DNA of 64,000 nt from Gemmatimonadaceae bacterium (GTDB taxonomy: Bacteria > Gemmatimonadota > Gemmatimonadetes > Gemmatimonadales > Gemmatimonadaceae), in the NCBI GenBank assembly GCA_020851035.1, contig JADZDM010000007.1, positions 1 to 64,000 of the forward strand, given 5' to 3'. Made by a program: the position numbers and the translations under genes. This document shows positions 1-64,000 of this stretch, piece by piece (position 1 is the first letter of the stretch; each line of letters begins with the position of its first letter). The notes under the pieces were generated by a model. That model was not told the origin of the DNA, made no database searches, and worked only from the letters and a program-made list of their open reading frames with translations.

Positions 1-1540
1 GTGGCGGCTGGGGTGGCGGCTGCATCCCGCCACCGCCGCCACCACCGCCGCCACCGGTGCGGTTCTGCTCGCGGATCGCCAGCTCGAGGTTCCACTTGGC
101 GTCCGGGTCATCCGAGCGCGTGCGCAACGCACGCTTGTACGCTGCGACAGCCGCCGCGTAGTACGGGCCCGCCTCGGTGGCAGACGCCGCCCGTGCGCGG
201 CGCAGGTTCGCGAGGCCAAGGTTGAAGAGGGCGCGGAACCGCAGGTCCTGATCCGGCGCGATGGTCACCACCCGCTCCAGTGCCTCGGTGGCCGCCACGA
301 CGGAATCCGCCTCGAGCAGCGCCGTGCCGAGGTTGTACTGGGTGCGCAGCGACCGGTCGCCCCGATCGATCCGGGCACGGAGTGCCTGCGCCGACGCCAC
401 GTACTGACGCTGCCCGAAGAGTGCGAGCGCATCGGGCGCGCCGCGCTCCTGCGCCGCCAGCGGCGCGCCGTGCGGGGACAACAGCAGCACAGCCAGCACG
501 GCAGCCATCGTCGCCCCGCCGCGGCGATGGGCACGCTCCGCCAGCAGCGCATCGAGCAGCAGGAGTGCGAAGGCCGGCCACAGGAACAGGGCGTACCGCT
601 GGATCGGCGAGGAGCCGGCGTTGTAGACCCGCTCCGTCTGTCGCAGCCGGCGCAGGGCGGCGCGCACGCGGCCGGGTCGATCCGCCGACACGCCATCGAC
701 GAAGACGCCGTCGGTCAGCTGTGCGATCCCCTGCAGCGTGGCGGCGTTCGCCCGCGTCACCACCGGCTGGCCATCGAGGTCACGCTTCACCTGGCCGCCG
801 CCCGTCGGGATCGTGCTGCCGGCGGCGGTGCCATAGCCCACCGTCACCACGGCGAGTCGTGCGTCGCGCGCGCCCTTGGCGGCGGCCGCGATCTCCGGCT
901 CATCGTCCCACGTCTCGCCATCACTCATCACCACCACCGCACGGTCGCCACCATCCTGGCTGGCACCGAGGAGCTGCGTGGCCTGCACCAGGCCCTGCGC
1001 GACCGCCGTGCCGCCCTGACTCACCATCCCGGGGTCGAGGCCATCGAGAAAGAGCTCGAGGGCATCGTGGTCGGCCGTGAGCGGGGTCAGGATGTAGCTC
1101 CGTCCCGCCACCACCAGCAGCGCCACGCGCGCACCGGGCAGCGTGGCCAGCAGCCGGCGCACGTCGGCCTTCATCCGGTCCAGTCGCGACGGTGCCTCGT
1201 CGGTGGCCAGCATCGACGCCGACACATCGAGGACGAGCGCGAGGTCGATCCCGACGTCGCGGCGGCGCTCCGCGCGCTCGCCCCACCGCGGTCCGGCGAC
1301 GGCGATGCCGAGACAGAGTGCGGCGGTGCCGAGCAGCACGGCACGCACGCGCGGCGGCAGCCCGGCCGTCCGGTCCGGGATGAGGCGCTGCACCACCGGC
1401 AGGTCGCCCAGGCGCGCGAGCTTCGACCGGCGGCGCGCCTCGGTGCGCCAGCCGACCAACGCCACACCAATGGCCGCCAGCAGCGCGAGCGGCAGCATCC
1501 ATGCGCGTGCGAACAGCGCCGCGACCAGGTCGATCGTCAC
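1..1540 (-). CDS. BatB/BatC-like VWA-TPR protein (partial, runs off the window)
   Basis: The reading frame opens with GTG at 1540 and is still open at position 1, so the C-terminus is missing (513 codons seen). Residues about 14-30 and 65-83 are membrane helices. A von Willebrand A domain follows with the metal-site motif DVSAS at 105-109. After about residue 300 comes another hydrophobic segment, then a helical TPR-like region (AQALRARIDRGDRS, YNLGTALLEADS). The visible end is a run of about ten glycines and then proline-rich sequence. The order VWA-membrane-TPR is that of BatB fused to BatC in Bat (Bacteroides aerotolerance) operons. GTG overlaps the stop of the BatA-like gene (GTGA), so translation is probably coupled. 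The family is linked to envelope stress tolerance, but the biochemical role is unproven. Confidence 0.85.
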   Translation of the reverse strand, partial: MTIDLVAALFARAWMLPLALLAAIGVALVGWRTEARRRSKLARLGDLPVVQRLIPDRTAGLPPRVRAVLLGTAALCLGIAVAGPRWGERAERRRDVGIDLALVLDVSASMLATDEAPSRLDRMKADVRRLLATLPGARVALLVVAGRSYILTPLTADHDALELFLDGLDPGMVSQGGTAVAQGLVQATQLLGASQDGGDRAVVVMSDGETWDDEPEIAAAAKGARDARLAVVTVGYGTAAGSTIPTGGGQVKRDLDGQPVVTRANAATLQGIAQLTDGVFVDGVSADRPGRVRAALRRLRQTERVYNAGSSPIQRYALFLWPAFALLLLDALLAERAHRRGGATMAAVLAVLLLSPHGAPLAAQERGAPDALALFGQRQYVASAQALRARIDRGDRSLRTQYNLGTALLEADSVVAATEALERVVTIAPDQDLRFRALFNLGLANLRRARAASATEAGPYYAAAVAAYKRALRTRSDDPDAKWNLELAIREQNRTGGGGGGGGGGMQPPPQPP

Positions 1541-2547
1541 GGCAGCGGCCCCCGGCGAAGCAGCACCCACGCCTCCAGCAACAGTGCGGCCAGCGCGACG
1601 CTCGCCGGGATGACGTACCACTCCGACCGCGGCAGCGAGCGACGTGCGAGCGTGGGCGTCCGCTCGAGGCGGTCGATCTCGCGCGTCACACGCTCCAGCC
1701 CTGCCGCATCGCGCGCCCGGAAGTACCGCCCGCCCGTCGCGCGTGCCACTTCCGTGAGCAGGGCATCGTCGATCTCGACCTTCTGCGTCTCGTAGCGCAG
1801 CCCGAACAGGCCGCGGCCCACCGGCACGGGGGCCATGCCCTCGGTGCCGACGCCAATGGCATAGACGCGGATGCCGAACGCCGCGGCCGCGCGGGCCGCG
1901 GTGCGCGGATCCACCTGGCCACGGTTGTTCACGCCATCGGTCAGCAGCACCAGCACCTTCGAGCCGCCGCTGGCGGCCCGCAGCCGGTTCGACGCCGTGG
2001 CGATCGCCGTCCCGATGGCCGTCCCGTCATCGAGCTGTCCGGGCTGGAGCTGGTCGATGGCCGCCAACACCACCTGGTGGTCCGCCGTGAGCGGCACCTG
2101 CGTGAGCGCCTCGCCGGCAAACGACACCACGCCCAGCCGGTCCGACTCACGCAGGCGCACGAACTCCTTCACCTGCGCGCGCGCGACCTCGAGGCGGTTC
2201 TGCGGCTGGAAGTCCTCCGCGAGCATCGAGCTCGAGATGTCGAAGGCGAGCATGATGTCGATCCCGTCCTTCGTCTGCCGGCCGGCACCGCCGCGCGAGA
2301 ACGGGTGCGCCAGCGCCAGCACGCAGGCCGCCAGCGCCACCAGGCGGATGCGCACCAGCCACCGGCGCACGCGGCTGGGCCGCGGCGCCGCCTCGAGCAC
2401 CACGTCCATCGCCGCGAACGGCAGCGCATCTGCCGCCGCCTTGCGCCGCAGCCACCACACCAGCGGCAGCACCAGCAGCGCCAGCAACGCCCACGGCACC
2501 CCGAGGGCGATGCCCAGTGCGTCCCACCACGCCGCGATGCGGTCCAT
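1537..2547 (-). CDS. BatA-like von Willebrand factor A membrane protein
   Basis: 336 residues from ATG at 2547, which shares one base with the upstream stop (TGATG). N-terminal hydrophobic helices lie at about 12-32 and 66-82. The VWA domain follows with the MIDAS motif DISSS at 103-107, then a conserved TDGVNNRG loop. A C-terminal anchor helix sits near residues 310-330. This is the usual BatA build: a periplasm-facing VWA domain held by helices at both ends. It lies between a BatD-like and a BatB/C-like gene and downstream of MoxR and DUF58 genes, the standard order of Bat operons. By family it should bind partner proteins in a Mg-dependent way. The substrate of the complex is unknown. Confidence 0.9.
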   Translation of the reverse strand: MDRIAAWWDALGIALGVPWALLALLVLPLVWWLRRKAAADALPFAAMDVVLEAAPRPSRVRRWLVRIRLVALAACVLALAHPFSRGGAGRQTKDGIDIMLAFDISSSMLAEDFQPQNRLEVARAQVKEFVRLRESDRLGVVSFAGEALTQVPLTADHQVVLAAIDQLQPGQLDDGTAIGTAIATASNRLRAASGGSKVLVLLTDGVNNRGQVDPRTAARAAAAFGIRVYAIGVGTEGMAPVPVGRGLFGLRYETQKVEIDDALLTEVARATGGRYFRARDAAGLERVTREIDRLERTPTLARRSLPRSEWYVIPASVALAALLLEAWVLLRRGPLP

Positions 2548-3530
2548 CACGCCGCCCGCTCGCTGCCGCTGGCCCGCAGTCGCGCGATCTCCCGCACCAG
2601 CGCACGCGCGTCTCCGCTGACCGACTGCACCACGTCGCGCGTGACGGTCCCCCCACCGAAGCGCACCGCGTCCACCTGCCGCAGCAGGTGCGCCACCTGG
2701 CGATCCGGGATGCCCGCCACCGGCTTCATCGCCTCCAGCAGCTCGCTGCCGGTGAGCGACAGCGCCAGCGTGGGCTCGACATCGGCGAGGTACTGGCGAA
2801 AGATCTCGGCGGCCAGCGCGGCGTGACGGCCCCCCTCGCCAAGCGCCGGCAGCCCGCGCGCATCGAGCCGCGCGAACGCGAGCTCCGCGCGCTCGAGGGG
2901 CGAGAGCGACGGGTCGTCCACCTGCCGGCGACGCGTGCGCCAGCGTTCGGCGAGGAAGACGAGCAGCAGCGCCGCGAGCAGTCCCAGCGCCCACTGCCAC
3001 CACTGCGCCCACCAGGGTGTGACGTCCGCGAGCAGGTCGCGCGCGGGCTTCGCGACGCGGTCGGCCGTGTCCGCGGGCAGCACCGACCGCACCACCACGC
3101 GGGCATCGAACGGCACCGAGAGTTCGCTGGCCTCGCGGCGCATCAGCACCGGTCCGAGGGGGATCGTGAGCACGCCCGGCTGCCACGCGATGAGCCGGTA
3201 GCGCACCACCAGCGTGTCGCCACGGCGGGTGGTGTAGGCGGGATCGAGGGGTTCCACGATGCCGCCGGTGTCGGGCACCGCCGGCGGCTGCGCGGTGTGG
3301 CCGCGGGGCGGCACCGCCCGCAGCAGCAGCGTGAACGGCTGCCCGACGGTGACCGTCTCCGGCTGCACGCTGGTGCGCACCTGGCCCAGGCTGTCGACGA
3401 CGGCCACCGGCGCGAAGGCGGGGCCGGCCGGTGGCGCCGGCGCGGCCGTCGTGGCGGGCGCCTGCGCCGGTGCACGACCGGCGAGCAACACGCCCCACAG
3501 CGCCGCGCACGCGGCGCGCCGGCTACGCAT
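2547..3530 (-). CDS. BatD-like secreted/membrane protein with DUF4381-type C-terminus
   Basis: 327 residues. A signal peptide (MRSRRAACAALWGVLLAGRAPAQA) leads into a beta-rich extracytoplasmic domain of about residues 40-165, a single membrane helix near 180-202 (WALGLLAALLLVFLAE), and a basic-start cytoplasmic helical domain to the end. This resembles a shortened BatD whose C-terminal part matches the DUF4381 kind of domain found next to VWA genes. It overlaps the DUF58 gene by 8 bp and abuts batA, so it belongs to the MoxR-DUF58-Bat run. No catalytic motif is visible. A scaffold or binding role in the Bat complex is inferred from position. Confidence 0.75.
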   Translation of the reverse strand: MRSRRAACAALWGVLLAGRAPAQAPATTAAPAPPAGPAFAPVAVVDSLGQVRTSVQPETVTVGQPFTLLLRAVPPRGHTAQPPAVPDTGGIVEPLDPAYTTRRGDTLVVRYRLIAWQPGVLTIPLGPVLMRREASELSVPFDARVVVRSVLPADTADRVAKPARDLLADVTPWWAQWWQWALGLLAALLLVFLAERWRTRRRQVDDPSLSPLERAELAFARLDARGLPALGEGGRHAALAAEIFRQYLADVEPTLALSLTGSELLEAMKPVAGIPDRQVAHLLRQVDAVRFGGGTVTRDVVQSVSGDARALVREIARLRASGSERAA

Positions 3531-4478
3531 GGCGTCGCTGCGGCCGCGCGCGCCGGAAGAACGCCAGCAGCGGCTCGACGATGCCGCGATCGGTGTGCAG
3601 CGCGACGACGGTCACGCCGGTGCGCGCGAACATCGCCGCCCGCTGCGCATCGAGGCGCTGCGCCGCCGCGGTGTAGCGGTCCCTGAACGCCGCGTCACCG
3701 CTGTCCACCTCCACGCGGGCCCCGGACTCCGGGTCCGCGAGCACGAGCACCCCCGCAGCCGGCAGCCGCCGCTCCACCGGGTCGTCCACCGTGATCACCA
3801 CCACTTCATGCCGCGCCGCCAGCCGGCGCAGCGCCGGCTCGGCGCCGGCGTCACGGAAATCCGAGATCACGAACACGAGAGAGCGATGCGTGAGGTGCCG
3901 GCCAGCCTGCTGACAGGCGAGCGCGATGTCGGTGCGACGCCCCTGCGGGCGCAACGCCAGCAGGTCACGCAGCACACGCAGCCCGTGCCGACGGCCCTTG
4001 GCGGGCGGCACGGCATGCTCGATCCGGTCCGTGAACGCGAGCAGCCCGACGCGGTCGTTGTTGCGCAGCGCGGAGAGGCCGAGCACGGCGGCCACCTCGA
4101 GCGCCACGTCGTCCTTGAAGCGGGTGCGGGTGCCGAAGTGCGCCGAGGCGGAGCAATCCACCAGCAGCAGCACCGTCAGTTCCCGTTCCTCGACGTAGCG
4201 CTTGACGTACGGCTTGCGCAGCCGCGCGGTCACGTTCCAGTCGATGCTGCGCACCTCGTCGCCGGGCTGGTACTCGCGCACCTCCGAGAACTCCATGCCC
4301 TGCCCCTTGTAGACCGAGCGGTACTCGCCGGCGAACGTGGAGTTCACCAGGCGGCGCATGCGCAGCTCGAGGCGGCGCACCTGCTCGAGGATCTCCAGCG
4401 GGGCCGGCGCGCCGAGGGCGGCCGCAGCCGTCGGTGCCGGCGTTCGCACCGCTGGTGCGGAGCGGCGCCAGCGGAGGA

Positions 4479-4482
<4 letters not shown>
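3523..4482 (-). CDS. DUF58 family protein (MoxR partner)
   Basis: 319 residues from ATG at 4482, which overlaps the MoxR stop by 4 bp (ATGA). The DUF58 hallmark RSIDWNVTARLRKPYVKRY lies at about 78-96. It is followed by a VWA-like fold with DCSAS at 109-113 and a later VISDFRD strand. No membrane helix is evident, unlike the longer DUF58 proteins. DUF58 proteins are encoded directly after MoxR ATPases and are thought to be clients or partners of the ATPase. That arrangement is seen here, with Bat genes downstream. The function in this organism is inferred only from family and context. Confidence 0.9.
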
Positions 4483-5462
<980 letters not shown>

Positions 5463-5490
5463 TCGCGCGCTCTCCGCCTGAGTGTTGTCG

Positions 5491-6438
5491 CTAGCCACCA
5501 CGCACGGCGAGCCCGCGCATCTCGATCGCCGTCAGCGGCCGCCACTTGCCGCGCGGCAGGTCACCGAGGTTCACGGGCCCGAACGTCACGCGCCGCAGCG
5601 TCTCGACCGCCAGTCCCACCGCCTCGCAGAGCCGGCGCACCTCCCGGTTCCGCCCCTCGTGCAACGTGAGCGTGAGCAGCCACTTGCTGCGCCCCAGCTT
5701 GTCCACACTCGCCGCGTCCACCAGCACCAGCCCGTCGTCCAGCTCCACCCCGTCCTGCAACTGGTCGAGGGCCTCCATCGCGGGTCCCTGCACCACCGCC
5801 TCGTAAGTCCGCGAGACTTCGCGGCTCGGGTGCGTGAGCAGGTGTGCGGCACGACCGTCGCTCGTCATGACCAGTACCCCCTCGGTCATGTAATCGAGCC
5901 GTCCGACGTAGGTGAGTCCCGGCACGGCCGGCACCAGGTCGAAGACGGTGTCGCGTCCCTCGGGATCGGTGCGCGTGGTGACCACGCCCGCCGGCTTGTT
6001 CAGCACCAGCCACGTCACCGTCTCGGCCATCTTCACGCGGTTGCCGCCGAGCACCACCACGTCCGACTGTGGATCGACACTCGACCCGAGCGTGGCGACG
6101 ACGCCATTGACCGTCACCTTGCCCTCGGTGATGAGCGACTCCGCCTGGCGACGTGAGGTGACGCCGGCGCGGGCGAGGAAACGCTGCAGCCGCATCGTCT
6201 CGCGCGCATCCTTGGGTGTCTTCACCACGGTCGGCGCGAGTGGTGCCACGGCCCGCGGGGTCGCGGACCTTCCGTCGGCGGCCGGCTTGCGCGGGCTTCG
6301 CTTGCGCGGGTCACGCGCCTCGGGCCCCAGCGGCGTGCGCGAGCCCTTCGCGGCGGGGCGCGATGGTGGCTTGACGCCGCGTGGTGCCGGCGCGGCCTTC
6401 TGGCCCGACGCGCCGCGCCGGGGCGGCCGGCCCGTCAC
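5491..6438 (-). CDS. rluB: 23S rRNA pseudouridine synthase, RluB/RsuA type
   Basis: 315 residues from GTG at 6438, coupled to the scpB stop (GTGA). The first ~85-90 residues are a basic, proline- and alanine-rich tail ([20 protein letters not shown]). An S4 RNA-binding domain ([20 protein letters not shown]) and the synthase domain follow. The catalytic aspartate sits in [11 protein letters not shown], and a second family block reads [17 protein letters not shown]. The enzyme isomerises a uridine in large-subunit rRNA. The tail is longer than in most RluB proteins and probably contacts RNA. A scpA-scpB-rluB order is very common in bacteria, which supports the assignment. Confidence 0.93.
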
Positions 6439-6977
6439 AGCGGCTGCGGCGAGGGCCGCAGCGCGATGGCGAGTTCGTCGGCACGCGGAAGCTCTTCGAG
6501 ATGACGCAAGGCGAACTGCTCCAGGAACAGGGGGGTCGTGCCGTACAGCAGCGGACGTCCCAGGCCCTCGGCCCGACCGACCACGTCGATCAGGGCGCGC
6601 TCCTGCAACGACTTCAGGATCGATCCCACGGCGACGCCGCGGATCTCCTCCACTTCGGTGCGCCCGATCGGCTGCCGGTACGCGATGATGGCCAGCGTCT
6701 CGAGTGCGGCGGCCGACAGGCGCTGCGGCCGCGCCGCGAGTTGTGCACGCTCGATCGCCTCGGTGTATTCGGCGCGGGTCAGGATCTGCCATCCGCCGCC
6801 GATCTCCGCCAGCTCCACGCCGTGGCCATCCACGTCGTAGTGCTCGCGCAGCGTGTCCAGCGCCGACGCGATCTCGGCCGGACTCGCCTCGGGGGCGAGC
6901 GCCTTCAGCTCCTCGACGGGAATCGGTCGCGGGCTCGCGAAGAGCGCCGCCTCAAGCAGCTTCACCAGGGGAATCAT
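6435..6977 (-). CDS. scpB: Segregation and condensation protein B
   Basis: 180 residues forming the two winged-helix domains of ScpB. Recognisable blocks are [16 protein letters not shown] at the start, [23 protein letters not shown] in the middle (the kleisin-binding winged helix) and GRPLLYGTT near the end. ScpB binds ScpA as a dimer and completes the SMC condensin that organises and segregates the chromosome. The gene overlaps the end of scpA by 26 bp, and its stop overlaps the rluB start. Length and order are normal. Confidence 0.95.
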
Positions 6978-7725
6978 TCTGAATCTCGACGGACGCGAAG
7001 GCGCGAGGCTGCGCGAGCCGCAGCTCCCCCAGCTTCGCCAGTTCCAGCAACGCCAGCAACATCGACAGGATCTGCCACGGTTCCGCGTCCCGGGCCACCA
7101 GGTCGCTCCATCGTGCGGCGCGGCGGGTGGCGATCAGCGTGCGCACGGTGGCCAGCGCGCCGGCCACATCCAGCGTGCGCGCCACCACCGTGTGCACCGT
7201 CGGCTCCCGCGTCACGCGCAGGATCCGATCCACCGCCGTCAGCAGCTCACCCAGCGACAGCGAGAGCGGCGCGGCCACCGTCTCACCCGTCTCGGGCAGG
7301 TAGGCGCGCGCGAACCGGCTGCGGCGCTCGTCGCCGCGACGCTCGAGGATGTCCACCACCTCGCGCATCTGCTGGTACTCGAGCAGCCGGCGCACGAGTT
7401 CCGCGCGCGGATCCTCCCAGGTCTCCGCCTCACCGTGGCGCGGCAGCAGGAGCTGCGCCTTGATGCGCAGCAGCCGCGCCGCGAGCTCCAGGTACTCGGC
7501 CGCGTCGTTGAGCTGCAGCACCCGGATGCGCAGCAGGAACTGCTTCGCGATGTGGGCGATCGGAATGTCGTAGATGTCGACCTTCTCGTCGCGGATCAGC
7601 GAGAGCAGCAGGTCGAGCGGGCCGGCGTAGGCCGGCAGGTCGACCACGAAGTGGTTCGGAGCCTCCACCACGTCGTCCGGCCCGGCGGCGGGGACGCCCG
7701 CCGCCGCGATCGCTTCCGGACTCAT
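6952..7725 (-). CDS. scpA: Segregation and condensation protein A (kleisin)
   Basis: 257 residues from ATG at 7725, preceded by GTGGGGTG. A GTG six codons upstream (7743) has no ribosome-binding site. The N-terminal kleisin block reads YAGPLDLLLSLIRDEKVDIY. It is followed by YLELAARLLRIKAQLLLP and a C-terminal winged helix (WQILSMLLALLELAKLGELR). ScpA bridges the SMC heads and recruits ScpB. This is the first gene of the long minus-strand run that goes on into rluB and the Bat genes. The 280 bp upstream is shared with the divergent rpsT. Confidence 0.95.
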   Translation of the reverse strand: MSPEAIAAAGVPAAGPDDVVEAPNHFVVDLPAYAGPLDLLLSLIRDEKVDIYDIPIAHIAKQFLLRIRVLQLNDAAEYLELAARLLRIKAQLLLPRHGEAETWEDPRAELVRRLLEYQQMREVVDILERRGDERRSRFARAYLPETGETVAAPLSLSLGELLTAVDRILRVTREPTVHTVVARTLDVAGALATVRTLIATRRAARWSDLVARDAEPWQILSMLLALLELAKLGELRLAQPRAFASVEIQNDSPGEAA

Positions 7726-7925
7726 GCGCACCCCACGAGGCACCGGCGCTGTGACGGACGGCGGGGCCCGGCTGGCGTGCGGAACGGCGGGCAGTGGGTC
7801 ACGCGGGGGGAGGCGGGACGACGGAAGGACGGGCCGGTCCGCCGGGTGGCGGCGATGTCACCCGGCTGGAGGGCAGCAGGGCAAGCTAAGATGCCCGCCG
7901 GTTCCGGCCAACCCGCACCGGAAGA

Positions 7926-7953
7926 TTGACAGGACGGTCCTGCTCCCTATCTT
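7926..7953 (+). promoter_or_regulatory. sigma70-type promoter of rpsT
   Basis: A perfect -35 hexamer TTGACA (7926-7931) is followed after 16 bp by TATCTT (7948-7953), about 55 bp before the rpsT start codon. It is the clearest consensus-like promoter in the window and matches the need for strong expression of a ribosomal protein. Confidence 0.65.
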
Positions 7954-8008
7954 TCGCGGTTCGCCCAAGATGGGCGAGTCGTGTTCATTTCCTGAATTGG
8001 AGTCATCG

Positions 8009-8257
8009 GTGCCGAACATCGCCTCCGCAAAGAAGAACATGCGGAAGTCGCGTGCCGCACAGGCACGCAATCGCGCGCAGCGTTCCGCGCTGCGCACCGC
8101 CCTCAAGAAGGCCAAGGCAGAGGGCGCGTCGGCCGAGGTGCGTGGCGTGGCAACCACGTTGCTCGATCGTGCAGCCCGCAAGGGCTTGATCCACAAGAAT
8201 GCGGCCGCCCGGCAGAAGAGCCGGATGGCCAAGCGCGCCAACGCCGCAGCCGCCTGA
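8009..8257 (+). CDS. rpsT: 30S ribosomal protein S20
   Basis: 82 residues from GTG at 8009, with GGAG eight bases upstream. The N-terminus PNIASAKKNMRKSRAAQARN and the C-terminal AARQKSRMAKRANA block are typical of bS20, and the whole chain is basic and helical. It binds 16S rRNA in the body of the small subunit. It is one of only a few plus-strand genes in the first 39 kb and stands alone between its own promoter and terminator. GTG as start is typical for rpsT in many bacteria, where it can help autoregulation, though that is not shown here. Confidence 0.97.
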   Translation: MPNIASAKKNMRKSRAAQARNRAQRSALRTALKKAKAEGASAEVRGVATTLLDRAARKGLIHKNAAARQKSRMAKRANAAAA

Positions 8258-8282
8258 ACGTCCGCTGCGTCGTCATGAAACA

Positions 8283-8314
8283 CAGAAGGGCGAACCTCGC
8301 GGTTCGCCCTTCTG
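8283..8314. terminator. Terminator hairpin between rpsT and the zinc-ribbon gene
   Basis: A perfect 14-bp stem (CAGAAGGGCGAACC paired with GGTTCGCCCTTCTG) with a TCGC loop lies 25 bp after the rpsT stop and 25 bp after the convergent gene's stop. There is no long T-run on either side, so it acts at best as a GC-rich bidirectional terminator. Confidence 0.75.
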
Positions 8315-8339
8315 CATTCCAGGACCTGCGCCGCGCGGT

Positions 8340-9233
8340 CTACAGGACGGCCAGTTCTCCGCCGCAGCGCTCGCAGTACCACTCGGTGGCGTAGTTCATG
8401 GTGCCGCACTCGGCACACCGGAGCGTCTTCGCCGCGTCAGCCGAGGACGGGGTTCCGGGCGGGGTCGCCGCCGCCACGGCGGAGGCGGGCGAGTCGGACA
8501 CGATGCGGAGCGCCGGTGCCTCCGGTGCCCGCGAGCTGTTGTCCACCGAGGGCGTCGCGGCCGCCTGGCGGAGGAAGCCCATGTCGTCGGCGGGCCGGCG
8601 TTCCGGTGCGGACGCCGCCTCGGGGCGGTAGGCCGCGGGGGCGGGTGCCGGGGCCGGGGCCGGGGCGGAACGCACCGGCTCGGGGGCTGCCGTCGGGGCT
8701 GCCGCCATCGCCGCGTTCACGGCCGGCGTCGGGGAATCGGCCGCCGTGGTGGCGGAGACCGGGGCCGTGCCAGCATCACCGAGGGCGCGGGCCCGCTGGG
8801 TGGCGTCGTGCGCCGCGGCCAGGCCGCGCTGCACGTTCGCCAGGTCCGTGGCGATCTGCTCCCGGTCCTGCGCCAGGCGCGCGAGCTGTGCCTCATGGCC
8901 CACGCGAACCTGGCTCCACTGCTCGTCATCGAACTCGCCCACCATGTGACGCAACTCACCCTCGGCATGCTCGTCGCGACAGGTCTTCTCCTGCGCCGCG
9001 AGCGCCGCGTCACGCGACTGGTGCTCGGCCAGCGCCTTCTCGAGTTCCGGCGTGTGCACCGTGAACCCCTGCAGCACGGTCCGCAGGCGCGAGATATAGT
9101 CATTCCGCACCTTTTCCAGCACATGCGGCGGCACGTCGGCCTTGCTCGCGAGGGCGGTGATCCAGCCCTCGTATTTCGAGCGTTCCCCGATCAGCGCGCT
9201 GACGGCTTCGAGCGCGTTCGTCACGTCAGTCAT
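8340..9233 (-). CDS. Coiled-coil protein with C-terminal zinc ribbon, function unknown
   Basis: 297 residues. The first ~150 are charged and helical with heptad character (LARLAQDREQIATDLANVQR). A long alanine/proline-rich linker follows (about 155-265). The end is a single zinc ribbon, CAECGTMNYATEWYCERCGG, with four cysteines in CxxC pairs. Its start overlaps the stop of the class II aldolase gene (ATGA), so the two are translated together. No enzyme motif is seen. The build suggests an adaptor that binds protein or nucleic acid through the ribbon, which is an inference. I do not recognise a named family. Confidence 0.7.
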   Translation of the reverse strand: MTDVTNALEAVSALIGERSKYEGWITALASKADVPPHVLEKVRNDYISRLRTVLQGFTVHTPELEKALAEHQSRDAALAAQEKTCRDEHAEGELRHMVGEFDDEQWSQVRVGHEAQLARLAQDREQIATDLANVQRGLAAAHDATQRARALGDAGTAPVSATTAADSPTPAVNAAMAAAPTAAPEPVRSAPAPAPAPAPAAYRPEAASAPERRPADDMGFLRQAAATPSVDNSSRAPEAPALRIVSDSPASAVAAATPPGTPSSADAAKTLRCAECGTMNYATEWYCERCGGELAVL

Positions 9234-9940
9234 CCCTTGATCTCCTGGTGAGCGACCCCTGGGGCCGCATCGGTGCGGGCCCCTCGCCGGGCCGCGCGCA
9301 GCGCGTCACACGCTGTCCCCTCCAACGTAACCACACGGCCGAGCTGGCGCGCCAGATGGATCATCCGGGCACCATGCTCCAGGCTCTCCATCGCGAAGTG
9401 CGCGTCCTGCAACGATCGCCCGAGAGACACGGCGCCGTGGTGCGCGAGCAGGACGACATCGTGCGTCCGGAAGAACGGCGTCACGACCCTGCCAAGCTCG
9501 TCCGTTCCGGGTTGCGCGTATGGAGCAAGCCCGACCGTACCCACCGTGAGCATCAGCTCCGCGAGCACGCCGTCGGGCACCGTCTCGCCCACGAGCGTGA
9601 ACGCGGTGGCCGTCACCGGATGCGCGTGCACGACAGCCATTACGTCGGGCCTCGCAGCGTAGGCCGCGAGGTGCAGGCCCAGCTCACTCGAGGCCCGCTC
9701 CCGTCCCGCGAGGTGTGCGCCCGAGAGCGAGACTTCCACGAGGTCGTCCACGTCGAGCGACCCCTTCGCGAAACCGGCGGGCGTGACCAGCAGCCTATCA
9801 GCGCCGACGCGCAGCGAGACATTCCCGTCCTGGCCGGCGATCAGGCCCCGATCGGAAAGCCGCCGGCACACGTGCACGAGCGCCTCGCGCACCGCGAACG
9901 GGGTGCACAGCCGCGGCGGACGTCCGGCGGCGCGTGACAC
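9230..9940 (-). CDS. Class II aldolase/adducin family protein
   Basis: 236 residues from GTG at 9940, 11 bp after the pyrC stop. No earlier start avoids pyrC. The family blocks are GLIAGQDGNVSLRV near the N-terminus, an active-site glutamate in ASSELGLH, the metal ligands in VVHAHPVTATAF, and a second pair in LLAHHGAVSLG. These proteins bind a divalent metal through three histidines. They act as L-fuculose- or L-ribulose-phosphate aldolases or epimerases, or as dehydratases in methionine salvage. The substrate cannot be told from sequence. The position after pyrC looks like operon hitch-hiking rather than a pyrimidine role. Confidence 0.85.
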   Translation of the reverse strand: MSRAAGRPPRLCTPFAVREALVHVCRRLSDRGLIAGQDGNVSLRVGADRLLVTPAGFAKGSLDVDDLVEVSLSGAHLAGRERASSELGLHLAAYAARPDVMAVVHAHPVTATAFTLVGETVPDGVLAELMLTVGTVGLAPYAQPGTDELGRVVTPFFRTHDVVLLAHHGAVSLGRSLQDAHFAMESLEHGARMIHLARQLGRVVTLEGTACDALRAARRGARTDAAPGVAHQEIKG

Positions 9941-9951
9941 CGGCGGGGCCG

Positions 9952-11250
9952 TCAGGCGAGTCCGTCGCGGACGTGCACCTGCCGTCCCCCGACGATGCAC
10001 CGGTCCACACGTCCGCGCAGCGTGCTGCCCAGCCAGGGCGAGTTGCGGCCCTTGCTGCGGAAGTCACTCCCCTGCACCGTCCACGCCGCGGCCGCATCCA
10101 GCACGGTGACATCCGCGATCGCCCCGCGCCGCAGCGTGCCCCCCGCCAGGCCGAACACCCGCGCCGGCGCGCACGACATCTTCTCGACGAGCTGCGAGAG
10201 CGTGATCGTGCCCGGTGCCACCAGCCACGTCATCAGCACCGACAGCGCCGTCTCGAGGCCCACGATGCCGTTGGGAGCGTCCGCGAACTCGCGGTTCTTC
10301 TCGTCGTTGTGGTGTGGCGCGTGGTCAGTGGCCACACAATCGATGGTGCCATCCTTGAGTGCCGCGACCAGCGCGTCCACGTCGCGTTGCGTGCGCAGCG
10401 GCGGGTTCATCTTCGCGTTGGTGTCGTACTGCCCGACGCGGTCCTCGGTGAGCGTCAGGTGATGCGGGCACACCTCCGCCGTCACCGGGATGCCGCGCTC
10501 CTTGCCCCAGCGGATCAGCTCCACGCTGCCCCACGTGCTCATGTGGCAGAGGTGCACGCGGCCGCCGGTGCGCCGCGCGAGCAGGATGTCACGGATCACC
10601 ATGATCTCCTCGCTCTCCGACGGGATGCCCTTGAGCCCCAGCCGCGCGCTGATGATCCCCTCGTTCATCACGCCGCCGTGGGCGAGCGTCGGCTCCTCGC
10701 AGTGATCCGCCACCGGGATGCCGAAGGTGCGCGCATACTCCAGCGCGGTGCGCATGAGCTGTGCGCTCACCACCGGACGGCCATCGTCGCTCACCGCCAC
10801 CGCGCCGGCCGCGACCATCTCACCCATCTCGCTGAGCCGGTCGCCGTTCATGCCCACGGAGATCGCGCCGATCGGGTACACGCGCGACGCGTCGGCCTTT
10901 GCCGCCTGGGCGCGGATGAACCCCACCGCCGCCTGGTTGTCGGTGACGGGATCGGTGTTCGGCATCGCGCACACCGCCGTGAAGCCACCCGCGGCTGCGG
11001 CCCGGGCGCCGGTGGCGATCGTCTCGACGTCCTCGCGGCCCGGCTCGCGCAGGTGGCAGTGCACGTCGATGAAGCCCGGCGTGACGTGGCGCCCGCTGCA
11101 GTCGACGCGGATGGCGTCCGCCGGCCCGGCGATGCTGCCGCCGACCGCCGCGACCACGCCATCGACCAGCAGCAGGTCACCGGTGCCATCCAGCCCGATG
11201 GACGGGTCGAGCAGGTGACCGCCGGTCAGGAGCAGGGGGCGCGTCGTCAT
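9952..11250 (-). CDS. pyrC: Dihydroorotase
   Basis: 432 residues from ATG at 11250, 7 bp after the pyrB stop. It has the amidohydrolase metal motif DVHCHLREPG (HxH at 64-66), then MPNTDPVTDNQ, ADHCEEPTLA, VTAEVCPHH and the catalytic ATDHAPHH near residue 305. This is the longer, PyrC-I type dihydroorotase that also partners aspartate carbamoyltransferase. It closes carbamoyl-aspartate to dihydroorotate, the third step of UMP synthesis. The order pyrR-pyrB-pyrC supports the call fully. Confidence 0.97.
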   Translation of the reverse strand: MTTRPLLLTGGHLLDPSIGLDGTGDLLLVDGVVAAVGGSIAGPADAIRVDCSGRHVTPGFIDVHCHLREPGREDVETIATGARAAAAGGFTAVCAMPNTDPVTDNQAAVGFIRAQAAKADASRVYPIGAISVGMNGDRLSEMGEMVAAGAVAVSDDGRPVVSAQLMRTALEYARTFGIPVADHCEEPTLAHGGVMNEGIISARLGLKGIPSESEEIMVIRDILLARRTGGRVHLCHMSTWGSVELIRWGKERGIPVTAEVCPHHLTLTEDRVGQYDTNAKMNPPLRTQRDVDALVAALKDGTIDCVATDHAPHHNDEKNREFADAPNGIVGLETALSVLMTWLVAPGTITLSQLVEKMSCAPARVFGLAGGTLRRGAIADVTVLDAAAAWTVQGSDFRSKGRNSPWLGSTLRGRVDRCIVGGRQVHVRDGLA

Positions 11251-11257
11251 CTCAGGG

Positions 11258-12217
11258 TCATTCTCCCGCGGCCGTGCCGGCCGTCGCAAGGTCGGGGCGT
11301 CCGCCCCGCAGCAGGTAGAGCACCGCCATCCGCACCGCCACGCCGTTCGTGACCTGGTCGAGGATCAGGCTGTGCGGGCCATCGGCCACATCGGAATCGA
11401 TCTCCACACCGCGGGTCATCGGGCCGGGGTGCAGGATCAGCAGGTCGCGCGGGGCCCGGTCGAGCCGCTCGCGCGTCACGCCGAACACGCGGTTGTACTC
11501 ACGCAGCGAGGGGATGTAGCCGGCCGTCATGCGCTCGAGCTGCAGGCGCAGGATGTTCAGGGCGTCGGCCCACTCGATCGCGGCCTCGATGCGGTCGAAC
11601 ACGGTCACGCCCAGCGCCTCCTCGGCGCCGTTCGGCAGCAGCGAGCGCGGGCCGCAGACCGCCACCTCGGCCCCCATCTTCCGCAGCCCGTGGATGTTCG
11701 AGCGGGCCACGCGACTGTGCAGCACGTCACCGCACAGGCAGACACGCCTGCCCTGCAGCGACCCCCACCGGTCGCGCAGCGTCAGCAGGTCCAGCAAGCC
11801 CTGTGTCGGATGCTCGTGCGTCCCGTCGCCGGCGTTGATCACGTTCGACTCGATGCGCTCGGCCAGGAACCGCGCCGCACCACTGGCCTGGTGGCGGATG
11901 ACGACCATGTCGATCTTCATCGCCTCGAGGTTCCGCGCCGTGTCCACCAGCGTCTCGCCCTTGCTCACCGACGAGTTGCCGATCGCCACGTTCACCGCGT
12001 CGGCGGACATCCGCTTCTCGGCGAACTCGAAGCTCACGCGGGTGCGCGTGGACGCCTCGAAGAAGAGGTTGACGATCGTTTCGCCCCGCAGCGTCGGCAC
12101 CTTCTTGATCGCGCGCAGGCTGATCGCCTTCAGGGGCTCGGCGGTGTCGAGGATGGCAGTGATCTGCTCGGGGCTGAGCGACTCGAGGTCGAGCAGGTCC
12201 TTGCCGAGGCTCGTCAT
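11258..12217 (-). CDS. pyrB: Aspartate carbamoyltransferase catalytic subunit
   Basis: 319 residues from ATG at 12217, overlapping the pyrR stop by 4 bp. The carbamoyl-phosphate signature [12 protein letters not shown] lies at about 53-64. It is followed by [12 protein letters not shown] and the late [12 protein letters not shown] block that contacts aspartate. The enzyme joins carbamoyl phosphate and aspartate, the first committed step of pyrimidine synthesis. No pyrI regulatory subunit is nearby, so allosteric control of the E. coli type is not expected. A complex with the neighbouring dihydroorotase is plausible. Confidence 0.97.
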
Positions 12218-12765
12218 GCGGTGCGCGACCGCGCCGGGCTGAGCACCACCGTGTCGTCGCCATCGAGCTCCGCCACGCGCACGTCGACCTGCGCGCCGTC
12301 GGGGACCGTGACCACCTTCCCGATCACGTCGGCGCGGATCGGCAGTTCCTGGCCGCCGCGGTCGATCAGCACCGCGAGCAGGATGCGCGCCGGCCGGCCG
12401 AAGTCGGCCAGCTCGTCGAGCGCCGCGCGGACCGTGCGCCCGGTGAACAGCACGTCGTCGACGATCACGCACTGCATGCCGTCGATGTCCACGGGCAGCT
12501 CCGTGGCGCCCACCAGCGGTCTCGGGCCGACCGTCTGCAGGTCGTCGCGGTAGAGCGTGATGTCGAGGGCGCCGCGCGGGACCGGCTTCCCTTCCCGCTC
12601 CTCGATCAGGGCCGCGAGCCGCTCGGCGAGCTGCACGCCGCGGCGCTGGATGCCGACCAGCACCAGGTTCTCGGTGCCGGCGGTGCGCTCGACGATCTCG
12701 TCGGCCATGCGCCGCAGGGTCCGGGCGCAGGCGCGGGCGTCGAGGATGGTCTCTGAGGCTGTCAT
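12214..12765 (-). CDS. pyrR: PyrR bifunctional regulator / uracil phosphoribosyltransferase
   Basis: 183 residues with the PRPP-binding loop [16 protein letters not shown] at about 99-114 and an early [13 protein letters not shown] block. PyrR proteins bind pyr mRNA in response to UMP and also carry uracil phosphoribosyltransferase activity. Here only 46 bp separate it from the glycerophosphodiesterase gene, and I see no attenuator or PyrR anti-antiterminator in that gap. The enzymatic or a non-attenuation role may therefore dominate. It starts the pyrR-pyrB-pyrC block. Confidence 0.93.
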
Positions 12766-12811
12766 CAGCGCGCAATATGCCCGCCCGGGCCCCCGAATTG
12801 AAGGCAGTGCG

Positions 12812-13582
12812 TCAGCCGCGCGGGCGCGCCTGCCGCGCCGACAGCAGCACTGCGGGATCGTCCGACATGACGCCGGTCACGCCGGCGTCCCAGAGCCGGT
12901 TCGCATCGGCCGCGCTGTTGACGGTCCAGACATGGACCGGCACACCGATGGCGCGGCCCCAGCGCGCGAAGCGTTCCACGGGGAGGCGGATGCCCGACGC
13001 CTGCTCCGGGACACACATCGCCGCGCACGGCAGCCGTCGCGGGGCCAGCCGGAAGGCGGCGCGCAGCAGCAGCGCCGAGATGTCGCGCCGCGACGCACCG
13101 CTGGCGATACCGGAGGCGCGCACCCGTCGCATCGCCCCGTGCTGGAAGCTCCCCACCACGGCGCGATCGCCGGCGCCGTGCGCCGCGAGCGCCGCCAGCA
13201 CCACCGGCACGGCATCCACGCGCTTGCACTCGATGATGACCGGCAGGTGGCGTGTGAGGTCCAGGACCTCGTCCAGCAGCGGGATCGGCGTGCGGTGTCG
13301 CGGGCGGAAATCCCCCTCGAAGGTGCTCGCGGCATCGAGGCGGCGCAGCGCGCCGATGCCGACCCGCTCCACCTGGAGGTCGTCGCCGCAGGTGCGCCCG
13401 GTGAACGGGTCGTGGTGCACCACCGCCACGCCGTCACCGCTCACGCGCACGTCGAACTCGACCGCATCGACGCCCAGCGCGATCGCATGCGCGAACGACG
13501 GCAGCGTGTTCTCCGGTCGCACCGCCCTCGCGCCGCGGTGCCCGATCACGAGCGGCGGGCCGGGATGGATCAGCAGTGACAT
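12812..13582 (-). CDS. Glycerophosphodiester phosphodiesterase
   Basis: 256 residues from ATG at 13582. The GDPD blocks are all visible. [12 protein letters not shown] supplies the catalytic His-Arg and the Glu-Asn, [20 protein letters not shown] the metal ligands and second His, and VIIECK and VHVWTVNS lie further on. It lacks a signal peptide, so it is probably cytoplasmic and hydrolyses deacylated phospholipids to glycerol-3-phosphate and an alcohol. It is the most upstream gene of the run that continues into pyrRBC, and 83 bp separate its start from the TonB receptor gene. Confidence 0.9.
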
Positions 13583-13612
13583 CGACGACGGGTGCAGTGT
13601 GGAGCAACGCAA

Positions 13613-13643
13613 CGGGGCGGCTCGCGTCCTGCGAGCCGCCCCG
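13613..13643 (-). terminator. Terminator hairpin after the TonB-dependent receptor gene
   Basis: A perfect 13-bp GC-rich stem (CGGGGCGGCTCGC with GCGAGCCGCCCCG) and a 5-base loop lie about 23 bp downstream of the receptor stop. On the minus strand it is followed by TTGCGTTGCTCC, which is only mildly T-rich. Confidence 0.7.
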
Positions 13644-13665
13644 TGCGTGCCGACCGCCGGCGACG

Positions 13666-16617
13666 TCAGAACGTCGCCGAGATGCGGCTCATGGCGAGAC
13701 GACCGATCGCCGGCGTGCCGGCGAAGGTCGGGACGCGACGGTCGAACAGGTTGGTGACATTCAGGCTCCACGTCAATGCACGACGGGTGGTGCCGCCGAA
13801 GCGCTTCGAGATCCCGACGTCGAAGAGGTTGTTCACCGGGACGGGATTGTAGGTGTAGTTCGCATCGCGACCCACCACCGTGCCGGTCGTCACCAGCGGC
13901 TGCCCCGAGACGTAGACGCCCGAGTTCACCGGGAAGGCATTCGTGTACCGATAGCGGACCTCGCCACCCCAGCCCGTCTCGGCGTTGCTGTACCGGCTCG
14001 TCAGCGACCCCTTGGCGCCCGGCGCGTTCAGCGCGAACGGCTGCGGGCCGACCTGCACGTCGACGAAGATGATGTTGCTCACCACGCTGGCCGTTCCATC
14101 GAGCGAGAACTTGTCGCTGAGGGCATAGCTCAGGCCGATGTCGGTGCCGAACACCTCGACGATCTTGTCGAGGCGCTGGTACGTCGCACGCAAGTTGCCG
14201 TTCGAGACGATGCTCGCGTTGTTGAAGGTGACCGTGCCGAGGGGCAGCGGTGCCATCGCGGCCGCGAGGCTCGGGGCGATGTTGCCGGCGATCGTCTGGA
14301 TCTGCAGCGGCGTGAGCGGCAGGCCGGACCCGGCGAGCGCCGCGGCGGCCTGGCCACCGATGTAGGTGCCCAGCTCCGTCGGGCTGCCGAAGAGGACCGT
14401 CGGCGTCGCGAGCGCGGCGGTCACCGCCACGTCACCGCGACGCTGGTACCACGACGACACGTCGAAGCTCAGCTTGCCGCTGGACGAGAGGCCCTTGTAG
14501 CCGATCTCGTAGGTGTCGTTGAAGGCGGCACCCAGCGCGCCGAGGTCGCGCACGGCGGCCGGCTGCACCCCCGGCACGCCGCGCAGCAGCGTCCCGGCGA
14601 CATCGAGCGTTGCCCGGGTCGAGATCTGCGCGTTCGTCGGCGTGGCGGTGCTCAGGCGCGTCATGATCGCGTTCGCGGCGATGCCGGCGCCGGTGGCACC
14701 GAGCGAGCCGGTCAGCGAGGCGGCGAGCACGGCTCGCAGCGCCGGCGTCATGGCCGTGGCGAGCGCCGGGAACGCCGCGGCGGCACTGGCGGCCACCGGG
14801 GCGTTACTGCCGAGCAGCGACGAGCGCATGCAGAACGAGCCGAAGCCCGCGCCCGTGCACGACCGGTCGTACTGGAAGCCGGCCTTGGGCGGGTTGCCGT
14901 TCGCGATCACGTCGTAGTTGAACGGCGCACCCGGCACCAGCGCACCGGCCGCACCCAGCCCGGAGCGGACCGTGCCGACCAGCGACGAGAACGCGTTGCG
15001 CCCCTGCGGCAGGTCGAGGAAGAACGAGAAGTTGCCCGGCGTGCTGAACGCGCGGTTGTAGACCAGGCGGGCGGTGCTGTTCGGCTCGGGCTTCCACTGC
15101 AGCGCGGCGCGCGGCGACACGAACGTACCCTTGATCACGTTCGTCTGGTCGAGGCGCAGCGCCGTGAGCAGCTCGAGGCGCTTCGTCATCTGGTAGCGGC
15201 CCTGCACGTAGCCGCCCTGCTCGGTCACGTTGTCCCGCTCCTCGTTGGCGCCGTTGATGGTGCCGCCGGTGCGCGGGTTGGTCCAGATGTAGTCGAGGCC
15301 GTACACGAGGTCGAGCGGGCCGAACGAGGCGCCATGCTGCAGCTGTCCGGCCACCACGCGCGAGAGGTCGACGATCGGGCCGCCGGTGCGCAGCAGGAAC
15401 GTGCCGGTGCTGGACAGGCTGTCGGCGTTGCCGGCGTTGGAGAGGTTGGCGAAGACCTGGCCGAAGAAGCGGTTCCAGCGGAAGCGCTGCTGCAGCGTCT
15501 GCATGCTCCAGTTGCGGATCTGCGCGGCGCCGTTGGCCCCCGTCAGCTCGACGGCATTGTTGATGTGGGCGAGGCCGTAGGTGGACACCAGCTCCATGCC
15601 GTCACGCGGGCGCCAGTCGATGCGGGCCTCACCGGCATAGCGCTGGGTGAGGAAGTCGCGCTGGTTGGCCACGCGCACCGGCGCCGCACCATCGGTGAGG
15701 CGACGCGAGACGGAGTCCGGCTCGCCGGGATCGTTGTAGTGCCAGTCGTCGCCCGTGAAGTACTCACCGGAGACCTTGTAGCCGAACTTCCCGCCCACGG
15801 CGCCGGCGTGGCGGATGCCGCCGCGGAAGACGCTGCGCTCCCCGCCATCGATGGTCAGCGTGGTGCCCTGCGAGGTGAACGGGCTCTTGGTGATGACGTG
15901 CAGCACGCCGGCCGAGGAGTTCGGCCCGTAGAGGGCGGAGGCGGGGCCGAGCAGCAGCTCGATGCGGTCGATGTCCTCGTTGGTGCCGGTGGCGAGGAAC
16001 GGCACGTTCACGCGCAGCGACGGCACGCCCGCGAAGCGATAGTCCTGCAGCGTGAGCAGCGAGCCGCTGAACGCGTTGTTGAAGCCACGCGCGACGATGT
16101 TGCTCTGCGCGATGCCGCCGGCCGACACGTCCACGCCGGGCGTGCCACGCACATGGTCCGCCACGGTGATCGACGGGCGCCGCTCGATCGCCTCGGTCGA
16201 GATGACCGCCACCGAGGCCGGTGCATCGAGGGCCTTCTCCTGGCGGCGCGAGACGGAGGTCACGACGGCGTTGAGCTGCGTCGGCACCTCCTCCAGTCCG
16301 GCGTTCACGGTGGTCGCCTGCCCGCTGCGTACCACCGTGCCGGGAAAGCGCTGCAGCCGGAAGCCGATGCGGCTGACGGAGACGGTATATGTGCCGGCGG
16401 CGATGTTCGGCAGCGTGTACTGGCCGGACTCACCGCTGGTGGCGACACCGACGACGCGCGCGCCCTCGGCAACCGTCACGCGGGCGTTGTCGAGCGGACG
16501 GCCCGCGTCCCTGGTCGTGATGCGGCCGGTGAGCGATCCACTCTGCGCCGCGGCGGTGGCAGCGAAGAGCAGGCTCGCCGCGGCCGGCAACAGGCGGCGT
16601 ACGATGAAAGGCAGCAC
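13666..16617 (-). CDS. TonB-dependent outer-membrane receptor with carboxypeptidase-regulatory domain
   Basis: 983 residues. A signal peptide ends at about residue 25 (ATAAAQ). A CarboxypepD_reg-like domain covers about 27-110 (TGRITTRDAGRPLDNARV, AGTYTVSVSRIGF). The plug follows with DHVRGTPGVDVSAGG and DIDRIELLLGPASALYGPNSSAGV. The remainder is a 22-strand barrel ending in ISATF with a terminal phenylalanine. The barrel has an unusually alanine-rich insertion near residues 620-700 and a Cys pair in SCTGAGFGSFC, probably an extracellular loop. Such SusC/CirA-like receptors import large ligands with TonB energy. The ligand is unknown and no SusD gene is adjacent. Confidence 0.92.
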   Translation of the reverse strand: MLPFIVRRLLPAAASLLFAATAAAQSGSLTGRITTRDAGRPLDNARVTVAEGARVVGVATSGESGQYTLPNIAAGTYTVSVSRIGFRLQRFPGTVVRSGQATTVNAGLEEVPTQLNAVVTSVSRRQEKALDAPASVAVISTEAIERRPSITVADHVRGTPGVDVSAGGIAQSNIVARGFNNAFSGSLLTLQDYRFAGVPSLRVNVPFLATGTNEDIDRIELLLGPASALYGPNSSAGVLHVITKSPFTSQGTTLTIDGGERSVFRGGIRHAGAVGGKFGYKVSGEYFTGDDWHYNDPGEPDSVSRRLTDGAAPVRVANQRDFLTQRYAGEARIDWRPRDGMELVSTYGLAHINNAVELTGANGAAQIRNWSMQTLQQRFRWNRFFGQVFANLSNAGNADSLSSTGTFLLRTGGPIVDLSRVVAGQLQHGASFGPLDLVYGLDYIWTNPRTGGTINGANEERDNVTEQGGYVQGRYQMTKRLELLTALRLDQTNVIKGTFVSPRAALQWKPEPNSTARLVYNRAFSTPGNFSFFLDLPQGRNAFSSLVGTVRSGLGAAGALVPGAPFNYDVIANGNPPKAGFQYDRSCTGAGFGSFCMRSSLLGSNAPVAASAAAAFPALATAMTPALRAVLAASLTGSLGATGAGIAANAIMTRLSTATPTNAQISTRATLDVAGTLLRGVPGVQPAAVRDLGALGAAFNDTYEIGYKGLSSSGKLSFDVSSWYQRRGDVAVTAALATPTVLFGSPTELGTYIGGQAAAALAGSGLPLTPLQIQTIAGNIAPSLAAAMAPLPLGTVTFNNASIVSNGNLRATYQRLDKIVEVFGTDIGLSYALSDKFSLDGTASVVSNIIFVDVQVGPQPFALNAPGAKGSLTSRYSNAETGWGGEVRYRYTNAFPVNSGVYVSGQPLVTTGTVVGRDANYTYNPVPVNNLFDVGISKRFGGTTRRALTWSLNVTNLFDRRVPTFAGTPAIGRLAMSRISATF

Positions 16618-16875
16618 TCAACACCTCGGGTGTGGATGAGGCCAGCCGATTCACCTGCAGAGACCCGCCCCGCCCCGCGAACGGGACGGCGCGTCGAAAC
16701 GGCCAGCACACTGGATCCGTGTGGAAATCAGTGGGGCGAAGCTGGCGCTGGGGACCGACCTAGTCAATGGAGCACCCGGACACATCTTCCCGCCTGCGTC
16801 GCACGCCGGCCACAGGTGTCGGGAGATCGGCACGTCACGTCACGTTCGTGTGCACGAATGTGCACGAAACAACGA

Positions 16876-18669
16876 TCACCGCATCGCCGCCGGTGGGCCT
16901 TCCGGCACCCGCAGGACCAGCTCGCGACGCGCCGGCGAGGCGCCCGGGCTCGTGACCTCCACCGCCAGGCGATACCGCCCCGGCTTCACCTCCGGCATCG
17001 TCAGCGTCAGGCGGCGCCCGGGCCCGCCATCCGGCTGCGCGGGATCCGGAATGCGCAGCGATGCCCCACCCGCCGTGCCGCCGCCGCCCAGCCGGAACAG
17101 CGACCCGAGCCGCCGGAATCCGCTGGCCGAGTCCAGCGGCGTGATCGAGATCGTCACGGTGGCGCCCGGGCCGCCGTAGTACTCCCAGAAGATGCCGAAC
17201 GACTGCCCGTCACCGATGTCGGTGCCGCCCAGCACGCTGGGGATCACCGACTCGAGTGTCGCGATGCCTGCGAGGCCGGCACTCGCGGCATCCGTCGCAC
17301 GTACCGAGAGCAGGAGCAGGTCGGAGAGCATCGCGTCGCGTTCGAGCGGCGCCACCCCGGTGCGATAGCGGCCGGCGAACTTCCGCGCATCGCTGAGCAC
17401 CTCGATGCTGGCGAGCATCGTGTCGCGGAGCACCCCGCCTTCCAGCGCCAGCGCACCGCGGAGCGGCTGCCCGTCCTTCACGATGCGCGCGACACGCTGG
17501 TCCGGCCCCTTCTCCAGCACCAGTGCGGCGCGCGCGCGCCCGCGCTCGTAGCGCGCCTTGCCGTCCATCACCCAGGTGCCCACCAGCATCGTGGAGTCTC
17601 CGCGCCGGAAGCGCACGAACTGCCCGCCCAGGTCCTGGAACCCACCCGGTGCGTACCGGGGAGCGTACCGCATCTGGGCGTAGCGCGCGTTGAAGGGATA
17701 GTCCGCCGGCGTGGCCCGGTACGGATCGGCGAGCGCACCCGCGCCGGGCATGAAGTCGTGGCTGGGTGTGGCCTCGTGGCCGATGGTGTTGGACACCATG
17801 TCGCCCCGCCGGCTGACGATGGTGTTCTGTCGGGACCAGGCCACCGGCCAGCCATAGCGGAGCTGTGACTGTGCGAAGTCCACCCGCCATGGCCCGTAGA
17901 CGGTGGCAGTGCCGGCCTCGATGGTGTTGAAGGTCTGGCGTGCGAGCAGCTCGTTGCGGAGGTCGTTGCCGTCGAGGTGCGCGAACGGCTTGCCGAGCCA
18001 GAACAGCTTCGTGTTGTACGCGACGCGGTCGGCGCACGACTTGCCGAGGTAGGCCAGGCTGTCGGCCTTCTTCATCCAGGGTGCAATGTTCTGCCACTCG
18101 CAGCGCTGCGCCTCCGGCATCTGGGCGAGGGCGCTGTTGAAGGCGCGCTCGGCGCCCGGGGCATCGTTCTGTGCATGCTTCACGAAGCCGGTCAGCGCGG
18201 CACACCACCAGGCGCTGGCCTTGCAGTCGCCGATCACGGCGTTGGCCTCGGCGACGTCGCGCCCCTCGACGGCGTACTTGGCGCGCTGGCCGGCCACCCA
18301 GTCGTCGGTGGGGGCCTGCAGGGCGGCCTCGCGGAGGGACTGGATCAGTCGCCGGCGCGCCGCACCGATCTCCGGCAGTTCCGGGCGCGGGGGGACGTCG
18401 TTGTTGTTGTTCCAGTAGTAGATGGTGCCGAACTGCACGTCGGGCTCCGAGGTGGCACCGCCGGAGCTGAACCCGAGGCCATCGCGGCGGGCGCGCTCGA
18501 ACTCGGCCTGGGCCTGCCGTGCGGCGGCGGCGCCGGTGCGGGGGCCGGACTGGGCGCGGGTGGAGTCGGGGGCCTGGGCGCCGAGCACGACGGCACACAA
18601 CGGCAGCAGCGGGACGAGGGCCCGGAGGCGTCGGTGGCGGTGTCGGGTCGGAACGGGGGCAGTCGGCAT
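16876..18669 (-). CDS. Large secreted protein, function unknown
   Basis: 597 residues from ATG at 18669; in-frame starts further upstream would run into the tRNA gene. The signal peptide is RRLRALVPLLPLCAVVLGAQA. The body shows TPR-like helices in the first half, with a WWCAALTGFVKHAQNDAPGAE repeat-like unit of Gemmatimonadota style. Beta-rich segments follow, including GTWVMDGKARYERGR and a C-terminal immunoglobulin-like block MPEVKPGRYRLAVEV. The layout resembles the GWxTD-domain secreted proteins seen in this group, but I cannot place it with certainty. It sits between the TonB receptor and tRNA-Ser, both minus strand, with 258 bp before the receptor gene. Confidence 0.6.
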   Translation of the reverse strand: MPTAPVPTRHRHRRLRALVPLLPLCAVVLGAQAPDSTRAQSGPRTGAAAARQAQAEFERARRDGLGFSSGGATSEPDVQFGTIYYWNNNNDVPPRPELPEIGAARRRLIQSLREAALQAPTDDWVAGQRAKYAVEGRDVAEANAVIGDCKASAWWCAALTGFVKHAQNDAPGAERAFNSALAQMPEAQRCEWQNIAPWMKKADSLAYLGKSCADRVAYNTKLFWLGKPFAHLDGNDLRNELLARQTFNTIEAGTATVYGPWRVDFAQSQLRYGWPVAWSRQNTIVSRRGDMVSNTIGHEATPSHDFMPGAGALADPYRATPADYPFNARYAQMRYAPRYAPGGFQDLGGQFVRFRRGDSTMLVGTWVMDGKARYERGRARAALVLEKGPDQRVARIVKDGQPLRGALALEGGVLRDTMLASIEVLSDARKFAGRYRTGVAPLERDAMLSDLLLLSVRATDAASAGLAGIATLESVIPSVLGGTDIGDGQSFGIFWEYYGGPGATVTISITPLDSASGFRRLGSLFRLGGGGTAGGASLRIPDPAQPDGGPGRRLTLTMPEVKPGRYRLAVEVTSPGASPARRELVLRVPEGPPAAMR

Positions 18670-18748
18670 GGTGCGTAAGTACGCACATCGGGGGCGGAAG
18701 TGCCTTCCGTGGCCCGGGCCCCCGCGCGCGCCGGGCGCGTCGGGGGGA

Positions 18749-18835
18749 CGGACAGGGTGGGATTCGAACCCACGAGACCCTTTCGAGCCCACACGCTTTC
18801 CAGGCGTGCGCCTTCAACCACTCGGCCACCTGTCC
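18749..18835 (-). tRNA. tRNA-Ser (anticodon GGA)
   Basis: Class II tRNA of 87 nt including the discriminator G. The acceptor stem is GGACAGG/CCTGTCC, the D-arm TGGCCGAGTGG, and the anticodon arm CACGCCTGGAAAGCGTG with loop anticodon GGA. A long variable arm and the T-arm GGGTTCGAATCCC follow. No CCA is encoded. Its 5' half, from the anticodon stem outward, is the 46-bp core repeated at 33625 and 39483. The 5' half and the 5' flank of this gene are therefore probably supplied by the integrated element. Confidence 0.95.
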
Positions 18836-18837
18836 CT
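18792..18837. repeat. att core copy A (within tRNA-Ser GGA)
   Basis: 46 bp running from the anticodon stem to two bases beyond the tRNA 5' end. It is identical to 33625-33670 and differs by one base from 39483-39528. In this copy the core completes an intact tRNA. It marks the left boundary of the integrated region. Confidence 0.85.
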
Positions 18838-19359
18838 CGAGGGAAAACGACCCCTCAAACGACCTCCGGGTCCCGTACTTAGCATAAATTTAGCATAGAC
18901 GGCATCCGGACGACGCGAGGGCAAGCTAGTCGAACCGGGGTCGAGAGGTGAGCCCCATGGGGCGCGTGCCGGTCAGGGAGCGCTCGGTGAACCAGCCGCT
19001 GGGGCTCAGCACGACCGCCCGCCCCTCGTCGGGCACCGTGCCCTCGATGGGGCTCGCCCCTCCCGTGGGTCCCCGCCCGACTCGGCGTCATTGCCATCAG
19101 CCGTCGCCCCCCGCCGCGAACGACGGTCTGGGCCAGACACGCACGTGGAGGCCACGTCCTGACGTGGGGTGGTCCGCGCACGATGCCAGGCCAGCGGCGA
19201 CCACCCCGAAATCGCCGGTGGCGCGGATCACCGGCCCCTTCCCGGAGTACGCGGCGTGGGTGATCCTGACGCAGCACCGCCAGAGCCGCTCTCGGGTGGA
19301 CGGGCGGTATGGGCAAGGCATCCGGCAACGCACAGCACCGTCACCATCCGAGGATCCGC
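18838..19359. other. Left end of island unit 1; arm repeats, no convincing gene
   Basis: Holds the pair TTAGCATA at 18879-18886 and 18890-18897 (11-bp period), 41 bp after the att core. At 18926-18954 it holds a stretch beginning GCTAGTCGAACCGGGGTCGA that recurs at 33757 in the equivalent place of unit 2. I read this as the element arm where integrase and accessory proteins bind. The long plus-strand frame from 18948 has no start context or codon pattern and is not called. Confidence 0.6.
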
Positions 19360-19893
19360 ATGCGGCTTCGTCCCCACCACGCTGTCCGGGCCTTCATCGC
19401 TGTAGTCATGGGCATAAGCGTCATCGCGACCGCCGGCCACGCGCAAGTCACCGTGGCCACGCGCGACAGTCAGCTTCTCGCCTCGCCGATCTCCGCGATG
19501 CTGCCCGTCGACGTCGCGCGCCTGCGTGCGTTGGGGCCGGGCCTGCTCGCCGACGATTTGGTGGCTGGCACCGGCGCGGAGGCGACCCGCGGGCTCATCG
19601 CGCGCATGCGGGCCGAGGTGTGGCTGACGGACGGCACCCGAGTCCGCGCCGGGACGTGCCAGTCGCTGCAGTTCAAGATCGGCAGCGGCATCCTGATCAG
19701 CGGCGCCGACGTCGGTGTGCGTGGCATGCGGGTTGGCGGCACCCGCGTGCTGGTGGTGGGTGCGGAGCGCGCGTACGGATCGCGTGGTGTGCCGGGTGAT
19801 GTGCCGCCTCACGCGACGCTGATCATGCGGTTCCAACTGCTCGCCGTCAGTGAGGGCAGTTTGCCGAATCCGGACGAGTGCGTGCGGAGCTGA
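19360..19893 (+). CDS. Secreted FKBP-like peptidyl-prolyl isomerase
   Basis: 177 residues from ATG at 19360, with GAGG eight bases upstream. A signal peptide (FIAVVMGISVIATAGHA) leads into a short FKBP fold. The recognisable pattern is VWLTDGTRV, then GADVGVRGMRVGGTRVLVVG, AYGSRGVPGDVPPHATLIM and the closing strand FQLLAVS. The usual hydrophobic VIPGW floor of the active site is altered to LISGAD, so catalytic activity is uncertain, but the fold pattern is clear. It should act in the periplasm or outside. It is the first gene inside the integrated unit and the only plus-strand gene near that end. Confidence 0.7.
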   Translation: MRLRPHHAVRAFIAVVMGISVIATAGHAQVTVATRDSQLLASPISAMLPVDVARLRALGPGLLADDLVAGTGAEATRGLIARMRAEVWLTDGTRVRAGTCQSLQFKIGSGILISGADVGVRGMRVGGTRVLVVGAERAYGSRGVPGDVPPHATLIMRFQLLAVSEGSLPNPDECVRS

Positions 19894-20015
19894 CGCGGCG
19901 ATGCCGCGCTGGCGACGTTTGAGGAGCTGAAGGCAGCGCTGGCATCGTAATCAGCTGGCTCGCGTGCCTCACAGCGGTCGCCCCCGCATGCGCGCCGTGC
20001 GGACACCGCCACCCG

Positions 20016-20717
20016 TCAGCGCGCGCCTGTAACCGGCTCGACCAAGCGACCATCGAATAGTGTGACCTCGCGCTGCGCATGGCGGGCATACCGTTCATCG
20101 TGCGTCACGATGCACACGGTACTGCCCTGCGCATGCAAGTCACGCAGCAATTCCATGACCGCTTCACCGTTGCTGGAGTCGAGATTCCCTGTGGGCTCGT
20201 CCGCCAGCAGGATCGCAGGGTCACCCGCCACCGCGCGTGCGACGGCAACACGCTGCTGCTGTCCGCCACTCAGCTGGGCTGGAAAGTGCCTCGCTCGATG
20301 CTGCATCTCCACGCGCTCCAACGCCGACTGTACGCGCTCGCGGCGCTCGCCTGCGGGCATATCACGGTACGTCAGTGGCAATTCCACGTTCTCGAAGACC
20401 GTCAGATCCGAGATCAGGTTGAACGACTGGAAGATGAAGCCGATCTCGCGATTGCGACGGCGTGCACGCTCCGCGTGCGGCAACTGCACCACCGATTCGC
20501 CCGCGAGCAGATACTCGCCTGCGGTGGCGGTATCGAGCAGACCCACCAGAGATAGCAGGGTCGATTTGCCGCATCCGGACGGGCCGCTGATCGCGACGTA
20601 CTCCCCTGCCCTGACCTCGAAGTTCACCGAAGACAGCGCGTGTGTTTCGATATCATCGGTGGCGAACACTTTGGTGATGCCTGTCATCTGGATGAGTGGG
20701 CGCTCGTATGGTTGCAT
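20016..20717 (-). CDS. ABC transporter ATPase of MacB/LolD type (cassette 1)
   Basis: 233 residues. Walker A is GPSGCGKST (45-53), the Q-loop region is GFIFQSFNLISDL, the signature is [14 protein letters not shown], and Walker B is [13 protein letters not shown] with VTHD as switch. This is the MacB/LolD subfamily, whose ATPase drives a mechanotransmission permease rather than a pore. It is the last gene of a padR-permease-adaptor-ATPase run, 20 bp after the adaptor. Together they should form a tripartite envelope pump. The substrate is not known, and drugs, peptides or lipids are typical for the class. A close relative is encoded at 33970. Confidence 0.93.
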   Translation of the reverse strand: MQPYERPLIQMTGITKVFATDDIETHALSSVNFEVRAGEYVAISGPSGCGKSTLLSLVGLLDTATAGEYLLAGESVVQLPHAERARRRNREIGFIFQSFNLISDLTVFENVELPLTYRDMPAGERRERVQSALERVEMQHRARHFPAQLSGGQQQRVAVARAVAGDPAILLADEPTGNLDSSNGEAVMELLRDLHAQGSTVCIVTHDERYARHAQREVTLFDGRLVEPVTGAR

Positions 20718-20737
20718 GGCCGTGGTCGAGGTTGAGG

Positions 20738-21982
20738 TCAGCGAAGGCGCACGCGCGGCGTTGACGCGTACTGGGACATATCGGAGACGATGATCCGGTC
20801 ACCAGGCGCGAGGCCGCGGCGCACCTCCACGAGATTCACCGAGTTACGACCGAAGGACACGAGCGTGCGCACCGCAGTGCGCCCATCGCCTGCCAACTTG
20901 AACACCGCTGTCGTCCCCGTGTCTGACTGCTGTGCAGGACGGCCCGTCTGCAGCACGTCGTGCAACTGTTCCACGATGATCGTGCCATCCACGTTCAGAT
21001 CCGGCACGGCGCCACGAGGCAGCGCGTCATCGAGCGCGACATCGACGGTGACATTCCCGGATTGCGCCGCAGGATCCTTGCGCGTGACATGCCCCCGGAC
21101 AACACCATTCCGCGTATCGATGCGGGCCATCTGACCGGTGAATACGTCGCGTGCCTGACTCTCTGGAATTCTGAGCACCGCCTTGAGCTGATCCGGTTGC
21201 ACGACTTTCGCCAGCGCTGTGCCTTCTGGAACCCACTGCCCGACCTGTAGGGACAGGTCCTGCAGCACGCCGCTGTCTGAGGCGCGCACCGTCAACGATT
21301 GGAGCCGATCCCGCTGACGGCCCACGATCTGCTGCAATTGCGCAATCTGTGCGCGCTGTGCGGACAGCTGCCGGGCGAGTGCGTCTCGCGTGAGGACGAG
21401 GCGTGCCTGCTCGATCCGTAACCGCGTGGTGAGCTCCTCCCGTGCCGCCCGCTTCGCCCGGACATCGAAGGTCGAGACCAGCCGCAGCGTACTGAGCGAC
21501 TCTGCTGCGGACGCATCCTGTGTCGCCAGGACGTACTGTGTCGTCGTGGTTGCCACCACGCCTTCCTGGGTCAGCACCTGACCGCGTAGCGACGCCTCGA
21601 GTGACAGCAGGCCCATCTCCGCCTGCCGCACTTGCTGTTCGGCCAGCATCAGTTGGATCTGCAGATCCGGATTGCTGAGCACCAGCAACACGTCGCCGGG
21701 GGCGACATGCGCACCCGAGACCTGTGCCAGGCGCTCAACGCGAGCACTCGTTTGTGCCGTGATCAGACGACTGCGTTCGGGCACAAGTGTTCCCGTCCCA
21801 CGCACATCCCGCAGGAGATCCCCACGCCTCACGCTATCGATCAGGATGGCAGACCGATTTAGGACCGGTCCGTCCGGCGCCCGAAGTGAAAGCCATGCAA
21901 CCGCAGAAGCGGCACACATGCCGAGCAGCGCCAGCATGACCCTGCGGCGTCGGGGCGAGCGTGGTGCGCGAGGGATATCCAT
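20738..21982 (-). CDS. Periplasmic adaptor (HlyD/RND-type membrane fusion protein, cassette 1)
   Basis: 414 residues. A single N-terminal membrane helix (VMLALLGMCAASAVAWLSL) anchors the protein. A lipoyl-like half-motif follows (SGAHVAPGDVLLVLSNPDL), then a long coiled-coil hairpin (about 110-225), the second lipoyl half (RASDSGVLQDLSLQVGQW) and beta-barrel and proximal domains to the end (APGDRIIVSDMS). This is the MacA/HlyD build. It should join the FtsX-type permease and ATPase encoded on either side to an outer-membrane channel, which is not encoded here. Spacing of 20 bp to both neighbours indicates one operon. Confidence 0.9.
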   Translation of the reverse strand: MDIPRAPRSPRRRRVMLALLGMCAASAVAWLSLRAPDGPVLNRSAILIDSVRRGDLLRDVRGTGTLVPERSRLITAQTSARVERLAQVSGAHVAPGDVLLVLSNPDLQIQLMLAEQQVRQAEMGLLSLEASLRGQVLTQEGVVATTTTQYVLATQDASAAESLSTLRLVSTFDVRAKRAAREELTTRLRIEQARLVLTRDALARQLSAQRAQIAQLQQIVGRQRDRLQSLTVRASDSGVLQDLSLQVGQWVPEGTALAKVVQPDQLKAVLRIPESQARDVFTGQMARIDTRNGVVRGHVTRKDPAAQSGNVTVDVALDDALPRGAVPDLNVDGTIIVEQLHDVLQTGRPAQQSDTGTTAVFKLAGDGRTAVRTLVSFGRNSVNLVEVRRGLAPGDRIIVSDMSQYASTPRVRLR

Positions 21983-22002
21983 GAGAGGTCTCGTCGGCGC
22001 GC

Positions 22003-24642
22003 TCAGTCAGCGCGGAGCGTCAGCGTCGGATCAATCGTCGCCGCGCGCCGCGCCGGAAGGAACATCGCCGCGGTCGCGACCGAGACCAGCACGAAGGGCA
22101 CGAGACCGAAGGCAATCGGATCCACGGTGTCGCCGTAGAGCAAACCTGCCAGCAACCGCGACGCCGCCAGTGCGCCAGCAACACCAAGGACAGCTCCAGT
22201 GACGACAAGGGTGACCCCTTCACGCATGATCATGCGAACGACCTGCTGACCCGTGGCACCGATGGCCATCCGAATGCCGATTTCGCGTGTGCGTTGCGAC
22301 ACCGTATATGCAACGACGCCGTACATCCCGACCGATGCGAGCAGCAGGCCAAGCAGGCCAAACACGCCGAGTGCGGTGCCCGTGAGCCTCGCTGGGAGCA
22401 GGGCCACACCGAGATGGCGCTCCATCGAGCGCACACTGCTCACGGGGATGTTCGAATCGATGGCGGCGACTTCGTTCCGCAGGGTGCTGATGAAGGCGTC
22501 GGGATCCCCGGTGGTGCGGATCACGAGCACCATGCTGAAGTCCGCGGTCTCTGAGAGCGCAAACCACATGAATGGCCGCGGCGACTCACCGAGGGTTTCG
22601 TACTTCCCCGTCGGCACGATCCCGATCACGGTGAACGTGCCATCGCCGGACCGCACCGTCTGACCGACAGCGTCCTTGCCCGGCCAGAATCGGTCGGCAA
22701 ACGCCTGATTTATGATCAGTTCACGCGCCTCGGTTCGAGTGGCCAATCGCGTGAACTCGCGCCCCTGCAGCACAGAAGTCCCCATGGTCGCGAAGTACCC
22801 GGGTCCCGCCACCGCGAAGGCCATCGTCACATTGTCACTCGCTGGCACCACCGACCCAGGCACGGCGACACTCGTCGAGCTGTTGTTCAGGCCGAGCGGC
22901 AATTCGTCTACCATCGACGCGCTGCGAACCCCCGGCAGCGCCCGCAGTCGATCCATCAGGCGCCGGTAAAAATCCCCCGCTCTGGCGCCAGAATATCCCG
23001 CCAATGATGGACTGACTTCCGCGGTCAGGAGGCTTTCACTGACGAAGCCTTTGTTGATCGTCGTGGCACTGCGAAGATTGACCGCGAATAGGCCAGCGCA
23101 CATCAGCAGCATGATGGACAACGCCATCTGTGCGATGACGAGGAGGCGGGTCAGACGCGTCCGTGACCCGTTTCCGGGATGTTCTCCCTTCAGCGTCGGC
23201 GCCAGTGATGGTCGTGTGGCCTGGAGCGCCGGCGCCAGTCCGAACAGCACTGCGGTCAGCGCGGTCGCCCCGAGGGCGAAGAGCAGAACCGTCGGGCTTA
23301 GCGCGATGTCGGGACTGACCTCGAAGTCCACCGGGATCTCGATGCGGTTCACCGCGTAGATCGCCGTGCTCGACACGAAAAGACCAGCGACACCCGCGAT
23401 GCCGGCGAAGACCAGGCTCTCGACCATGAGTTGTCGCAGGAGCGAGCTGCGACTCGCACCGAGCGAGAGGCGGATGGCCATCTCACGAGCGCGTACGCCA
23501 GCCCGCGCGAGAAAGAGGTTGGCCACATTGACGCACGCCACCAGCAAGAGGAGGCCTGCTACGACCAGCACCACCGCCGACAGGCCGAGTTGCGCCGAAC
23601 GCATGCTCGGCGGGATGCCCGCCTCGGATTGCGGGAGCACTCGGATCGCATCCAGCGCGACGTACGCGCGAGGATTGACCGGTTGCAGCGCGGTGGTGAG
23701 GACTCGCATGCGCGCGTCTGCCTGTTCGAGGCTGACGCCCTGGCGTAGACGCGCTATCAGGTTGACAAAGCCACGTCCACGGTCGTCGACCACGGCAGGC
23801 GGCTCCAGCTGTACTATCGGCAAGTACATGGCCGGTCGCACCATCTGCAATACACCGGTGAACTCTTGCGGCGCAACGCCAATGATGGTCACTTGGCGCC
23901 CGTTGACGACCACCGTGCGCCCGACCACCCCCGGATCACCACCGAAGAGCGTACGCCAAGTGCCGTGACTCAGCACGACGACTGGCGTGGCGCTCGAGCG
24001 AAGCGTCTCCTCCCGGCTGAACATGCGGCCAAGGGCCGGCTGCACACCCAGCACGGTGAAGTAGTCGCCGTACACCATGACGGCGAAGAGCTTGTCCGTT
24101 CGATTCGCGACGGTGACACCAACCTGCGTGAACGTCCATGCCGCCACGTCGGTGAAGACATCGGTCGCCCCATCCCTGACGTCGCGGACGTGCGGGAGCG
24201 AACTGCTGCCGTCGGTGTTCCGGAAGAGCTGCACCAGTTCATCGGGTGCATGTACGCCAGGCAGCGGCCGGAGCAACGTGGCGTCGATGACGGCGAATAC
24301 CGCCGTGCTCAATCCGATGCCAAGCGCCAGGGTTGAAACGACGCTGCCGGTGAACAGTGGACTCTTTCGGAGCATCCGCATCGCGAAGCGGCCATCGGCA
24401 CGAAGATCGTCGAGCCAGCGGAGTCCGCGCGCGTCCCTTGCCTCTTCGCGGTAGCGCTGCACCGAGCCGAAGGCGAGCCGCGCTCGGCGAGCCGCTTCGC
24501 CGGGCGCCACACCCTGCGCGATGTATGCCGCCGTCTGACGCCGGAGGTGATCGGCCAGCTCGTCGTCCAACTCGACGTTCATCGCCTCGTCGTTGGTCAC
24601 CGCACGCCAGCGGTGGCGGATTTGCGCGAGCAGGCGCCTCAT
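22003..24642 (-). CDS. MacB/FtsX-type ABC permease with PadR-linked N-terminus (cassette 1)
   Basis: 879 residues from ATG at 24642, overlapping the padR stop by 4 bp. An ~80-residue cytoplasmic head (VELDDELADHLRRQTAAYIAQG) is typical of the permeases paired with PadR in Acidobacteria and Gemmatimonadota. The protein then repeats the layout membrane helix, MacB periplasmic core, three helices (FtsX domain) twice. The second FtsX domain ends with REIGIRMAIGATGQQVVRM and RRAATIDPTLTLRAD. No ATPase is fused, and the partner ATPase is at 20016. The gene is expected to work in export or membrane stress response, with the substrate unknown. Confidence 0.93.
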   Translation of the reverse strand: MRRLLAQIRHRWRAVTNDEAMNVELDDELADHLRRQTAAYIAQGVAPGEAARRARLAFGSVQRYREEARDARGLRWLDDLRADGRFAMRMLRKSPLFTGSVVSTLALGIGLSTAVFAVIDATLLRPLPGVHAPDELVQLFRNTDGSSSLPHVRDVRDGATDVFTDVAAWTFTQVGVTVANRTDKLFAVMVYGDYFTVLGVQPALGRMFSREETLRSSATPVVVLSHGTWRTLFGGDPGVVGRTVVVNGRQVTIIGVAPQEFTGVLQMVRPAMYLPIVQLEPPAVVDDRGRGFVNLIARLRQGVSLEQADARMRVLTTALQPVNPRAYVALDAIRVLPQSEAGIPPSMRSAQLGLSAVVLVVAGLLLLVACVNVANLFLARAGVRAREMAIRLSLGASRSSLLRQLMVESLVFAGIAGVAGLFVSSTAIYAVNRIEIPVDFEVSPDIALSPTVLLFALGATALTAVLFGLAPALQATRPSLAPTLKGEHPGNGSRTRLTRLLVIAQMALSIMLLMCAGLFAVNLRSATTINKGFVSESLLTAEVSPSLAGYSGARAGDFYRRLMDRLRALPGVRSASMVDELPLGLNNSSTSVAVPGSVVPASDNVTMAFAVAGPGYFATMGTSVLQGREFTRLATRTEARELIINQAFADRFWPGKDAVGQTVRSGDGTFTVIGIVPTGKYETLGESPRPFMWFALSETADFSMVLVIRTTGDPDAFISTLRNEVAAIDSNIPVSSVRSMERHLGVALLPARLTGTALGVFGLLGLLLASVGMYGVVAYTVSQRTREIGIRMAIGATGQQVVRMIMREGVTLVVTGAVLGVAGALAASRLLAGLLYGDTVDPIAFGLVPFVLVSVATAAMFLPARRAATIDPTLTLRAD

Positions 24643-24965
24643 GATTCGAGGATCAGCTGCACAGCCTGCATGAATCGACGCCAGTCGGCCTGCTCTTCCT
24701 TCAGCGCACCCCGACCAGCAGGCTGTAGGCTGTAGTATTTCGCGCGACGGTTGTCTTCGGATGGCCGCCATTCGGCCACGATGAGGCCGCGCGCCTCCAG
24801 CCGGTGGAGGGCGGGATAGAGCGAGCCTTGGGGCACCGTCAGGACGTCGCGCGAGAGCTGCTGGATACGTTCGGCGATCCCCCAGCCGTGCATGGGCTGC
24901 AGAGACAGCGCCTTGAGGATCAGCATGTCGAGCGTGCCCTGCCGGATGGCAGCCTGGTCGGTCAT
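24639..24965 (-). CDS. PadR family transcriptional regulator (cassette 1)
   Basis: 108 residues: a winged helix with TLDMLILKALSLQPMHGWGIAERI, the wing GSLYPALHRLEARGLI and the short C-terminal dimer helix of the small PadR subfamily. PadR proteins repress their own operon and release DNA on binding a ligand or on stress. The gene is first in the run padR-permease-adaptor-ATPase, and start-stop overlap couples it to the permease. Likely operators are the direct repeats just upstream at 24975-25031. Confidence 0.93.
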   Translation of the reverse strand: MTDQAAIRQGTLDMLILKALSLQPMHGWGIAERIQQLSRDVLTVPQGSLYPALHRLEARGLIVAEWRPSEDNRRAKYYSLQPAGRGALKEEQADWRRFMQAVQLILES

Positions 24966-24974
24966 AGCCCGTGT

Positions 24975-25031
24975 TGTAGAAGGTCGACAGGAAAGGCTAA
25001 CGACGAGTCGTGTAGAAGGTCAAGAGGAAGG
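24975..25031. promoter_or_regulatory. Direct repeats upstream of padR (cassette 1), candidate PadR operator and promoter
   Basis: TGTAGAAGGTCGACAGGAAA (24975) is repeated as TGTAGAAGGTCAAGAGGAAG (25011) with a 36-bp period. On the padR strand the distal copy provides TTGACC and, after 17 bp, TTAGCC, a weak sigma70-like pair. The repeat next to the start is well placed for autoregulation. This is inference from position and repetition. Confidence 0.45.
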
Positions 25032-25119
25032 AGCTGTCACGCACATCAAACGTCGACCTCTGGCCGCCTCCTCGTCCCAGCGCGCCCAAAACGCGACGCA
25101 CCGTCGCGCAGGTTGTCGA

Positions 25120-25489
25120 TGCGCGTCACCCGAACGTGGCCCTGCCGCTCACCTATCGCAGGATGGAGCCCGCAGATCGAGATGGTCGCGTCCAGGTCGC
25201 GCTCGAGCGGGTCGGCATGGCACACCGGGCGAATCACTACCCCGCACAGCTCTCAGGCGGGCAGCAACAGCGCGTGGCTGTCGCGCGCGCCGTCGCCGGT
25301 GACCCGGTGCTGCTCCTCGCCGACGAGCCAACGGGGAACCTCGATTCGGCAAACGGCGACGGCGTCATGGAACTGCCGAGCGAGCTGCACCAGCAGGGGA
25401 CCGCGATCTGTGTCGTCACGCACGATCCGCGGTATTCGGCGCAGGCGGAACGGACGGTGGCGATGCTGGATGGGCGGGTGGTCGGATAA
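25120..25489 (+). pseudogene. Remnant of a third MacB/LolD-type ABC ATPase gene (N-terminus lost)
   Basis: About 120 codons, readable from HPNVALPLTYRRMEPAD through the signature [14 protein letters not shown], Walker [14 protein letters not shown] and the switch VTHD, to a normal C-terminus. Walker A and everything before the Q-loop are missing: the homology begins abruptly near 25120 and the sequence upstream is unrelated. It lies on the opposite strand to cassette 1, just beyond its promoter, and is not the broken end of that cassette's own ATPase, which is intact. It is most likely dead debris of a further cassette. Confidence 0.8.
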
Positions 25490-25870
25490 TGGGTTGCGCC
25501 TGTCGCAGAGCGAGGAGTGACGCCGCCATCATCGCGACGCGTCGCGACCAAGGGTTGGGTTGCAGCAGGGAACGCACGAGGTAGGCATTCAGGATGGATC
25601 ACCCACCGGCTCTGCCCCGCGTGACGGCCCGACCGCCGCGGCGCCAGTTCGACTTCTCGCATCGGCCCCGCGTTCGGCGCCCTCGCCGCCACGGTCGGTG
25701 CCGTGGCACGGCGACTCACGTCGCCGCGGCTCCGGAGGGCCTTGCATGAGCCGTTGGCACTGCTGATCCGGCAAGTACATCGGGATGAGGGGTTGATCGG
25801 GCCCGGACGAAAAGAAGAGACTGGGAAGCGGCGCGGAACCGTCGCGACGCCCCCAGGCTCATCTACACTG
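25490..25870. other. Gene-free stretch in island unit 1
   Basis: No reading frame here has a convincing start, codon pattern or family motif, and I see no RNA gene or strong hairpin. It follows the ATPase remnant and is probably decayed island DNA. Confidence 0.5.
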
Positions 25871-26014
25871 CTACTTCAGCTCGGGTGGGCGCGGCTTGCG
25901 ACGGACCCGGATGCGAAACGCCTGCTTCCCGTAGCTGCTGGCATGGATGACCTTGCCAGACCGCGTCCGGAACGAGCGGACAAAGATCCACTCGTGCTCG
26001 TCTTCGTTGGACAT
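25871..26014 (-). CDS. Small 47-residue basic protein, unknown function
   Basis: ATG at 26014 to TAG at 25871. The chain begins MSNEDEHEWIFVRSFRTR, continues GKVIHASSYGKQAF, and ends RIRVRRKPRPPELK. An acidic start, a tight aromatic/basic core and a basic tail look like a real small protein rather than chance translation, because amino-acid use is balanced in a G+C-rich context where shadow frames are Arg/Pro/Ala-rich. No ribosome-binding site stands out. It lies downstream of the DUF5343 gene on the same strand. The function is unknown, and nucleic-acid binding is a guess from charge. Confidence 0.5.
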   Translation of the reverse strand: MSNEDEHEWIFVRSFRTRSGKVIHASSYGKQAFRIRVRRKPRPPELK

Positions 26015-26288
26015 CGTGGGGGTATGTGTGACGGGGCGGCGTCACAGGTCGTCGTCGCTTGCGCCTGCCAAGGCCCCGCCACAAGTTTGCCGATGTCAGA
26101 CGGACAAACGCTGGTTCGGTGAGGCATCGTCAGCCACTCGCCCGCCCGGTCACGGGTGGTGCAAGCGGTTCCCCTTCATGAGGGGAACGGTGGTTCCAGC
26201 GGCCGGCACTCGCGAGCTCTCGCAGGCTCGTCGAGCGACGGCGTCATGCCCTCGTGGTCATGAGATCCTCGCAGTTGAAGGTGAGTCT
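26015..26288. other. Gene-free stretch upstream of the 47-residue gene
   Basis: This stretch runs from the terminator after the DUF5343 gene to the start of the 47-residue gene. It contains no recognisable gene. Promoter elements for the small gene cannot be assigned with confidence. Confidence 0.4.
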
Positions 26289-26335
26289 TGAAACGGCCGG
26301 CAACGTATCCTCCCCAGGGTATGCCGGCCGTTTCA
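26289..26335 (-). terminator. Hairpin at the end of the DUF5343 gene
   Basis: A perfect 13-bp stem, GAAACGGCCGGCA (26290-26302) with TGCCGGCCGTTTC (26322-26334), and a 19-base loop. The DUF5343 stop codon sits in its first arm. It has no T-run, so it is a likely rather than certain terminator. Confidence 0.55.
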
Positions 26336-27091
26336 GTCTTCGGCCACCGGATGCTCGCCGAAGTCGATCTTCGCCGCACGGAACCACTTCTTTCGGAGTC
26401 GGAGGTAGTCGATCAGGTGCCGCAGCGCGAAGGCGGCATCTTCCTCCTGCATCTCCGCTGGCATGTGCACCGCGAACGGCGAGTCCGGCAGCGGCCGAAT
26501 GATTTGGAGGCCCTGACGGGCGGCATCGCTGTCGGACATGTCGGCCGGGGTCGTACTGGAGATGTCCGGGGTCTTCACCGCCTTCTTCGTCCCGTTGCGC
26601 TGGCCAACCTTCCGGCCACCGGCGCCGGGGCGCACGGCCTTGAAGTGAGGGCTGACCGGGATCCCGGCATCCTTGCACAGCGCCAAGAAGAAGCGCGCCG
26701 CTTTGGTCTTGGGGTCCGCACCCTTCAGCCCTCCGCGCTCCATTGCCTGCTCAAGCTGCTGCTGCGTCGCGATTGACATCTGCAGGTTCTGCAGGAGCGG
26801 CTCGTACGACTGGTACAGGTTGGCGACCGCCCCCTTCCACGCTTCCGTGTCGTGCGCTTCGACCAGTGAGCGCATCGCCGGTGTCGACTCCAGCGCGGGC
26901 CCGGTCACGAGCCCGAAGAATCGCAGGGCGATCTTGATGTCCCGCTGAGCCGTGCCCGCCTTGCTCGACAGCACCGAGGAGTCGACCTGTGGTGGCACCG
27001 CCCCCTTCTTCTTGATGTCCCCGAAGAAGGTCTTGAAGGTGCTGTACGAACCGTACGGCGCTGTGATCTCCTGCGCCTTCTCTTCCACCAT
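26333..27091 (-). CDS. DUF5343 domain protein
   Basis: 252 residues from ATG at 27091, with an excellent ribosome-binding site (GGGGAGGGATCA). The N-terminal part reads YGSYSTFKTFFGDIKKKG, then VLSSKAGTAQRDIKIALRFFGLV. This matches the start of DUF5343 proteins, small helical winged-helix-like proteins common in accessory and defence regions. A basic linker (GGRKVGQRNGTKKAVK) separates a C-terminal helical segment rich in Arg/Lys. No catalytic residues are apparent. It is encoded downstream of the truncated nuclease gene on the same strand, 435 bp apart, so the pair may have come in together. DNA binding is inferred, not shown. Confidence 0.75.
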   Translation of the reverse strand: MVEEKAQEITAPYGSYSTFKTFFGDIKKKGAVPPQVDSSVLSSKAGTAQRDIKIALRFFGLVTGPALESTPAMRSLVEAHDTEAWKGAVANLYQSYEPLLQNLQMSIATQQQLEQAMERGGLKGADPKTKAARFFLALCKDAGIPVSPHFKAVRPGAGGRKVGQRNGTKKAVKTPDISSTTPADMSDSDAARQGLQIIRPLPDSPFAVHMPAEMQEEDAAFALRHLIDYLRLRKKWFRAAKIDFGEHPVAED

Positions 27092-27526
27092 TGATCCCTC
27101 CCCAAGATTGAGGCCGCAAGCCCAAGATATCGGTGCCACTCGTACGGCACAAGTCCGAGCTCGTGCTATCCGGAGAGTGGCAGACGGGCCACTGGTGCGC
27201 CACTCAACGGGCCACTGAGAGCCGCAAGCCCTAAGCGTGCCGGCGTCTCGCTGCAGTATGGCGCCCTTACGGAGGTCCACGCCAGCCGTGCCGCAAGTGC
27301 TGCAACCGCCAGCTGTTGAGCGGTTGCGGATCACAATCGTACTGTGAAGTGGCGGCGGCCCCTGTCGCGCCGAGATGGGGCCTCTCGTGATGGTTGTGGT
27401 CGGCGTGCTGTTCGCCGCGGCCGTGATGCTCCTCACCTCGTTGACGTGGATGCCTAGCCCGACGTCTGCACACTGTGCCATTCGCCGTGCAGCGGACGAC
27501 GGTCATGCGACGTCGCCACTCTCGAC
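27092..27526. other. Gene-free stretch between the DUF5343 and nuclease genes
   Basis: 435 bp without a supported gene. A short plus-strand frame at 27375 encodes one hydrophobic segment but then becomes low-complexity and overlaps the nuclease gene, so it is not called. The interval may hold a promoter for the DUF5343 gene. Confidence 0.4.
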
Positions 27527-28366
27527 CTACGCGCGCAGTACGTCGAGCCGCACCGACTCCATCGATTCAGGAAGTGCGCTCCATTCGAGGGCAGTCTGAG
27601 CCAGAGCGATTTCGATCTCCGCCGGGTGAAACAGCGGAAGATTGCGGCCGGACGCTCTGGTATATGCACCTGTCGTCGCGTTGGCGATACGTGCCAGTTC
27701 CAGCGCGCTGACAACCCGCAGTCCTGCCGGCGGTGTGGACTGCGGCGTTGCGGGCACACGGGGGCCGACGAGGAAATGGTGGCGCCCTGCGTTCGGGAAC
27801 TGTCGCTCAACCCACAGAGCGTGCTGCACCGACCGGCCGATGAGATCCTTACTGTAGTGCTCGTTCACCTTCTTCGTCTTCGCATCGAAGAGGATGACGC
27901 TGGTGCCATCGGGCGTCGCCCACAACACATCAGGCCCTTGACCGCCGGTCTCCTCATCGGGTCGGGTAGCCAAGTAGCCGAGGTACTCGCCAAGCGTTCG
28001 GATGGCCTCTTCGTGCATTGCCGCCGAGCCTTCGCCGTCGCGCAGGTCAGCCTCCGCAGCGGACAGATCGCGCTGGACCCGCTGGGCACCGCGGTCGTCG
28101 AGGAGTGACGCCATGCGCGCCGCCTGCGGAGAGCTCGCGGCAACGTCAGCTGCGGGAGCTGTCAGCCCCGGCGGTAGCGCACCGAGGTCACGCTTCACAG
28201 CGGATGCCCTCCGGTACAATTGACCAGCCTGATCGAGGTCGCCAGCCAACTGCGACGCGAACGCTGCCCAATGCAGCATCCACCCGCCAAGGTTGCGGTC
28301 GGCGGCGAATGCGTCCTGTTTCGCCTGAAGCAGTGCCTTTAGAGCGTTCTCCGGCTTGTTGACCAA
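27527..28366 (-). CDS. PD-(D/E)XK nuclease-like protein, probably the C-terminal part of a truncated larger protein
   Basis: 279 residues from TTG at 28366. Residues about 1-60 are helical and TPR-like (NALKALLQAKQDAFAADRN, AGQLYRRASAVKRDLG). A nuclease core follows, with E127 in GEYLGYLATRP, GPDVLW (D146) and VILFDAKTKK (D161, K163), the spacing expected of PD-(D/E)XK folds. The frame stays open upstream of the TTG with sensible residues (SGRSWETVRGL) for about 24 codons until a stop. No good start exists, and the integrase reading frame begins on the other strand in the same bases. This suggests an N-terminal partner domain, possibly a helicase, was lost when the integrase gene arrived. Confidence 0.65.
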   Translation of the reverse strand: MVNKPENALKALLQAKQDAFAADRNLGGWMLHWAAFASQLAGDLDQAGQLYRRASAVKRDLGALPPGLTAPAADVAASSPQAARMASLLDDRGAQRVQRDLSAAEADLRDGEGSAAMHEEAIRTLGEYLGYLATRPDEETGGQGPDVLWATPDGTSVILFDAKTKKVNEHYSKDLIGRSVQHALWVERQFPNAGRHHFLVGPRVPATPQSTPPAGLRVVSALELARIANATTGAYTRASGRNLPLFHPAEIEIALAQTALEWSALPESMESVRLDVLRA

Positions 28367-29711
28367 GCCCCGTACCGTCTCCCACGATCTTCCCGAGGGT
28401 GTCGCCCGCCAGCCCGGCAGTCGGTACCTCTACGTCTTCGTCAAGTCGCCCGACGGCGGCCCGACCAAGCGATTCAGCACCAAGATCGATTGGACGCAGC
28501 TGACGAAGGCGGAGCACAGGGCAGCCGCCAGGCGCGCCGGTGACCTGTACCGCCTCATCGAAGGCATGCGGATGCACCCGGCGCACCGTGACGTTGCGCG
28601 GGCCGTGTACGACGGCACGCTGCCCATCACGCAGGTCTTCGAGATCGGCCTGGTGGCCGGCGCCACGGGCCTCCGCGCCGCACTCGACGCCAAGGCGCTC
28701 GACGATGCTGACATCGACCTGACTCCGCATCTCGACGCCTTCCGGGCTCACACGATTGGCCTCCACCTGAAGCGACGCGGTCGGCCGATTTCCGCGCACC
28801 ACCGGGACCAGACGGTGTCCGCCATCCGTCGCTACCTCGCCTGGGCCGCCGCCGACGACACCGGCAAGCCCGCCGCGACCGAGCGCAGGCCGCTGTCCCT
28901 GCTCTCCCCGACGCGGTTCCAGCGGTACGTGGCGGTGCTCGAAGCCCGCACCAAAGCAGCCACGAAGGCCGCGGGCAAGTCCGTCAAGAACACGACGGGC
29001 CATCGGCCCGTGCGCGACTGCACCCTCGCCCTGCGCCAGTTCGTGCGCTACCTGCAGGCTGAACGGGGCGTGCCACACGCCGTCGATCCGACCGAGGGGA
29101 AGGCCCCACCGGCGAACAACCCACCGCGCATGCACTGGCTGCCGCTCGAGGACGTGCGGACGCTCATGGCGGCCCTCCCAGCCCCCGGGGGCGTGTACTG
29201 CGCCATCCTCCATGCCACAGCGTTGGACACGTCGGATGTGGCGCGCCTGACCGCCGACAGCTTCGAGCGGCGCGGCGACCGGTGGATGATCAGTGCCTCA
29301 AGCAAGAAGACGCGGACGCGTCGCCGCCGCGTCCCGGTGCATCGTTGGGCCATTCCCGAGATCGAGCCCTACCTGCTGGCGCGAATGGACGCGGACGGAT
29401 CACGCGCGCAGCTCTTTCCGGACTGGGCCCGATGGCGGAACGCGCGGGACCCGTACGCCCGGCTGCATGCGGCCACGGTGGCAAGGCTGGTCGCGCACGG
29501 GCACACGCAGTACGCCGGCTACGAGCCGCGTGACAGCCGGCACAGCGTGGCCGTACAGATGTGCCAGGCGGGTATCCCGATCCAGCTGGTGGCGCAGCAG
29601 CTGGGCAGCGCGGTGGACACGGTCGCGTCCACGTACGCCCAGTGGATCACGACGGAGGAGCAGTGGGACGCGATGCTGGAAAGGCTCGAGACAGCGCAGT
29701 CGCCGGGATGA
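28356..29711 (+). CDS. Tyrosine-recombinase-like site-specific integrase
   Basis: 451 residues if read from TTG at 28356. The true start may be downstream, as there is no ribosome-binding site and the first codons overlap the divergent nuclease frame. An N-terminal SAM-like/core-binding part (about 120-230) precedes the catalytic domain, with LHATALDTSDVARLTADSF, a beta-hairpin lysine in SSKKTRTRRRRVPV, RDSRHSVAVQMCQAGIPIQLVAQQLG and a late tyrosine in STYAQW. By eye the first catalytic Arg (TGxR) is Asp and the HxxR histidine is Arg, so it is a divergent branch. It is the only integrase between the three tRNA-Ser cores, so it should mobilise unit 1. Confidence 0.8.
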   Translation: MLTKPRTVSHDLPEGVARQPGSRYLYVFVKSPDGGPTKRFSTKIDWTQLTKAEHRAAARRAGDLYRLIEGMRMHPAHRDVARAVYDGTLPITQVFEIGLVAGATGLRAALDAKALDDADIDLTPHLDAFRAHTIGLHLKRRGRPISAHHRDQTVSAIRRYLAWAAADDTGKPAATERRPLSLLSPTRFQRYVAVLEARTKAATKAAGKSVKNTTGHRPVRDCTLALRQFVRYLQAERGVPHAVDPTEGKAPPANNPPRMHWLPLEDVRTLMAALPAPGGVYCAILHATALDTSDVARLTADSFERRGDRWMISASSKKTRTRRRRVPVHRWAIPEIEPYLLARMDADGSRAQLFPDWARWRNARDPYARLHAATVARLVAHGHTQYAGYEPRDSRHSVAVQMCQAGIPIQLVAQQLGSAVDTVASTYAQWITTEEQWDAMLERLETAQSPG

Positions 29712-29869
29712 TGGAGATGTGCTGCACTTGAGGGCACCACAGGACGAGAGTCGACAAAACGAGCGGCGCTGACGGGTGCGCGAATCGTGCCGAAACGAGT
29801 CGCCGGATTCGCGTGCGCCTAGGGCGCGATGTGGCCCCAGCGGACGCACCGACCGTCGCGCGGATGTGA

Positions 29870-30808
29870 TCAGGGAACGACAGTGATACGAACCGAAGGC
29901 GTGCTCCGTGCGGCGAACTTGCCAGTCAGACGGTTCTCGCCTTCAGCCAACTCGGACGCCTTGAAGTCGAGCTGCCAGCGTTTTGTCTCACCCGGCGCAA
30001 ATCTGAGCGTCGTGACGTCCCAGACGCGATCACTGTTGGAGAACGACAGACTGGGACTATCGATGTCATATCCGAACGACGGCGGCGGTCCGGCGTCAGG
30101 CGACGGAACGTCGACGATGATGGACTGCCGCAACGGATTCGTGACAAGGATCGTCGCGCGAACGTAGGCGTCGTCGTCGCTCTGACGCACGGTGTCTGAC
30201 GCGCTCGTCAGACCGAGAACGAGCGCATCCGGCGTGACGCGCACCGCAGATGCCAGAGCGGACGGAGCCGGTCCGGCTTCCAGGGCGCAATCCTCACCAC
30301 ATCCGACGAACTCGGCGCACTGCTGGAGGAACGGCTCACGGGGATGCCCACCTCGGGGGCCGAGCAGTGCGTGCAGGATCTCGTGCCTGACGGTCTCTCC
30401 ATCGTAACGAGCGCCCTTGGCCAGCACGATTCGCCGTCCGCCGTGATCGTAGTATCCACCAACGAACGATTTTCCGGTGAGCTCGAGGAAGTCGCGGGGC
30501 GAGACGTACCATCGCACGCCAGATAACGGGGCTGTCCGGCCCGAACAGCGCTCCACCTCAGACCACCACACGCGATAGATCGCCGGGGCCATGAACTCGG
30601 TAGCGTCGGGCGGCAGCGGAAACGGCTGTGGCATCGTGGCGTCTCTGCACGCTGTCAGCGCGGGGAGAACAAGAGACACGACAACGCTCGATCTCCAACA
30701 ACGTCGCGCCGCGCTGAACGTTCGGCGAACGTCGGCCAACACGCTGACTCGCCCTGCAAAGCCATTCCGCACGAATGCGGACGGCGGCGAAGACGCCTCG
30801 GTACTCAT
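29870..30808 (-). CDS. Lipoprotein with HExxH zinc-peptidase motif
   Basis: 312 residues from ATG at 30808. A signal segment SSVVVSLVLPALTAC places a lipobox cysteine at 54. The motif HEILHALLG with a further His nine residues after the second (HEILH at 142-146, H155) is the pattern of metzincin-like and related zinc peptidases. It is preceded by a YYDHGGRRIVLAKG strand typical of such clefts. The C-terminal ~130 residues are a beta-sandwich (VRATILVTNPLRQSIIVDVPS) like the chaperone-style domains of secreted proteins. It probably sits in the periplasm or on the outer surface. Neighbours on the same strand overlap by 4 bp. Peptidase activity is inferred from the motif alone. Confidence 0.6.
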   Translation of the reverse strand: MSTEASSPPSAFVRNGFAGRVSVLADVRRTFSAARRCWRSSVVVSLVLPALTACRDATMPQPFPLPPDATEFMAPAIYRVWWSEVERCSGRTAPLSGVRWYVSPRDFLELTGKSFVGGYYDHGGRRIVLAKGARYDGETVRHEILHALLGPRGGHPREPFLQQCAEFVGCGEDCALEAGPAPSALASAVRVTPDALVLGLTSASDTVRQSDDDAYVRATILVTNPLRQSIIVDVPSPDAGPPPSFGYDIDSPSLSFSNSDRVWDVTTLRFAPGETKRWQLDFKASELAEGENRLTGKFAARSTPSVRITVVP

Positions 30809-31224
30809 GCGGCGATGGTCCGAGCGTGACTCACATGCCGAGTTGGCGACGGAAGATGTGGCGACGCCGCCGGACGCGACAACGCTCGCCATCTGCTCAT
30901 GCCGAAGAGCCTCACACGACGAAGCACTGCCGTCAGTCGTCGGCGGACATTCTCCAACGGAGTGCCGAATCGGCGACCGCAAACATCACGCTCGGTTGCT
31001 GACGGTCGCCGCCTGGCGATGGCGACCACGACGCCACCGGCTACCGCGGTCGCCATGACGACGACCTGCGCAGTAGCCCTACGGAACAGCCAGGCGACGA
31101 GGAACGCAGTCATCAGTTCGACGACGAGCACGACCGTCCATACGCTGACAACATGCTGTCCAGAACTAGAACGCCCACTGAACGCCGAGCTGTAGTTCGC
31201 GCCGTCCAGGGACGCGGACTCCAC
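30805..31224 (-). CDS. Small membrane protein, unknown; start uncertain
   Basis: Up to 139 residues from GTG at 31224; a start at 31131 or 31113 would avoid overlapping the next gene. Two membrane helices are clear (VVLVVELMTAFLVAWLF and VVVMATAVAGGVVVAIA), followed by a basic tail of about 70 residues. Its stop overlaps the start of the zinc-peptidase lipoprotein (ATGA), which supports it as a real coupled gene. There is no recognisable family. The tail is Arg-rich and might be partly non-native sequence. Confidence 0.4.
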   Translation of the reverse strand: MESASLDGANYSSAFSGRSSSGQHVVSVWTVVLVVELMTAFLVAWLFRRATAQVVVMATAVAGGVVVAIARRRPSATERDVCGRRFGTPLENVRRRLTAVLRRVRLFGMSRWRALSRPAASPHLPSPTRHVSHARTIAA

Positions 31225-31693
31225 TGCCGAAGGTCATACGGGGCGACCACTTCTCTGGAGCCGCGAGCGCACCGACACCGGTTCCAAGCGCTGTGAATAG
31301 AACTCCGAGCGGCACGACGAACAGTGACGTCGGAATGATGACATCCCGTGACCGGCTGTCTACGTGAAGTGCGACTCCGATTGCCGCGAGGCTGACTACT
31401 CCCGTCGCGAGTGCGCCGCGCCGGGCACCGCGCCAACGGTCCTTCCCCGCGCTGTACCGCACGGCTTGAATCGACGACGTGTGCAAAACGAGCGCTGTGG
31501 CACCGTCGTCACTCGTGAGGCGAAGGGAGTCCGCGCCGACCATTACCATTCGCCCCTGAATGACCGCACCCGTAGACAGCTCAACCCGCACGTGTGCATC
31601 CGGTCGCGCGAGCGTTGTGCCCTGCGCGCCTGTCAGTTTCCCGTGGGCGATGGAGAGGACCGCCGCAACCCCCAACTTGCGAATCAAGAGCAC
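31166..31693 (-). CDS. Small envelope protein, conserved style, function unknown
   Basis: 175 residues from GTG at 31693, chosen for the ribosome-binding site GGAGGGATGAA right before it. An N-terminal signal-like stretch is followed by a beta-strand unit (VRVELSTGAVIQGRMVMVGADSLRL) and two hydrophobic helices (GALATGVVSLAAIGVAL and IPTSLFVVPLGVLFTALG). It ends in a strand with aromatic last residue (LQLGVQWAF). Proteins with this SH3-like strand unit plus glycine-rich helices are frequent in Gemmatimonadota envelopes. The role is not known. It is the first gene of the three-gene run ending in the zinc-peptidase lipoprotein. Confidence 0.6.
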   Translation of the reverse strand: MLLIRKLGVAAVLSIAHGKLTGAQGTTLARPDAHVRVELSTGAVIQGRMVMVGADSLRLTSDDGATALVLHTSSIQAVRYSAGKDRWRGARRGALATGVVSLAAIGVALHVDSRSRDVIIPTSLFVVPLGVLFTALGTGVGALAAPEKWSPRMTFGSGVRVPGRRELQLGVQWAF

Positions 31694-31787
31694 TTCATCC
31701 CTCCAGCATGCTGCATTGCGTCCGAACGAGGTTCCCACAGACTCATAATACGCCAAATTGTATTCTGCAGCCAGATCTCCGCTGAGG

Positions 31788-33254
31788 TCACGGCTTCTTG
31801 TCGATCCCCTGCGGCGCCACCGACGCCGCACCAGCCGCGCGCCGGCTCCAGACCGCGATGACCCCGCAGCCGGTGTTGCCGCCCGCGAATTCCGATGGCA
31901 CCGCGCTGCCGCGTGCGTAGACCTCCATCGCGGCCACGTCGTCGCGCGTGACGAAATCATCGATGATCAGCGAGGAGGGTTCATTGCCGCCGACCTGCAC
32001 CAGCGCACCGTCGAAGTACACGTACGGGCTGCACAGTGGCTCACGCGCCCCGAAATTCTTCATCTGCACCTTGTTGCCGCGTTGGCCGCCTGTGACGACC
32101 AGCCCGTTCATGCCGCGCAGGATGTCCGTCACGTACACCGAGGACCGCTCGCGGATCACGTCGCCGGAAAAGAATCGGCCGGTCCCGCCGCGTGCACGCG
32201 CCTCGATTCCCCGCACCTCTGCCGAGACCGGCCTGTCCGCCGCCACGCGGACCGTGTCGAGCTGCGGCCGCTGCACGGGCAGCACCAGCACGATCTCGTC
32301 GGTGCCAGTGGACTTCACCTGCACGGTGCGCCGGTGCGGGGTGTAGCCGATCATCCGCGCTTCGACGGTCTGCGTGCCCGCGCTCGCGTCGGTGATGGCG
32401 AACCCTCCATTGGCCCCGCTGCGGACTGTGGAGCCGACGTCGATGAGCCGCACGAGCGCGCCGCGCAAAGCCGAGCCATCCTCCCGGGTGACACGACCAC
32501 GGACCGTGACGGGGCCGCGGCTGGGTGCGGACGTGCCGGTGCCCTGCGCGACCGACGAATCGCGCGTGCCACGCGCCATCAGAAAGTCCTGCACCCCGTA
32601 ACCGCCGTCCGGCATCGTCACCGCGATCATCCCCGTGGAGTCGGCCTCCAACACGGCACGGGCGCGCATCGTGACGCCGCGCGGGGCGCCGCAGATCGCG
32701 AAGCGTCCCAGCGAGTCGGCGCGCGCGGTGCGCGCCTGCATGACGGTCGTCAGGTTCTTGCCGCTCAGCAGGAACTCCGGCCAGGCCACGTGCACCTGCG
32801 TCAGTGGCACCGCGAGGTCCGTCGTCGCATCACGAACACTGCCGACCAGGAGCCCGTCATCGGTCGGCAGCGCCGCGCCGCACGTGGCCGTTGCCACGCT
32901 GAGGACCGAGGGCGTCGTCAACGGCAGATCGACGTCGCCCGATTCGGTCAGCTCGAGACGGACCACGCCCGGCTCGAGGCGGAGCGAGTCGAGCACTGGG
33001 TGGAGCATGGTCGCCAGCCAGGCCCCGGCCGGGAGATCCGCGACGCGGAACGCTCCGGTGGAGTCGGAGGTGCTGGATCGCCCGACCGACGGGTCGTCGA
33101 CCCGAACGAGGCGCACGAGCGCGCCAGCCAGCGGCCGCATGCTGATGCTGTCGAACGCCGTGCCCCTGACCTGGACGCGCACGGGCGCCTGTGCCGACAG
33201 GAGCGGTGCGGTTGCCAGCGACGACAGTGCCAGCGCGACGACGACTCGCAGCAT
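31788..33254 (-). CDS. Secreted protein with carboxypeptidase-regulatory repeats and a TonB plug-like end, no barrel
   Basis: 488 residues with a signal peptide (MLRVVVALALSSLATAPLLSAQA). Two CarboxypepD_reg-like domains (about 28-100 and 255-330: VRGRVTREDGSALRGALVRL) are followed by a plug-like C-terminus. There, a conserved YVTDILRGMNGLVV and VAAMEVYARGSAVPSEFAGG resemble the region where a TonB receptor plug enters its barrel. The protein stops there, so it cannot form a pore. Barrel-less plug proteins of this kind are frequent in Gemmatimonadota. They may bind ligands or partner receptors at the outer membrane. It is the last gene of unit 1 before the second att core. Confidence 0.7.
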   Translation of the reverse strand: MLRVVVALALSSLATAPLLSAQAPVRVQVRGTAFDSISMRPLAGALVRLVRVDDPSVGRSSTSDSTGAFRVADLPAGAWLATMLHPVLDSLRLEPGVVRLELTESGDVDLPLTTPSVLSVATATCGAALPTDDGLLVGSVRDATTDLAVPLTQVHVAWPEFLLSGKNLTTVMQARTARADSLGRFAICGAPRGVTMRARAVLEADSTGMIAVTMPDGGYGVQDFLMARGTRDSSVAQGTGTSAPSRGPVTVRGRVTREDGSALRGALVRLIDVGSTVRSGANGGFAITDASAGTQTVEARMIGYTPHRRTVQVKSTGTDEIVLVLPVQRPQLDTVRVAADRPVSAEVRGIEARARGGTGRFFSGDVIRERSSVYVTDILRGMNGLVVTGGQRGNKVQMKNFGAREPLCSPYVYFDGALVQVGGNEPSSLIIDDFVTRDDVAAMEVYARGSAVPSEFAGGNTGCGVIAVWSRRAAGAASVAPQGIDKKP

Positions 33255-33969
33255 GCCACGGTGGGGCTTGGGGAGGCCATCAGCACGGCGGCGGACACCC
33301 GAGTCTTACCGAGGACGCCGGGCGGCGGCAAGTGCGGTGCTCAACGCGCCTGGGGCCCGCAGGGCGACGGGGACTGCCTCCCGGCGCTTCCGGTCACCCA
33401 CCCGGCCAGACGCCCTTCCCGGCGCCGCCGCCCCACTGCCGCCCCTTGCCGGTGGCATGCGGGCGGTACGACACCCTTGCAGCGAGCCGGGAGGACTCGC
33501 GGACGGCAACCCGCGGAATGGCGTGAGCCGATCTCTAGCCATTCGTTAGCCATTGAGTCGCCGGATTCCGCCCTCTCTCGCCCTAGGGAATCCCTCTGGC
33601 AGGGGTGTGTTTTGCCCCCTTTTTCACGCTTTCCAGGCGTGCGCCTTCAACCACTCGGCCACCTGTCCCTAGAGGGGAAACTGCCCCCTCAGTCGTCGAC
33701 CAGCTCATCCATTAGCCATTGGTTAGCCATTGGACACGGGGTGACGAGTCGGTGAAGCTAGTCGAACCGGGGTCGAGAGGTGAGTCCCGACGGGCCACAC
33801 CTCTCTGCCCGTCCCGCCCGCGCTGTCCCCAGGTGTGGGCCGGGCGCTCACTACGACCGAATGGATGGTCCCGCGACCACCTCCTGCGCCCCCTTCCCAC
33901 AGTCGAGCGACGCCCCGTACGCGCCGTGGCTCGGGTGGTGAATCGAGGCCTCTGCCCTAGAGAAGGCGA
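33255..33969. other. Junction of island units 1 and 2; att core B and its arm repeats, no gene
   Basis: The junction holds the left arm of core B (CTAGCCAT at 33535 and TTAGCCAT at 33546), the core, and the right arm (TTAGCCAT at 33712 and 33723). It also holds the stretch beginning GCTAGTCGAACCGGGGTCGA shared with the left end of unit 1. No protein-coding gene is supported. Confidence 0.6.
33602..33671. repeat. att repeat copy B, with the 46-bp core at 33625-33670
   Basis: The core is identical to copy A. A further 23 bp on its left (GGGGTGTGTTTTGCCCCC and then T residues) are identical to copy C at 39460. It carries only the 5' half of tRNA-Ser, so no functional tRNA is made here. It separates unit 1 from unit 2. 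Confidence 0.9.
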
Positions 33970-34683
33970 TCACGCGAGCGCCCTCGCCTCGACCACGACT
34001 CGTCCGTCGAAGAGCTGGATCGTGCGGTCGGCATGCTCGGCATACCGATGATCGTGCGTGACCATGCAGATCGTCGCGCCATTGCGATTGAGTTCGCGAA
34101 GCAGTTCCATGACCGCCTCACCGTTCACCGAGTCGAGGTTGCCCGTCGGCTCGTCGGCGAGAAGGATGGCCGGATCGCCCGCGACGGCGCGCGCGACGGC
34201 CACTCGCTGCTGCTGACCGCCGGAGAGCTGTGCCGGAAAGTGCCTCGCACGATGCGACATGCCGACACGCTCGAGTGCATCGACCACGCGTGCCTTACGC
34301 TCGTCCGCCGTCATGTCGCGATAGGTGAGCGGCAGCTCGATGTTCTCGGACACCGTGAGGTCACCGATCAGGTTGAAGGCCTGAAAGATGAAGCCGATCT
34401 GGCGGTTGCGTACGCGGGCACGCGCAGCCGGACCCAGAGTCGCCACCGACTCGCCGGCGAGCAGGTACTCGCCGGCGTTCGCTGTGTCGAGCAGGCCAAG
34501 GATCGCCAGCAACGTCGACTTGCCACAGCCGGAAGGCCCCGAGATGGCCACATACTCGCCTCGCTTGAGCTCGAGGCTCACGTCGGCGAGGGCATGGGTC
34601 TCAATGTCTTCCGTGTGGAACACCTTCGTGATGCCCCGCATGCAGATCAAGGGCGCGTCCCTCGTCTCCATCGCTCGCTCCAT
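33970..34683 (-). CDS. ABC transporter ATPase of MacB/LolD type (cassette 2)
   Basis: 237 residues: Walker [10 protein letters not shown] (49-57), signature [14 protein letters not shown], Walker [14 protein letters not shown] and the switch VTHD. It is a close paralogue of the ATPase at 20016, sharing most residues outside the ends ([25 protein letters not shown]-like). It is the last gene of the second padR-permease-adaptor-ATPase run, 57 bp after the adaptor. It should energise the permease at 36056. The substrate is unknown. Confidence 0.93.
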
Positions 34684-34740
34684 CGATCATGAGTTGACGT
34701 GCGTCGCTCGTGAATGGCTGCTGTACGTCCGAACGACACC

Positions 34741-35985
34741 CTACCGGATCTTCACCTTCCCGACACGCGCCAGCGACGTCATGTCAGACAGGATCACGCG
34801 ATCACCGACGGTGAGCCCCCTGATGACCTCGACGCGGTTGACTGCGGTCCGTCCCAGGTCGACCTGAACGCGCACCGCAGCGCGGCCGTCATCGACCAGC
34901 TTGAATAGGCTCACCGTACCGCCTGCGGCACCGAACGCTGGGCGTCCCGTGTGCAGGACGTTGTTCATGTTGTCGATGATCACGGTGCCGTCCACGCTCA
35001 GATCCGGCACTGCACCGTCTGGCAGCGGGCCGTCGAGTGTGACGTCGATGGTGACCGTGCCGCCCTGTGCGCTGGGATCCTTGCGCTGGACGTGGCCGGC
35101 CACGACACCGTTGCGCGTGTCGATCAATGCCCGCTGACCGATCTGGATGTCTTTTGCCTGCGACTCAGGCACGCGCAGGACCGCCTTGAGCTTCCCGGGC
35201 TGCACGACGCGGGCGAGGATCGTGCCTTCCGGCACCCACTGTCCGAGCTGCAACGTGAGATCCTGGACGACGCCCGCCTCCGGCGCGCGCACCTGCAGCG
35301 ACGACAGGCGGTCCTGCTGGTTCACGGCAATCGCCTTGAGCTGCTCGACCTGCGACGACTGGAGGCTGACCTGCGCATCAATGGCCTGCTTCATGAGCTC
35401 GAGACGTTCCTGTTCGATGCGGTAGCGCGTGATCATCTCATCGGCCGCCGCCGCCGTGCTGTTCGACTCGAAGGTCGAGACGAGCCTGCGAGTCGCCAGG
35501 GTATCGGCCGCACGTGCAGCCTGTGTCGCATTCACCAGCTGCGTGCGCATCGACGCGAGCACCGCTTCCTGCGCCAGGATCTGGCTGCGGAGGTTCGTTT
35601 GCAGGTTCAGCAGGTCGATCTGCGCCTGCCGCACCTGCTGCGCCGCCTGCATGGTCTGGATCTGCAGGTCGGGATTGGAGAGCCCGAGCAGCAGATCTCC
35701 CGCCGCGACGTTCCTGCCCGATTCCGACGCGAGCCGTTCGACACGCGCGGAGGCCTGCGCGGTGATGTAGCGGATCTGCTCTGACACGAGTGTGCCCGGC
35801 GCTCGCACGTCGCGCACGATGTCACCACGCGCGACAGAATCAATGAACAGCGTCGACCGCTCCACCGACGGCGATGCCGGATCGAGACGCGCCAAGAGCA
35901 CGGTCGCCGACGCCAGCACCACCGCCCCTGCGCCGATGGCGATGTTGCGGCCCGTCTCCTTCTGTGGTGAACGAACGGTATCCAT
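34741..35985 (-). CDS. Periplasmic adaptor (HlyD/RND-type membrane fusion protein, cassette 2)
   Basis: 414 residues, the same length as the cassette 1 adaptor. An N-terminal helix (IAIGAGAVVLASATVLLA), a lipoyl half (NVAAGDLLLGLSNPDL), a long coiled coil (about 105-225), a second lipoyl half (RAPEAGVVQDLTLQLGQW) and C-terminal barrel and proximal domains are visible. It is clearly paralogous to 20738. It should link the permease to an outer-membrane channel not encoded in the unit. Confidence 0.9.
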   Translation of the reverse strand: MDTVRSPQKETGRNIAIGAGAVVLASATVLLARLDPASPSVERSTLFIDSVARGDIVRDVRAPGTLVSEQIRYITAQASARVERLASESGRNVAAGDLLLGLSNPDLQIQTMQAAQQVRQAQIDLLNLQTNLRSQILAQEAVLASMRTQLVNATQAARAADTLATRRLVSTFESNSTAAAADEMITRYRIEQERLELMKQAIDAQVSLQSSQVEQLKAIAVNQQDRLSSLQVRAPEAGVVQDLTLQLGQWVPEGTILARVVQPGKLKAVLRVPESQAKDIQIGQRALIDTRNGVVAGHVQRKDPSAQGGTVTIDVTLDGPLPDGAVPDLSVDGTVIIDNMNNVLHTGRPAFGAAGGTVSLFKLVDDGRAAVRVQVDLGRTAVNRVEVIRGLTVGDRVILSDMTSLARVGKVKIR

Positions 35986-36055
35986 GAGTGCCGGAGTGAG
36001 TGGGCGACGATCACGACGAACGACCGAAGCAGGTCAGCGGGAGGCGTGGACGCTG

Positions 36056-38767
36056 CTAGCCGTCCGTCCGGAGCGCCTCGGTCGGCTCGATCCGAAGCGC
36101 TCGCTGCGTCGGCACGATGCAGGCGAGGAGACAGACGCCGAGCATGAGCACCGCGTACCCCAGCGCCCCCAGCAGAACGTCGGCGCTGGGATGGTCAATT
36201 CCGTCGTTCACGATCACTGTGAGCACGCCGCCGGCGACGACGCCGAGCCCCACCTGCGCGAGCGGCCGCGTGAACACCGCGGTTACCACGCGCCGCCGGC
36301 TGGCACCGAGTGCGACACGAATCCCGATCTCCCGCGTGCGCCGCGCCACGGTGAACGACATCACGGCGTAGATGCCTGCGAGAGACAGCAGCATCGCCAC
36401 CGCGCTCACGACGCTGACGAGTCTCACCCAGAACATGGAGAAGGCGATGCCAGGGTCGCTCAGCGTGTCCATGCGGGCAACGGCGGCGAGGCGAAGCGTG
36501 GGGTCCACTGCCGCAGCGATGGTGCGGAGTCTTGGCTCGAACGCCGCCGCGTCACCGCCACGCACATGCACGGCGACGTGCAGCGGCCCGTCTCGTTCGA
36601 CGGCGAGCGGGTGGTAGACGCCCGCGACCTTCGGGTCAGTCGCCCGCGACATGCCGAGGTCGGGGACGACGCCGACGATCTCGTGCCACGGGCCCGGCTC
36701 TGCATCACCCGAACGCGGCCCGCGCGCGCCGTAGCGATCCCGCACGTGGCGACCAATTGCGTTGCGTCCGCCGAGCACGAGTCGGACGAACGACGCGTTC
36801 ACGATCACGGCGCGAGCGTCAGGCGCGAGGTCGCCGGTGTTGAACGCGCGTCCGGCGAGCAGCGGAGCACCCAACACGTCGAAGTAGTCCGCGTCTACAG
36901 CTGCTGAACTCGTCCGGTAGCCGCCCGGAAAGCTGGGGTTCTCGGGCGCTGCACCGCCGGAGTCCACCTCGATTCTGCGGGGCGGGTGGTCCATCCGCGG
37001 CAACCGCTCGGCCAGCGTCACGCCGACGACACCCGGCTCTGCGAGGAGCCGCCGCTCCAGCTCGCGCACTGTCGCCTGTCGCCGCGTGACGAACGCGGCG
37101 AGCGACGTGTCTGCACCCGACGGAGGCTCCCGGTCGAGCGCAATGCTCGCAGAAAGGAACTCCGCCGCCGGGAAGTCGGCCAGCATGTCGCGGATGTCTG
37201 CCGCTTCGCGCGCCACGCTGAACGCAACCACGGGGAAGCCGAGCGTGACCGCGATCTGCGCCACGATCACCGCCGTCCAGATCCCGCCGAATGTCAGTCC
37301 TCCCGCCCCTGCCGCAGCCTGGCGGAGCCGCGACTCGATCCCCCGCGTGACCTTGAGCCCTGGCAGCACGCCCGTGACTGCGGCGCCGAGCACCGTGAGC
37401 CCCACCGCGTAGCACACCGTCCACGGCGACAGGTCGTCGTGGAACCAGAACGGGAGCTGCTGCCCCATGTTCGTTTCGATGGCGCGGACCAGCAGACGCA
37501 CGCCGAATCCGGCGAGCCCAAGCCCCACCGCTGCCGCGACGCCGCACAGCACGAGCGCCTCGGCGAAGAGCTGCGCAACGATCCGTGCGCGACTCGCGCC
37601 CAAGGCGTGGCGCACGACGAGCTCTCTCTCGCGCGTTGCCGCCCGCGCGAACACCAGCAGCGCAACGTTGCCGCAGACCAGCACGACCAGCATGAGGAAG
37701 AAGGCGTAGCTCGACCGGGCCGCGAACAGGTCGGACCCATCGAGGAGGGCGACCGACTCTGCGTACGGCATGACGCGCGGCCGCAGGTGCTGGTGCGTAA
37801 CCGGAAAGTCGGACGCGGCGCGACGGCCCCACGTCGTCAGCTCCGTCTGCGCCTGCGAGAGCGTGGCACCGGGGGCGAGTCTCCCGAAGAGCCGAAGCGC
37901 GGGTCCTTCGCCGCGTGGGTAGTCGAGCGGCGACAGTCGCAGCGGCACCCAGAGGCTTTGCGCGACCGGGAACGCAAACGATTCGGGCATCACGCCGACG
38001 ACGGTCGTTGCTGTACGGCCCAGCTGCACCACGCGCCCAATCACGTTCGGGTCACCGCGGAACCGACCCTGCCAGACGCCGTACCCGATCACGGCGACAG
38101 CGGGGGCGCCGGGGCGCTCGTCGGCGTCACTGAGTGCGCGCCCAAGGAGTGGCCGCTCGGGCGCGACGCGGAACCCCGAGGCACTGATCTCGGCCACCTC
38201 GGCCGGCCGAGACGCACCGTCGGTCGTGATGAGGTTGCGCTCTGCCAGCGCGTATGCCCCAAGCTCCGTGACCGACGTGAGTTCGGCGCGCCACGTCGCG
38301 AAGTCATGCAGCACGCGAGGCTCCGCGCGCCCCGCAGCGGCGTCCCAGGTCTCGAGCGCCACGATGCGGTCGGCGTCGGGGAGCGGGAGGCGCGGCGAGA
38401 GCACCTGGCCCACGAACTCGAACGACGCCGCGGCGACCCAGACTGCGAAGGCGAAGGCGAGCCCGCCGACGAGCGTGAGCCCCGGGTACTTCACCAGCAT
38501 GCGGACGCCGAGCTTGAAGTCGAGCGAGAGGCCGCCAAGCCAGCGCAGGCCCCGTCCATCGCGCAGTGATTCCTTGTGGTGCTCCACGCCGCCGAACGCG
38601 ACGAGGGCACGACGCCGTGCCTCGCCGGCATCAAGCCCGTCGTCGCGCTGAAGACGCGCCGTCTCCATCTCGATGTGGAAGGCGATCTCCTCGCTGAATC
38701 GCGCGTCGGAGTGCGTGCGCGAGAACAGCAGTGCCAGACGCGCGCGCACCCCGTCGAGCGCGCTCAC
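36056..38767 (-). CDS. MacB/FtsX-type ABC permease with PadR-linked N-terminus (cassette 2)
   Basis: 903 residues from GTG at 38767, coupled to padR (GTGA). It has a cytoplasmic head (RFSEEIAFHIEMETARLQRDDG) and a first MacB core and FtsX domain with helices near YAFFLMLVVLVCGNVALLVFA. A second copy follows, with MLLSLAGIYAVMSFTVARRTREIGIRVAL and the end RALRIEPTEALRTDG. It matches the topology of the cassette 1 permease but is more diverged from it than the two ATPases are from each other. Different cargo from cassette 1 is possible. Confidence 0.92.
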   Translation of the reverse strand: MSALDGVRARLALLFSRTHSDARFSEEIAFHIEMETARLQRDDGLDAGEARRRALVAFGGVEHHKESLRDGRGLRWLGGLSLDFKLGVRMLVKYPGLTLVGGLAFAFAVWVAAASFEFVGQVLSPRLPLPDADRIVALETWDAAAGRAEPRVLHDFATWRAELTSVTELGAYALAERNLITTDGASRPAEVAEISASGFRVAPERPLLGRALSDADERPGAPAVAVIGYGVWQGRFRGDPNVIGRVVQLGRTATTVVGVMPESFAFPVAQSLWVPLRLSPLDYPRGEGPALRLFGRLAPGATLSQAQTELTTWGRRAASDFPVTHQHLRPRVMPYAESVALLDGSDLFAARSSYAFFLMLVVLVCGNVALLVFARAATRERELVVRHALGASRARIVAQLFAEALVLCGVAAAVGLGLAGFGVRLLVRAIETNMGQQLPFWFHDDLSPWTVCYAVGLTVLGAAVTGVLPGLKVTRGIESRLRQAAAGAGGLTFGGIWTAVIVAQIAVTLGFPVVAFSVAREAADIRDMLADFPAAEFLSASIALDREPPSGADTSLAAFVTRRQATVRELERRLLAEPGVVGVTLAERLPRMDHPPRRIEVDSGGAAPENPSFPGGYRTSSAAVDADYFDVLGAPLLAGRAFNTGDLAPDARAVIVNASFVRLVLGGRNAIGRHVRDRYGARGPRSGDAEPGPWHEIVGVVPDLGMSRATDPKVAGVYHPLAVERDGPLHVAVHVRGGDAAAFEPRLRTIAAAVDPTLRLAAVARMDTLSDPGIAFSMFWVRLVSVVSAVAMLLSLAGIYAVMSFTVARRTREIGIRVALGASRRRVVTAVFTRPLAQVGLGVVAGGVLTVIVNDGIDHPSADVLLGALGYAVLMLGVCLLACIVPTQRALRIEPTEALRTDG

Positions 38768-39099
38768 GCGGTCCTTAGCACGGCTTCGAGCCCCGCGGTG
38801 AAGCGCCTCCAGCTCTCGAGCTCCGTGCCCAGCGCGCGGTGACCCGAGGTCGTGAGCTGATAGAAGCGGGCGCGGCGGCCGTTGTCGCTGACCCGCCACT
38901 CGCTGGTGATCAGCCCGTCCTTCTCGAGCCGCTGCAGCGCCGGGTACAGCGATCCCTGGTTCACTTCGAGGACACCCTCGGAGATCTGCTGAATCCGCTG
39001 CCCAATGCCCCACCCGTGCATGGGTTCGAGGGACAGCGTCTTGAAGACCAGGAGGTCGAGGGAGCCGCGGAGGGCGTCGGTCTGCGAGCGCGGGGCCAT
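38764..39099 (-). CDS. PadR family transcriptional regulator (cassette 2)
   Basis: 111 residues. The winged helix is LDLLVFKTLSLEPMHGWGIGQRI with the wing GSLYPALQRLEKDGLI. A C-terminal dimer helix follows. Upstream (39110-39165) lie several TGTCTAC/TCTACAGG-type repeats that are candidate operators. It heads the second padR-permease-adaptor-ATPase run and is expected to repress it. It is paralogous to the regulator at 24639. Confidence 0.93.
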   Translation of the reverse strand: MAPRSQTDALRGSLDLLVFKTLSLEPMHGWGIGQRIQQISEGVLEVNQGSLYPALQRLEKDGLITSEWRVSDNGRRARFYQLTTSGHRALGTELESWRRFTAGLEAVLRTA

Positions 39100-39111
39100 G
39101 GGCGGGGTCGG

Positions 39112-39165
39112 CGTTTTTCGTCTAGGTGTCTACAGGAGACTACAACACTCTTGTCTAGTTGTCGA
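39112..39165. promoter_or_regulatory. Candidate PadR operator region (cassette 2)
   Basis: GTGTCTACAGGAGACTACAA contains the inverted pair GTCT/AGAC. It is followed by TTGTCTAGTTGTCGAGAGGA and a further CCTAC. Repeats of TGTCTA and of ACAGGAGA/CGAGAGGA recur in the 60 bp upstream of padR2. A weak promoter on the padR strand (TCGACA, 17 bp, TAGTCT) overlaps it. Inference. Confidence 0.4.
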
Positions 39166-39459
39166 GAGGAGCCTACGAGATTGTCACTGCGGCGGTTTCG
39201 GTGCCCGGGTGCCGTCAGCGATCTCGAGCGCGCGTCACCGTGACGCCTCGGTTGGGGCGCGACAGCGGTCACCGCGTCCAGATTTCCGGCACGCCGAGTC
39301 TTGCCGTCGGCATGGCATCAGTGTGACACCAGAGTGACGAGCCGGGGCGGAGCGGCGGTCGATGCCCAAGGCCTGCTGAGCCGGCATTCGGGCTTAGCAA
39401 AGACTTAGCATAAGAACGACGAATTGCTGGGTCGCTCCCCCTAGGGACGCCCTCTGCGC

Positions 39460-39529
39460 GGGGTGTGTTTTGCCCCCTTTTTCACGCTTTCCAGGCGTGC
39501 GCCTTCAACCACGCGGCCACCTGTCCCTA
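39460..39529. repeat. att repeat copy C, with the 46-bp core at 39483-39528
   Basis: Same sequence as copy B except one base in the core. Where A and B read CCACTCGG, C reads CCACGCGG. In tRNA terms this changes the nearly invariant A14 to C. It is therefore the displaced chromosomal 5' half, no longer under selection, and marks the right boundary of the integrated region. Confidence 0.85.
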
Positions 39530-39822
39530 CAGGGCGTACAGCCCCTCTTCTGCCCCCCGCCCCGACCGGCCGTTGACCAGCCACCGCGAGGCACGGAGAC
39601 GAGGGCGGAACGCAGTCGATACCGGGCGAGGGTGTCAGCCCCGGCCGCACCCATTCCCTGCTCTGCGCCACCGTACACGCCGGACCTGCACCCGACCGAA
39701 CCCACACTCGCGCAGCGTGGTATACCAGCCACTGGCCGCCTGCCACCGGAGACGCAAGTTGAGGAAGGCCCCTCGACCGGCAGCACGACCTCCCACGCCG
39801 GAATACCCGCCTGAGACCGCCG

Positions 39823-41523
39823 ATGACGTTCCGCACCCGCGCCCCGTTCCTGCTGCTGCTGGCCGCCGTGGCACCGCACACACCGGCACTGGCCCAGCCC
39901 GCCGCCTACTCCGTCACGCCACCGGCAGGCTGGCTGAGTGCCGCGCAGGACGGCGCCACGCTGTTCGTTCCGCCCGGTGGCCCGCCCGGCAACACCTACA
40001 TCCTGCTGCTGCCCGTGCAACCACGCACGGCCGACTTCCCCGCGCAGTTCACTGCCAACCGCCAGCGCATGGAAGCCGCGCTCGGACTCACGCTGACCCT
40101 CGAGCGGCCGGGAAAGCGCGGCTCCGGTGCCGCTGGTGACTTCGCGGCCTGGTTCGGCACCTACCGGTCCAGCCAGGGCATGCGGCACGTGGCCTACATG
40201 GCACGGGCCGACAGTGGCGCCTACGGCTCCATGCTGTTCCTGGTCGATTCCGACTCCGGGTACCAGCGCCACGCCGGGAAGGCCACGGAGATGTTCAACG
40301 GGCTGCGCCTCACCCCCGAGGCCGCCCGGCTCGCGGCCGCCGCGCCTCCGCTCACTCCGGCCGCGCCGCGTGAGCCGGCCGGCACGCCGCCAACCCGGCC
40401 CGGTCCGGTGCACGTGACCGCGGGGCGCGTGCCGGCCGACGCGCTGTCCGGCCGCGCGCTGGACCTGCGGCGGGAGCTGGGCGTGTCGCACCTGGAAGGC
40501 ACCTGGGTCTTCGACACCATCAAGCGCGACTTCCGCGTCAGCTTCGGCTCGCAGACGATGGCATCCGGCAGCACCTACGAGACCATGACGACCTCCATGA
40601 CCACCATGGAAGGTGGCGGCGGCACCTACCTGCGCGTGGAGCCGGACGGGCACTATCGCTTCTTCCACGGCTACCGCGACCGGAACTGCAGCACCACGCT
40701 GACGCACGAGGGCACGCTCACGCTGGAGGGCCGCCTGCTGGTGATGCAGCCACAGCGCGCACACGAGTCCAGCCACCGCCTCACGGCAGGGGCCCCGCGG
40801 AGCTGTGTGGAGCGTGACGGCGATGGCTCACTGGCGCCGCGCCGCTACACGGTGGACCTGACCGTGTCGCAGACCGTCTACGGCCTGCCCACGTACCACC
40901 TGTCGCTGACCAACGCCGATGCGCGCGGCGAATCCATCAAGAGCTTCGAACGACTGCAGGCGCGGCCGCTGCCGGAATCCGCCGGCATGCTGCCCAACAG
41001 CACCCCGCCCACTCAACTGCCGCCGCCGCGCATGGTGGGCACCTGGCTGGTGGCGTCTGACGATGCGCCGCTGGACGCGGCGGGGTTCCTCTCGCCGGCC
41101 ACGCGCTACGATGATCGCCGCTACCGCGCAGGGCTGCGCATCCTCGCCAATGGACGATACGAGCTGGTGGTGCGCCGACCGGACGTGCTCAGCGCACCGG
41201 TGTGCACGCGTGACCTGCTGCTCGTGGAGCAGGGCGAGGTGCGGGTCGCCACGTCGCCGTACAACGCCAACGGTGGCAACCTGATCCTGCAGCCCACCTC
41301 GTCGCGCCTGGACGACCGGATCCTGCAATGCGGGGCCGAGAGCGTGCAGCGCACCGCCGACCTCTCACTGGCACCGCGCCACCTGCACTGGCAGATGAGC
41401 GGAAGCCGGGGCGAGCAGCTCGCCGTGCTGTGCGGCGACTGGGCCGACCGCCAGGCGGCCTGGCGCTTCCTCTCCTGTCCGCAGGATGCCGCCCAGGTCT
41501 ACCGCGGGTACACGCGCCAGTGA
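39823..41523 (+). CDS. Secreted protein with repeated beta domains, function unknown
   Basis: 566 residues from ATG at 39823 with a signal peptide (APFLLLLAAVAPHTPALAQ). Residues ~30-170 look like a small periplasmic domain (VTPPAGWLSAAQDGATLFVPPGG). A proline-rich linker (about 175-205) leads to two or three beta-rich modules that begin with LEGTWVFDT and MVGTWLVAS. These resemble lipocalin-like starts (G-x-W). A late Cys-rich segment (VCTRDLL, LQCGAESVQR, VLCGDWAD, LSCPQDA) suggests disulphides. No enzyme motif is seen. It lies outside att core C and so is chromosomal rather than island DNA. Confidence 0.6.
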   Translation: MTFRTRAPFLLLLAAVAPHTPALAQPAAYSVTPPAGWLSAAQDGATLFVPPGGPPGNTYILLLPVQPRTADFPAQFTANRQRMEAALGLTLTLERPGKRGSGAAGDFAAWFGTYRSSQGMRHVAYMARADSGAYGSMLFLVDSDSGYQRHAGKATEMFNGLRLTPEAARLAAAAPPLTPAAPREPAGTPPTRPGPVHVTAGRVPADALSGRALDLRRELGVSHLEGTWVFDTIKRDFRVSFGSQTMASGSTYETMTTSMTTMEGGGGTYLRVEPDGHYRFFHGYRDRNCSTTLTHEGTLTLEGRLLVMQPQRAHESSHRLTAGAPRSCVERDGDGSLAPRRYTVDLTVSQTVYGLPTYHLSLTNADARGESIKSFERLQARPLPESAGMLPNSTPPTQLPPPRMVGTWLVASDDAPLDAAGFLSPATRYDDRRYRAGLRILANGRYELVVRRPDVLSAPVCTRDLLLVEQGEVRVATSPYNANGGNLILQPTSSRLDDRILQCGAESVQRTADLSLAPRHLHWQMSGSRGEQLAVLCGDWADRQAAWRFLSCPQDAAQVYRGYTRQ

Positions 41524-41557
41524 GCGGCGCGGCCGGCGTCGCGGCGCGGGAGCACCG

Positions 41558-42274
41558 TCAGTCGTTCCACGCCGACGCGAGCGCGGCATACAGCAGCGCG
41601 AACCCGATGGCCACGGCCGTGCCACCGATCAACGCCGGCTTCGACCCGAGCCGCGCCCCCGCGTGCAGCCCCGTCGCAAGGCGACCGTCACGGTGGCTCG
41701 CGGAGCCGCGCAGCACGATCGCGCCGTAGTCACTGAAGTTCAGCGCCACGTCACCCACCACCGCCGCACTCCGGGACCGGAATCGCCGCTCACGCACGAT
41801 CCCCGCGCCCACGTCGACCGCCAGGCCGCTGGTGTCGAGCCAGCGGCGATACCGGACCTTCGCGCCAACGTCGGGCCCGAGCACGAGCGCACCACCGATC
41901 GCGTGGTTCGGCCCGCGGTTCGCCATCATCCCCAGCTCCACCAGGATCTCGCTCGCGTGGTCCTCGTCGCGGAGCCCCGGGTAGACGGTTCCATCGTAGC
42001 CGACGGCAGGGCGGCTCGTGGTCGCCACGTTGCGCAGGAAGCCGAGCTCCGTCAGCACGAATCGCCGGCACGCGGGAAGCGGCTGGCCGCGGAAGCAGGT
42101 CAGGCGGGGCGGCTTCCCGGCGGCGGCCGCCGCCGACTGTGCCGCGAGCGGCCCCGGTGCGCCCGCCGCCAGCCCGAGGACAGCGAGCCAGACTGCGCGC
42201 GGGCGACGGAGCCCAGCGGTGGTGGCGTGTGGTGCGCGGAGAGTCACGTGGAAGCGCCTTGATCGAATGGACAT
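41558..42274 (-). CDS. Predicted outer-membrane or secreted protein, unknown
   Basis: 238 residues from ATG at 42274, preceded by GGATGGGGTCTCC. A signal peptide (AVWLAVLGLAAGAPGPLAAQ) precedes alternating-strand sequence (VLTELGFLRNVATTS, GAKVRYRRWLDTSGLAVDVG, VVGDVALNFSDYGAIVL) that looks like a small beta-barrel. It ends in a hydrophobic helix (LIGGTAVAIGFALLYAALA). No family can be named. It is convergent with the upstream plus-strand gene, 34 bp away. Confidence 0.6.
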   Translation of the reverse strand: MSIRSRRFHVTLRAPHATTAGLRRPRAVWLAVLGLAAGAPGPLAAQSAAAAAGKPPRLTCFRGQPLPACRRFVLTELGFLRNVATTSRPAVGYDGTVYPGLRDEDHASEILVELGMMANRGPNHAIGGALVLGPDVGAKVRYRRWLDTSGLAVDVGAGIVRERRFRSRSAAVVGDVALNFSDYGAIVLRGSASHRDGRLATGLHAGARLGSKPALIGGTAVAIGFALLYAALASAWND

Positions 42275-42422
42275 GGAGACCCCATCCCGATGATCGCCAC
42301 GCCCCCATCCGGCGCACATACGTCACCTGACGTAGCCTCGTGTCTCACCTGCTGCACGCAGGCGTGCCGAGCCAGCCGCGGGGAGCCGGCGTCGGCGGCG
42401 AAGCCTCCGCCAGACGACAGAA

Positions 42423-42457
42423 CCGGGCGCCCGCCGCTTTCGCGGCACGACGCCCGG
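42423..42457 (-). terminator. Hairpin downstream of tRNA-Ser(CGA) copy 1
   Basis: CCGGGCG (42423-42429) pairs with CGCCCGG (42451-42457) about 25 bp beyond the 3' end of the tRNA copy on the minus strand. Short but GC-rich. Confidence 0.4.
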
Positions 42458-42480
42458 CTCGGATGGCAGGACTGTTGACG

Positions 42481-42567
42481 ACACGGACAGGGTGGGATTC
42501 GAACCCACGGTACCGTTTCCGGCACGCCGGTTTTCGAGACCGGTTCCTTCAACCACTCGGACACCTG
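42481..42567. repeat. 87-bp perfect direct repeat, left copy
   Basis: Identical to 46019-46105. It covers 3 bases beyond the tRNA-Ser(CGA) 3' end through the 5' acceptor position 4. The flanking bases on the 5' side are similar but diverged (about 80% over 22 bp), as after an old duplication. Confidence 0.9.
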
Positions 42568-42570
42568 CTA
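42484..42570 (-). tRNA. tRNA-Ser (anticodon CGA), copy 1, acceptor stem damaged
   Basis: From the D-arm through the CGA anticodon loop, the long variable arm and the T-arm it is identical to the copy at 46022. The 5' acceptor strand, however, reads TAGCAGG instead of GGACAGG. Paired with CCTGTCC at the 3' end this gives two mismatches and a G-U at the tip. It is probably non-functional or weakly processed. The other copy is intact. Confidence 0.7.
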
Positions 42571-42843
42571 GCAAACGCCGAGGAACTGGCGCGCGCTCCT
42601 GGGCGAGGTATCGAAGGGGAACTCCTCCGTGACCACATCGGCAAAGTCCCAAAACCAACGCGCACACCGGCTGACCATCCGCAGTCGCGAGAGGCAGACA
42701 CATGCGCTTCTCGTTTGTCAACCCGCTCCACGCTCAAGGGTTCTTCCGACGCGAACGATGGCAAGAGTCCAGCATGGCACCCAGGCGATCGTGGAGCACG
42801 CGAGCGTCGTCGTGGAACGAGCAGGAATCGCGACGCGGACGTT
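42571..42843. other. Region between tRNA-Ser(CGA) copy 1 and the subtilase gene; no supported gene
   Basis: Two short plus-strand frames (42629 and 42702) lack a ribosome-binding site and have shadow-like composition. The subtilase gene ends at 42844, facing this interval. Confidence 0.4.
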
Positions 42844-45186
42844 CTATCGCGTTGCGACGAACCGCTTCGCCACTCGCCGCGACTGCGGAACGGACGGCCA
42901 AAGCGCACTGGTCCCCCGACCCACGCGAAACGCATAGCAGCTAGACGGATCGATGCAGCCGGTGTTGGTATTGATCGAGACGGAAAGCATCGAAGTCGCG
43001 ACTGAGACCCCGCCCTCCACGATCCTCGCCCGCACAAGGAGCGTTCCGGAGTAGTAAGGCTCGACCCACCGAGCGTAAGTCGGACCCGTGGCCGAGATGG
43101 ACCATGATTGACCGCCGTCGCTCGACACATCCCAACCAATCGTGGATGCAGGCGGCGCATTGACCGCCGTTGCGTACCACGAGTGCGAGCCAGCTTCAGA
43201 AACAAAAGTCGGGCCGGCTATCGTGATGCTCACCTGTGACACCGGCGGTGGTCCTGGGTAGGCCCTGTCAGTATCCCAGCAGTTCGACGGGAGTGAGCAC
43301 ACGAGAACGGGACGGGTCACAATATCGTCTGTCCCAAGGGCATTGTCGTGGAGCTGGAAAGTGACGGAATCCTTGTACGGGGCACCATCGACCGAGCGTG
43401 CGAAGGACACGCGGTTCACGAACACCTTTGCGCCGTCAGCGTCGACATACGACGTCCCGCCGAGACCCTGCATGACGGTGCCGCCAACCCTGGTGCTCCA
43501 GTTGACACTGTAGTTCCCGGATCCAGTATTGGCACTTGGCAGAGCGTTCAGGTGGTTCGCGACGACATTGCTCAGTATGTACCCTTCGCCGTAGGGCTGA
43601 TCGTCCGTATAGTAGGTGACCGGTTGCATGCTGCGCCACCGAACGATGCAGGGCCCTCCGTTCGCGGCACCAGCGTCGAAACCGGTGCCCTCGGCGTTCT
43701 GCAGGCCATTGCAGCCCTTCGATGCGATCAGTCGGTTCACAATCTGCGCCGCAGAGAGATACTGAAAGCGCGCGCGCATCAACGCCACGACGCCGCTGAC
43801 AACCGCCGTGGCGCCGGACGAGCCTTCGAGGCCAACGATACTCGTGCTCCCAAGCGTGCGCGTCGCGCTGCCGACAACTGCACGAATCTTCCACGGATTC
43901 GATCCCAGCCCGTACACGTTTGTCGGGAAGCTACCGTCTTCGAGCATTCCTGACACGGCCAAGACTTCCGCCTGAGCAGCGGGCCACACGGGCGTCGAAC
44001 CATACGGACAGACCTGCGCTGGTGGACCGTCGTAGCAAGTCCCCGCGGCACCAACGTATACGATGCCTAGACCATAGTATCCGCGATCGATCTCGTCGGA
44101 GATCGCCTGGGAGAAACGGGTGAGCCCCCACGCCATGTTGATCACCTTCGCGTGGCGAACAGATGCCGCCATCACAAGGGCTTGGCGCATTTCCCATGTA
44201 CCGCCAAATGTGTTGATGAGCACGTTGTCGTTCCCCCATACGAACGCCATCGAGGCACCATAGGCGACGCCGACGACACCACTTCCATCTCTCGGCGCGC
44301 CGATGATACCCGCGCTGCGTGTGCCATGGGCACATGTCGGAAAGGGGAAATTGTTGGACACGGTCTTGTCGACCGTCAACGCCCGCCCGGCACTTGCACC
44401 CGCGGCAAAGCGGCCCGGAGCGAACTCGGACGCCGGCGACTGATCGAGGCCGGTGTCAGTTACGCCGACCACGACTCCGGTCCCAGTCGTCATCCGCCAC
44501 GCGTTCGCGATGTTCATGCCCCAGAAGGTCCGGAAGGATCGCGAATACTTGTCGGCGCCGGAACCGAGCGTCAACGACAGCAACGAGCTCGAGGACAGGG
44601 GATCCCCAACTCCGCAACTGCTGAACGACTGCACAGGGGCCGATGCAGGTTCGACGTACGACGACGACGGCAGTCGACGAAGCTCCCCGAGCGCTCGGAC
44701 GCCGGAGACCTTCACCACGGCAAGCGGTGCGTGTACGGAATCGACATACGTGACGCGAAGGCCCTTGACCCGAGCCAGTTCATCTGCCTTCTGCACCCAG
44801 GCGTGTCGGGTTAGTGTCGGCACCCCCCGTTCAACCGATCGCAGCGCACCTGGCGCGCGGAGTCCGACGATGACAGCGGAGTCAGTCCGAGCGATGACGG
44901 CCCAGAGCTCGTCATCGCTAAGCGACGTCCAACGTGCTGGCGCCGCACCGCGGTCCTTCAACACCTGTGCGGACACCGCGCCAGCCGCGGCCACTGTCGG
45001 ATCCGTGGGGTCCAGGGAGCAACCTTGGGTCGCGATGCACGCCAGGAGAAGAAGCGCAGCTCGGCAGCGAGCCGCGCGCACATGTCGCGCGATAGCGACT
45101 AGAACGGCGGGCAGAGCGACCCGTGGTTTCGTGGCAGGTCGTGTGCCCGCAGTACACGCTGTCCTTCGGAACCGTCGCACTGACAT
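42844..45186 (-). CDS. Subtilisin-like (S8) serine peptidase lipoprotein
   Basis: 780 residues from ATG at 45186, with GGAGAGCGACT upstream. A basic leader and hydrophobic segment end in a lipobox (ACIATQGCS). The peptidase domain covers about 225-500: Asp244 in GVTDTGLD, His287 in CAHGTRSAGIIG, Ser457 in GLEGSSGATAVVSG. The oxyanion Asn is missing: the block expected as AAGN reads GAAGTC. After it come Ig-like repeats (SVNWSTRVGGTVMQGLGG, ITIAGPTFVSEAGSHSWYA), which are common anchors or binding modules. It probably acts outside the cell, with activity reduced or altered. It lies between the two tRNA-Ser(CGA) copies. Confidence 0.85.
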   Translation of the reverse strand: MSVRRFRRTACTAGTRPATKPRVALPAVLVAIARHVRAARCRAALLLLACIATQGCSLDPTDPTVAAAGAVSAQVLKDRGAAPARWTSLSDDELWAVIARTDSAVIVGLRAPGALRSVERGVPTLTRHAWVQKADELARVKGLRVTYVDSVHAPLAVVKVSGVRALGELRRLPSSSYVEPASAPVQSFSSCGVGDPLSSSSLLSLTLGSGADKYSRSFRTFWGMNIANAWRMTTGTGVVVGVTDTGLDQSPASEFAPGRFAAGASAGRALTVDKTVSNNFPFPTCAHGTRSAGIIGAPRDGSGVVGVAYGASMAFVWGNDNVLINTFGGTWEMRQALVMAASVRHAKVINMAWGLTRFSQAISDEIDRGYYGLGIVYVGAAGTCYDGPPAQVCPYGSTPVWPAAQAEVLAVSGMLEDGSFPTNVYGLGSNPWKIRAVVGSATRTLGSTSIVGLEGSSGATAVVSGVVALMRARFQYLSAAQIVNRLIASKGCNGLQNAEGTGFDAGAANGGPCIVRWRSMQPVTYYTDDQPYGEGYILSNVVANHLNALPSANTGSGNYSVNWSTRVGGTVMQGLGGTSYVDADGAKVFVNRVSFARSVDGAPYKDSVTFQLHDNALGTDDIVTRPVLVCSLPSNCWDTDRAYPGPPPVSQVSITIAGPTFVSEAGSHSWYATAVNAPPASTIGWDVSSDGGQSWSISATGPTYARWVEPYYSGTLLVRARIVEGGVSVATSMLSVSINTNTGCIDPSSCYAFRVGRGTSALWPSVPQSRRVAKRFVATR

Positions 45187-45878
45187 AGTCGCTCTCCAGA
45201 CATAAGGTGGATCAGCACAATAGGAGTCAGCGCCCGTGGTGTGTCAAGGGCGGATCGTGCAGGCCTCGAGTGTCGGAGCTTCTGTCGGAGTTGAGCGGAT
45301 AAGGCCGCATGCAGGGCGCGACCGCCATGCTGAGAGACCACGTGTGTGCCGAGCGATCCCGGACGCAGAAAACTGATACCGTCGGCCTTTGGGGGTTACC
45401 CGAGGTTGTGCATGACACGCGATACTTGCGGCAGGGCTGATGAGTCTTCCTGCCTGATGCGCTGTGCCGTGCCTTGCCGTCCTGCCCTGTGTTACGACTG
45501 CCTGCAGCGTGGGGGGAGTGCGCCCAGGTGCGTCGCGCGCGCTCTGGTGGGGACTGCAGGCACGGCGAACGCAATGCTACATGCTGGGCGGCGAGGCTCC
45601 GCCTGATCAGCAGTCTGCGCCACCTCTTGACCTTGGGAACTCCGCCGCTCGCGGCGTGCCTCGAGACGACACTTCCACAGCGCGCCGCGTTTTCCGCGTC
45701 GGTGTGGATCGCCTCTCTGGGAGAGGCTGGCGCGCCAAGGGATGGGTGACCCTGTTGATAGTGCTCGTCCACATGAACGAGCGAGACCCAGGCCCGCCGA
45801 GGCAGTCGCGCACCCTCTTCCTCAGCGGCCGCTGATCAAGTTCAGCCGCCGGAGGGCGCCACAGGGATCCGACGCGGC

Positions 45879-45899
45879 CCCGCTGAGAATCTCAGCGGG
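45879..45899. repeat. 21-bp palindrome
   Basis: CCCGCTGAGA and its reverse complement meet at one central base (45889). It might be an operator or the tip of a mobile-element end. No gene close by clearly uses it. Confidence 0.5.
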
Positions 45900-45967
45900 C
45901 GCTGCCTCGGCCAACTTCTTCCTCTGAGTAGCGCGCCTGACCGGCCGCCCGGATGCCCCGAAATAGA

Positions 45968-46003
45968 GTCCGGGCCCCACCGAAGCGACGGCGAGACCCG
46001 GAC
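45968..46003 (-). terminator. Hairpin downstream of the intact tRNA-Ser(CGA)
   Basis: GTCCGGG (45968-45974) pairs with CCCGGAC (45997-46003), with a 22-base loop that can pair further. It is about 20 bp beyond the tRNA 3' end on the minus strand. Confidence 0.45.
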
Positions 46004-46018
46004 GACACTGAGTGATGT

Positions 46019-46105
46019 ACACGGACAGGGTGGGATTCGAACCCACGGTACCGTTTCCGGCACGCCGGTTTTCGAGACCGGTTCCTTCAACCACTCGGAC
46101 ACCTG
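46019..46105. repeat. 87-bp perfect direct repeat, right copy
   Basis: Identical to 42481-42567. This copy lies inside an intact tRNA-Ser(CGA) gene. Together the two copies bracket about 3.45 kb with the subtilase gene. Confidence 0.9.
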
Positions 46106-46108
46106 TCC
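46022..46108 (-). tRNA. tRNA-Ser (anticodon CGA), intact copy
   Basis: 87 nt including the discriminator G. The acceptor stem is GGACAGG/CCTGTCC, the D-arm TGTCCGAGTGG, the anticodon arm CCGGTCTCGAAAACCGG with CGA, and the long variable arm and T-arm GGGTTCGAATCCC follow. No CCA is encoded. It shares its acceptor and T-arm with tRNA-Ser(GGA), as expected for tRNAs charged by one seryl-tRNA synthetase. Confidence 0.95.
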
Positions 46109-46150
46109 AGCAACGCCAATGAACCGGCGTAGCCTTTGAGTCTAGGCACT

Positions 46151-46654
46151 TCAGGGCGACGGGTCAACGTCCATGGAGGTCACGGCCTCCTCCCGCCGGC
46201 CGGCGAAGAAGGCCTTCAGCATCGCGCCCGCCTCGTCCGCCAGCACCCCGCCGGCCACCTCGGGCCGGTGGTTCAGCCGCGGATGCCGCAACAGGTCGCC
46301 CACCGACCCCGCCATGCCCGCCTTCGGGTCCCAGGCGGCGAACACCACCCGGTCCACGCGGCTCAGCACGATCGCCCCGGCACACATCGCACACGGCTCC
46401 AGTGTCACGTACAACGTGCAGCCCGTCAGCCGGTCACTGCCGCGGACCGACATGGCCGCGCGCAGCGCGCGCAACTCGGCGTGCTGCGTGGCGTCGGCAT
46501 CACCACGCATGGCGTTGGCGCCGGTGGCGACGAGCGCGTCATCCGCCACCACGCACGCCCCCACCGGCACCTCCCCCCGCGCACGCGCAGCGGTTGCCTC
46601 GTCCAGCGCCACCTGCATCCAGCGCGCGTCGCCCGGACGCGCGAACGCACTCAC
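46151..46654 (-). CDS. tadA: tRNA-specific adenosine deaminase TadA
   Basis: 167 residues from GTG at 46654, overlapping the clpB stop (GTGA). The zinc and catalytic motif is HAELRAL, followed by [15 protein letters not shown] with the two cysteine ligands. The N-terminus [18 protein letters not shown] and the late [16 protein letters not shown] are typical. The enzyme makes inosine at the wobble position of tRNA-Arg(ACG). The gene follows clpB directly and is the last gene of that run. Confidence 0.95.
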
Positions 46655-49302
46655 GCCACCGCTCCCGCCGCGCTTTCCTCCGCCGGTGCCGGCGCCGGCG
46701 CCGATGGTGCGTCCGACACCTGCCGCGTGAACACCAGCGTCTGCCCCGCCCCGGGGGATGCCACCACCGTGTCTCCGTCGTGCAGCGTGCCGTCCAGCAG
46801 CGCCAGCGCCAGCGGGTTCTGCACCATGCGCTGGATCGTGCGCTTCAGCGGCCGCGCGCCGAACGCCGAGTCGTACCCCTCACCCACCAGCAGCTGCTTG
46901 GCCTCGGGCGTGAGCGTGATGTGCAGCTTCCGGGCACCGAGCATGGCGTCCAGCTTCCCGAGCTGCAGGTCCACGATGCTCGCGATCTCGGCCTCGCCCA
47001 GCGGCCGGAACACCACGATGTCGTCGATGCGGTTCAGGAACTCGGGACGGAACTGCTGCCGCAGCATCCCCAGCACTTGTGTCTCCACCAGCGCCCAGTC
47101 CTCGGCGTACCGCTCGAGGATCACCTGGCTGCCGATGTTGCTGGTGAGGATCACCACGGTGTTGCGGAAGTCCACCGTGCGCCCCTGGCTGTCGGTGAGG
47201 CGCCCGTCGTCGAGCAGTTGCAGCAGCACGTTGAACACGTCGGGGTGCGCCTTCTCGATCTCGTCGAAGAGCAACACCGAGTACGGGCGGCGCCGCACGG
47301 CCTCGGTGAGCTGCCCGCCCTCGTCGTAGCCCACGTAGCCCGGCGGCGCGCCGATCAGGCGCGCCACCGCGTGCTTCTCCATGTACTCCGACATGTCGAG
47401 CCGCACCATCGCGCGCTCGTCGTCGAACAGGAAGTCGGCCAGCGCGCGCGCCGTCTCGGTCTTGCCCACGCCGGTGGGGCCGAGGAAGAGGAAGCTGCCG
47501 ATGGGGCGGTTGGGATCCTGCAGGCCGGCGCGCGACCGGCGCACGGCGTTGGACACCGCCGCCACCGCGTCGCGCTGCCCGACCACGCGGCGCGACAGCT
47601 CCTCCTCGAGCTTCGTGAGGCGCTCGCGCTCCGACTCCAGCATGCGCTGCACCGGGATGCCCGTCCACTTCGCGACGACCGCTGCGATGTCGTCGTCGCC
47701 GACCTCCTCCTTCAGGAAGCGGCGCCGCCCGTCCCGCACCGACACCACCGCCTCCGCGTCGGCCAGCTCACGCTGCAGTTGCGGAATGCGCCCGTAGCGG
47801 ATCTCGGCCGCCTGCTGCAGGTCGCCCGTGCGCGCGGCGCTCTCGGCCTCGGTGTTGGCGTGGTCGATGGCCTGCTTGATGCGGCCGACGTCACCCAGGG
47901 CCTGCTTCTCCTGCTGCCACTGCGCCTTCATGGTGGCGCCCTGCGTCTTCAGCTCGGCCAGCTCGCGCTCGAGTGCCACCAGGCGCTCGCGCGCCGGTGC
48001 ATCGGTCTCCTTCTGCATCGCCTGCCGCTCGATCTCGAGCTGCATGACCCGGCGCTCCACCTCGTCGATCGGCTGCGGCAGCGAGTCGATCTCGATGCGC
48101 AGCCGGCTCGCCGCCTCGTCCAGCAGGTCGATGGCCTTGTCGGGCAGGAAGCGGTCGCCGATGTAGCGGTTCGAGAGCGTGGCGGCGGCCACGATGGCCC
48201 CGTCGGTGATGCGCACGCCGTGGTGCGACTCGTAGCGCGCCTTGAGCCCGCGCAGGATCGCGATCGTGTCGTCGAGCGTCGGCTCGCCCACGAACACCGG
48301 CTGGAACCGACGCTCGAGGGCAGCGTCCTTCTCGAGGTGCTTGCGGTATTCGTCGAGCGTGGTGGCACCCACCATGTGCAGCTCGCCGCGTGCGAGCATC
48401 GGCTTCAGCATGTTGCCGGCGTCCATCGACCCCTCGGCCTTGCCGGCGCCGACCAGCGTGTGGAGCTCGTCGATGAACACCACGATCTCCCCCTCGCTGT
48501 CGACGATCTCCTTCAGCACCGCCTTCAGCCGTTCCTCGAACTCGCCGCGGAACTTGGCACCCGCGATCAGCGCGCCAAGGTCGAGCGAGAGGAGGCGCTT
48601 GCCGCGCAGTCCCTCGGGCACGTCGCCGTTGACGATGCGCTGCGCGAGCCCCTCGACGATGGCCGTCTTGCCGACGCCCGGCTCACCGATCAGCACCGGG
48701 TTGTTCTTGGTGCGGCGCGACAGCACCTGGATCACGCGGCGGATCTCGTCGTCGCGGCCGATGACCGGGTCGAGCTTGCCGTCGCGCGCACTCTCGGTGA
48801 GGTCGCGGGTGTAGCGCTGCAGCGCCTGGTAGCGGTTCTCGGGTGACTGGTCCGACACCTTGTGCGACCCGCGCACCGCGGTGAGCGCGGTGGCGAGCGC
48901 CTCGGATGTGGCGCCCATCGCCGTCAGCAGCGCGCGGCTGTCGGTGCCCTTCACCGCCGCGAGTGCGAGCAGGAAGTGCTCGGTGCTGACGTAGTCGTCG
49001 CCGAGGGCCTTCGCATCGGCATCGGCGCGGTCGAACACCTGGTTCAGCTCGCGCGAGACCTGCGGCTGCGCCTCACTCTGCTTCGGATAGCGGGCCGCCT
49101 CGGTCTCGGCGCGCTGCCGGAGCTCGGGCGTCTTGACACCGGCCTTCTGCAGCAGCGGCACCACGATGCCGTCCTGCTGCGCGATGAGCGCCAGCAGGAG
49201 GTGCAGGTCGTAGACCAGCGGGTTGCCGGCACGGCGGGCCAGCGACACCGCCTCGTTGACGGCTTCGCCGGACTTGATGGTGAGGCGGTCTGGATTCAGC
49301 AT
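46651..49302 (-). CDS. clpB: ClpB disaggregase (AAA+ chaperone)
   Basis: 883 residues. The first AAA+ module has Walker [10 protein letters not shown] and Walker [15 protein letters not shown]. The long coiled middle domain (about 400-530, rich in E/Q/R) follows. The second module has Walker [14 protein letters not shown] and Walker [16 protein letters not shown]. The N-domain starts [15 protein letters not shown]. This is the full disaggregase length and it lacks a ClpP-binding loop. ClpB works with DnaK to rescue aggregated proteins. A promoter should lie between its start and the divergent lipoprotein gene at 49490, where I see TTGCAC and TATCGT but no CIRCE or sigma32-like site. Confidence 0.96.
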
Positions 49303-49442
49303 CGGGAGGTCTGGGATCTGGGGAGAAGCGTCACGATACGCGCATTCACCACGGAAGGTGCAACACGGGGACCTCCGCGACCTGCCACACCGGCCCGCGA
49401 CGGGCGCCGCCGCGCCGTCAGCGTGGCAGGCCGTCGGCCCGA

Positions 49443-49459
49443 CTGGCAGGCCTTGCCAG
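49443..49459. promoter_or_regulatory. Inverted repeat in the clpB/lipoprotein intergenic region
   Basis: CTGGCA and TGCCAG flank a 5-base centre (CTGGCAGGCCTTGCCAG), 31 bp upstream of the lipoprotein start. A further TGGCAGGCC lies close by (49424). It could be an operator for either divergent gene. Confidence 0.35.
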
Positions 49460-49489
49460 CGCCCCGGTCAGCCCGATACGCTCGCAGGC

Positions 49490-49834
49490 ATGAACCGGCA
49501 CCGAATCCCGTCATTCGCGGCGCTCCTCGCCGTCCTCGTCCTCGGCGGTTGCCGAAGCCGGAAGGCCGACCTCGGCATGAGCGACAGCGCCTTCGTCCAG
49601 GTGATGAGCGAGCTGAAGGTGGTGGCGGACGAACCGAAGATCACGCCGGACGTGCGGGCGCAGCGCCGCGACGCCGTGCTCCGCCGGCGCGGTGTCTCGG
49701 CGGCACAGATCGAGGGGCTCTCGACCACACTCACCGAGCACCCCCGCCACGCCCGCGACCTCTGGTCGGCGATCGACCTCAAGGCCATGAAGCTGTCGCA
49801 GGTGAAGAACAACACCGGCGGCGCCGCGCGCTGA
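49490..49834 (+). CDS. Small lipoprotein, unknown
   Basis: 114 residues from ATG at 49490. The signal peptide LLAVLVLGGC ends at a lipobox cysteine about 20 residues in. The mature part is helical and charged (MSDSAFVQVMSELKVVADEPK), resembling the short DUF4296-type lipoproteins in length and position of one conserved-looking block. I cannot assign it firmly. It is divergent from clpB and followed by a hairpin. Confidence 0.65.
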   Translation: MNRHRIPSFAALLAVLVLGGCRSRKADLGMSDSAFVQVMSELKVVADEPKITPDVRAQRRDAVLRRRGVSAAQIEGLSTTLTEHPRHARDLWSAIDLKAMKLSQVKNNTGGAAR

Positions 49835-49849
49835 CCGACGGGCACGGAA

Positions 49850-49882
49850 AAGGGCGCGCCGGAACCCTCCGGGCACGCCCTT
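49850..49882. terminator. Bidirectional terminator between convergent genes
   Basis: AAGGGCG (49850-49856) pairs with CGCCCTT (49876-49882), with an inner CCGG pair. It sits between the lipoprotein gene and the convergent secreted-protein gene, whose stop overlaps its right arm. Confidence 0.65.
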
Positions 49883-50352
49883 CACCGATGAACGACCAGC
49901 TTCTTCACCATGGCCCGTCCGTTCACCTCCAGACGGTACAGGTAGATGCCATCCGGCGCATCCCGCTGCGTGCCATCAACCCGGCCATCCCAGTACGCCT
50001 GATACTGCCGGCAGGTCAGCATCACTCCATTCAGCCGCCGCGCTCCTTCCAGCTCGCCGTTCGGACCGGTGAGCTGGGCTACCGCGACCTCCTGTGCGAG
50101 GAGGTTGTAGATCCGCAACGACACCCGGTACTGCCGCCGGGAGTCCCGGCAGACGGGCGGGTCCCCCACGAAGAACGGGAACCGCGTCTCACCTGCCGTG
50201 GGATTCGGAGAACTCTGCCCGAGGTCGAACCCGTCGGGACGCAGCTTCACCGGCGCGGGGGCCGGCGAGACTGGGGCCTGGGCGAACGACGACACCGGCA
50301 GTGCGACGGCGAGCCCCACGGCCAGGTGCCGTGCGAGTCTCCGCCAGGTCAT
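49882..50352 (-). CDS. Secreted protein with FlgD-like/T9SS-style C-terminal Ig fold
   Basis: 156 residues from ATG at 50352, with GGAG upstream. A signal peptide (HLAVGLAVALPVSSFAQ) precedes FDLGQSSPNPTAGETRFPFF, then RVSLRIYNLLAQEVAVAQL, and the end APDGIYLYRLEVNGRAMVKKLVV. This is the beta-sandwich seen as FlgD Ig or as the C-terminal sorting domain of type IX secretion substrates, here standing alone. No T9SS genes are in the window. The role is unknown. Confidence 0.75.
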   Translation of the reverse strand: MTWRRLARHLAVGLAVALPVSSFAQAPVSPAPAPVKLRPDGFDLGQSSPNPTAGETRFPFFVGDPPVCRDSRRQYRVSLRIYNLLAQEVAVAQLTGPNGELEGARRLNGVMLTCRQYQAYWDGRVDGTQRDAPDGIYLYRLEVNGRAMVKKLVVHR

Positions 50353-50540
50353 GCCACACTCCAAACGAACGAGAGAAGTTTTCTGAGCAACCTCGAGTAA
50401 AGGACCGGTTTCGCCTGCACTTCACGATCAGCCTAGGATATCTCAGTACACCGGTCAAGCAAGCAACGGACCAGCCCGACGCCAGTGCTCACTGCAATCG
50501 GGCACGCCGGCGCTTCAGTGACGACAGCCACACGCAAGGC

Positions 50541-51344
50541 TCAGGTCGCCGCCCAGGCGTCGAAGGCCCGCAGCGGCCGGCCATCGGTGAGGTGCGCGTG
50601 CACGAAGATCCGCAGGAGTCGGCGGTGCGCCCGGACCGTCGGGTCCCCAGCCCCTGCCGATGCCGGCTCCTTTCCGCCGTCGGGCGGGTCGGCCACGAGG
50701 CCGGGGCCACGCAGCGGGCCAGCCGGCTCGCCCGCCAGCCAGCCGCGTACCGTCGCGCGGGCGGTCGCCGGAAGGCGCCGGCAGGGCACCCGGGCTGCGC
50801 AGCCGTCACAGAGCACCCCGCCGGCGTCGGCGCTGAACGACAACTCCAGCCCCGGTGCCAGTTCGCGGTCGCACTGCACGCAGGCGTCCAGCGCCGGCGT
50901 GAACCCTATGGCGGAGAGCAGCCGCCAGATCGCCCGGATCGATTCCACCGCCGGTTCGGCGCCGCCGGTGATCGCGTCCAGCCCATCCCGCAGCGCGTCG
51001 AAGGCGTCGGCCGGCGTGTCGTCGTCCGCCGCCACGCGCAGCATCACCTCCGCCAGCGCCGACGCGCCCTCGAATCGCTCCAGTGACCCGCCGAGTGCCA
51101 CGCGCGAGCGCACCACGTCGAACCGCGCGAGGGTGTGCAGGTCGCGTCCGGGGCGCGTCTCGTACTGCACCTCGCCCTCGGCGAACAGGTCGACGGCCGA
51201 CCCGAACCGTCGCTGCGACGAGCGCGCGCCCCTGGCCATGACGGACTGCACGCCGGCGTCCCGGGTCGCCAGGCGCAGGATGCGCGACGACTCGCTGTAG
51301 TTCAGCGCGTGCAGGACGATGGCGGTGGTGACGACGGAAGGCAC
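50541..51344 (-). CDS. recO: DNA repair protein RecO
   Basis: 267 residues. An N-terminal OB fold (TTAIVLHALNYSESSRILRL) is followed by a helical body with a four-cysteine zinc site (CVQCDRELAP and CDGCAARVPC). RecO loads RecA with RecF/RecR and anneals SSB-coated DNA. The gene is flanked by the ABC transporter genes on the same strand, and the 37 bp spacing may mean transcription together. The length is slightly above the average but normal. Confidence 0.92.
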   Translation of the reverse strand: MPSVVTTAIVLHALNYSESSRILRLATRDAGVQSVMARGARSSQRRFGSAVDLFAEGEVQYETRPGRDLHTLARFDVVRSRVALGGSLERFEGASALAEVMLRVAADDDTPADAFDALRDGLDAITGGAEPAVESIRAIWRLLSAIGFTPALDACVQCDRELAPGLELSFSADAGGVLCDGCAARVPCRRLPATARATVRGWLAGEPAGPLRGPGLVADPPDGGKEPASAGAGDPTVRAHRRLLRIFVHAHLTDGRPLRAFDAWAAT

Positions 51345-51381
51345 ACCCGCAATCTACCGGCATCACACCGGCGGCCGGGGC

Positions 51382-52179
51382 TCACCCGGGGCGTCGCAGC
51401 GGGACCAGCGTGGGAGCGCCGACGGCGGGATCGTGCGACACCACGAGCGGCCAGCCGTACACCGCCTCCAGCACCGACGCCTGCATCACGTCGCGCGGTG
51501 TGCCCGCCGCCGCCACCCGTCCGTCGTGCATCAGGATCAGCACGTCGGCGAAGCGTGCGACCAGCGTGAGCGTGTGGCTCACCAGCACGACCGTCCGCCC
51601 CGCGCGGGCCTCCCGCGAGAGCGTCTCGAACGTGGCCATCTCGTGCGCGACGTCGAGGAAGGTCGTCGGTTCGTCGAGCAGCAGGACCGGAGTGTCTTGT
51701 GCCATGGTGCGCGCCAGCCGCACGCGCTGCCACTCACCGCCGGACAGTTCATCCGTCCGCCGCGACGCGAACGCGACGACGTTGGCGCGTTCCATGGCCG
51801 CCTGCACGATGGCATCGTCCCGCGCCGCGGGGGCATCCCACACGCCAAGGAACGGTGACCGTCCGAGCGCCACGTAGTCCCGTACCAGCATCGGGAACGC
51901 CAGCGACTCGCGCTGGGGCATCACCGCCACCAGGCGGCTCACCTCGCGCGGGGAGGCGTGGAGGAGGTCGGTGTCGCCAACCATGATGCGCCCCGACCGC
52001 TGCGGCATCAGCCCGAGCACGCCACGCACCAGCGAGCTCTTGCCGCTGCCGTTCGGCCCGACGACTGCCGTGATGCTGCCGGGCGCGGCGAGGAACGACA
52101 CAGCCTTCACCACCGGCGTCGCGGTCGGGGCGTACGCGAGCGTGACGCCATCGAAACGGAGTGGAGTGGCGGCGGTCAC
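51382..52179 (-). CDS. ABC transporter ATPase, FecE/BtuD type
   Basis: 265 residues from GTG at 52179, coupled to the permease stop (GTGA). Walker A is GPNGSGKSS, the signature LSGGEWQRVRLARTMAQ, Walker B VLLLDEPTTFLDV and the switch VSHT. The family imports iron-siderophores, haem or cobalamin. No periplasmic binding protein gene is beside it, so the substrate stays open. Confidence 0.93.
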   Translation of the reverse strand: MTAATPLRFDGVTLAYAPTATPVVKAVSFLAAPGSITAVVGPNGSGKSSLVRGVLGLMPQRSGRIMVGDTDLLHASPREVSRLVAVMPQRESLAFPMLVRDYVALGRSPFLGVWDAPAARDDAIVQAAMERANVVAFASRRTDELSGGEWQRVRLARTMAQDTPVLLLDEPTTFLDVAHEMATFETLSREARAGRTVVLVSHTLTLVARFADVLILMHDGRVAAAGTPRDVMQASVLEAVYGWPLVVSHDPAVGAPTLVPLRRPG

Positions 52180-53168
52180 CGCACCCTCCGCAACCGCGAG
52201 AGGAACACCGGCACGCCCACCAGCGCCGTGATCGCGCCGATCGGCAGCTCGATCGGCGCCCGCAGCGTGCGTGCCAGCAGGTCCGACAACAGCACGAGGG
52301 CCGCGCCGGCGAGCGCGGACGACACGATGAGCGGGCGGTGGCGCACGACGCCGAAGGCGCGCACGACATTCGGCACCACGAGCCCCACGAACCCGATCAA
52401 CCCGGCTGCAGACACGCTGGCAGCGGCAAGGAGCGCGCTCAGGAGGAAGACCTGCCGCGTGGCCGCGCCGACGTCGGCACCGAGTGCCGCAGCGGATTCC
52501 TCGCCGAGGGACAGGACATCCAGCACCCGTGCGCGTGCGACGAGCAGACCGACGCCGACGAGGACATAGGCCGCGAGCCAGGCCACGCGCGTCCACGAGG
52601 CATCGCCCAGGCTGCCGGCCATCCAGAACAGGGCGCCCCGCACCTTGTCCGGCGGCTGGTCCGCGAGCAGGACGAGGATCGCGGCGTTCGCGAAGGCGCC
52701 GATCACCACGCCCGCCATCAGCAGCGTGCGGGAGTCGCGCGCGCCTCCCGCCGCGCGGGCCAGCCCGAGCACCACCAGCACCGCCGCGATGGCGCCGGCG
52801 AAGGCCGCCAGCGGCAGCAGTGCCCCGTCAACCACGCCAAGGATCATCGCGACCACGCCGCCCAGTGCCGCGCCTCCGGACACACCCAGCAGGTACGGCT
52901 CGGCGAGCGGATTGCGGAGCGTGCCCTGCAACGCCGAGCCACTGCTGCCCAGCGCGCAGCCGACGAGGATGGCGAGGGCAACGCGTGGCAGCCGCAGCTC
53001 GCGCACGATGGTCACGGCGAGTGCATCGCCCTGCCCCGCCAGTGCATGCAGCGCCGCGCCGGGGTCCAGCGGCACCGCGCCGATCGCCAGGCTCGCGATC
53101 ACCAGCAGGACGAGTGCGATCACGGTTCCGGCCCAGAGCACCGCCGGCCGGCGGTGCGGTGCCGCCAT
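52176..53168 (-). CDS. FecCD-type (BtuC) ABC permease
   Basis: 330 residues with about ten membrane helices. Blocks typical of the family are LRLPRVALAILVGCALGSSGSALQG, NPLAEPYLLGVSGGAALGG and GLIGFVGLVVPNVVRA. It pairs with the ATPase at 51382 to import a metal-chelate or vitamin B12-like substrate. I see no cobalamin riboswitch within the 52 bp before the upstream gene's stop. The gene order permease-ATPase is followed by recO. Confidence 0.93.
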   Translation of the reverse strand: MAAPHRRPAVLWAGTVIALVLLVIASLAIGAVPLDPGAALHALAGQGDALAVTIVRELRLPRVALAILVGCALGSSGSALQGTLRNPLAEPYLLGVSGGAALGGVVAMILGVVDGALLPLAAFAGAIAAVLVVLGLARAAGGARDSRTLLMAGVVIGAFANAAILVLLADQPPDKVRGALFWMAGSLGDASWTRVAWLAAYVLVGVGLLVARARVLDVLSLGEESAAALGADVGAATRQVFLLSALLAAASVSAAGLIGFVGLVVPNVVRAFGVVRHRPLIVSSALAGAALVLLSDLLARTLRAPIELPIGAITALVGVPVFLSRLRRVR

Positions 53169-53220
53169 CGTCAGCGCCTGCCGGACGCGCCGGCACCGCC
53201 GCCCGCTGCCGCGCGGCCCA

Positions 53221-54477
53221 TCAGCGCGCCGCGTCGCGACTGATCAGCGCCTCGGTGAGCGCGCTCTTCAGCGACTGCCGGCGCTGGGCGTATTCCGCGC
53301 GCGCGGCGTCGTCCGGGTCGCGTGCGCGCTCGAACTTCGCATCGAGGTCGGCGATCTGGCGCGCGAGCCGTTCCGCCTCGCGATCGGCGGCCACCGCCGA
53401 CGCCACGCCCGGCGTGCGTGGTGCAGTGCGTCGCCCGAAGGCGCGCGCCAGCGACACCAGCATCGCGAGCGCGATGGCGGCCACCAGTGACAGCACGATC
53501 CGCGTCTTCTGCGCCTGCGCACTGCCGGGCAGCGTGATCTCCAGCACCCCCTCCGCCGGCACGTCATTGCCGAGGAAGCGTCGGAAGTTCCGGCCGTCGA
53601 GCGATGCCGGCGCCGTCTCGCTGGTGCGCGGCGCGGTGACGGTGGCCTGCGGATCCTCCGCCAGCACCTCGAGCACGCCGGTCGCGAACTGCACCGGCAC
53701 CTTGAGCGGGAAGGCGTCGGCGTCCACCGAGTACGAGAACGAGAGACGCTTGAGGCCGGGTGCGAACGGCATCTGCACCAGCACCTCGCCCTCGGAGAAC
53801 GTCACCGCATCGGCCGGCACGTCACCCTGCGCGACCTTGAAGTCCTGGGCGCCCTGCGGGATGCGCACGCGGAACGTCGGCGTCTTGTCGGAGCGGCCGA
53901 TCAGCGTGCGGCTCGAGTCGTTGGTGATCTCGAACACCTCGATCAGCGCGCGACGGGTGCCGCCGGTGCTGGCCGAGAGGATGATGTGGCGGCCGCGGAC
54001 CGTGAGCCGGATGCCCGACGAGGTGGTGTCGAAGACCTGGATCTCGGCATCGGGCCCGGAGACCTGCGGCTGCGACAGCCCCGAGGAGAAGTAGGCGATG
54101 CCGGCGTAGCTGGCCGAGACGAAGTAGATCGCGTCGGGGGCACCGGTCTGCCGGTAGGAGAAGCGGTACGCGCCGTCGCTGGTCGTGCGCATCGAGTCGA
54201 GGGGGCCGGCGCGGTCCTGCCCGACGCGATGGAGGGTGACCCACGTCCCGATGACCGGCTCGAAGGCCTCGGCACCGGGGCGGACCACGCGCCCCTCGAC
54301 GGTCCGGACGCCATTGGCGGCGCCCGCCGCCGCAGCGGTGTCGGCCGGCAGCGAATCCGCCGGAACGGCGGGCGGTGGCGCCTGGGCGCCCGCAGGCGCT
54401 GCCAGCAGCAGCAGCAGCGTCAGCACCGGTGCCAGCACGCTGCGCCACGGCCGGCCGTCAGGGCATGAACTTGCCAA
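53221..54477 (-). CDS. Envelope protein with carboxypeptidase-like and C-terminal anchor domains
   Basis: About 418 residues from TTG at 54477, where GGAAG precedes the codon; GTG at 54438 is the alternative. The signal peptide is LAPVLTLLLLLAAPAGAQA. An extracytoplasmic beta-rich part follows (EGRVVRPGAEAFEPVIGTWVTL, a carboxypeptidase-regulatory-like start, then further sandwich domains). Near the end there is a membrane helix (IVLSLVAAIALAMLVSLA) and a charged helical tail (AERLARQIADLDAKFERA). It overlaps the bifunctional nuclease gene by 20 bp. No named family is recognised, and a role in the cell envelope is inferred. Confidence 0.6.
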   Translation of the reverse strand: MASSCPDGRPWRSVLAPVLTLLLLLAAPAGAQAPPPAVPADSLPADTAAAAGAANGVRTVEGRVVRPGAEAFEPVIGTWVTLHRVGQDRAGPLDSMRTTSDGAYRFSYRQTGAPDAIYFVSASYAGIAYFSSGLSQPQVSGPDAEIQVFDTTSSGIRLTVRGRHIILSASTGGTRRALIEVFEITNDSSRTLIGRSDKTPTFRVRIPQGAQDFKVAQGDVPADAVTFSEGEVLVQMPFAPGLKRLSFSYSVDADAFPLKVPVQFATGVLEVLAEDPQATVTAPRTSETAPASLDGRNFRRFLGNDVPAEGVLEITLPGSAQAQKTRIVLSLVAAIALAMLVSLARAFGRRTAPRTPGVASAVAADREAERLARQIADLDAKFERARDPDDAARAEYAQRRQSLKSALTEALISRDAAR

Positions 54478-54979
54478 GATCTTCCGGTCGCAGTCGCTGA
54501 AGGTATGCCTTGAGTTCATCCGGGCTCATGTCCATGCCGGTGGATCGATCCCCACCGGGGATCGGCGGCGGTACGATGGACTGCTCGTCGCCGTCGTGCA
54601 CGATGAGCAGGTCGTCTGCGGCAAAGATGGCGGCACCGGTGCGCAAGGCAATGGCGACCGAGTCGCTCGGCCGGGCATCGATCGAGATGATCGACTCACC
54701 ATGCTGGAGCTGGAGCTCCGCGAAGTACGTCCCGTGCTCCACGCGGCTGATGACGACGCGCCGCACGGTGGCGCCGAGGCCGAGGATGACCTGCTTGATG
54801 AGGTCGTGGGTGAGCGGCCGGTCGCGGGTCACCGACTGCAGTTCCATGACGATGGCTTCCGCCTCGGGCTGCCCGATCCAGATCGGCAGCACGCGGGTGC
54901 CGTGCAGCTCGCGCAGCACCAGCACGTACGTGCTGGCGACGCTGTCCACACCCAGTCGCGCGACCCGCATCTCGATCAT
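54458..54979 (-). CDS. Bifunctional nuclease family protein (DUF151)
   Basis: 173 residues. The DUF151 pattern is complete: LRELHGTRVLPIWIGQPEAEAI, TRDRPLTHDLIKQVILGLGA, GTYFAELQLQHGESIISIDARPSDSVAIALRTGAAIFA. The C-terminal tail has a short helical motif (DELKAYLQRLRPEDLGKF), as in UvrB/UvrC-linked versions. Plant and Arabidopsis BFN proteins have RNase and DNase activity, while the bacterial ones are less well defined. The gene overlaps the start of the envelope protein gene (53221) and follows metK after 92 bp containing a terminator. Confidence 0.9.
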   Translation of the reverse strand: MIEMRVARLGVDSVASTYVLVLRELHGTRVLPIWIGQPEAEAIVMELQSVTRDRPLTHDLIKQVILGLGATVRRVVISRVEHGTYFAELQLQHGESIISIDARPSDSVAIALRTGAAIFAADDLLIVHDGDEQSIVPPPIPGGDRSTGMDMSPDELKAYLQRLRPEDLGKFMP

Positions 54980-55013
54980 GCCCGGAAGCTACTGGGACGG
55001 GGTCACACGGGAA

Positions 55014-55053
55014 CAGCCCACGCGCCGCACCGGGTGGTGCCACGCGTGGGCTG
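55014..55053 (-). terminator. Terminator after metK
   Basis: CAGCCCACGCG (55014-55024) pairs with CGCGTGGGCTG (55043-55053), with an inner CACC/GGTG pair. On the minus strand it is followed by TTCCC. It lies about 20 bp after the metK stop. Confidence 0.7.
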
Positions 55054-55071
55054 TCCGGACTGCACCTCAGA

Positions 55072-56265
55072 TCAGATCGCGGCCTTGAGGTCCCGGGCGC
55101 GGTTCGTCCGCTCCCAGGTGAACGTGTTGTACAGGCGGGACGGCTTGCCGGTCGTCACGTCCACGTGGCGCACCTGCGACGGCGTGCGGCCGAAGTGGCC
55201 GTACGCGGTGGTGGCCGAATAGATCGGCTTGCGCAGGTCGAGCGACGTGATGATGCCCTTCGGCGTGAGGTCGAAGACCTCGCGGACGGCGCGCGTGATC
55301 TCGGCATCCGGCACGACACCCGTGCCGAAGGTCTCGACGCGGATCGACACCGGCTCGACGACACCGATGGCGTATGCCACCTGAACTTCGCAGCGGCGGG
55401 CGAGGCCAGCCTTGACGATGTTCTTCGCCACCCAGCGCGCGGCGTAGCAGGCGCTGCGATCGACCTTCGACGGATCCTTGCCGCTGAAGGCGCCGCCACC
55501 GTGACGGCCCATGCCGCCGTAGGTGTCGACGATGATCTTGCGGCCGGTGAGGCCGCAGTCACCCTGCGGGCCGCCGATCACGAAGTTGCCGGTCGGGTTG
55601 ATGTGGAACGTGATCTTCTTCTGCGCCAGCTCGGCGGGCAGGCAGGGCATGATGACCTGCTCGATGACCGTGTCGCGGATCGTGCGCTGCGACACATCCG
55701 GGGCATGCTGCGTGGAGACGACGACCGTGTCGACGGCGATCGGGCGGCCCTTGTCGTCGTAGGCGACGGTGACCTGACTCTTCGCGTCGGGGCGCAGCCA
55801 CTTGATCGCCTTCGACTTGCGGAGCTCGGCCAGGCGGGCGGTGATGCGGTGCGCGAGCGTGATCGGCATCGGCATCAGCTCGTCGGTCTCGTCCGTGGCG
55901 TAGCCGAACATCATGCCCTGGTCGCCGGCACCGCCGGTGTCGACGCCCTGCGAGATGTCGGGCGACTGCTTGTCGATCGTGCTCATCACGGCGCAGGTGC
56001 GGCCGTCGATGCCGAACTCCGGATCGTCGTAGCCGATGGCGTTGATGGTGCGACGCACGAGCGACGGGATGTCGACCCACGCCGACGTGGTGATCTCGCC
56101 GGCGACGACCGCCAGGCCAGTGGTCACCAGCGTCTCGCAGGCGACGCGCGCCTTCTCATCCTTGGCCAGGATGGCGTCGAGCACGGCATCGGAGATGGCG
56201 TCGGCCACCTTGTCGGGATGCCCCTCGGTAACCGACTCGGAAGTGAAAAGATTGCGTTCAGCCAC
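55072..56265 (-). CDS. metK: S-adenosylmethionine synthetase
   Basis: 397 residues from the first Met ([19 protein letters not shown]). Signature blocks are [15 protein letters not shown], the phosphate-binding [18 protein letters not shown], and the closing [16 protein letters not shown]. The enzyme makes SAM from ATP and methionine. The 41 bp upstream to ptsI has no room for a SAM riboswitch, and I see none. Nothing in the sequence shows methionine regulation. Confidence 0.97.
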
Positions 56266-56306
56266 GGCCCTTTGGGTTCAAGAAGGTATAAGGAAATGTT
56301 TATATG

Positions 56307-58106
56307 TCAGACGGCGTATCCCAAAATATCCCCGCTGTCCGACGCGAGCAACCCGAGTTCGACCGGCGACAGGTCAAAAGCAGCGGCCTGGAGCAGGCGC
56401 CGGACGATCCGCTCGGCCTCCGCGGCCGTCGAACTGTTCAGCGCCGCCTCGGCCGCATCCCGGGCGGATTCGGCCGATACACTCCGGAGCATCCGCTTCA
56501 TCAACGGCACCGCCCGAGGGGCAACACTGAGATGACGAATACCCAGCCCAACTAGCACAAATGCGGTCAGGGGGTGGGAGCCCATCTCCCCGCAGACCGC
56601 CACTTCCAGCCCCCGGCGCCGCCCCGCGTCCACCGTCTGCCGGATCAGCCGCAGCACCGCCGGGTGCAGCGGGGTGAAGCGGGCCGCCAGGTTCACGTTC
56701 CCCCGGTCCACCGCCAGGGTGTACTGCACCAGGTCGTTCGTCCCGATGCTGAAGAAGTCTGCATCGTTGACGAAGGTGTCGGCGGCCACCGCCGCCGCCG
56801 GCGTCTCGATCATCACCCCCACCTGGACCCGGTCGCGGAAGACGGCGCCGCGCTCGTTCAGCGTCCGGGCGGCCTCGGCGATGAGGGCCCGGGTCCGGCG
56901 GACCTCGTCCACGCTGACCACCAGCGGGAGCAGTATCCGCACGTCGCCGTGCGCGGCCGCCCGCAGCAGCGCCCGGAGCTGGACGAGGAAGAGGTCGGGC
57001 TGGTCCAGGCACATCCGGATCGCGCGCCAGCCGAGGAAGGGGTTGGCCTCACTGGGGAAGCCTCCCACCGGGAGCTTGTCCCCGCCGATGTCGAAGGTGC
57101 GGATCACCACCGGCTTGCCGGCGAATGCGTCCACCACCCGGCGATAGGCGCGGTACTGCTCGTCCTCGTCCGGCATCGCGGTGCGTCCCAGCACCACGAA
57201 CTCCGTGCGCATGAGCCCCACGCCATCGGCGCCACTGCGGGCGGCCAGGTCGGACTCCTCCGGCAGGTCGACGTTCGCGCGGAGGTAGATCCGTTCGCCG
57301 CCGCGCAGCTGCGCCGGCACGTTGGCCTGCGAGCGCAGGCTCTCCTCGAGGAGCGCCGCCTGCTCCGCACGCAGGCGCGCCTGCGCGATCTCCTCGTCGG
57401 TCGGGTTGACGATCAGCACGCCGGTGGTGCCGTCGAGGACGACGCGATCGGTGCCCTTCAGGCGTGACGTCGCGTCGCGCAACCCGACCACGGCCGGCAG
57501 CCCGAGCGACCGCGCCAGGATCGCCACGTGGCTGGTGCTGGTACCCTCGTCGGTGGCGAGCGCGGCGATCGCCTCGCGATCGAGCTGCACGGTCAGCGAC
57601 GGCGTGAGGTCGTGCGTGACGAGCACCGCGTTGCTGCCCTTCGGCAGGTCCACCGGATCGGTGTCCGGCAGCGACAGCAGGATGCCGAGCACGCGGATGT
57701 GCAGGTCCATCAGGTCGCCGACGCGCTCGCGCAGCATCGGGGCCTGCGCCCGCCCGAAGCGCCGGCGCCACTCCAGCATCACGAGGTCGAAGGCATGCTC
57801 CGCGGCCCGGCGCTCGAGGATGAAGCCCTCGACCTCCGAGTTCAGCGCGCGGTCGTCGAGCATCGAGATCTGCACCTCGAAGATCATCGACTCCTCGGCG
57901 CCCGCATGGTGCGCGGCGCGGTCGCGCACGTGGCGCAGCCGGTCCTGCGCGCGCGACACGGCATCGCGGAAGCGGGTCAGTTCATGCGGGACCTCGGCCT
58001 CGGTGACGGTGCGCGCCGGCACGTCAGGCACTTCCCAGCGCAGCAGGTGCACCGGTCCGGCGATGATGCCCGGCGAGGCGGGCAACCCGCGCAGCATGCG
58101 TTCCAT
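56307..58106 (-). CDS. ptsI: Phosphoenolpyruvate-protein phosphotransferase (PTS enzyme I)
   Basis: 599 residues from ATG at 58106, which shares a base with the HPr stop. The first domain carries the phosphorylated histidine in GTSTSHVAILARSLG (H193) and the PEP domain has FLGWRAIRMCL and VAVCGEMGSHPLTA. Enzyme I takes the phosphoryl group from PEP and passes it to HPr. It sits at the end of the EIIA-EIIB-EIIC-EIID-HPr-EI run and completes the PTS in the window. Confidence 0.95.
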   Translation of the reverse strand: MERMLRGLPASPGIIAGPVHLLRWEVPDVPARTVTEAEVPHELTRFRDAVSRAQDRLRHVRDRAAHHAGAEESMIFEVQISMLDDRALNSEVEGFILERRAAEHAFDLVMLEWRRRFGRAQAPMLRERVGDLMDLHIRVLGILLSLPDTDPVDLPKGSNAVLVTHDLTPSLTVQLDREAIAALATDEGTSTSHVAILARSLGLPAVVGLRDATSRLKGTDRVVLDGTTGVLIVNPTDEEIAQARLRAEQAALLEESLRSQANVPAQLRGGERIYLRANVDLPEESDLAARSGADGVGLMRTEFVVLGRTAMPDEDEQYRAYRRVVDAFAGKPVVIRTFDIGGDKLPVGGFPSEANPFLGWRAIRMCLDQPDLFLVQLRALLRAAAHGDVRILLPLVVSVDEVRRTRALIAEAARTLNERGAVFRDRVQVGVMIETPAAAVAADTFVNDADFFSIGTNDLVQYTLAVDRGNVNLAARFTPLHPAVLRLIRQTVDAGRRRGLEVAVCGEMGSHPLTAFVLVGLGIRHLSVAPRAVPLMKRMLRSVSAESARDAAEAALNSSTAAEAERIVRRLLQAAAFDLSPVELGLLASDSGDILGYAV

Positions 58107-58372
58107 CAGTGTTCCCCGAAGCGTCCAGCCACCAGGGCCGACAGCGCCTCGAGCGCGGCATCCGCATCCGCGCCATCGGCGCGGATGGTGATGCAGGCCC
58201 CGCACTCCGCCGCGAGCATCATGACACCCATGATGCTCTTGCCGTTCACCTCGACATCATCGCGCACGATGGTGATCGCCGACTGGAACCGGGCCGCGGT
58301 CTTCACGACCTCGGCCGCCGGCCTGGCGTGCAACCCGTTGCGATTCAGGATCTCGACTGTGCGCTCAGGCAT
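58106..58372 (-). CDS. ptsH: HPr phosphocarrier protein
   Basis: 88 residues. His15 in NGLHARPAA is the phosphorylation site for enzyme I, and Ser46 in NGKSIMGVMML is the site used by HPr kinase. Both are present, and hprK is encoded in the same run. The start overlaps the EIID stop by 8 bp. Ser46 phosphorylation would tune carbon use or growth control. Confidence 0.96.
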   Translation of the reverse strand: MPERTVEILNRNGLHARPAAEVVKTAARFQSAITIVRDDVEVNGKSIMGVMMLAAECGACITIRADGADADAALEALSALVAGRFGEH

Positions 58373-59165
58373 GACGGAGAAGGAAGAGGACAAGCGCCGC
58401 GAACCCGGCGACGAGGGCAAGGCGCCATCCTTCGACGCGACCGTGGAACAACACCAGCGTGCCAGCCCCGGCCGCGGCCGTGGCGAACGTGATCCCGGAA
58501 CGGGCGAGCCCGCCGCCGTCGACGAGACGCATGATCGTGAGCGGCACGGCGACCCCGGCGAGGAAGGTGCCGGCGCGCGCCAGCCACACCGGCCCCTCGC
58601 GCAGGATGGGGTGGCCCAGCGCACTCGCCACCGACAGGCCCTTCTCCCAGCCCATCTGCAGGCCCCACAGCCGCAGTGCCACGTGCCCCGCATTGTACAA
58701 CAGGAGGAAGAGCAGCACGCAGGCGAGGGTCGGCGCACCGAGGCCGAACAGTGCCAGCGCAGCGAAGGAACAGGTCGGCAGCAGACCGACCCACACGAGT
58801 CGGTCCCCGACGCTGCCCAGCGGTCCGCAGAGCGCCGTGCGGAATCGCTCGATGCGCGCGGCCGGCTGCCCCTCGAGCTCGGCCCGTGCGAGCGCCCCGA
58901 CGGCGAAGCTGCTCAGGTACGGATGCGCGTTGAAGTACTGGCTCTGCCGTGCCAGCGCCGCGCGGTACTCCGCCCCGCCCTGCCCGCCAGGCAACAACCG
59001 CAGCGCCGGCTCGACACAGAAGCCGATCCCGTTGCCGATCAGGATCTCGTAGTTCCACGAGGCCTGCACGGCGAAGAGGCGGCTGGCGATCACCGCGCGC
59101 GTGACGAGCGGCAGTGTGGGCGCCTGCGTCGCCGTGGTGGGCACCGGGGTCACGGCGCTGCTCAT
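58365..59165 (-). CDS. PTS mannose/sorbose-type transporter subunit IID
   Basis: 266 residues from ATG at 59165, overlapping the EIIC stop (ATGA). Typical blocks are QASWNYEILIGNGIGFCVEP near the start, AHPYLSSFAVGALARAELEG, and GDRLVWVGLLP. Hydrophobic helices fill the second half. With IIC it forms the membrane channel of a mannose-type permease. The sugar is unknown. Confidence 0.9.
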   Translation of the reverse strand: MSSAVTPVPTTATQAPTLPLVTRAVIASRLFAVQASWNYEILIGNGIGFCVEPALRLLPGGQGGAEYRAALARQSQYFNAHPYLSSFAVGALARAELEGQPAARIERFRTALCGPLGSVGDRLVWVGLLPTCSFAALALFGLGAPTLACVLLFLLLYNAGHVALRLWGLQMGWEKGLSVASALGHPILREGPVWLARAGTFLAGVAVPLTIMRLVDGGGLARSGITFATAAAGAGTLVLFHGRVEGWRLALVAGFAALVLFLLRHA

Positions 59166-59854
59166 GGTGTCAGGGCGATCACGAGCCCCACACCGAGCAC
59201 CAGCCCGGCGATGCCGAACCAGCGGGTGCCAGCCGTGGAGTGGAACATCTTCCACGCGGCCCCCGCCGCGACGGCACCGCCGAGCGCCGCCAGCATCGGC
59301 ATGGCGTAGGGCGCGAGCGGCGCGGGCTGGACGGCGATCCAGCGGACGCCGGGCAACGCGATGCTGGCGGCGCCGAGGGCAATCAGGCCGGCACGCGCGA
59401 GGTCGGCGGTCGCGCCGGCCACCTGCAGGCCCGCCACGGTCCGCGCCGAGCCGCGCGCGAGCGCCTCGAGGCGCCGCCGCGCGAGGCGTGCGTTGAGGTG
59501 GCGCAGCTGCACCATCGACCAGCCGCCGACGTAGGCCGTGAGCAGGCCGAAGGGCACGGCGAAGAGCAGCGCCATCGGCATGCCGCCCACCGAGGCGCCG
59601 ACCGCCGCCGCCGCACCGGCCACCGGTGACGACGAGCCCCATTCGGGATAGCGCGACGCGCCGAACGGCAGCGTTTCGTGTGCGAAGAGCTCGAGCAGCA
59701 CCCCGCAGATCATGCCGACTCCTGCGTCGCCCATGAACGCGCCGCCGAGCGTGGCCGCCACGATCGGGCGCGAGAGCTGCGCCTGCGGGAAGCTCACGAC
59801 ATCCAGCCCGAGGATGGCGCCGAGCATGCCCAGCACGAGCACGTCCACGATCAC
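59162..59854 (-). CDS. PTS mannose/sorbose-type transporter subunit IIC
   Basis: 230 residues and about seven membrane helices (GVGMICGVLLELFAHETLPFGA, GGMPMALLFAVPFGLLTAYVGGW, GTRWFGIAGLVLGVGLVI). It is shorter than the ~260 residues of enteric IIC (ManY) and lacks some loop length. It pairs with IID and is overlapped by 4 bp with the IIB gene start-stop. It should conduct the sugar as the sugar-binding membrane subunit. Confidence 0.87.
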   Translation of the reverse strand: MIVDVLVLGMLGAILGLDVVSFPQAQLSRPIVAATLGGAFMGDAGVGMICGVLLELFAHETLPFGASRYPEWGSSSPVAGAAAAVGASVGGMPMALLFAVPFGLLTAYVGGWSMVQLRHLNARLARRRLEALARGSARTVAGLQVAGATADLARAGLIALGAASIALPGVRWIAVQPAPLAPYAMPMLAALGGAVAAGAAWKMFHSTAGTRWFGIAGLVLGVGLVIALTP

Positions 59855-60342
59855 GTGGTGGCCTCACCCGTCAGGATCTGCTCGAGCGGCACGACGCGCG
59901 CCGCGGGCAGGTCCTGTGCCGATATCTCGACGCCGCTGTCCGCCATGGCCCGGAGCTCCGATTCCTCGGCCGCAGTCAGGAACACGTAGCGCAACCGCTG
60001 CGTGCGGCCGGCACGGTGGTGCACGCCGCCGAGGTTCACGCGGCGCATGGCAGGGATCGCGGCACACAGGCGCGCCATGGTGTCGATGTCGCCGGTGAGC
60101 AGCATGCCCGGCTTCGGGTCAGCGGCGAACGCCGGGTATCGCTCGACGGCCTGCGCCACGCTCACGAATTCCACGCGCATGTCCGGCGGGACGCCCATGC
60201 GGTAGAGCTCCTGCTCCCATTCGCTGGCAGCGACCTCGTCGTCCACCAGCACCAGGAACCGCAGCTCCAGCGGCTGTCCCCAGCCCACGACCACCTGGCC
60301 GTGGATGAGGCGATCGTCTATGCGGTGCAGCTCAATCGGCAC
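59851..60342 (-). CDS. PTS mannose/sorbose-type subunit IIB
   Basis: 163 residues. The phosphoryl-accepting histidine is H14 in IDDRLIHGQVVVGWG, as in the ManX IIB domain. It takes the phosphoryl group from IIA and gives it to the sugar in the membrane complex. It stands as a separate protein rather than fused to IIA. It overlaps the IIA gene by 11 bp. Confidence 0.93.
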   Translation of the reverse strand: MPIELHRIDDRLIHGQVVVGWGQPLELRFLVLVDDEVAASEWEQELYRMGVPPDMRVEFVSVAQAVERYPAFAADPKPGMLLTGDIDTMARLCAAIPAMRRVNLGGVHHRAGRTQRLRYVFLTAAEESELRAMADSGVEISAQDLPAARVVPLEQILTGEATT

Positions 60343-60733
60343 GGGGGGTGCCTCGGGTGACGATCATGGCCGCCCGCCCCTTCTCGACGGCCGCATCGGC
60401 GGCGTGCGGTGCATCGGCGGCGGCAAAGGCATAGTCGATCAGCACCGGGAGGCTCACGCCCGTGACCACGGTCACCTGGGGGTGATCGCGCTGCGCGCGA
60501 CGCGCCGCCATGGTGGTGGAACCCGCGGGGAGGTCGGAGAAGATCACGGTCACGCCATCGGCGATCGCGGCGCGCACGAGGTCCTCCATGGCGCGGGTGT
60601 CGAGGCCGTAGTTGCTCACGGTGCGAAAGAGGTCGGCGCGTCCGGTGATGGCCGTCACCGCCGACACCAGTCCGGCGGCAAAGTCCTTGTGGCCGATCAC
60701 GAGCGCCGTCGCCCGTCCCTCGGTGTCAGTCAT
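60332..60733 (-). CDS. PTS mannose-type subunit IIA
   Basis: 133 residues. The phosphorylated histidine is H15 in LVIGHKDFAAGLVS, and a conserved FSDLPAGSTTMAARR block forms the dimer face. It accepts the phosphoryl group from HPr. The gene is separated from hprK by 57 bp and is the first of the PTS subunit genes. It may also have a regulatory role, because EIIA-Man proteins often do. Confidence 0.93.
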   Translation of the reverse strand: MTDTEGRATALVIGHKDFAAGLVSAVTAITGRADLFRTVSNYGLDTRAMEDLVRAAIADGVTVIFSDLPAGSTTMAARRAQRDHPQVTVVTGVSLPVLIDYAFAAADAPHAADAAVEKGRAAMIVTRGTPRAD

Positions 60734-60790
60734 GCCCGGCAGTCCCCACGGTGGTTGCCCCTCCCGGGAGCGAGCCGCGCAGTTGCCGCG

Positions 60791-61798
60791 TCACTCATTG
60801 TCTTCCTGCAGGTAGCGGCGCACCTCGACATCACGCGGGGTGAGGCGCGGTTCCCGTGCGTCGGCGCTGCGGCGCATGCGGGCGATGAGGCGTTCATTGA
60901 ATTGCTCGGCGGGATTCACGCCAGCGTAGCGCAGGAGGTGGTTCATCGCCAGCACCTCGAGGATGACGGTGATGTTCTTGCCCGGGTTGAGCGGCACCCG
61001 GATGCGCGGGATCGGGACGCCGAGGATGTCGGTGGTCTCGAGGTCGAGGCCCGTGCGGTCCAGGTGTGCATCACCGTGCCAGAGCTCCAGCTCCACCGCC
61101 ACCTCGATGCGCTTCTGCTGGCGCACGGCGCGGATGCCGAAGAGCGCCGGGATGTCCACCAGGCCGACGCCGCGGATCTCCATGTGGTGGCGCTGCAGCT
61201 CGTGGCCCTTGCCGATCAGCACGTCGTTGCCGCGCTTGAGCACGATCACCATGTCGTCGGCGACCATGCGGTGCCCGCGCTCGACCAGGTCGAGCACGCA
61301 CTCCGACTTGCCGATGCCGCTCTGCCCGATCAGGAGCAGGCCGACTCCGTACACGTCGGCCAGCGAGCCGTGGAGGGTGGTGCGCGGGGCGAACTCCTCC
61401 TCCATCGCCGGCTTGATGCGATGATAGAACTCGTTGGTCTTCAGCGGGGAGCGGAAGAGCGGCATGCCGGCGGCCGCGGCCTCGCGGAGGAACTCCTCGC
61501 TCAGCGTGAGTCCCTTCGTGATGAAGCAGCAGGGGAATGGCAGGCGGAAGAAGGCGCGCAGCACGTCGAGGCGGCGCGCCTCCTCGAGGGAGGAGACGTA
61601 GGTGATCTCCGTCTCCCCGATGATCTGGCAGCGGTCGGGGACGAATCGCTCGGTGTACCCAGCCAGAACGAGCCCGGGGCTGGACACCTCCGGGCTCGTC
61701 ACTGGCCGGTCGAGGCCAATGGCCTCGCCGATGGGTTCCAACTCCAGAATGTCTTTCAGCCGGTCGAAGAGCCGGCTCACCGACAGGGTCGCCGTCAC
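60791..61798 (-). CDS. hprK: HPr kinase/phosphorylase
   Basis: 335 residues from GTG at 61798, coupled to the hpf stop (GTGA). Walker A is GQSGIGKS (158-165), the nearby His is in the LHGS block (H143), and the signature MEIRGVGLVDIPALFG closes the active site. It phosphorylates and dephosphorylates Ser46 of HPr. The N-terminal domain (about 1-130) is typical. It sits just upstream of the whole PTS block and downstream of hpf. Confidence 0.95.
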   Translation of the reverse strand: MTATLSVSRLFDRLKDILELEPIGEAIGLDRPVTSPEVSSPGLVLAGYTERFVPDRCQIIGETEITYVSSLEEARRLDVLRAFFRLPFPCCFITKGLTLSEEFLREAAAAGMPLFRSPLKTNEFYHRIKPAMEEEFAPRTTLHGSLADVYGVGLLLIGQSGIGKSECVLDLVERGHRMVADDMVIVLKRGNDVLIGKGHELQRHHMEIRGVGLVDIPALFGIRAVRQQKRIEVAVELELWHGDAHLDRTGLDLETTDILGVPIPRIRVPLNPGKNITVILEVLAMNHLLRYAGVNPAEQFNERLIARMRRSADAREPRLTPRDVEVRRYLQEDNE

Positions 61799-62115
61799 GC
61801 GCTCCGCGTTGCCAGGGCCGTGACGCGGGCGCGCGTCCGCGCCGGGTTCTTCTTCGGGATCTGCGCCTGCAATCGGGTGAGGGCGTCGGTCAGCGCGGCG
61901 GCGTAGGAGCGGGAGCGTCCCTCGGCCACGAGGTTGCGCTGCTTCGGTGCATGGAGCACGATCTCGACCCGGCGCGTCGGCCCGTCGTCCTCGAATCGCA
62001 CGACAGCGTCGACCGCACGCTGCAGGCGGCGCCCGAACTTCAGGACCGCGCGCTCAGCGCGTCCACGCAGGGGCTCAGGGATCGTGGCATGATGCGCGTG
62101 AAAAATGATCTCCAC
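61795..62115 (-). CDS. hpf: Ribosome hibernation promoting factor, short form
   Basis: 106 residues from GTG at 62115, with AAGGAGGACACGCTG upstream, a strong ribosome-binding site. The S30AE fold is readable: VEIIFHAHHATIPEPLRGRA, then VVRFEDDGPTRRVEIVLHA and AALTDALTRLQAQIPKKN. It lacks the C-terminal dimerisation domain of the long form, so it should not form 100S by itself without a partner. The start lies 41 bp inside the end of the glycosyltransferase gene, so translation is overlapping. Its neighbour is hprK, as in many genomes. Confidence 0.92.
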   Translation of the reverse strand: MEIIFHAHHATIPEPLRGRAERAVLKFGRRLQRAVDAVVRFEDDGPTRRVEIVLHAPKQRNLVAEGRSRSYAAALTDALTRLQAQIPKKNPARTRARVTALATRSA

Positions 62116-63226
62116 CAGCGTGTCCTCCTTCGCGCACCTGCTGACGCAGGTGCGCCTCGGTGTGATCGGCCGCGGACTCCCAGGTGAAGGACTCAGCGAA
62201 AGCTCGTCCGGCCGTCCCGAGTCGGGTGACCAGTGCCGGATCGGCGATGATTCGATCGAACGCCCCGGCGAGCGCTGCGACATCGCCGTGGGGCACGAGG
62301 AATCCGGTCCGTCCATCCAGCACTGATTCGCGCAGGCCCGGGGAGTCGGACGCCACCACTGGCGTCCCGCACGCCGCCGCCTCCAGGTTCGTGATACCCC
62401 ACCCCTCCTTCGGGGAGGTGAGGCTCACGATCCACGCTCGACGGAGCAAGGCGGACTTCTCCGCCTCACTCACGAATCCAAGAAACCGCACGCGTCGTCC
62501 GAGGTCAAGCGACGCCGCGAGGGCCTCCAACCGGGGACGATCGTCCCCCGTGCCTGCAATCTCGACCGCTGTCGTACGATCCTGCATCCGGGCGACCGCC
62601 TGCAGGATGAGCTCGACACCCTTGTACCGCCGCAACCGGCCGACGTACGCGATCACGGGGGTCGCCGACCGCTCGGCCGGCGCCGGCGTGAACGCCTGGC
62701 TGTCGATCCCGCAGTAGATCACCCGGGTCCGTTCCACTGGTACCCCCCGGGCCAGCAGATCGCTCCGCGTGCTCTCGCTGATGGCCGTGAAGTCGCACCG
62801 GCGGTAGACCAGCGGGATCGCCCGCTCGGCGGCCACCACCGTGCCTGCCACCGCCCACCCGGCCTCGCGGAACGCGGTCCAGCCGAACAGGTGCGGCACC
62901 ACCACGTCCACCGGCTCCCGCACCCACACCGGGCTGAACAGCGGCAGCTTGTTGATGTCCTCGACCACCACGTCGAACGCCCCCGCGCGGCGGAGCGCCC
63001 GGTAGGCGCCCACCACGTGCAGCGCGAAGGTCCAGCGCCCGCCGGCGCGGTGGACCTTCATGCCGTCCAGCGTGGCCTCCCGCGCGCAACCCTCCCAGCC
63101 GCTGCACAGCAGCGTGACGTCGTGGCCGCGCTGCGCCAGGCGGCCGTAGATCTCGTGCAGGTGCGTCTCGGCGCCGCCGGCCTGCGGATTCTCGCGGTCG
63201 AGCCAGTTGATGACGAGAATGCGCAC
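62075..63226 (-). CDS. Glycosyltransferase family 4-like (GT-B fold)
   Basis: 383 residues. The N-terminal Rossmann half starts ILVINWLDRENPQAGGAETH, typical of the family. The C-terminal half has VIAYVGRLRRYKGVELILQA, GTGDDRPRLEALA and the nucleotide-binding EGWGITNLEAAACGTPVVASD. It transfers a sugar from a nucleotide-sugar to an acceptor in envelope polymer or glycolipid synthesis. No other polysaccharide gene lies beside it. Its last 41 bases overlap the hpf gene. Confidence 0.93.
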   Translation of the reverse strand: MRILVINWLDRENPQAGGAETHLHEIYGRLAQRGHDVTLLCSGWEGCAREATLDGMKVHRAGGRWTFALHVVGAYRALRRAGAFDVVVEDINKLPLFSPVWVREPVDVVVPHLFGWTAFREAGWAVAGTVVAAERAIPLVYRRCDFTAISESTRSDLLARGVPVERTRVIYCGIDSQAFTPAPAERSATPVIAYVGRLRRYKGVELILQAVARMQDRTTAVEIAGTGDDRPRLEALAASLDLGRRVRFLGFVSEAEKSALLRRAWIVSLTSPKEGWGITNLEAAACGTPVVASDSPGLRESVLDGRTGFLVPHGDVAALAGAFDRIIADPALVTRLGTAGRAFAESFTWESAADHTEAHLRQQVREGGHAGGDHFSRASCHDP

Positions 63227-63229
63227 CGG

Positions 63230-63652
63230 TCAGAGCTTGTCGAGGCGGCGCGCCAGCGCATCGAGCACGCCGTTGACGAACTTCGCGCTCTGCTCCGAGC
63301 CGAAGCGCTCGGCGAGACGGACCGCCTCCTGCAGCACCACCTTGGCCGGTGTGTCCATCTGCCGCAACTCACCGGCGGCGATCCGGAGCACGCAACGCTC
63401 CACTGCGCCGAGGCGGTCGATCCGCCAGTTGGTGGTGATGGACTCCAGGTCCGCGTCGATCGCGGCGATGTCGCGCTCGACCGCGGCGACGATCACCGAC
63501 GCGAACATCCGCTCGTCGCGCGGGATGCCGATGTCGTCCCACACCGTGCGGGCCACGGTGCCGAGCGGCTGCACCCGGCCCCGCACATCCCACGCATAGA
63601 GGGCCTGGAGCGCGCGCGATCGCGCACGCGTCTCAAGCCTGGGCTTCGCCAT
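63230..63652 (-). CDS. nusB: Transcription antitermination factor NusB
   Basis: 140 residues from ATG at 63652, 20 bp inside the end of ribH. The conserved start MAKPRLETRARSRALQALYAWD is followed by ITTNWRIDRLGAVERCVLRIAAGEL and VVLQEAVRLAERFGSEQSAKFVNGVLD. NusB binds the boxA RNA of rRNA operons with S10. The ribH-nusB pair is very common across bacteria. Confidence 0.96.
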   Translation of the reverse strand: MAKPRLETRARSRALQALYAWDVRGRVQPLGTVARTVWDDIGIPRDERMFASVIVAAVERDIAAIDADLESITTNWRIDRLGAVERCVLRIAAGELRQMDTPAKVVLQEAVRLAERFGSEQSAKFVNGVLDALARRLDKL

Positions 63653-64000
63653 CGAGCTCCCCGGGTTCGAGTGCATCGAGGCGCGACAGCAGGTCGGCCA
63701 TCTCGAGCGCCGCCAGTGCGGCGTCACGGCCCTTGTTCCCGTGCTCACCACCGGCGCGCGCCTCGGCCTGCGCCATGTTGTCGGTGGTGAGCAGCCCGAA
63801 GCCGATCGGCACCTCGAAGTCGGCGCCGAGCTGCATCATCGCGCGCGACACCTCGCCGGCGACGTACTCGAAGTGCGGCGTCCCGCCCCGCACCACGGCA
63901 CCGACCACCACGCAGCAGTCGTAGCGTGCGGTGCCGAGCAGTGCCCGCGTCGCGGTGGGCAGTTCCCACGCGCCCGGCACCACCACCACGTCGATGTCGT
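63633..64000 (-). CDS. ribH: 6,7-dimethyl-8-ribityllumazine synthase (partial, runs off the window)
   Basis: The frame is open at the window end (about 121 codons seen). The seen part reads VVVVPGAWELPTATRALLG, then VVVGAVVRGGTPHFEYVAGEV, the pocket IGFGLLTTDNMAQAEARAG and NKGRDAALAALEMADLL. The first ~40 residues, including the N-terminal phosphate pocket, are outside. The enzyme makes the penultimate riboflavin precursor. It is the most upstream gene seen of the ribH-nusB-GT-hpf-hprK-PTS run. Confidence 0.93.
   Translation of the reverse strand, partial: DIDVVVVPGAWELPTATRALLGTARYDCCVVVGAVVRGGTPHFEYVAGEVSRAMMQLGADFEVPIGFGLLTTDNMAQAEARAGGEHGNKGRDAALAALEMADLLSRLDALEPGELDGEAQA

Follow-up and report, generated by a model that had tools for sequence, protein, structure and literature searches.

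In a Gemmatimonadaceae bacterium, the tRNA-Ser(CGA) gene located behind a tadA-like deaminase gene has been opened by 3,451 bp of DNA that carry a single recognisable gene, for a subtilase, and are bounded by two copies of an 87-bp direct repeat consisting almost entirely of the tRNA. We propose that this arrangement probably arose by an integrase-type insertion into one tRNA-Ser(CGA) gene, by an element that is now integrase-less or was moved in trans. The locus lies in the window analysed here, a stretch of 64,000 nucleotides from contig C7; the draft genome totals 4.97 Mb in 34 contigs, and its nearest named relatives are Gemmatimonadaceae MAGs. The following features were mapped at the locus.

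42421..42480, minus strand: terminator region that formed the 3' flank of the native tRNA-Ser(CGA) gene and today follows the broken copy; matches L035 3542-3600
42481..42567, minus strand: direct repeat copy 2, 87 bp, by exact identity
42484..42570, minus strand: displaced, promoterless tRNA-Ser(CGA) copy with the broken acceptor tip TAGCAGG
42568..46018, no strand: inserted DNA, 3,451 bp, with a GC shift, missing at the site in genomes G001 and G002
42844..45186, minus strand: subtilase (Peptidase_S8) gene, 780 aa, the one recognisable gene of the insert
45187..46018, no strand: insert DNA without a recognisable gene or match, about 0.8 kb
45968..46003, minus strand: terminator-like hairpin of 15 pairs, on the insert side behind the intact tRNA gene (scan)
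46019..46105, minus strand: direct repeat copy 1, 87 bp, by exact identity
46022..46108, minus strand: intact tRNA-Ser(CGA) with native 5' end and promoter (ARAGORN; Rfam 58.8 bits; orthologues in G001 and G002)
46139..46167, minus strand: promoter of the intact tRNA gene, sigma-70-type TTGACC-17-TAGACT (scan; hexamers shared with the region upstream of the G001 gene)
46151..46654, minus strand: tadA-like deaminase gene, conserved upstream neighbour

The two repeats, at 42481-42567 and 46019-46105, match without a single difference along their 87 bp, as a previous sequence-only reading of this DNA had noted, and contain positions 4-87 of tRNA-Ser(CGA) together with 3 nt past its 3' end; the chance expectation in the window for a 19-nt piece of the repeat with at most 3 mismatches is 0.01. 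Both tRNA copies are called by ARAGORN with their ends shifted by one base, and the canonical gene ends run from 46108 to 46022 in the intact copy and from 42570 to 42484 in the broken copy, both on the minus strand. The same reading had described one copy as damaged, which is borne out by base pairing, fold and profile score: the acceptor 5' strand is GGACAGG in the intact copy and TAGCAGG in the downstream copy, where pairs 1-72 and 2-71 are lost and pair 3-70 becomes G-U, the predicted fold is -40.6 kcal/mol for the intact against -33.7 kcal/mol for the broken copy, and Rfam scores the two as tRNAs with 58.8 and 42.1 bits, respectively. The broken tip is absent from the other 178 family genomes, and a promoter scan recognised none at the broken copy, the only promoter being that of the intact one.

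The flanks of the two copies reveal the direction of the event. The native promoter and tadA side are found on the intact copy, and the flank behind the broken copy matches that in G001 (L035 3542-3600) with a score equalled by none of 2000 shuffles; the flank behind the intact copy has a weak similarity to the G001 terminator region (38 of 2000 shuffles). With the native promoter/tadA side on one copy and the native 3' flank behind the other, a single gene has therefore been split by insertion: its ancestral form started at 46108 and ended at what is now 42484, and the 3,451 bp at 42568-46018 entered within it, the exact crossover point being masked by the shared 87 bp. Relatives with one tRNA-Ser(CGA) and no subtilase in between, for which the sequence-only reading had proposed to look, do exist. 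G001 and G002, from the same genus, have tadA and one tRNA-Ser(CGA) with unrelated DNA downstream, and the subtilase is absent from their tRNA-Ser(CGA)/tadA site, so that the site is empty in these genomes and the two copies with their insert are not common to all relatives. Tandem CGA copies were seen in none of the relatives examined, and in many named genomes tadA is located near one CGA gene. A single tRNA-Ser(CGA) is present in each of 18 family genomes with long loci, and in 17 of them it is followed by tRNA-Ser(GGA) about 54-461 bp further on; only G023 departs from this, with an island at that position. The two adjacent tRNA-Ser genes that are both targeted in the window, as had been pointed out, are thus neighbours by ancestry.

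An origin of the repeat with no gain of DNA, which the earlier reading had allowed for, disagrees with the 3,451 bp of differing composition gained at the site. The insert has a GC content of 0.638, compared with 0.696 over the whole window; among stretches of this length in the window, GC is lowest here (the 3,448-bp GC minimum begins at 42473, less than 100 bp from the insert), and the GC step falls at the repeats. Its gene had been described as encoding a subtilisin-like lipoprotein. The subtilase assignment stands, with a match to Peptidase_S8 (PF00082; 3e-20) over residues 235-502, all of the catalytic motifs D, H, and S (D244, H287, and GSSGA at 455-459), and bacterial subtilisins and mycosins as the related solved structures; the lipoprotein assignment is unconfirmed, as the hydrophobic stretch in the N-terminal 60 residues is followed by a candidate lipobox, ATQGC, that is non-standard. 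Homologues at E < 1e-20 occur in 6 of the 178 other family genomes with 31-41% identity, and by analogy with its family the protein probably functions in extracytoplasmic proteolysis. The remaining DNA at 45187-46018 is gene-poor, as previously described, with no domain, no meaningful match and no ICE/IME relic module. The insert contains no integration or transfer genes, and a search for a recombinase gene or its remnant (ORFs against Pfam and PHROGs; tblastn with three recombinases) found none, which is in agreement with the earlier view of an insert without its own integrase and led us to reject a hidden one.

We favour an integrase-type insertion because the insert is bounded exactly by the tRNA and the gene was rebuilt, and on account of the polarity of the event and the parallel islands in relatives; in addition, the copies are identical over 87 bp yet have different flanks, as expected of a recent crossover. 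The incoming DNA would have been a small circle that contained the subtilase gene along with a segment matching tRNA-Ser(CGA) almost perfectly, and it would have recombined with the sole chromosomal tRNA-Ser(CGA) behind tadA, most likely through a tyrosine integrase whose gene was subsequently lost from the element or which was supplied in trans; we infer both the circular state and the integrase-made exchange. The upstream copy would then be the working gene and the downstream copy a putative displaced att-like remnant, and the islet may now serve as an integrase-less island, fixed in place, whose cargo is one subtilase. Against this explanation, the insert is without a recombinase gene or remnant. 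Moreover, of the 87 positions of the tRNA the repeat includes 84. Other displaced 3' fragments, both here and in the family, begin at about positions 27-34 (anticodon arm), and the approximately 28 extra nucleotides are neither required nor accounted for by integrase action. A search of plasmids, viral contigs, and GTDB contigs for the subtilase or the tRNA found no free element or donor, with the sole exception of phage tRNA-Ser genes at no more than 83% identity.

Because the repeat comprises almost the entire tRNA, and thus exceeds the fragments of the other islands here, the main rival is a RecA-type homologous insertion: a circle or fragment that came from a close relative and carried the whole tRNA-Ser(CGA) would have entered the chromosomal gene by one crossover, without a site-specific recombinase. 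This is conceivable but rather unlikely. It agrees with the absence of an integrase and with the strong terminator hairpin that opens the insert, as in a tRNA transcription unit, and it would account for the 5' flank of copy 2, which resembles the leader of copy 1 with a score of 27, whereas leaders from 29 relatives reach no more than 24.5; the local score is matched in 3 of 2000 shuffles. However, this resemblance is only slightly above that of unrelated leaders, the tip of the donor tRNA must have been broken either beforehand or later, and the tRNA-Ser genes of the family, including CGA, repeatedly hold islands with short fragments. The leader-like sequence preceding copy 2 is likewise expected if the tRNA gene had been duplicated in tandem within this lineage, the second copy had decayed and the subtilase had later been gained independently between the two. 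We regard such a history as improbable, because the unchanged 87 bp beside a leader with about 4 substitutions in 21 positions have a probability near 1e-8 at equal decay; the lack of tandem CGA copies in relatives and the coincidence of the GC step with the repeats also argue against it. Least credible is an assembly artefact joining unrelated DNA via the tRNA repeat, for which the 34 contigs and the shortness of the repeat would leave room, but both native flanks lie outermost, ordered as expected, and the broken tip occurs in one copy only.

Islands with the geometry seen in the window were identified elsewhere in the order. G023 has an island of 8.4 kb bordered by tRNA-Ser(CGA) on one side and a 55-56-nt 3' fragment of this gene on the other; it starts with a 409-aa ORF that has a tyrosine-recombinase-like C-terminal motif (YDLR...GH...Y) and no integrase profile match in any profile library tried, a lack that counts against our explanation, and it encodes two transposases. 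In G038, the distance from tRNA-Ser(CGA) to a 58-nt 3' fragment is 3.0 kb, and the DNA in between encodes one protein kinase and no recombinase. Both islands share the tRNA gene and the polarity with the insert in the window, and that of G038 also resembles it in having a single cargo gene and no recombinase; however, their repeats are 55-58 nt as opposed to 87 bp, and their cargo is unrelated. Displaced 3' fragments of tRNA-Ser(GGA) are present in G005, G007, G021, G033, and G046. Given these fragments and islands in several genomes, tRNA-Ser genes are regular island targets in this group.

A second serine-tRNA-associated insertion in the window, which the sequence-only reading had recognised, is located at tRNA-Ser(GGA) and has an integrase gene. 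It comprises the following features.

18749..18835, minus strand: full tRNA-Ser(GGA), far end of the second insertion (ARAGORN)
28356..29711, plus strand: tyrosine integrase of the second insertion (Pfam Phage_integrase 5.6e-9; phrog_1 integrase 8.6e-20)
33625..33668, minus strand: second orphan 5' half of tRNA-Ser(GGA), 44 nt, 100%
39483..39526, minus strand: orphan 5' half of tRNA-Ser(GGA), 44 nt, 98%, boundary of the second insertion

The two inserts had been considered alike, but they resemble each other to a limited extent: their fragment type, layout and sequence differ. The second insertion contains 5'-half fragments, two tandem units, and the full gene at its far end, whereas in the CGA insert the 3' part is displaced and the upstream copy is intact. 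The 5'-fragment type is the rarer one, with 159 of 3,919 islands in Islander (PMC4383910). A comparison of the two inserts found no sequence similarity between them, and a shared sequence was rejected on this ground. Thus, the tRNA-Ser(GGA) and CGA insertions are different types of events.

It had been suggested from these two loci that seryl tRNAs are preferred targets in this genome, and a survey of its tRNA-Ser genes for displaced fragments had been proposed. A genome-wide T-loop pattern scan combined with tRNA fragment comparison does not support this preference. Displaced 3' fragments were also detected for tRNA-Pro(GGG) (41 nt, 95%, 4.07 kb off), tRNA-Gly(TCC) (47 nt, 100%, 20 kb off, the fragment having a tyrosine integrase nearby), tRNA-Gly(CCC) (45 nt, 93%, 13 kb off), and tRNA-Asn(GTT) (42-48 nt, at two contig ends), and the T-loop scan detected none for tRNA-Ser(GCT) and tRNA-Ser(TGA). 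Displaced fragments therefore accompany 2 of 4 tRNA-Ser genes and 4 of 38 others (Fisher p = 0.09), and the two serine cases constitute one locus and are not independent; the idea of a seryl-tRNA preference is corrected accordingly.

Among known systems, the tDNA islands collected in Islander (PMC4383910) share with the CGA insert an intact tRNA gene, a displaced 3' part downstream in the same orientation, foreign DNA in between, and an empty site in relatives, but the insert has no integrase gene and its displaced copy is an almost full tRNA. The insert has the tRNA layout, the absence in relatives, and, at 3,451 bp, a length within the 2-200 kb used by Islander; as it contains no tyrosine integrase gene, we class it as an integrase-less relative rather than an Islander-type island, and the integrase filter of Islander would reject it. 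Cis-mobilizable elements (CIME; PMC5704250, PMC3146451) similarly have att-like flanking repeats and no integration or transfer genes; they derive from ICE/IME by decay and move through accretion with an adjacent element. A comparable origin of the insert would be hypothetical, no relic module having been found at 45187-46018, and its 87-bp repeats are candidate att sites. In layout the insert is a tDNA island minus the integrase, and it is closest to these elements. Integrase-less islands are already known, for example the 15 ssrA islands of Dehalococcoides (PMC3146451). Elements with tRNA-dependent lysogeny in mycobacteriophages (PMC10865867) likewise carry a tRNA sequence of the same kind as their target; however, the sequence common to their attP and attB is about 10 bp long and integration does not restore the host tRNA, and we rejected this type in view of the 87-bp repeat and the intact upstream copy. 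Tycheposons, described with a tyrosine recombinase, were rejected as a parallel since the insert has none. The insert thus belongs with the known tRNA-bounded recombinase-less islets, among which it is small and has an unusually long repeat.

Insertion into a tRNA gene is a common route of gene gain in bacteria, and the present case is unusual solely in its short length and the absence of its own recombinase gene. It provides, in a little-studied phylum, an instance of how a single gene can enter a tRNA gene on DNA that encodes no recombinase, and island finders that demand an integrase would overlook such a case. A wider proposal, which we consider doubtful, is that Gemmatimonadaceae and their relatives hold recurring tiny recombinase-less tRNA-bounded cassettes of one to a few genes that are moved in trans by resident tyrosine integrases. 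Stretches of this description are the tRNA-Ser(CGA)/subtilase insert (3.5 kb) and, in the same genome, the unit at tRNA-Pro(GGG) (4.07 kb), as well as the proximal unit at tRNA-Ser(GGA) (5.9 kb) and the tRNA-Ser(CGA)/kinase stretch of G038 (3.0 kb). If true, this reading would make tRNA genes docks for cassettes moved in trans.

In contigs from several phyla, including Gemmatimonadota, Acidobacteria, Bacillota, Actinobacteria, and others (compared stretches L140-L217), a tadA gene lies near tRNA-Ser(CGA). In the relative G023, the same tRNA gene is adjoined by a 409-aa recombinase-like ORF (L051:4227-5456), which matches no Pfam, PHROGs, or NCBIfam model and may be a divergent tyrosine recombinase.

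The tRNA-Ser(CGA) and tRNA-Ser(GGA) loci, ancestrally neighbors, are separated in the window by positions 39527-42480, which carry two genes with a GC content of 0.72:
39823-41523, high-GC gene, no known domain
41558-42319, high-GC gene, no known domain
Because these two genes intervene and the same-genus relatives G001 and G002 hold different DNA at the corresponding position, it seems that the CGA and GGA genes had already been parted within this genus.

The second insertion (18749-39526) is a tandem pair of units whose boundaries are marked by 44-nt 5' halves of tRNA-Ser(GGA). HlyD/ABC-type transporter genes seem to be present in each unit, and an integrase gene (28356-29711) was found in the distal unit only. 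At two of the three unit boundaries, the approximately 30-nt sequence CTCACCTCTCGACCCCGGTTCGACTAGCTT is repeated 5' of the tRNA part; near its copies are the short direct repeats ATGCTAA and ATGGCTAA, which look like integrase arm sites.

Displaced 3' fragments were also found for other tRNA genes of the source genome. tRNA-Gly(CCC) lies 13 kb from its own 45-nt 3' fragment (L100, contig C17:25500-40000), and this interval includes a further subtilase gene (L100:4544-5758), with no integrase among the ORFs tested. tRNA-Gly(TCC) is occupied by a 20-kb island (L135, L099; C33:61163-81500), where a tyrosine integrase gene (L135:18381-19991) is located near a 47-nt identical 3' fragment. The 41-nt 3' fragment of tRNA-Pro(GGG) is situated 4.07 kb downstream (C2:190155-190194; L139, L097), and the four main ORFs between them encode an epimerase, a hydrolase, an unknown protein, and TetR, none being a recombinase. 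Finally, tRNA-Asn(GTT) is found at the end of one contig and its 3' fragments at the ends of two others (L106 and L110, ends of C19 and C26; L084, C13:1-74), which suggests that tandem islands at this gene interrupted the assembly.
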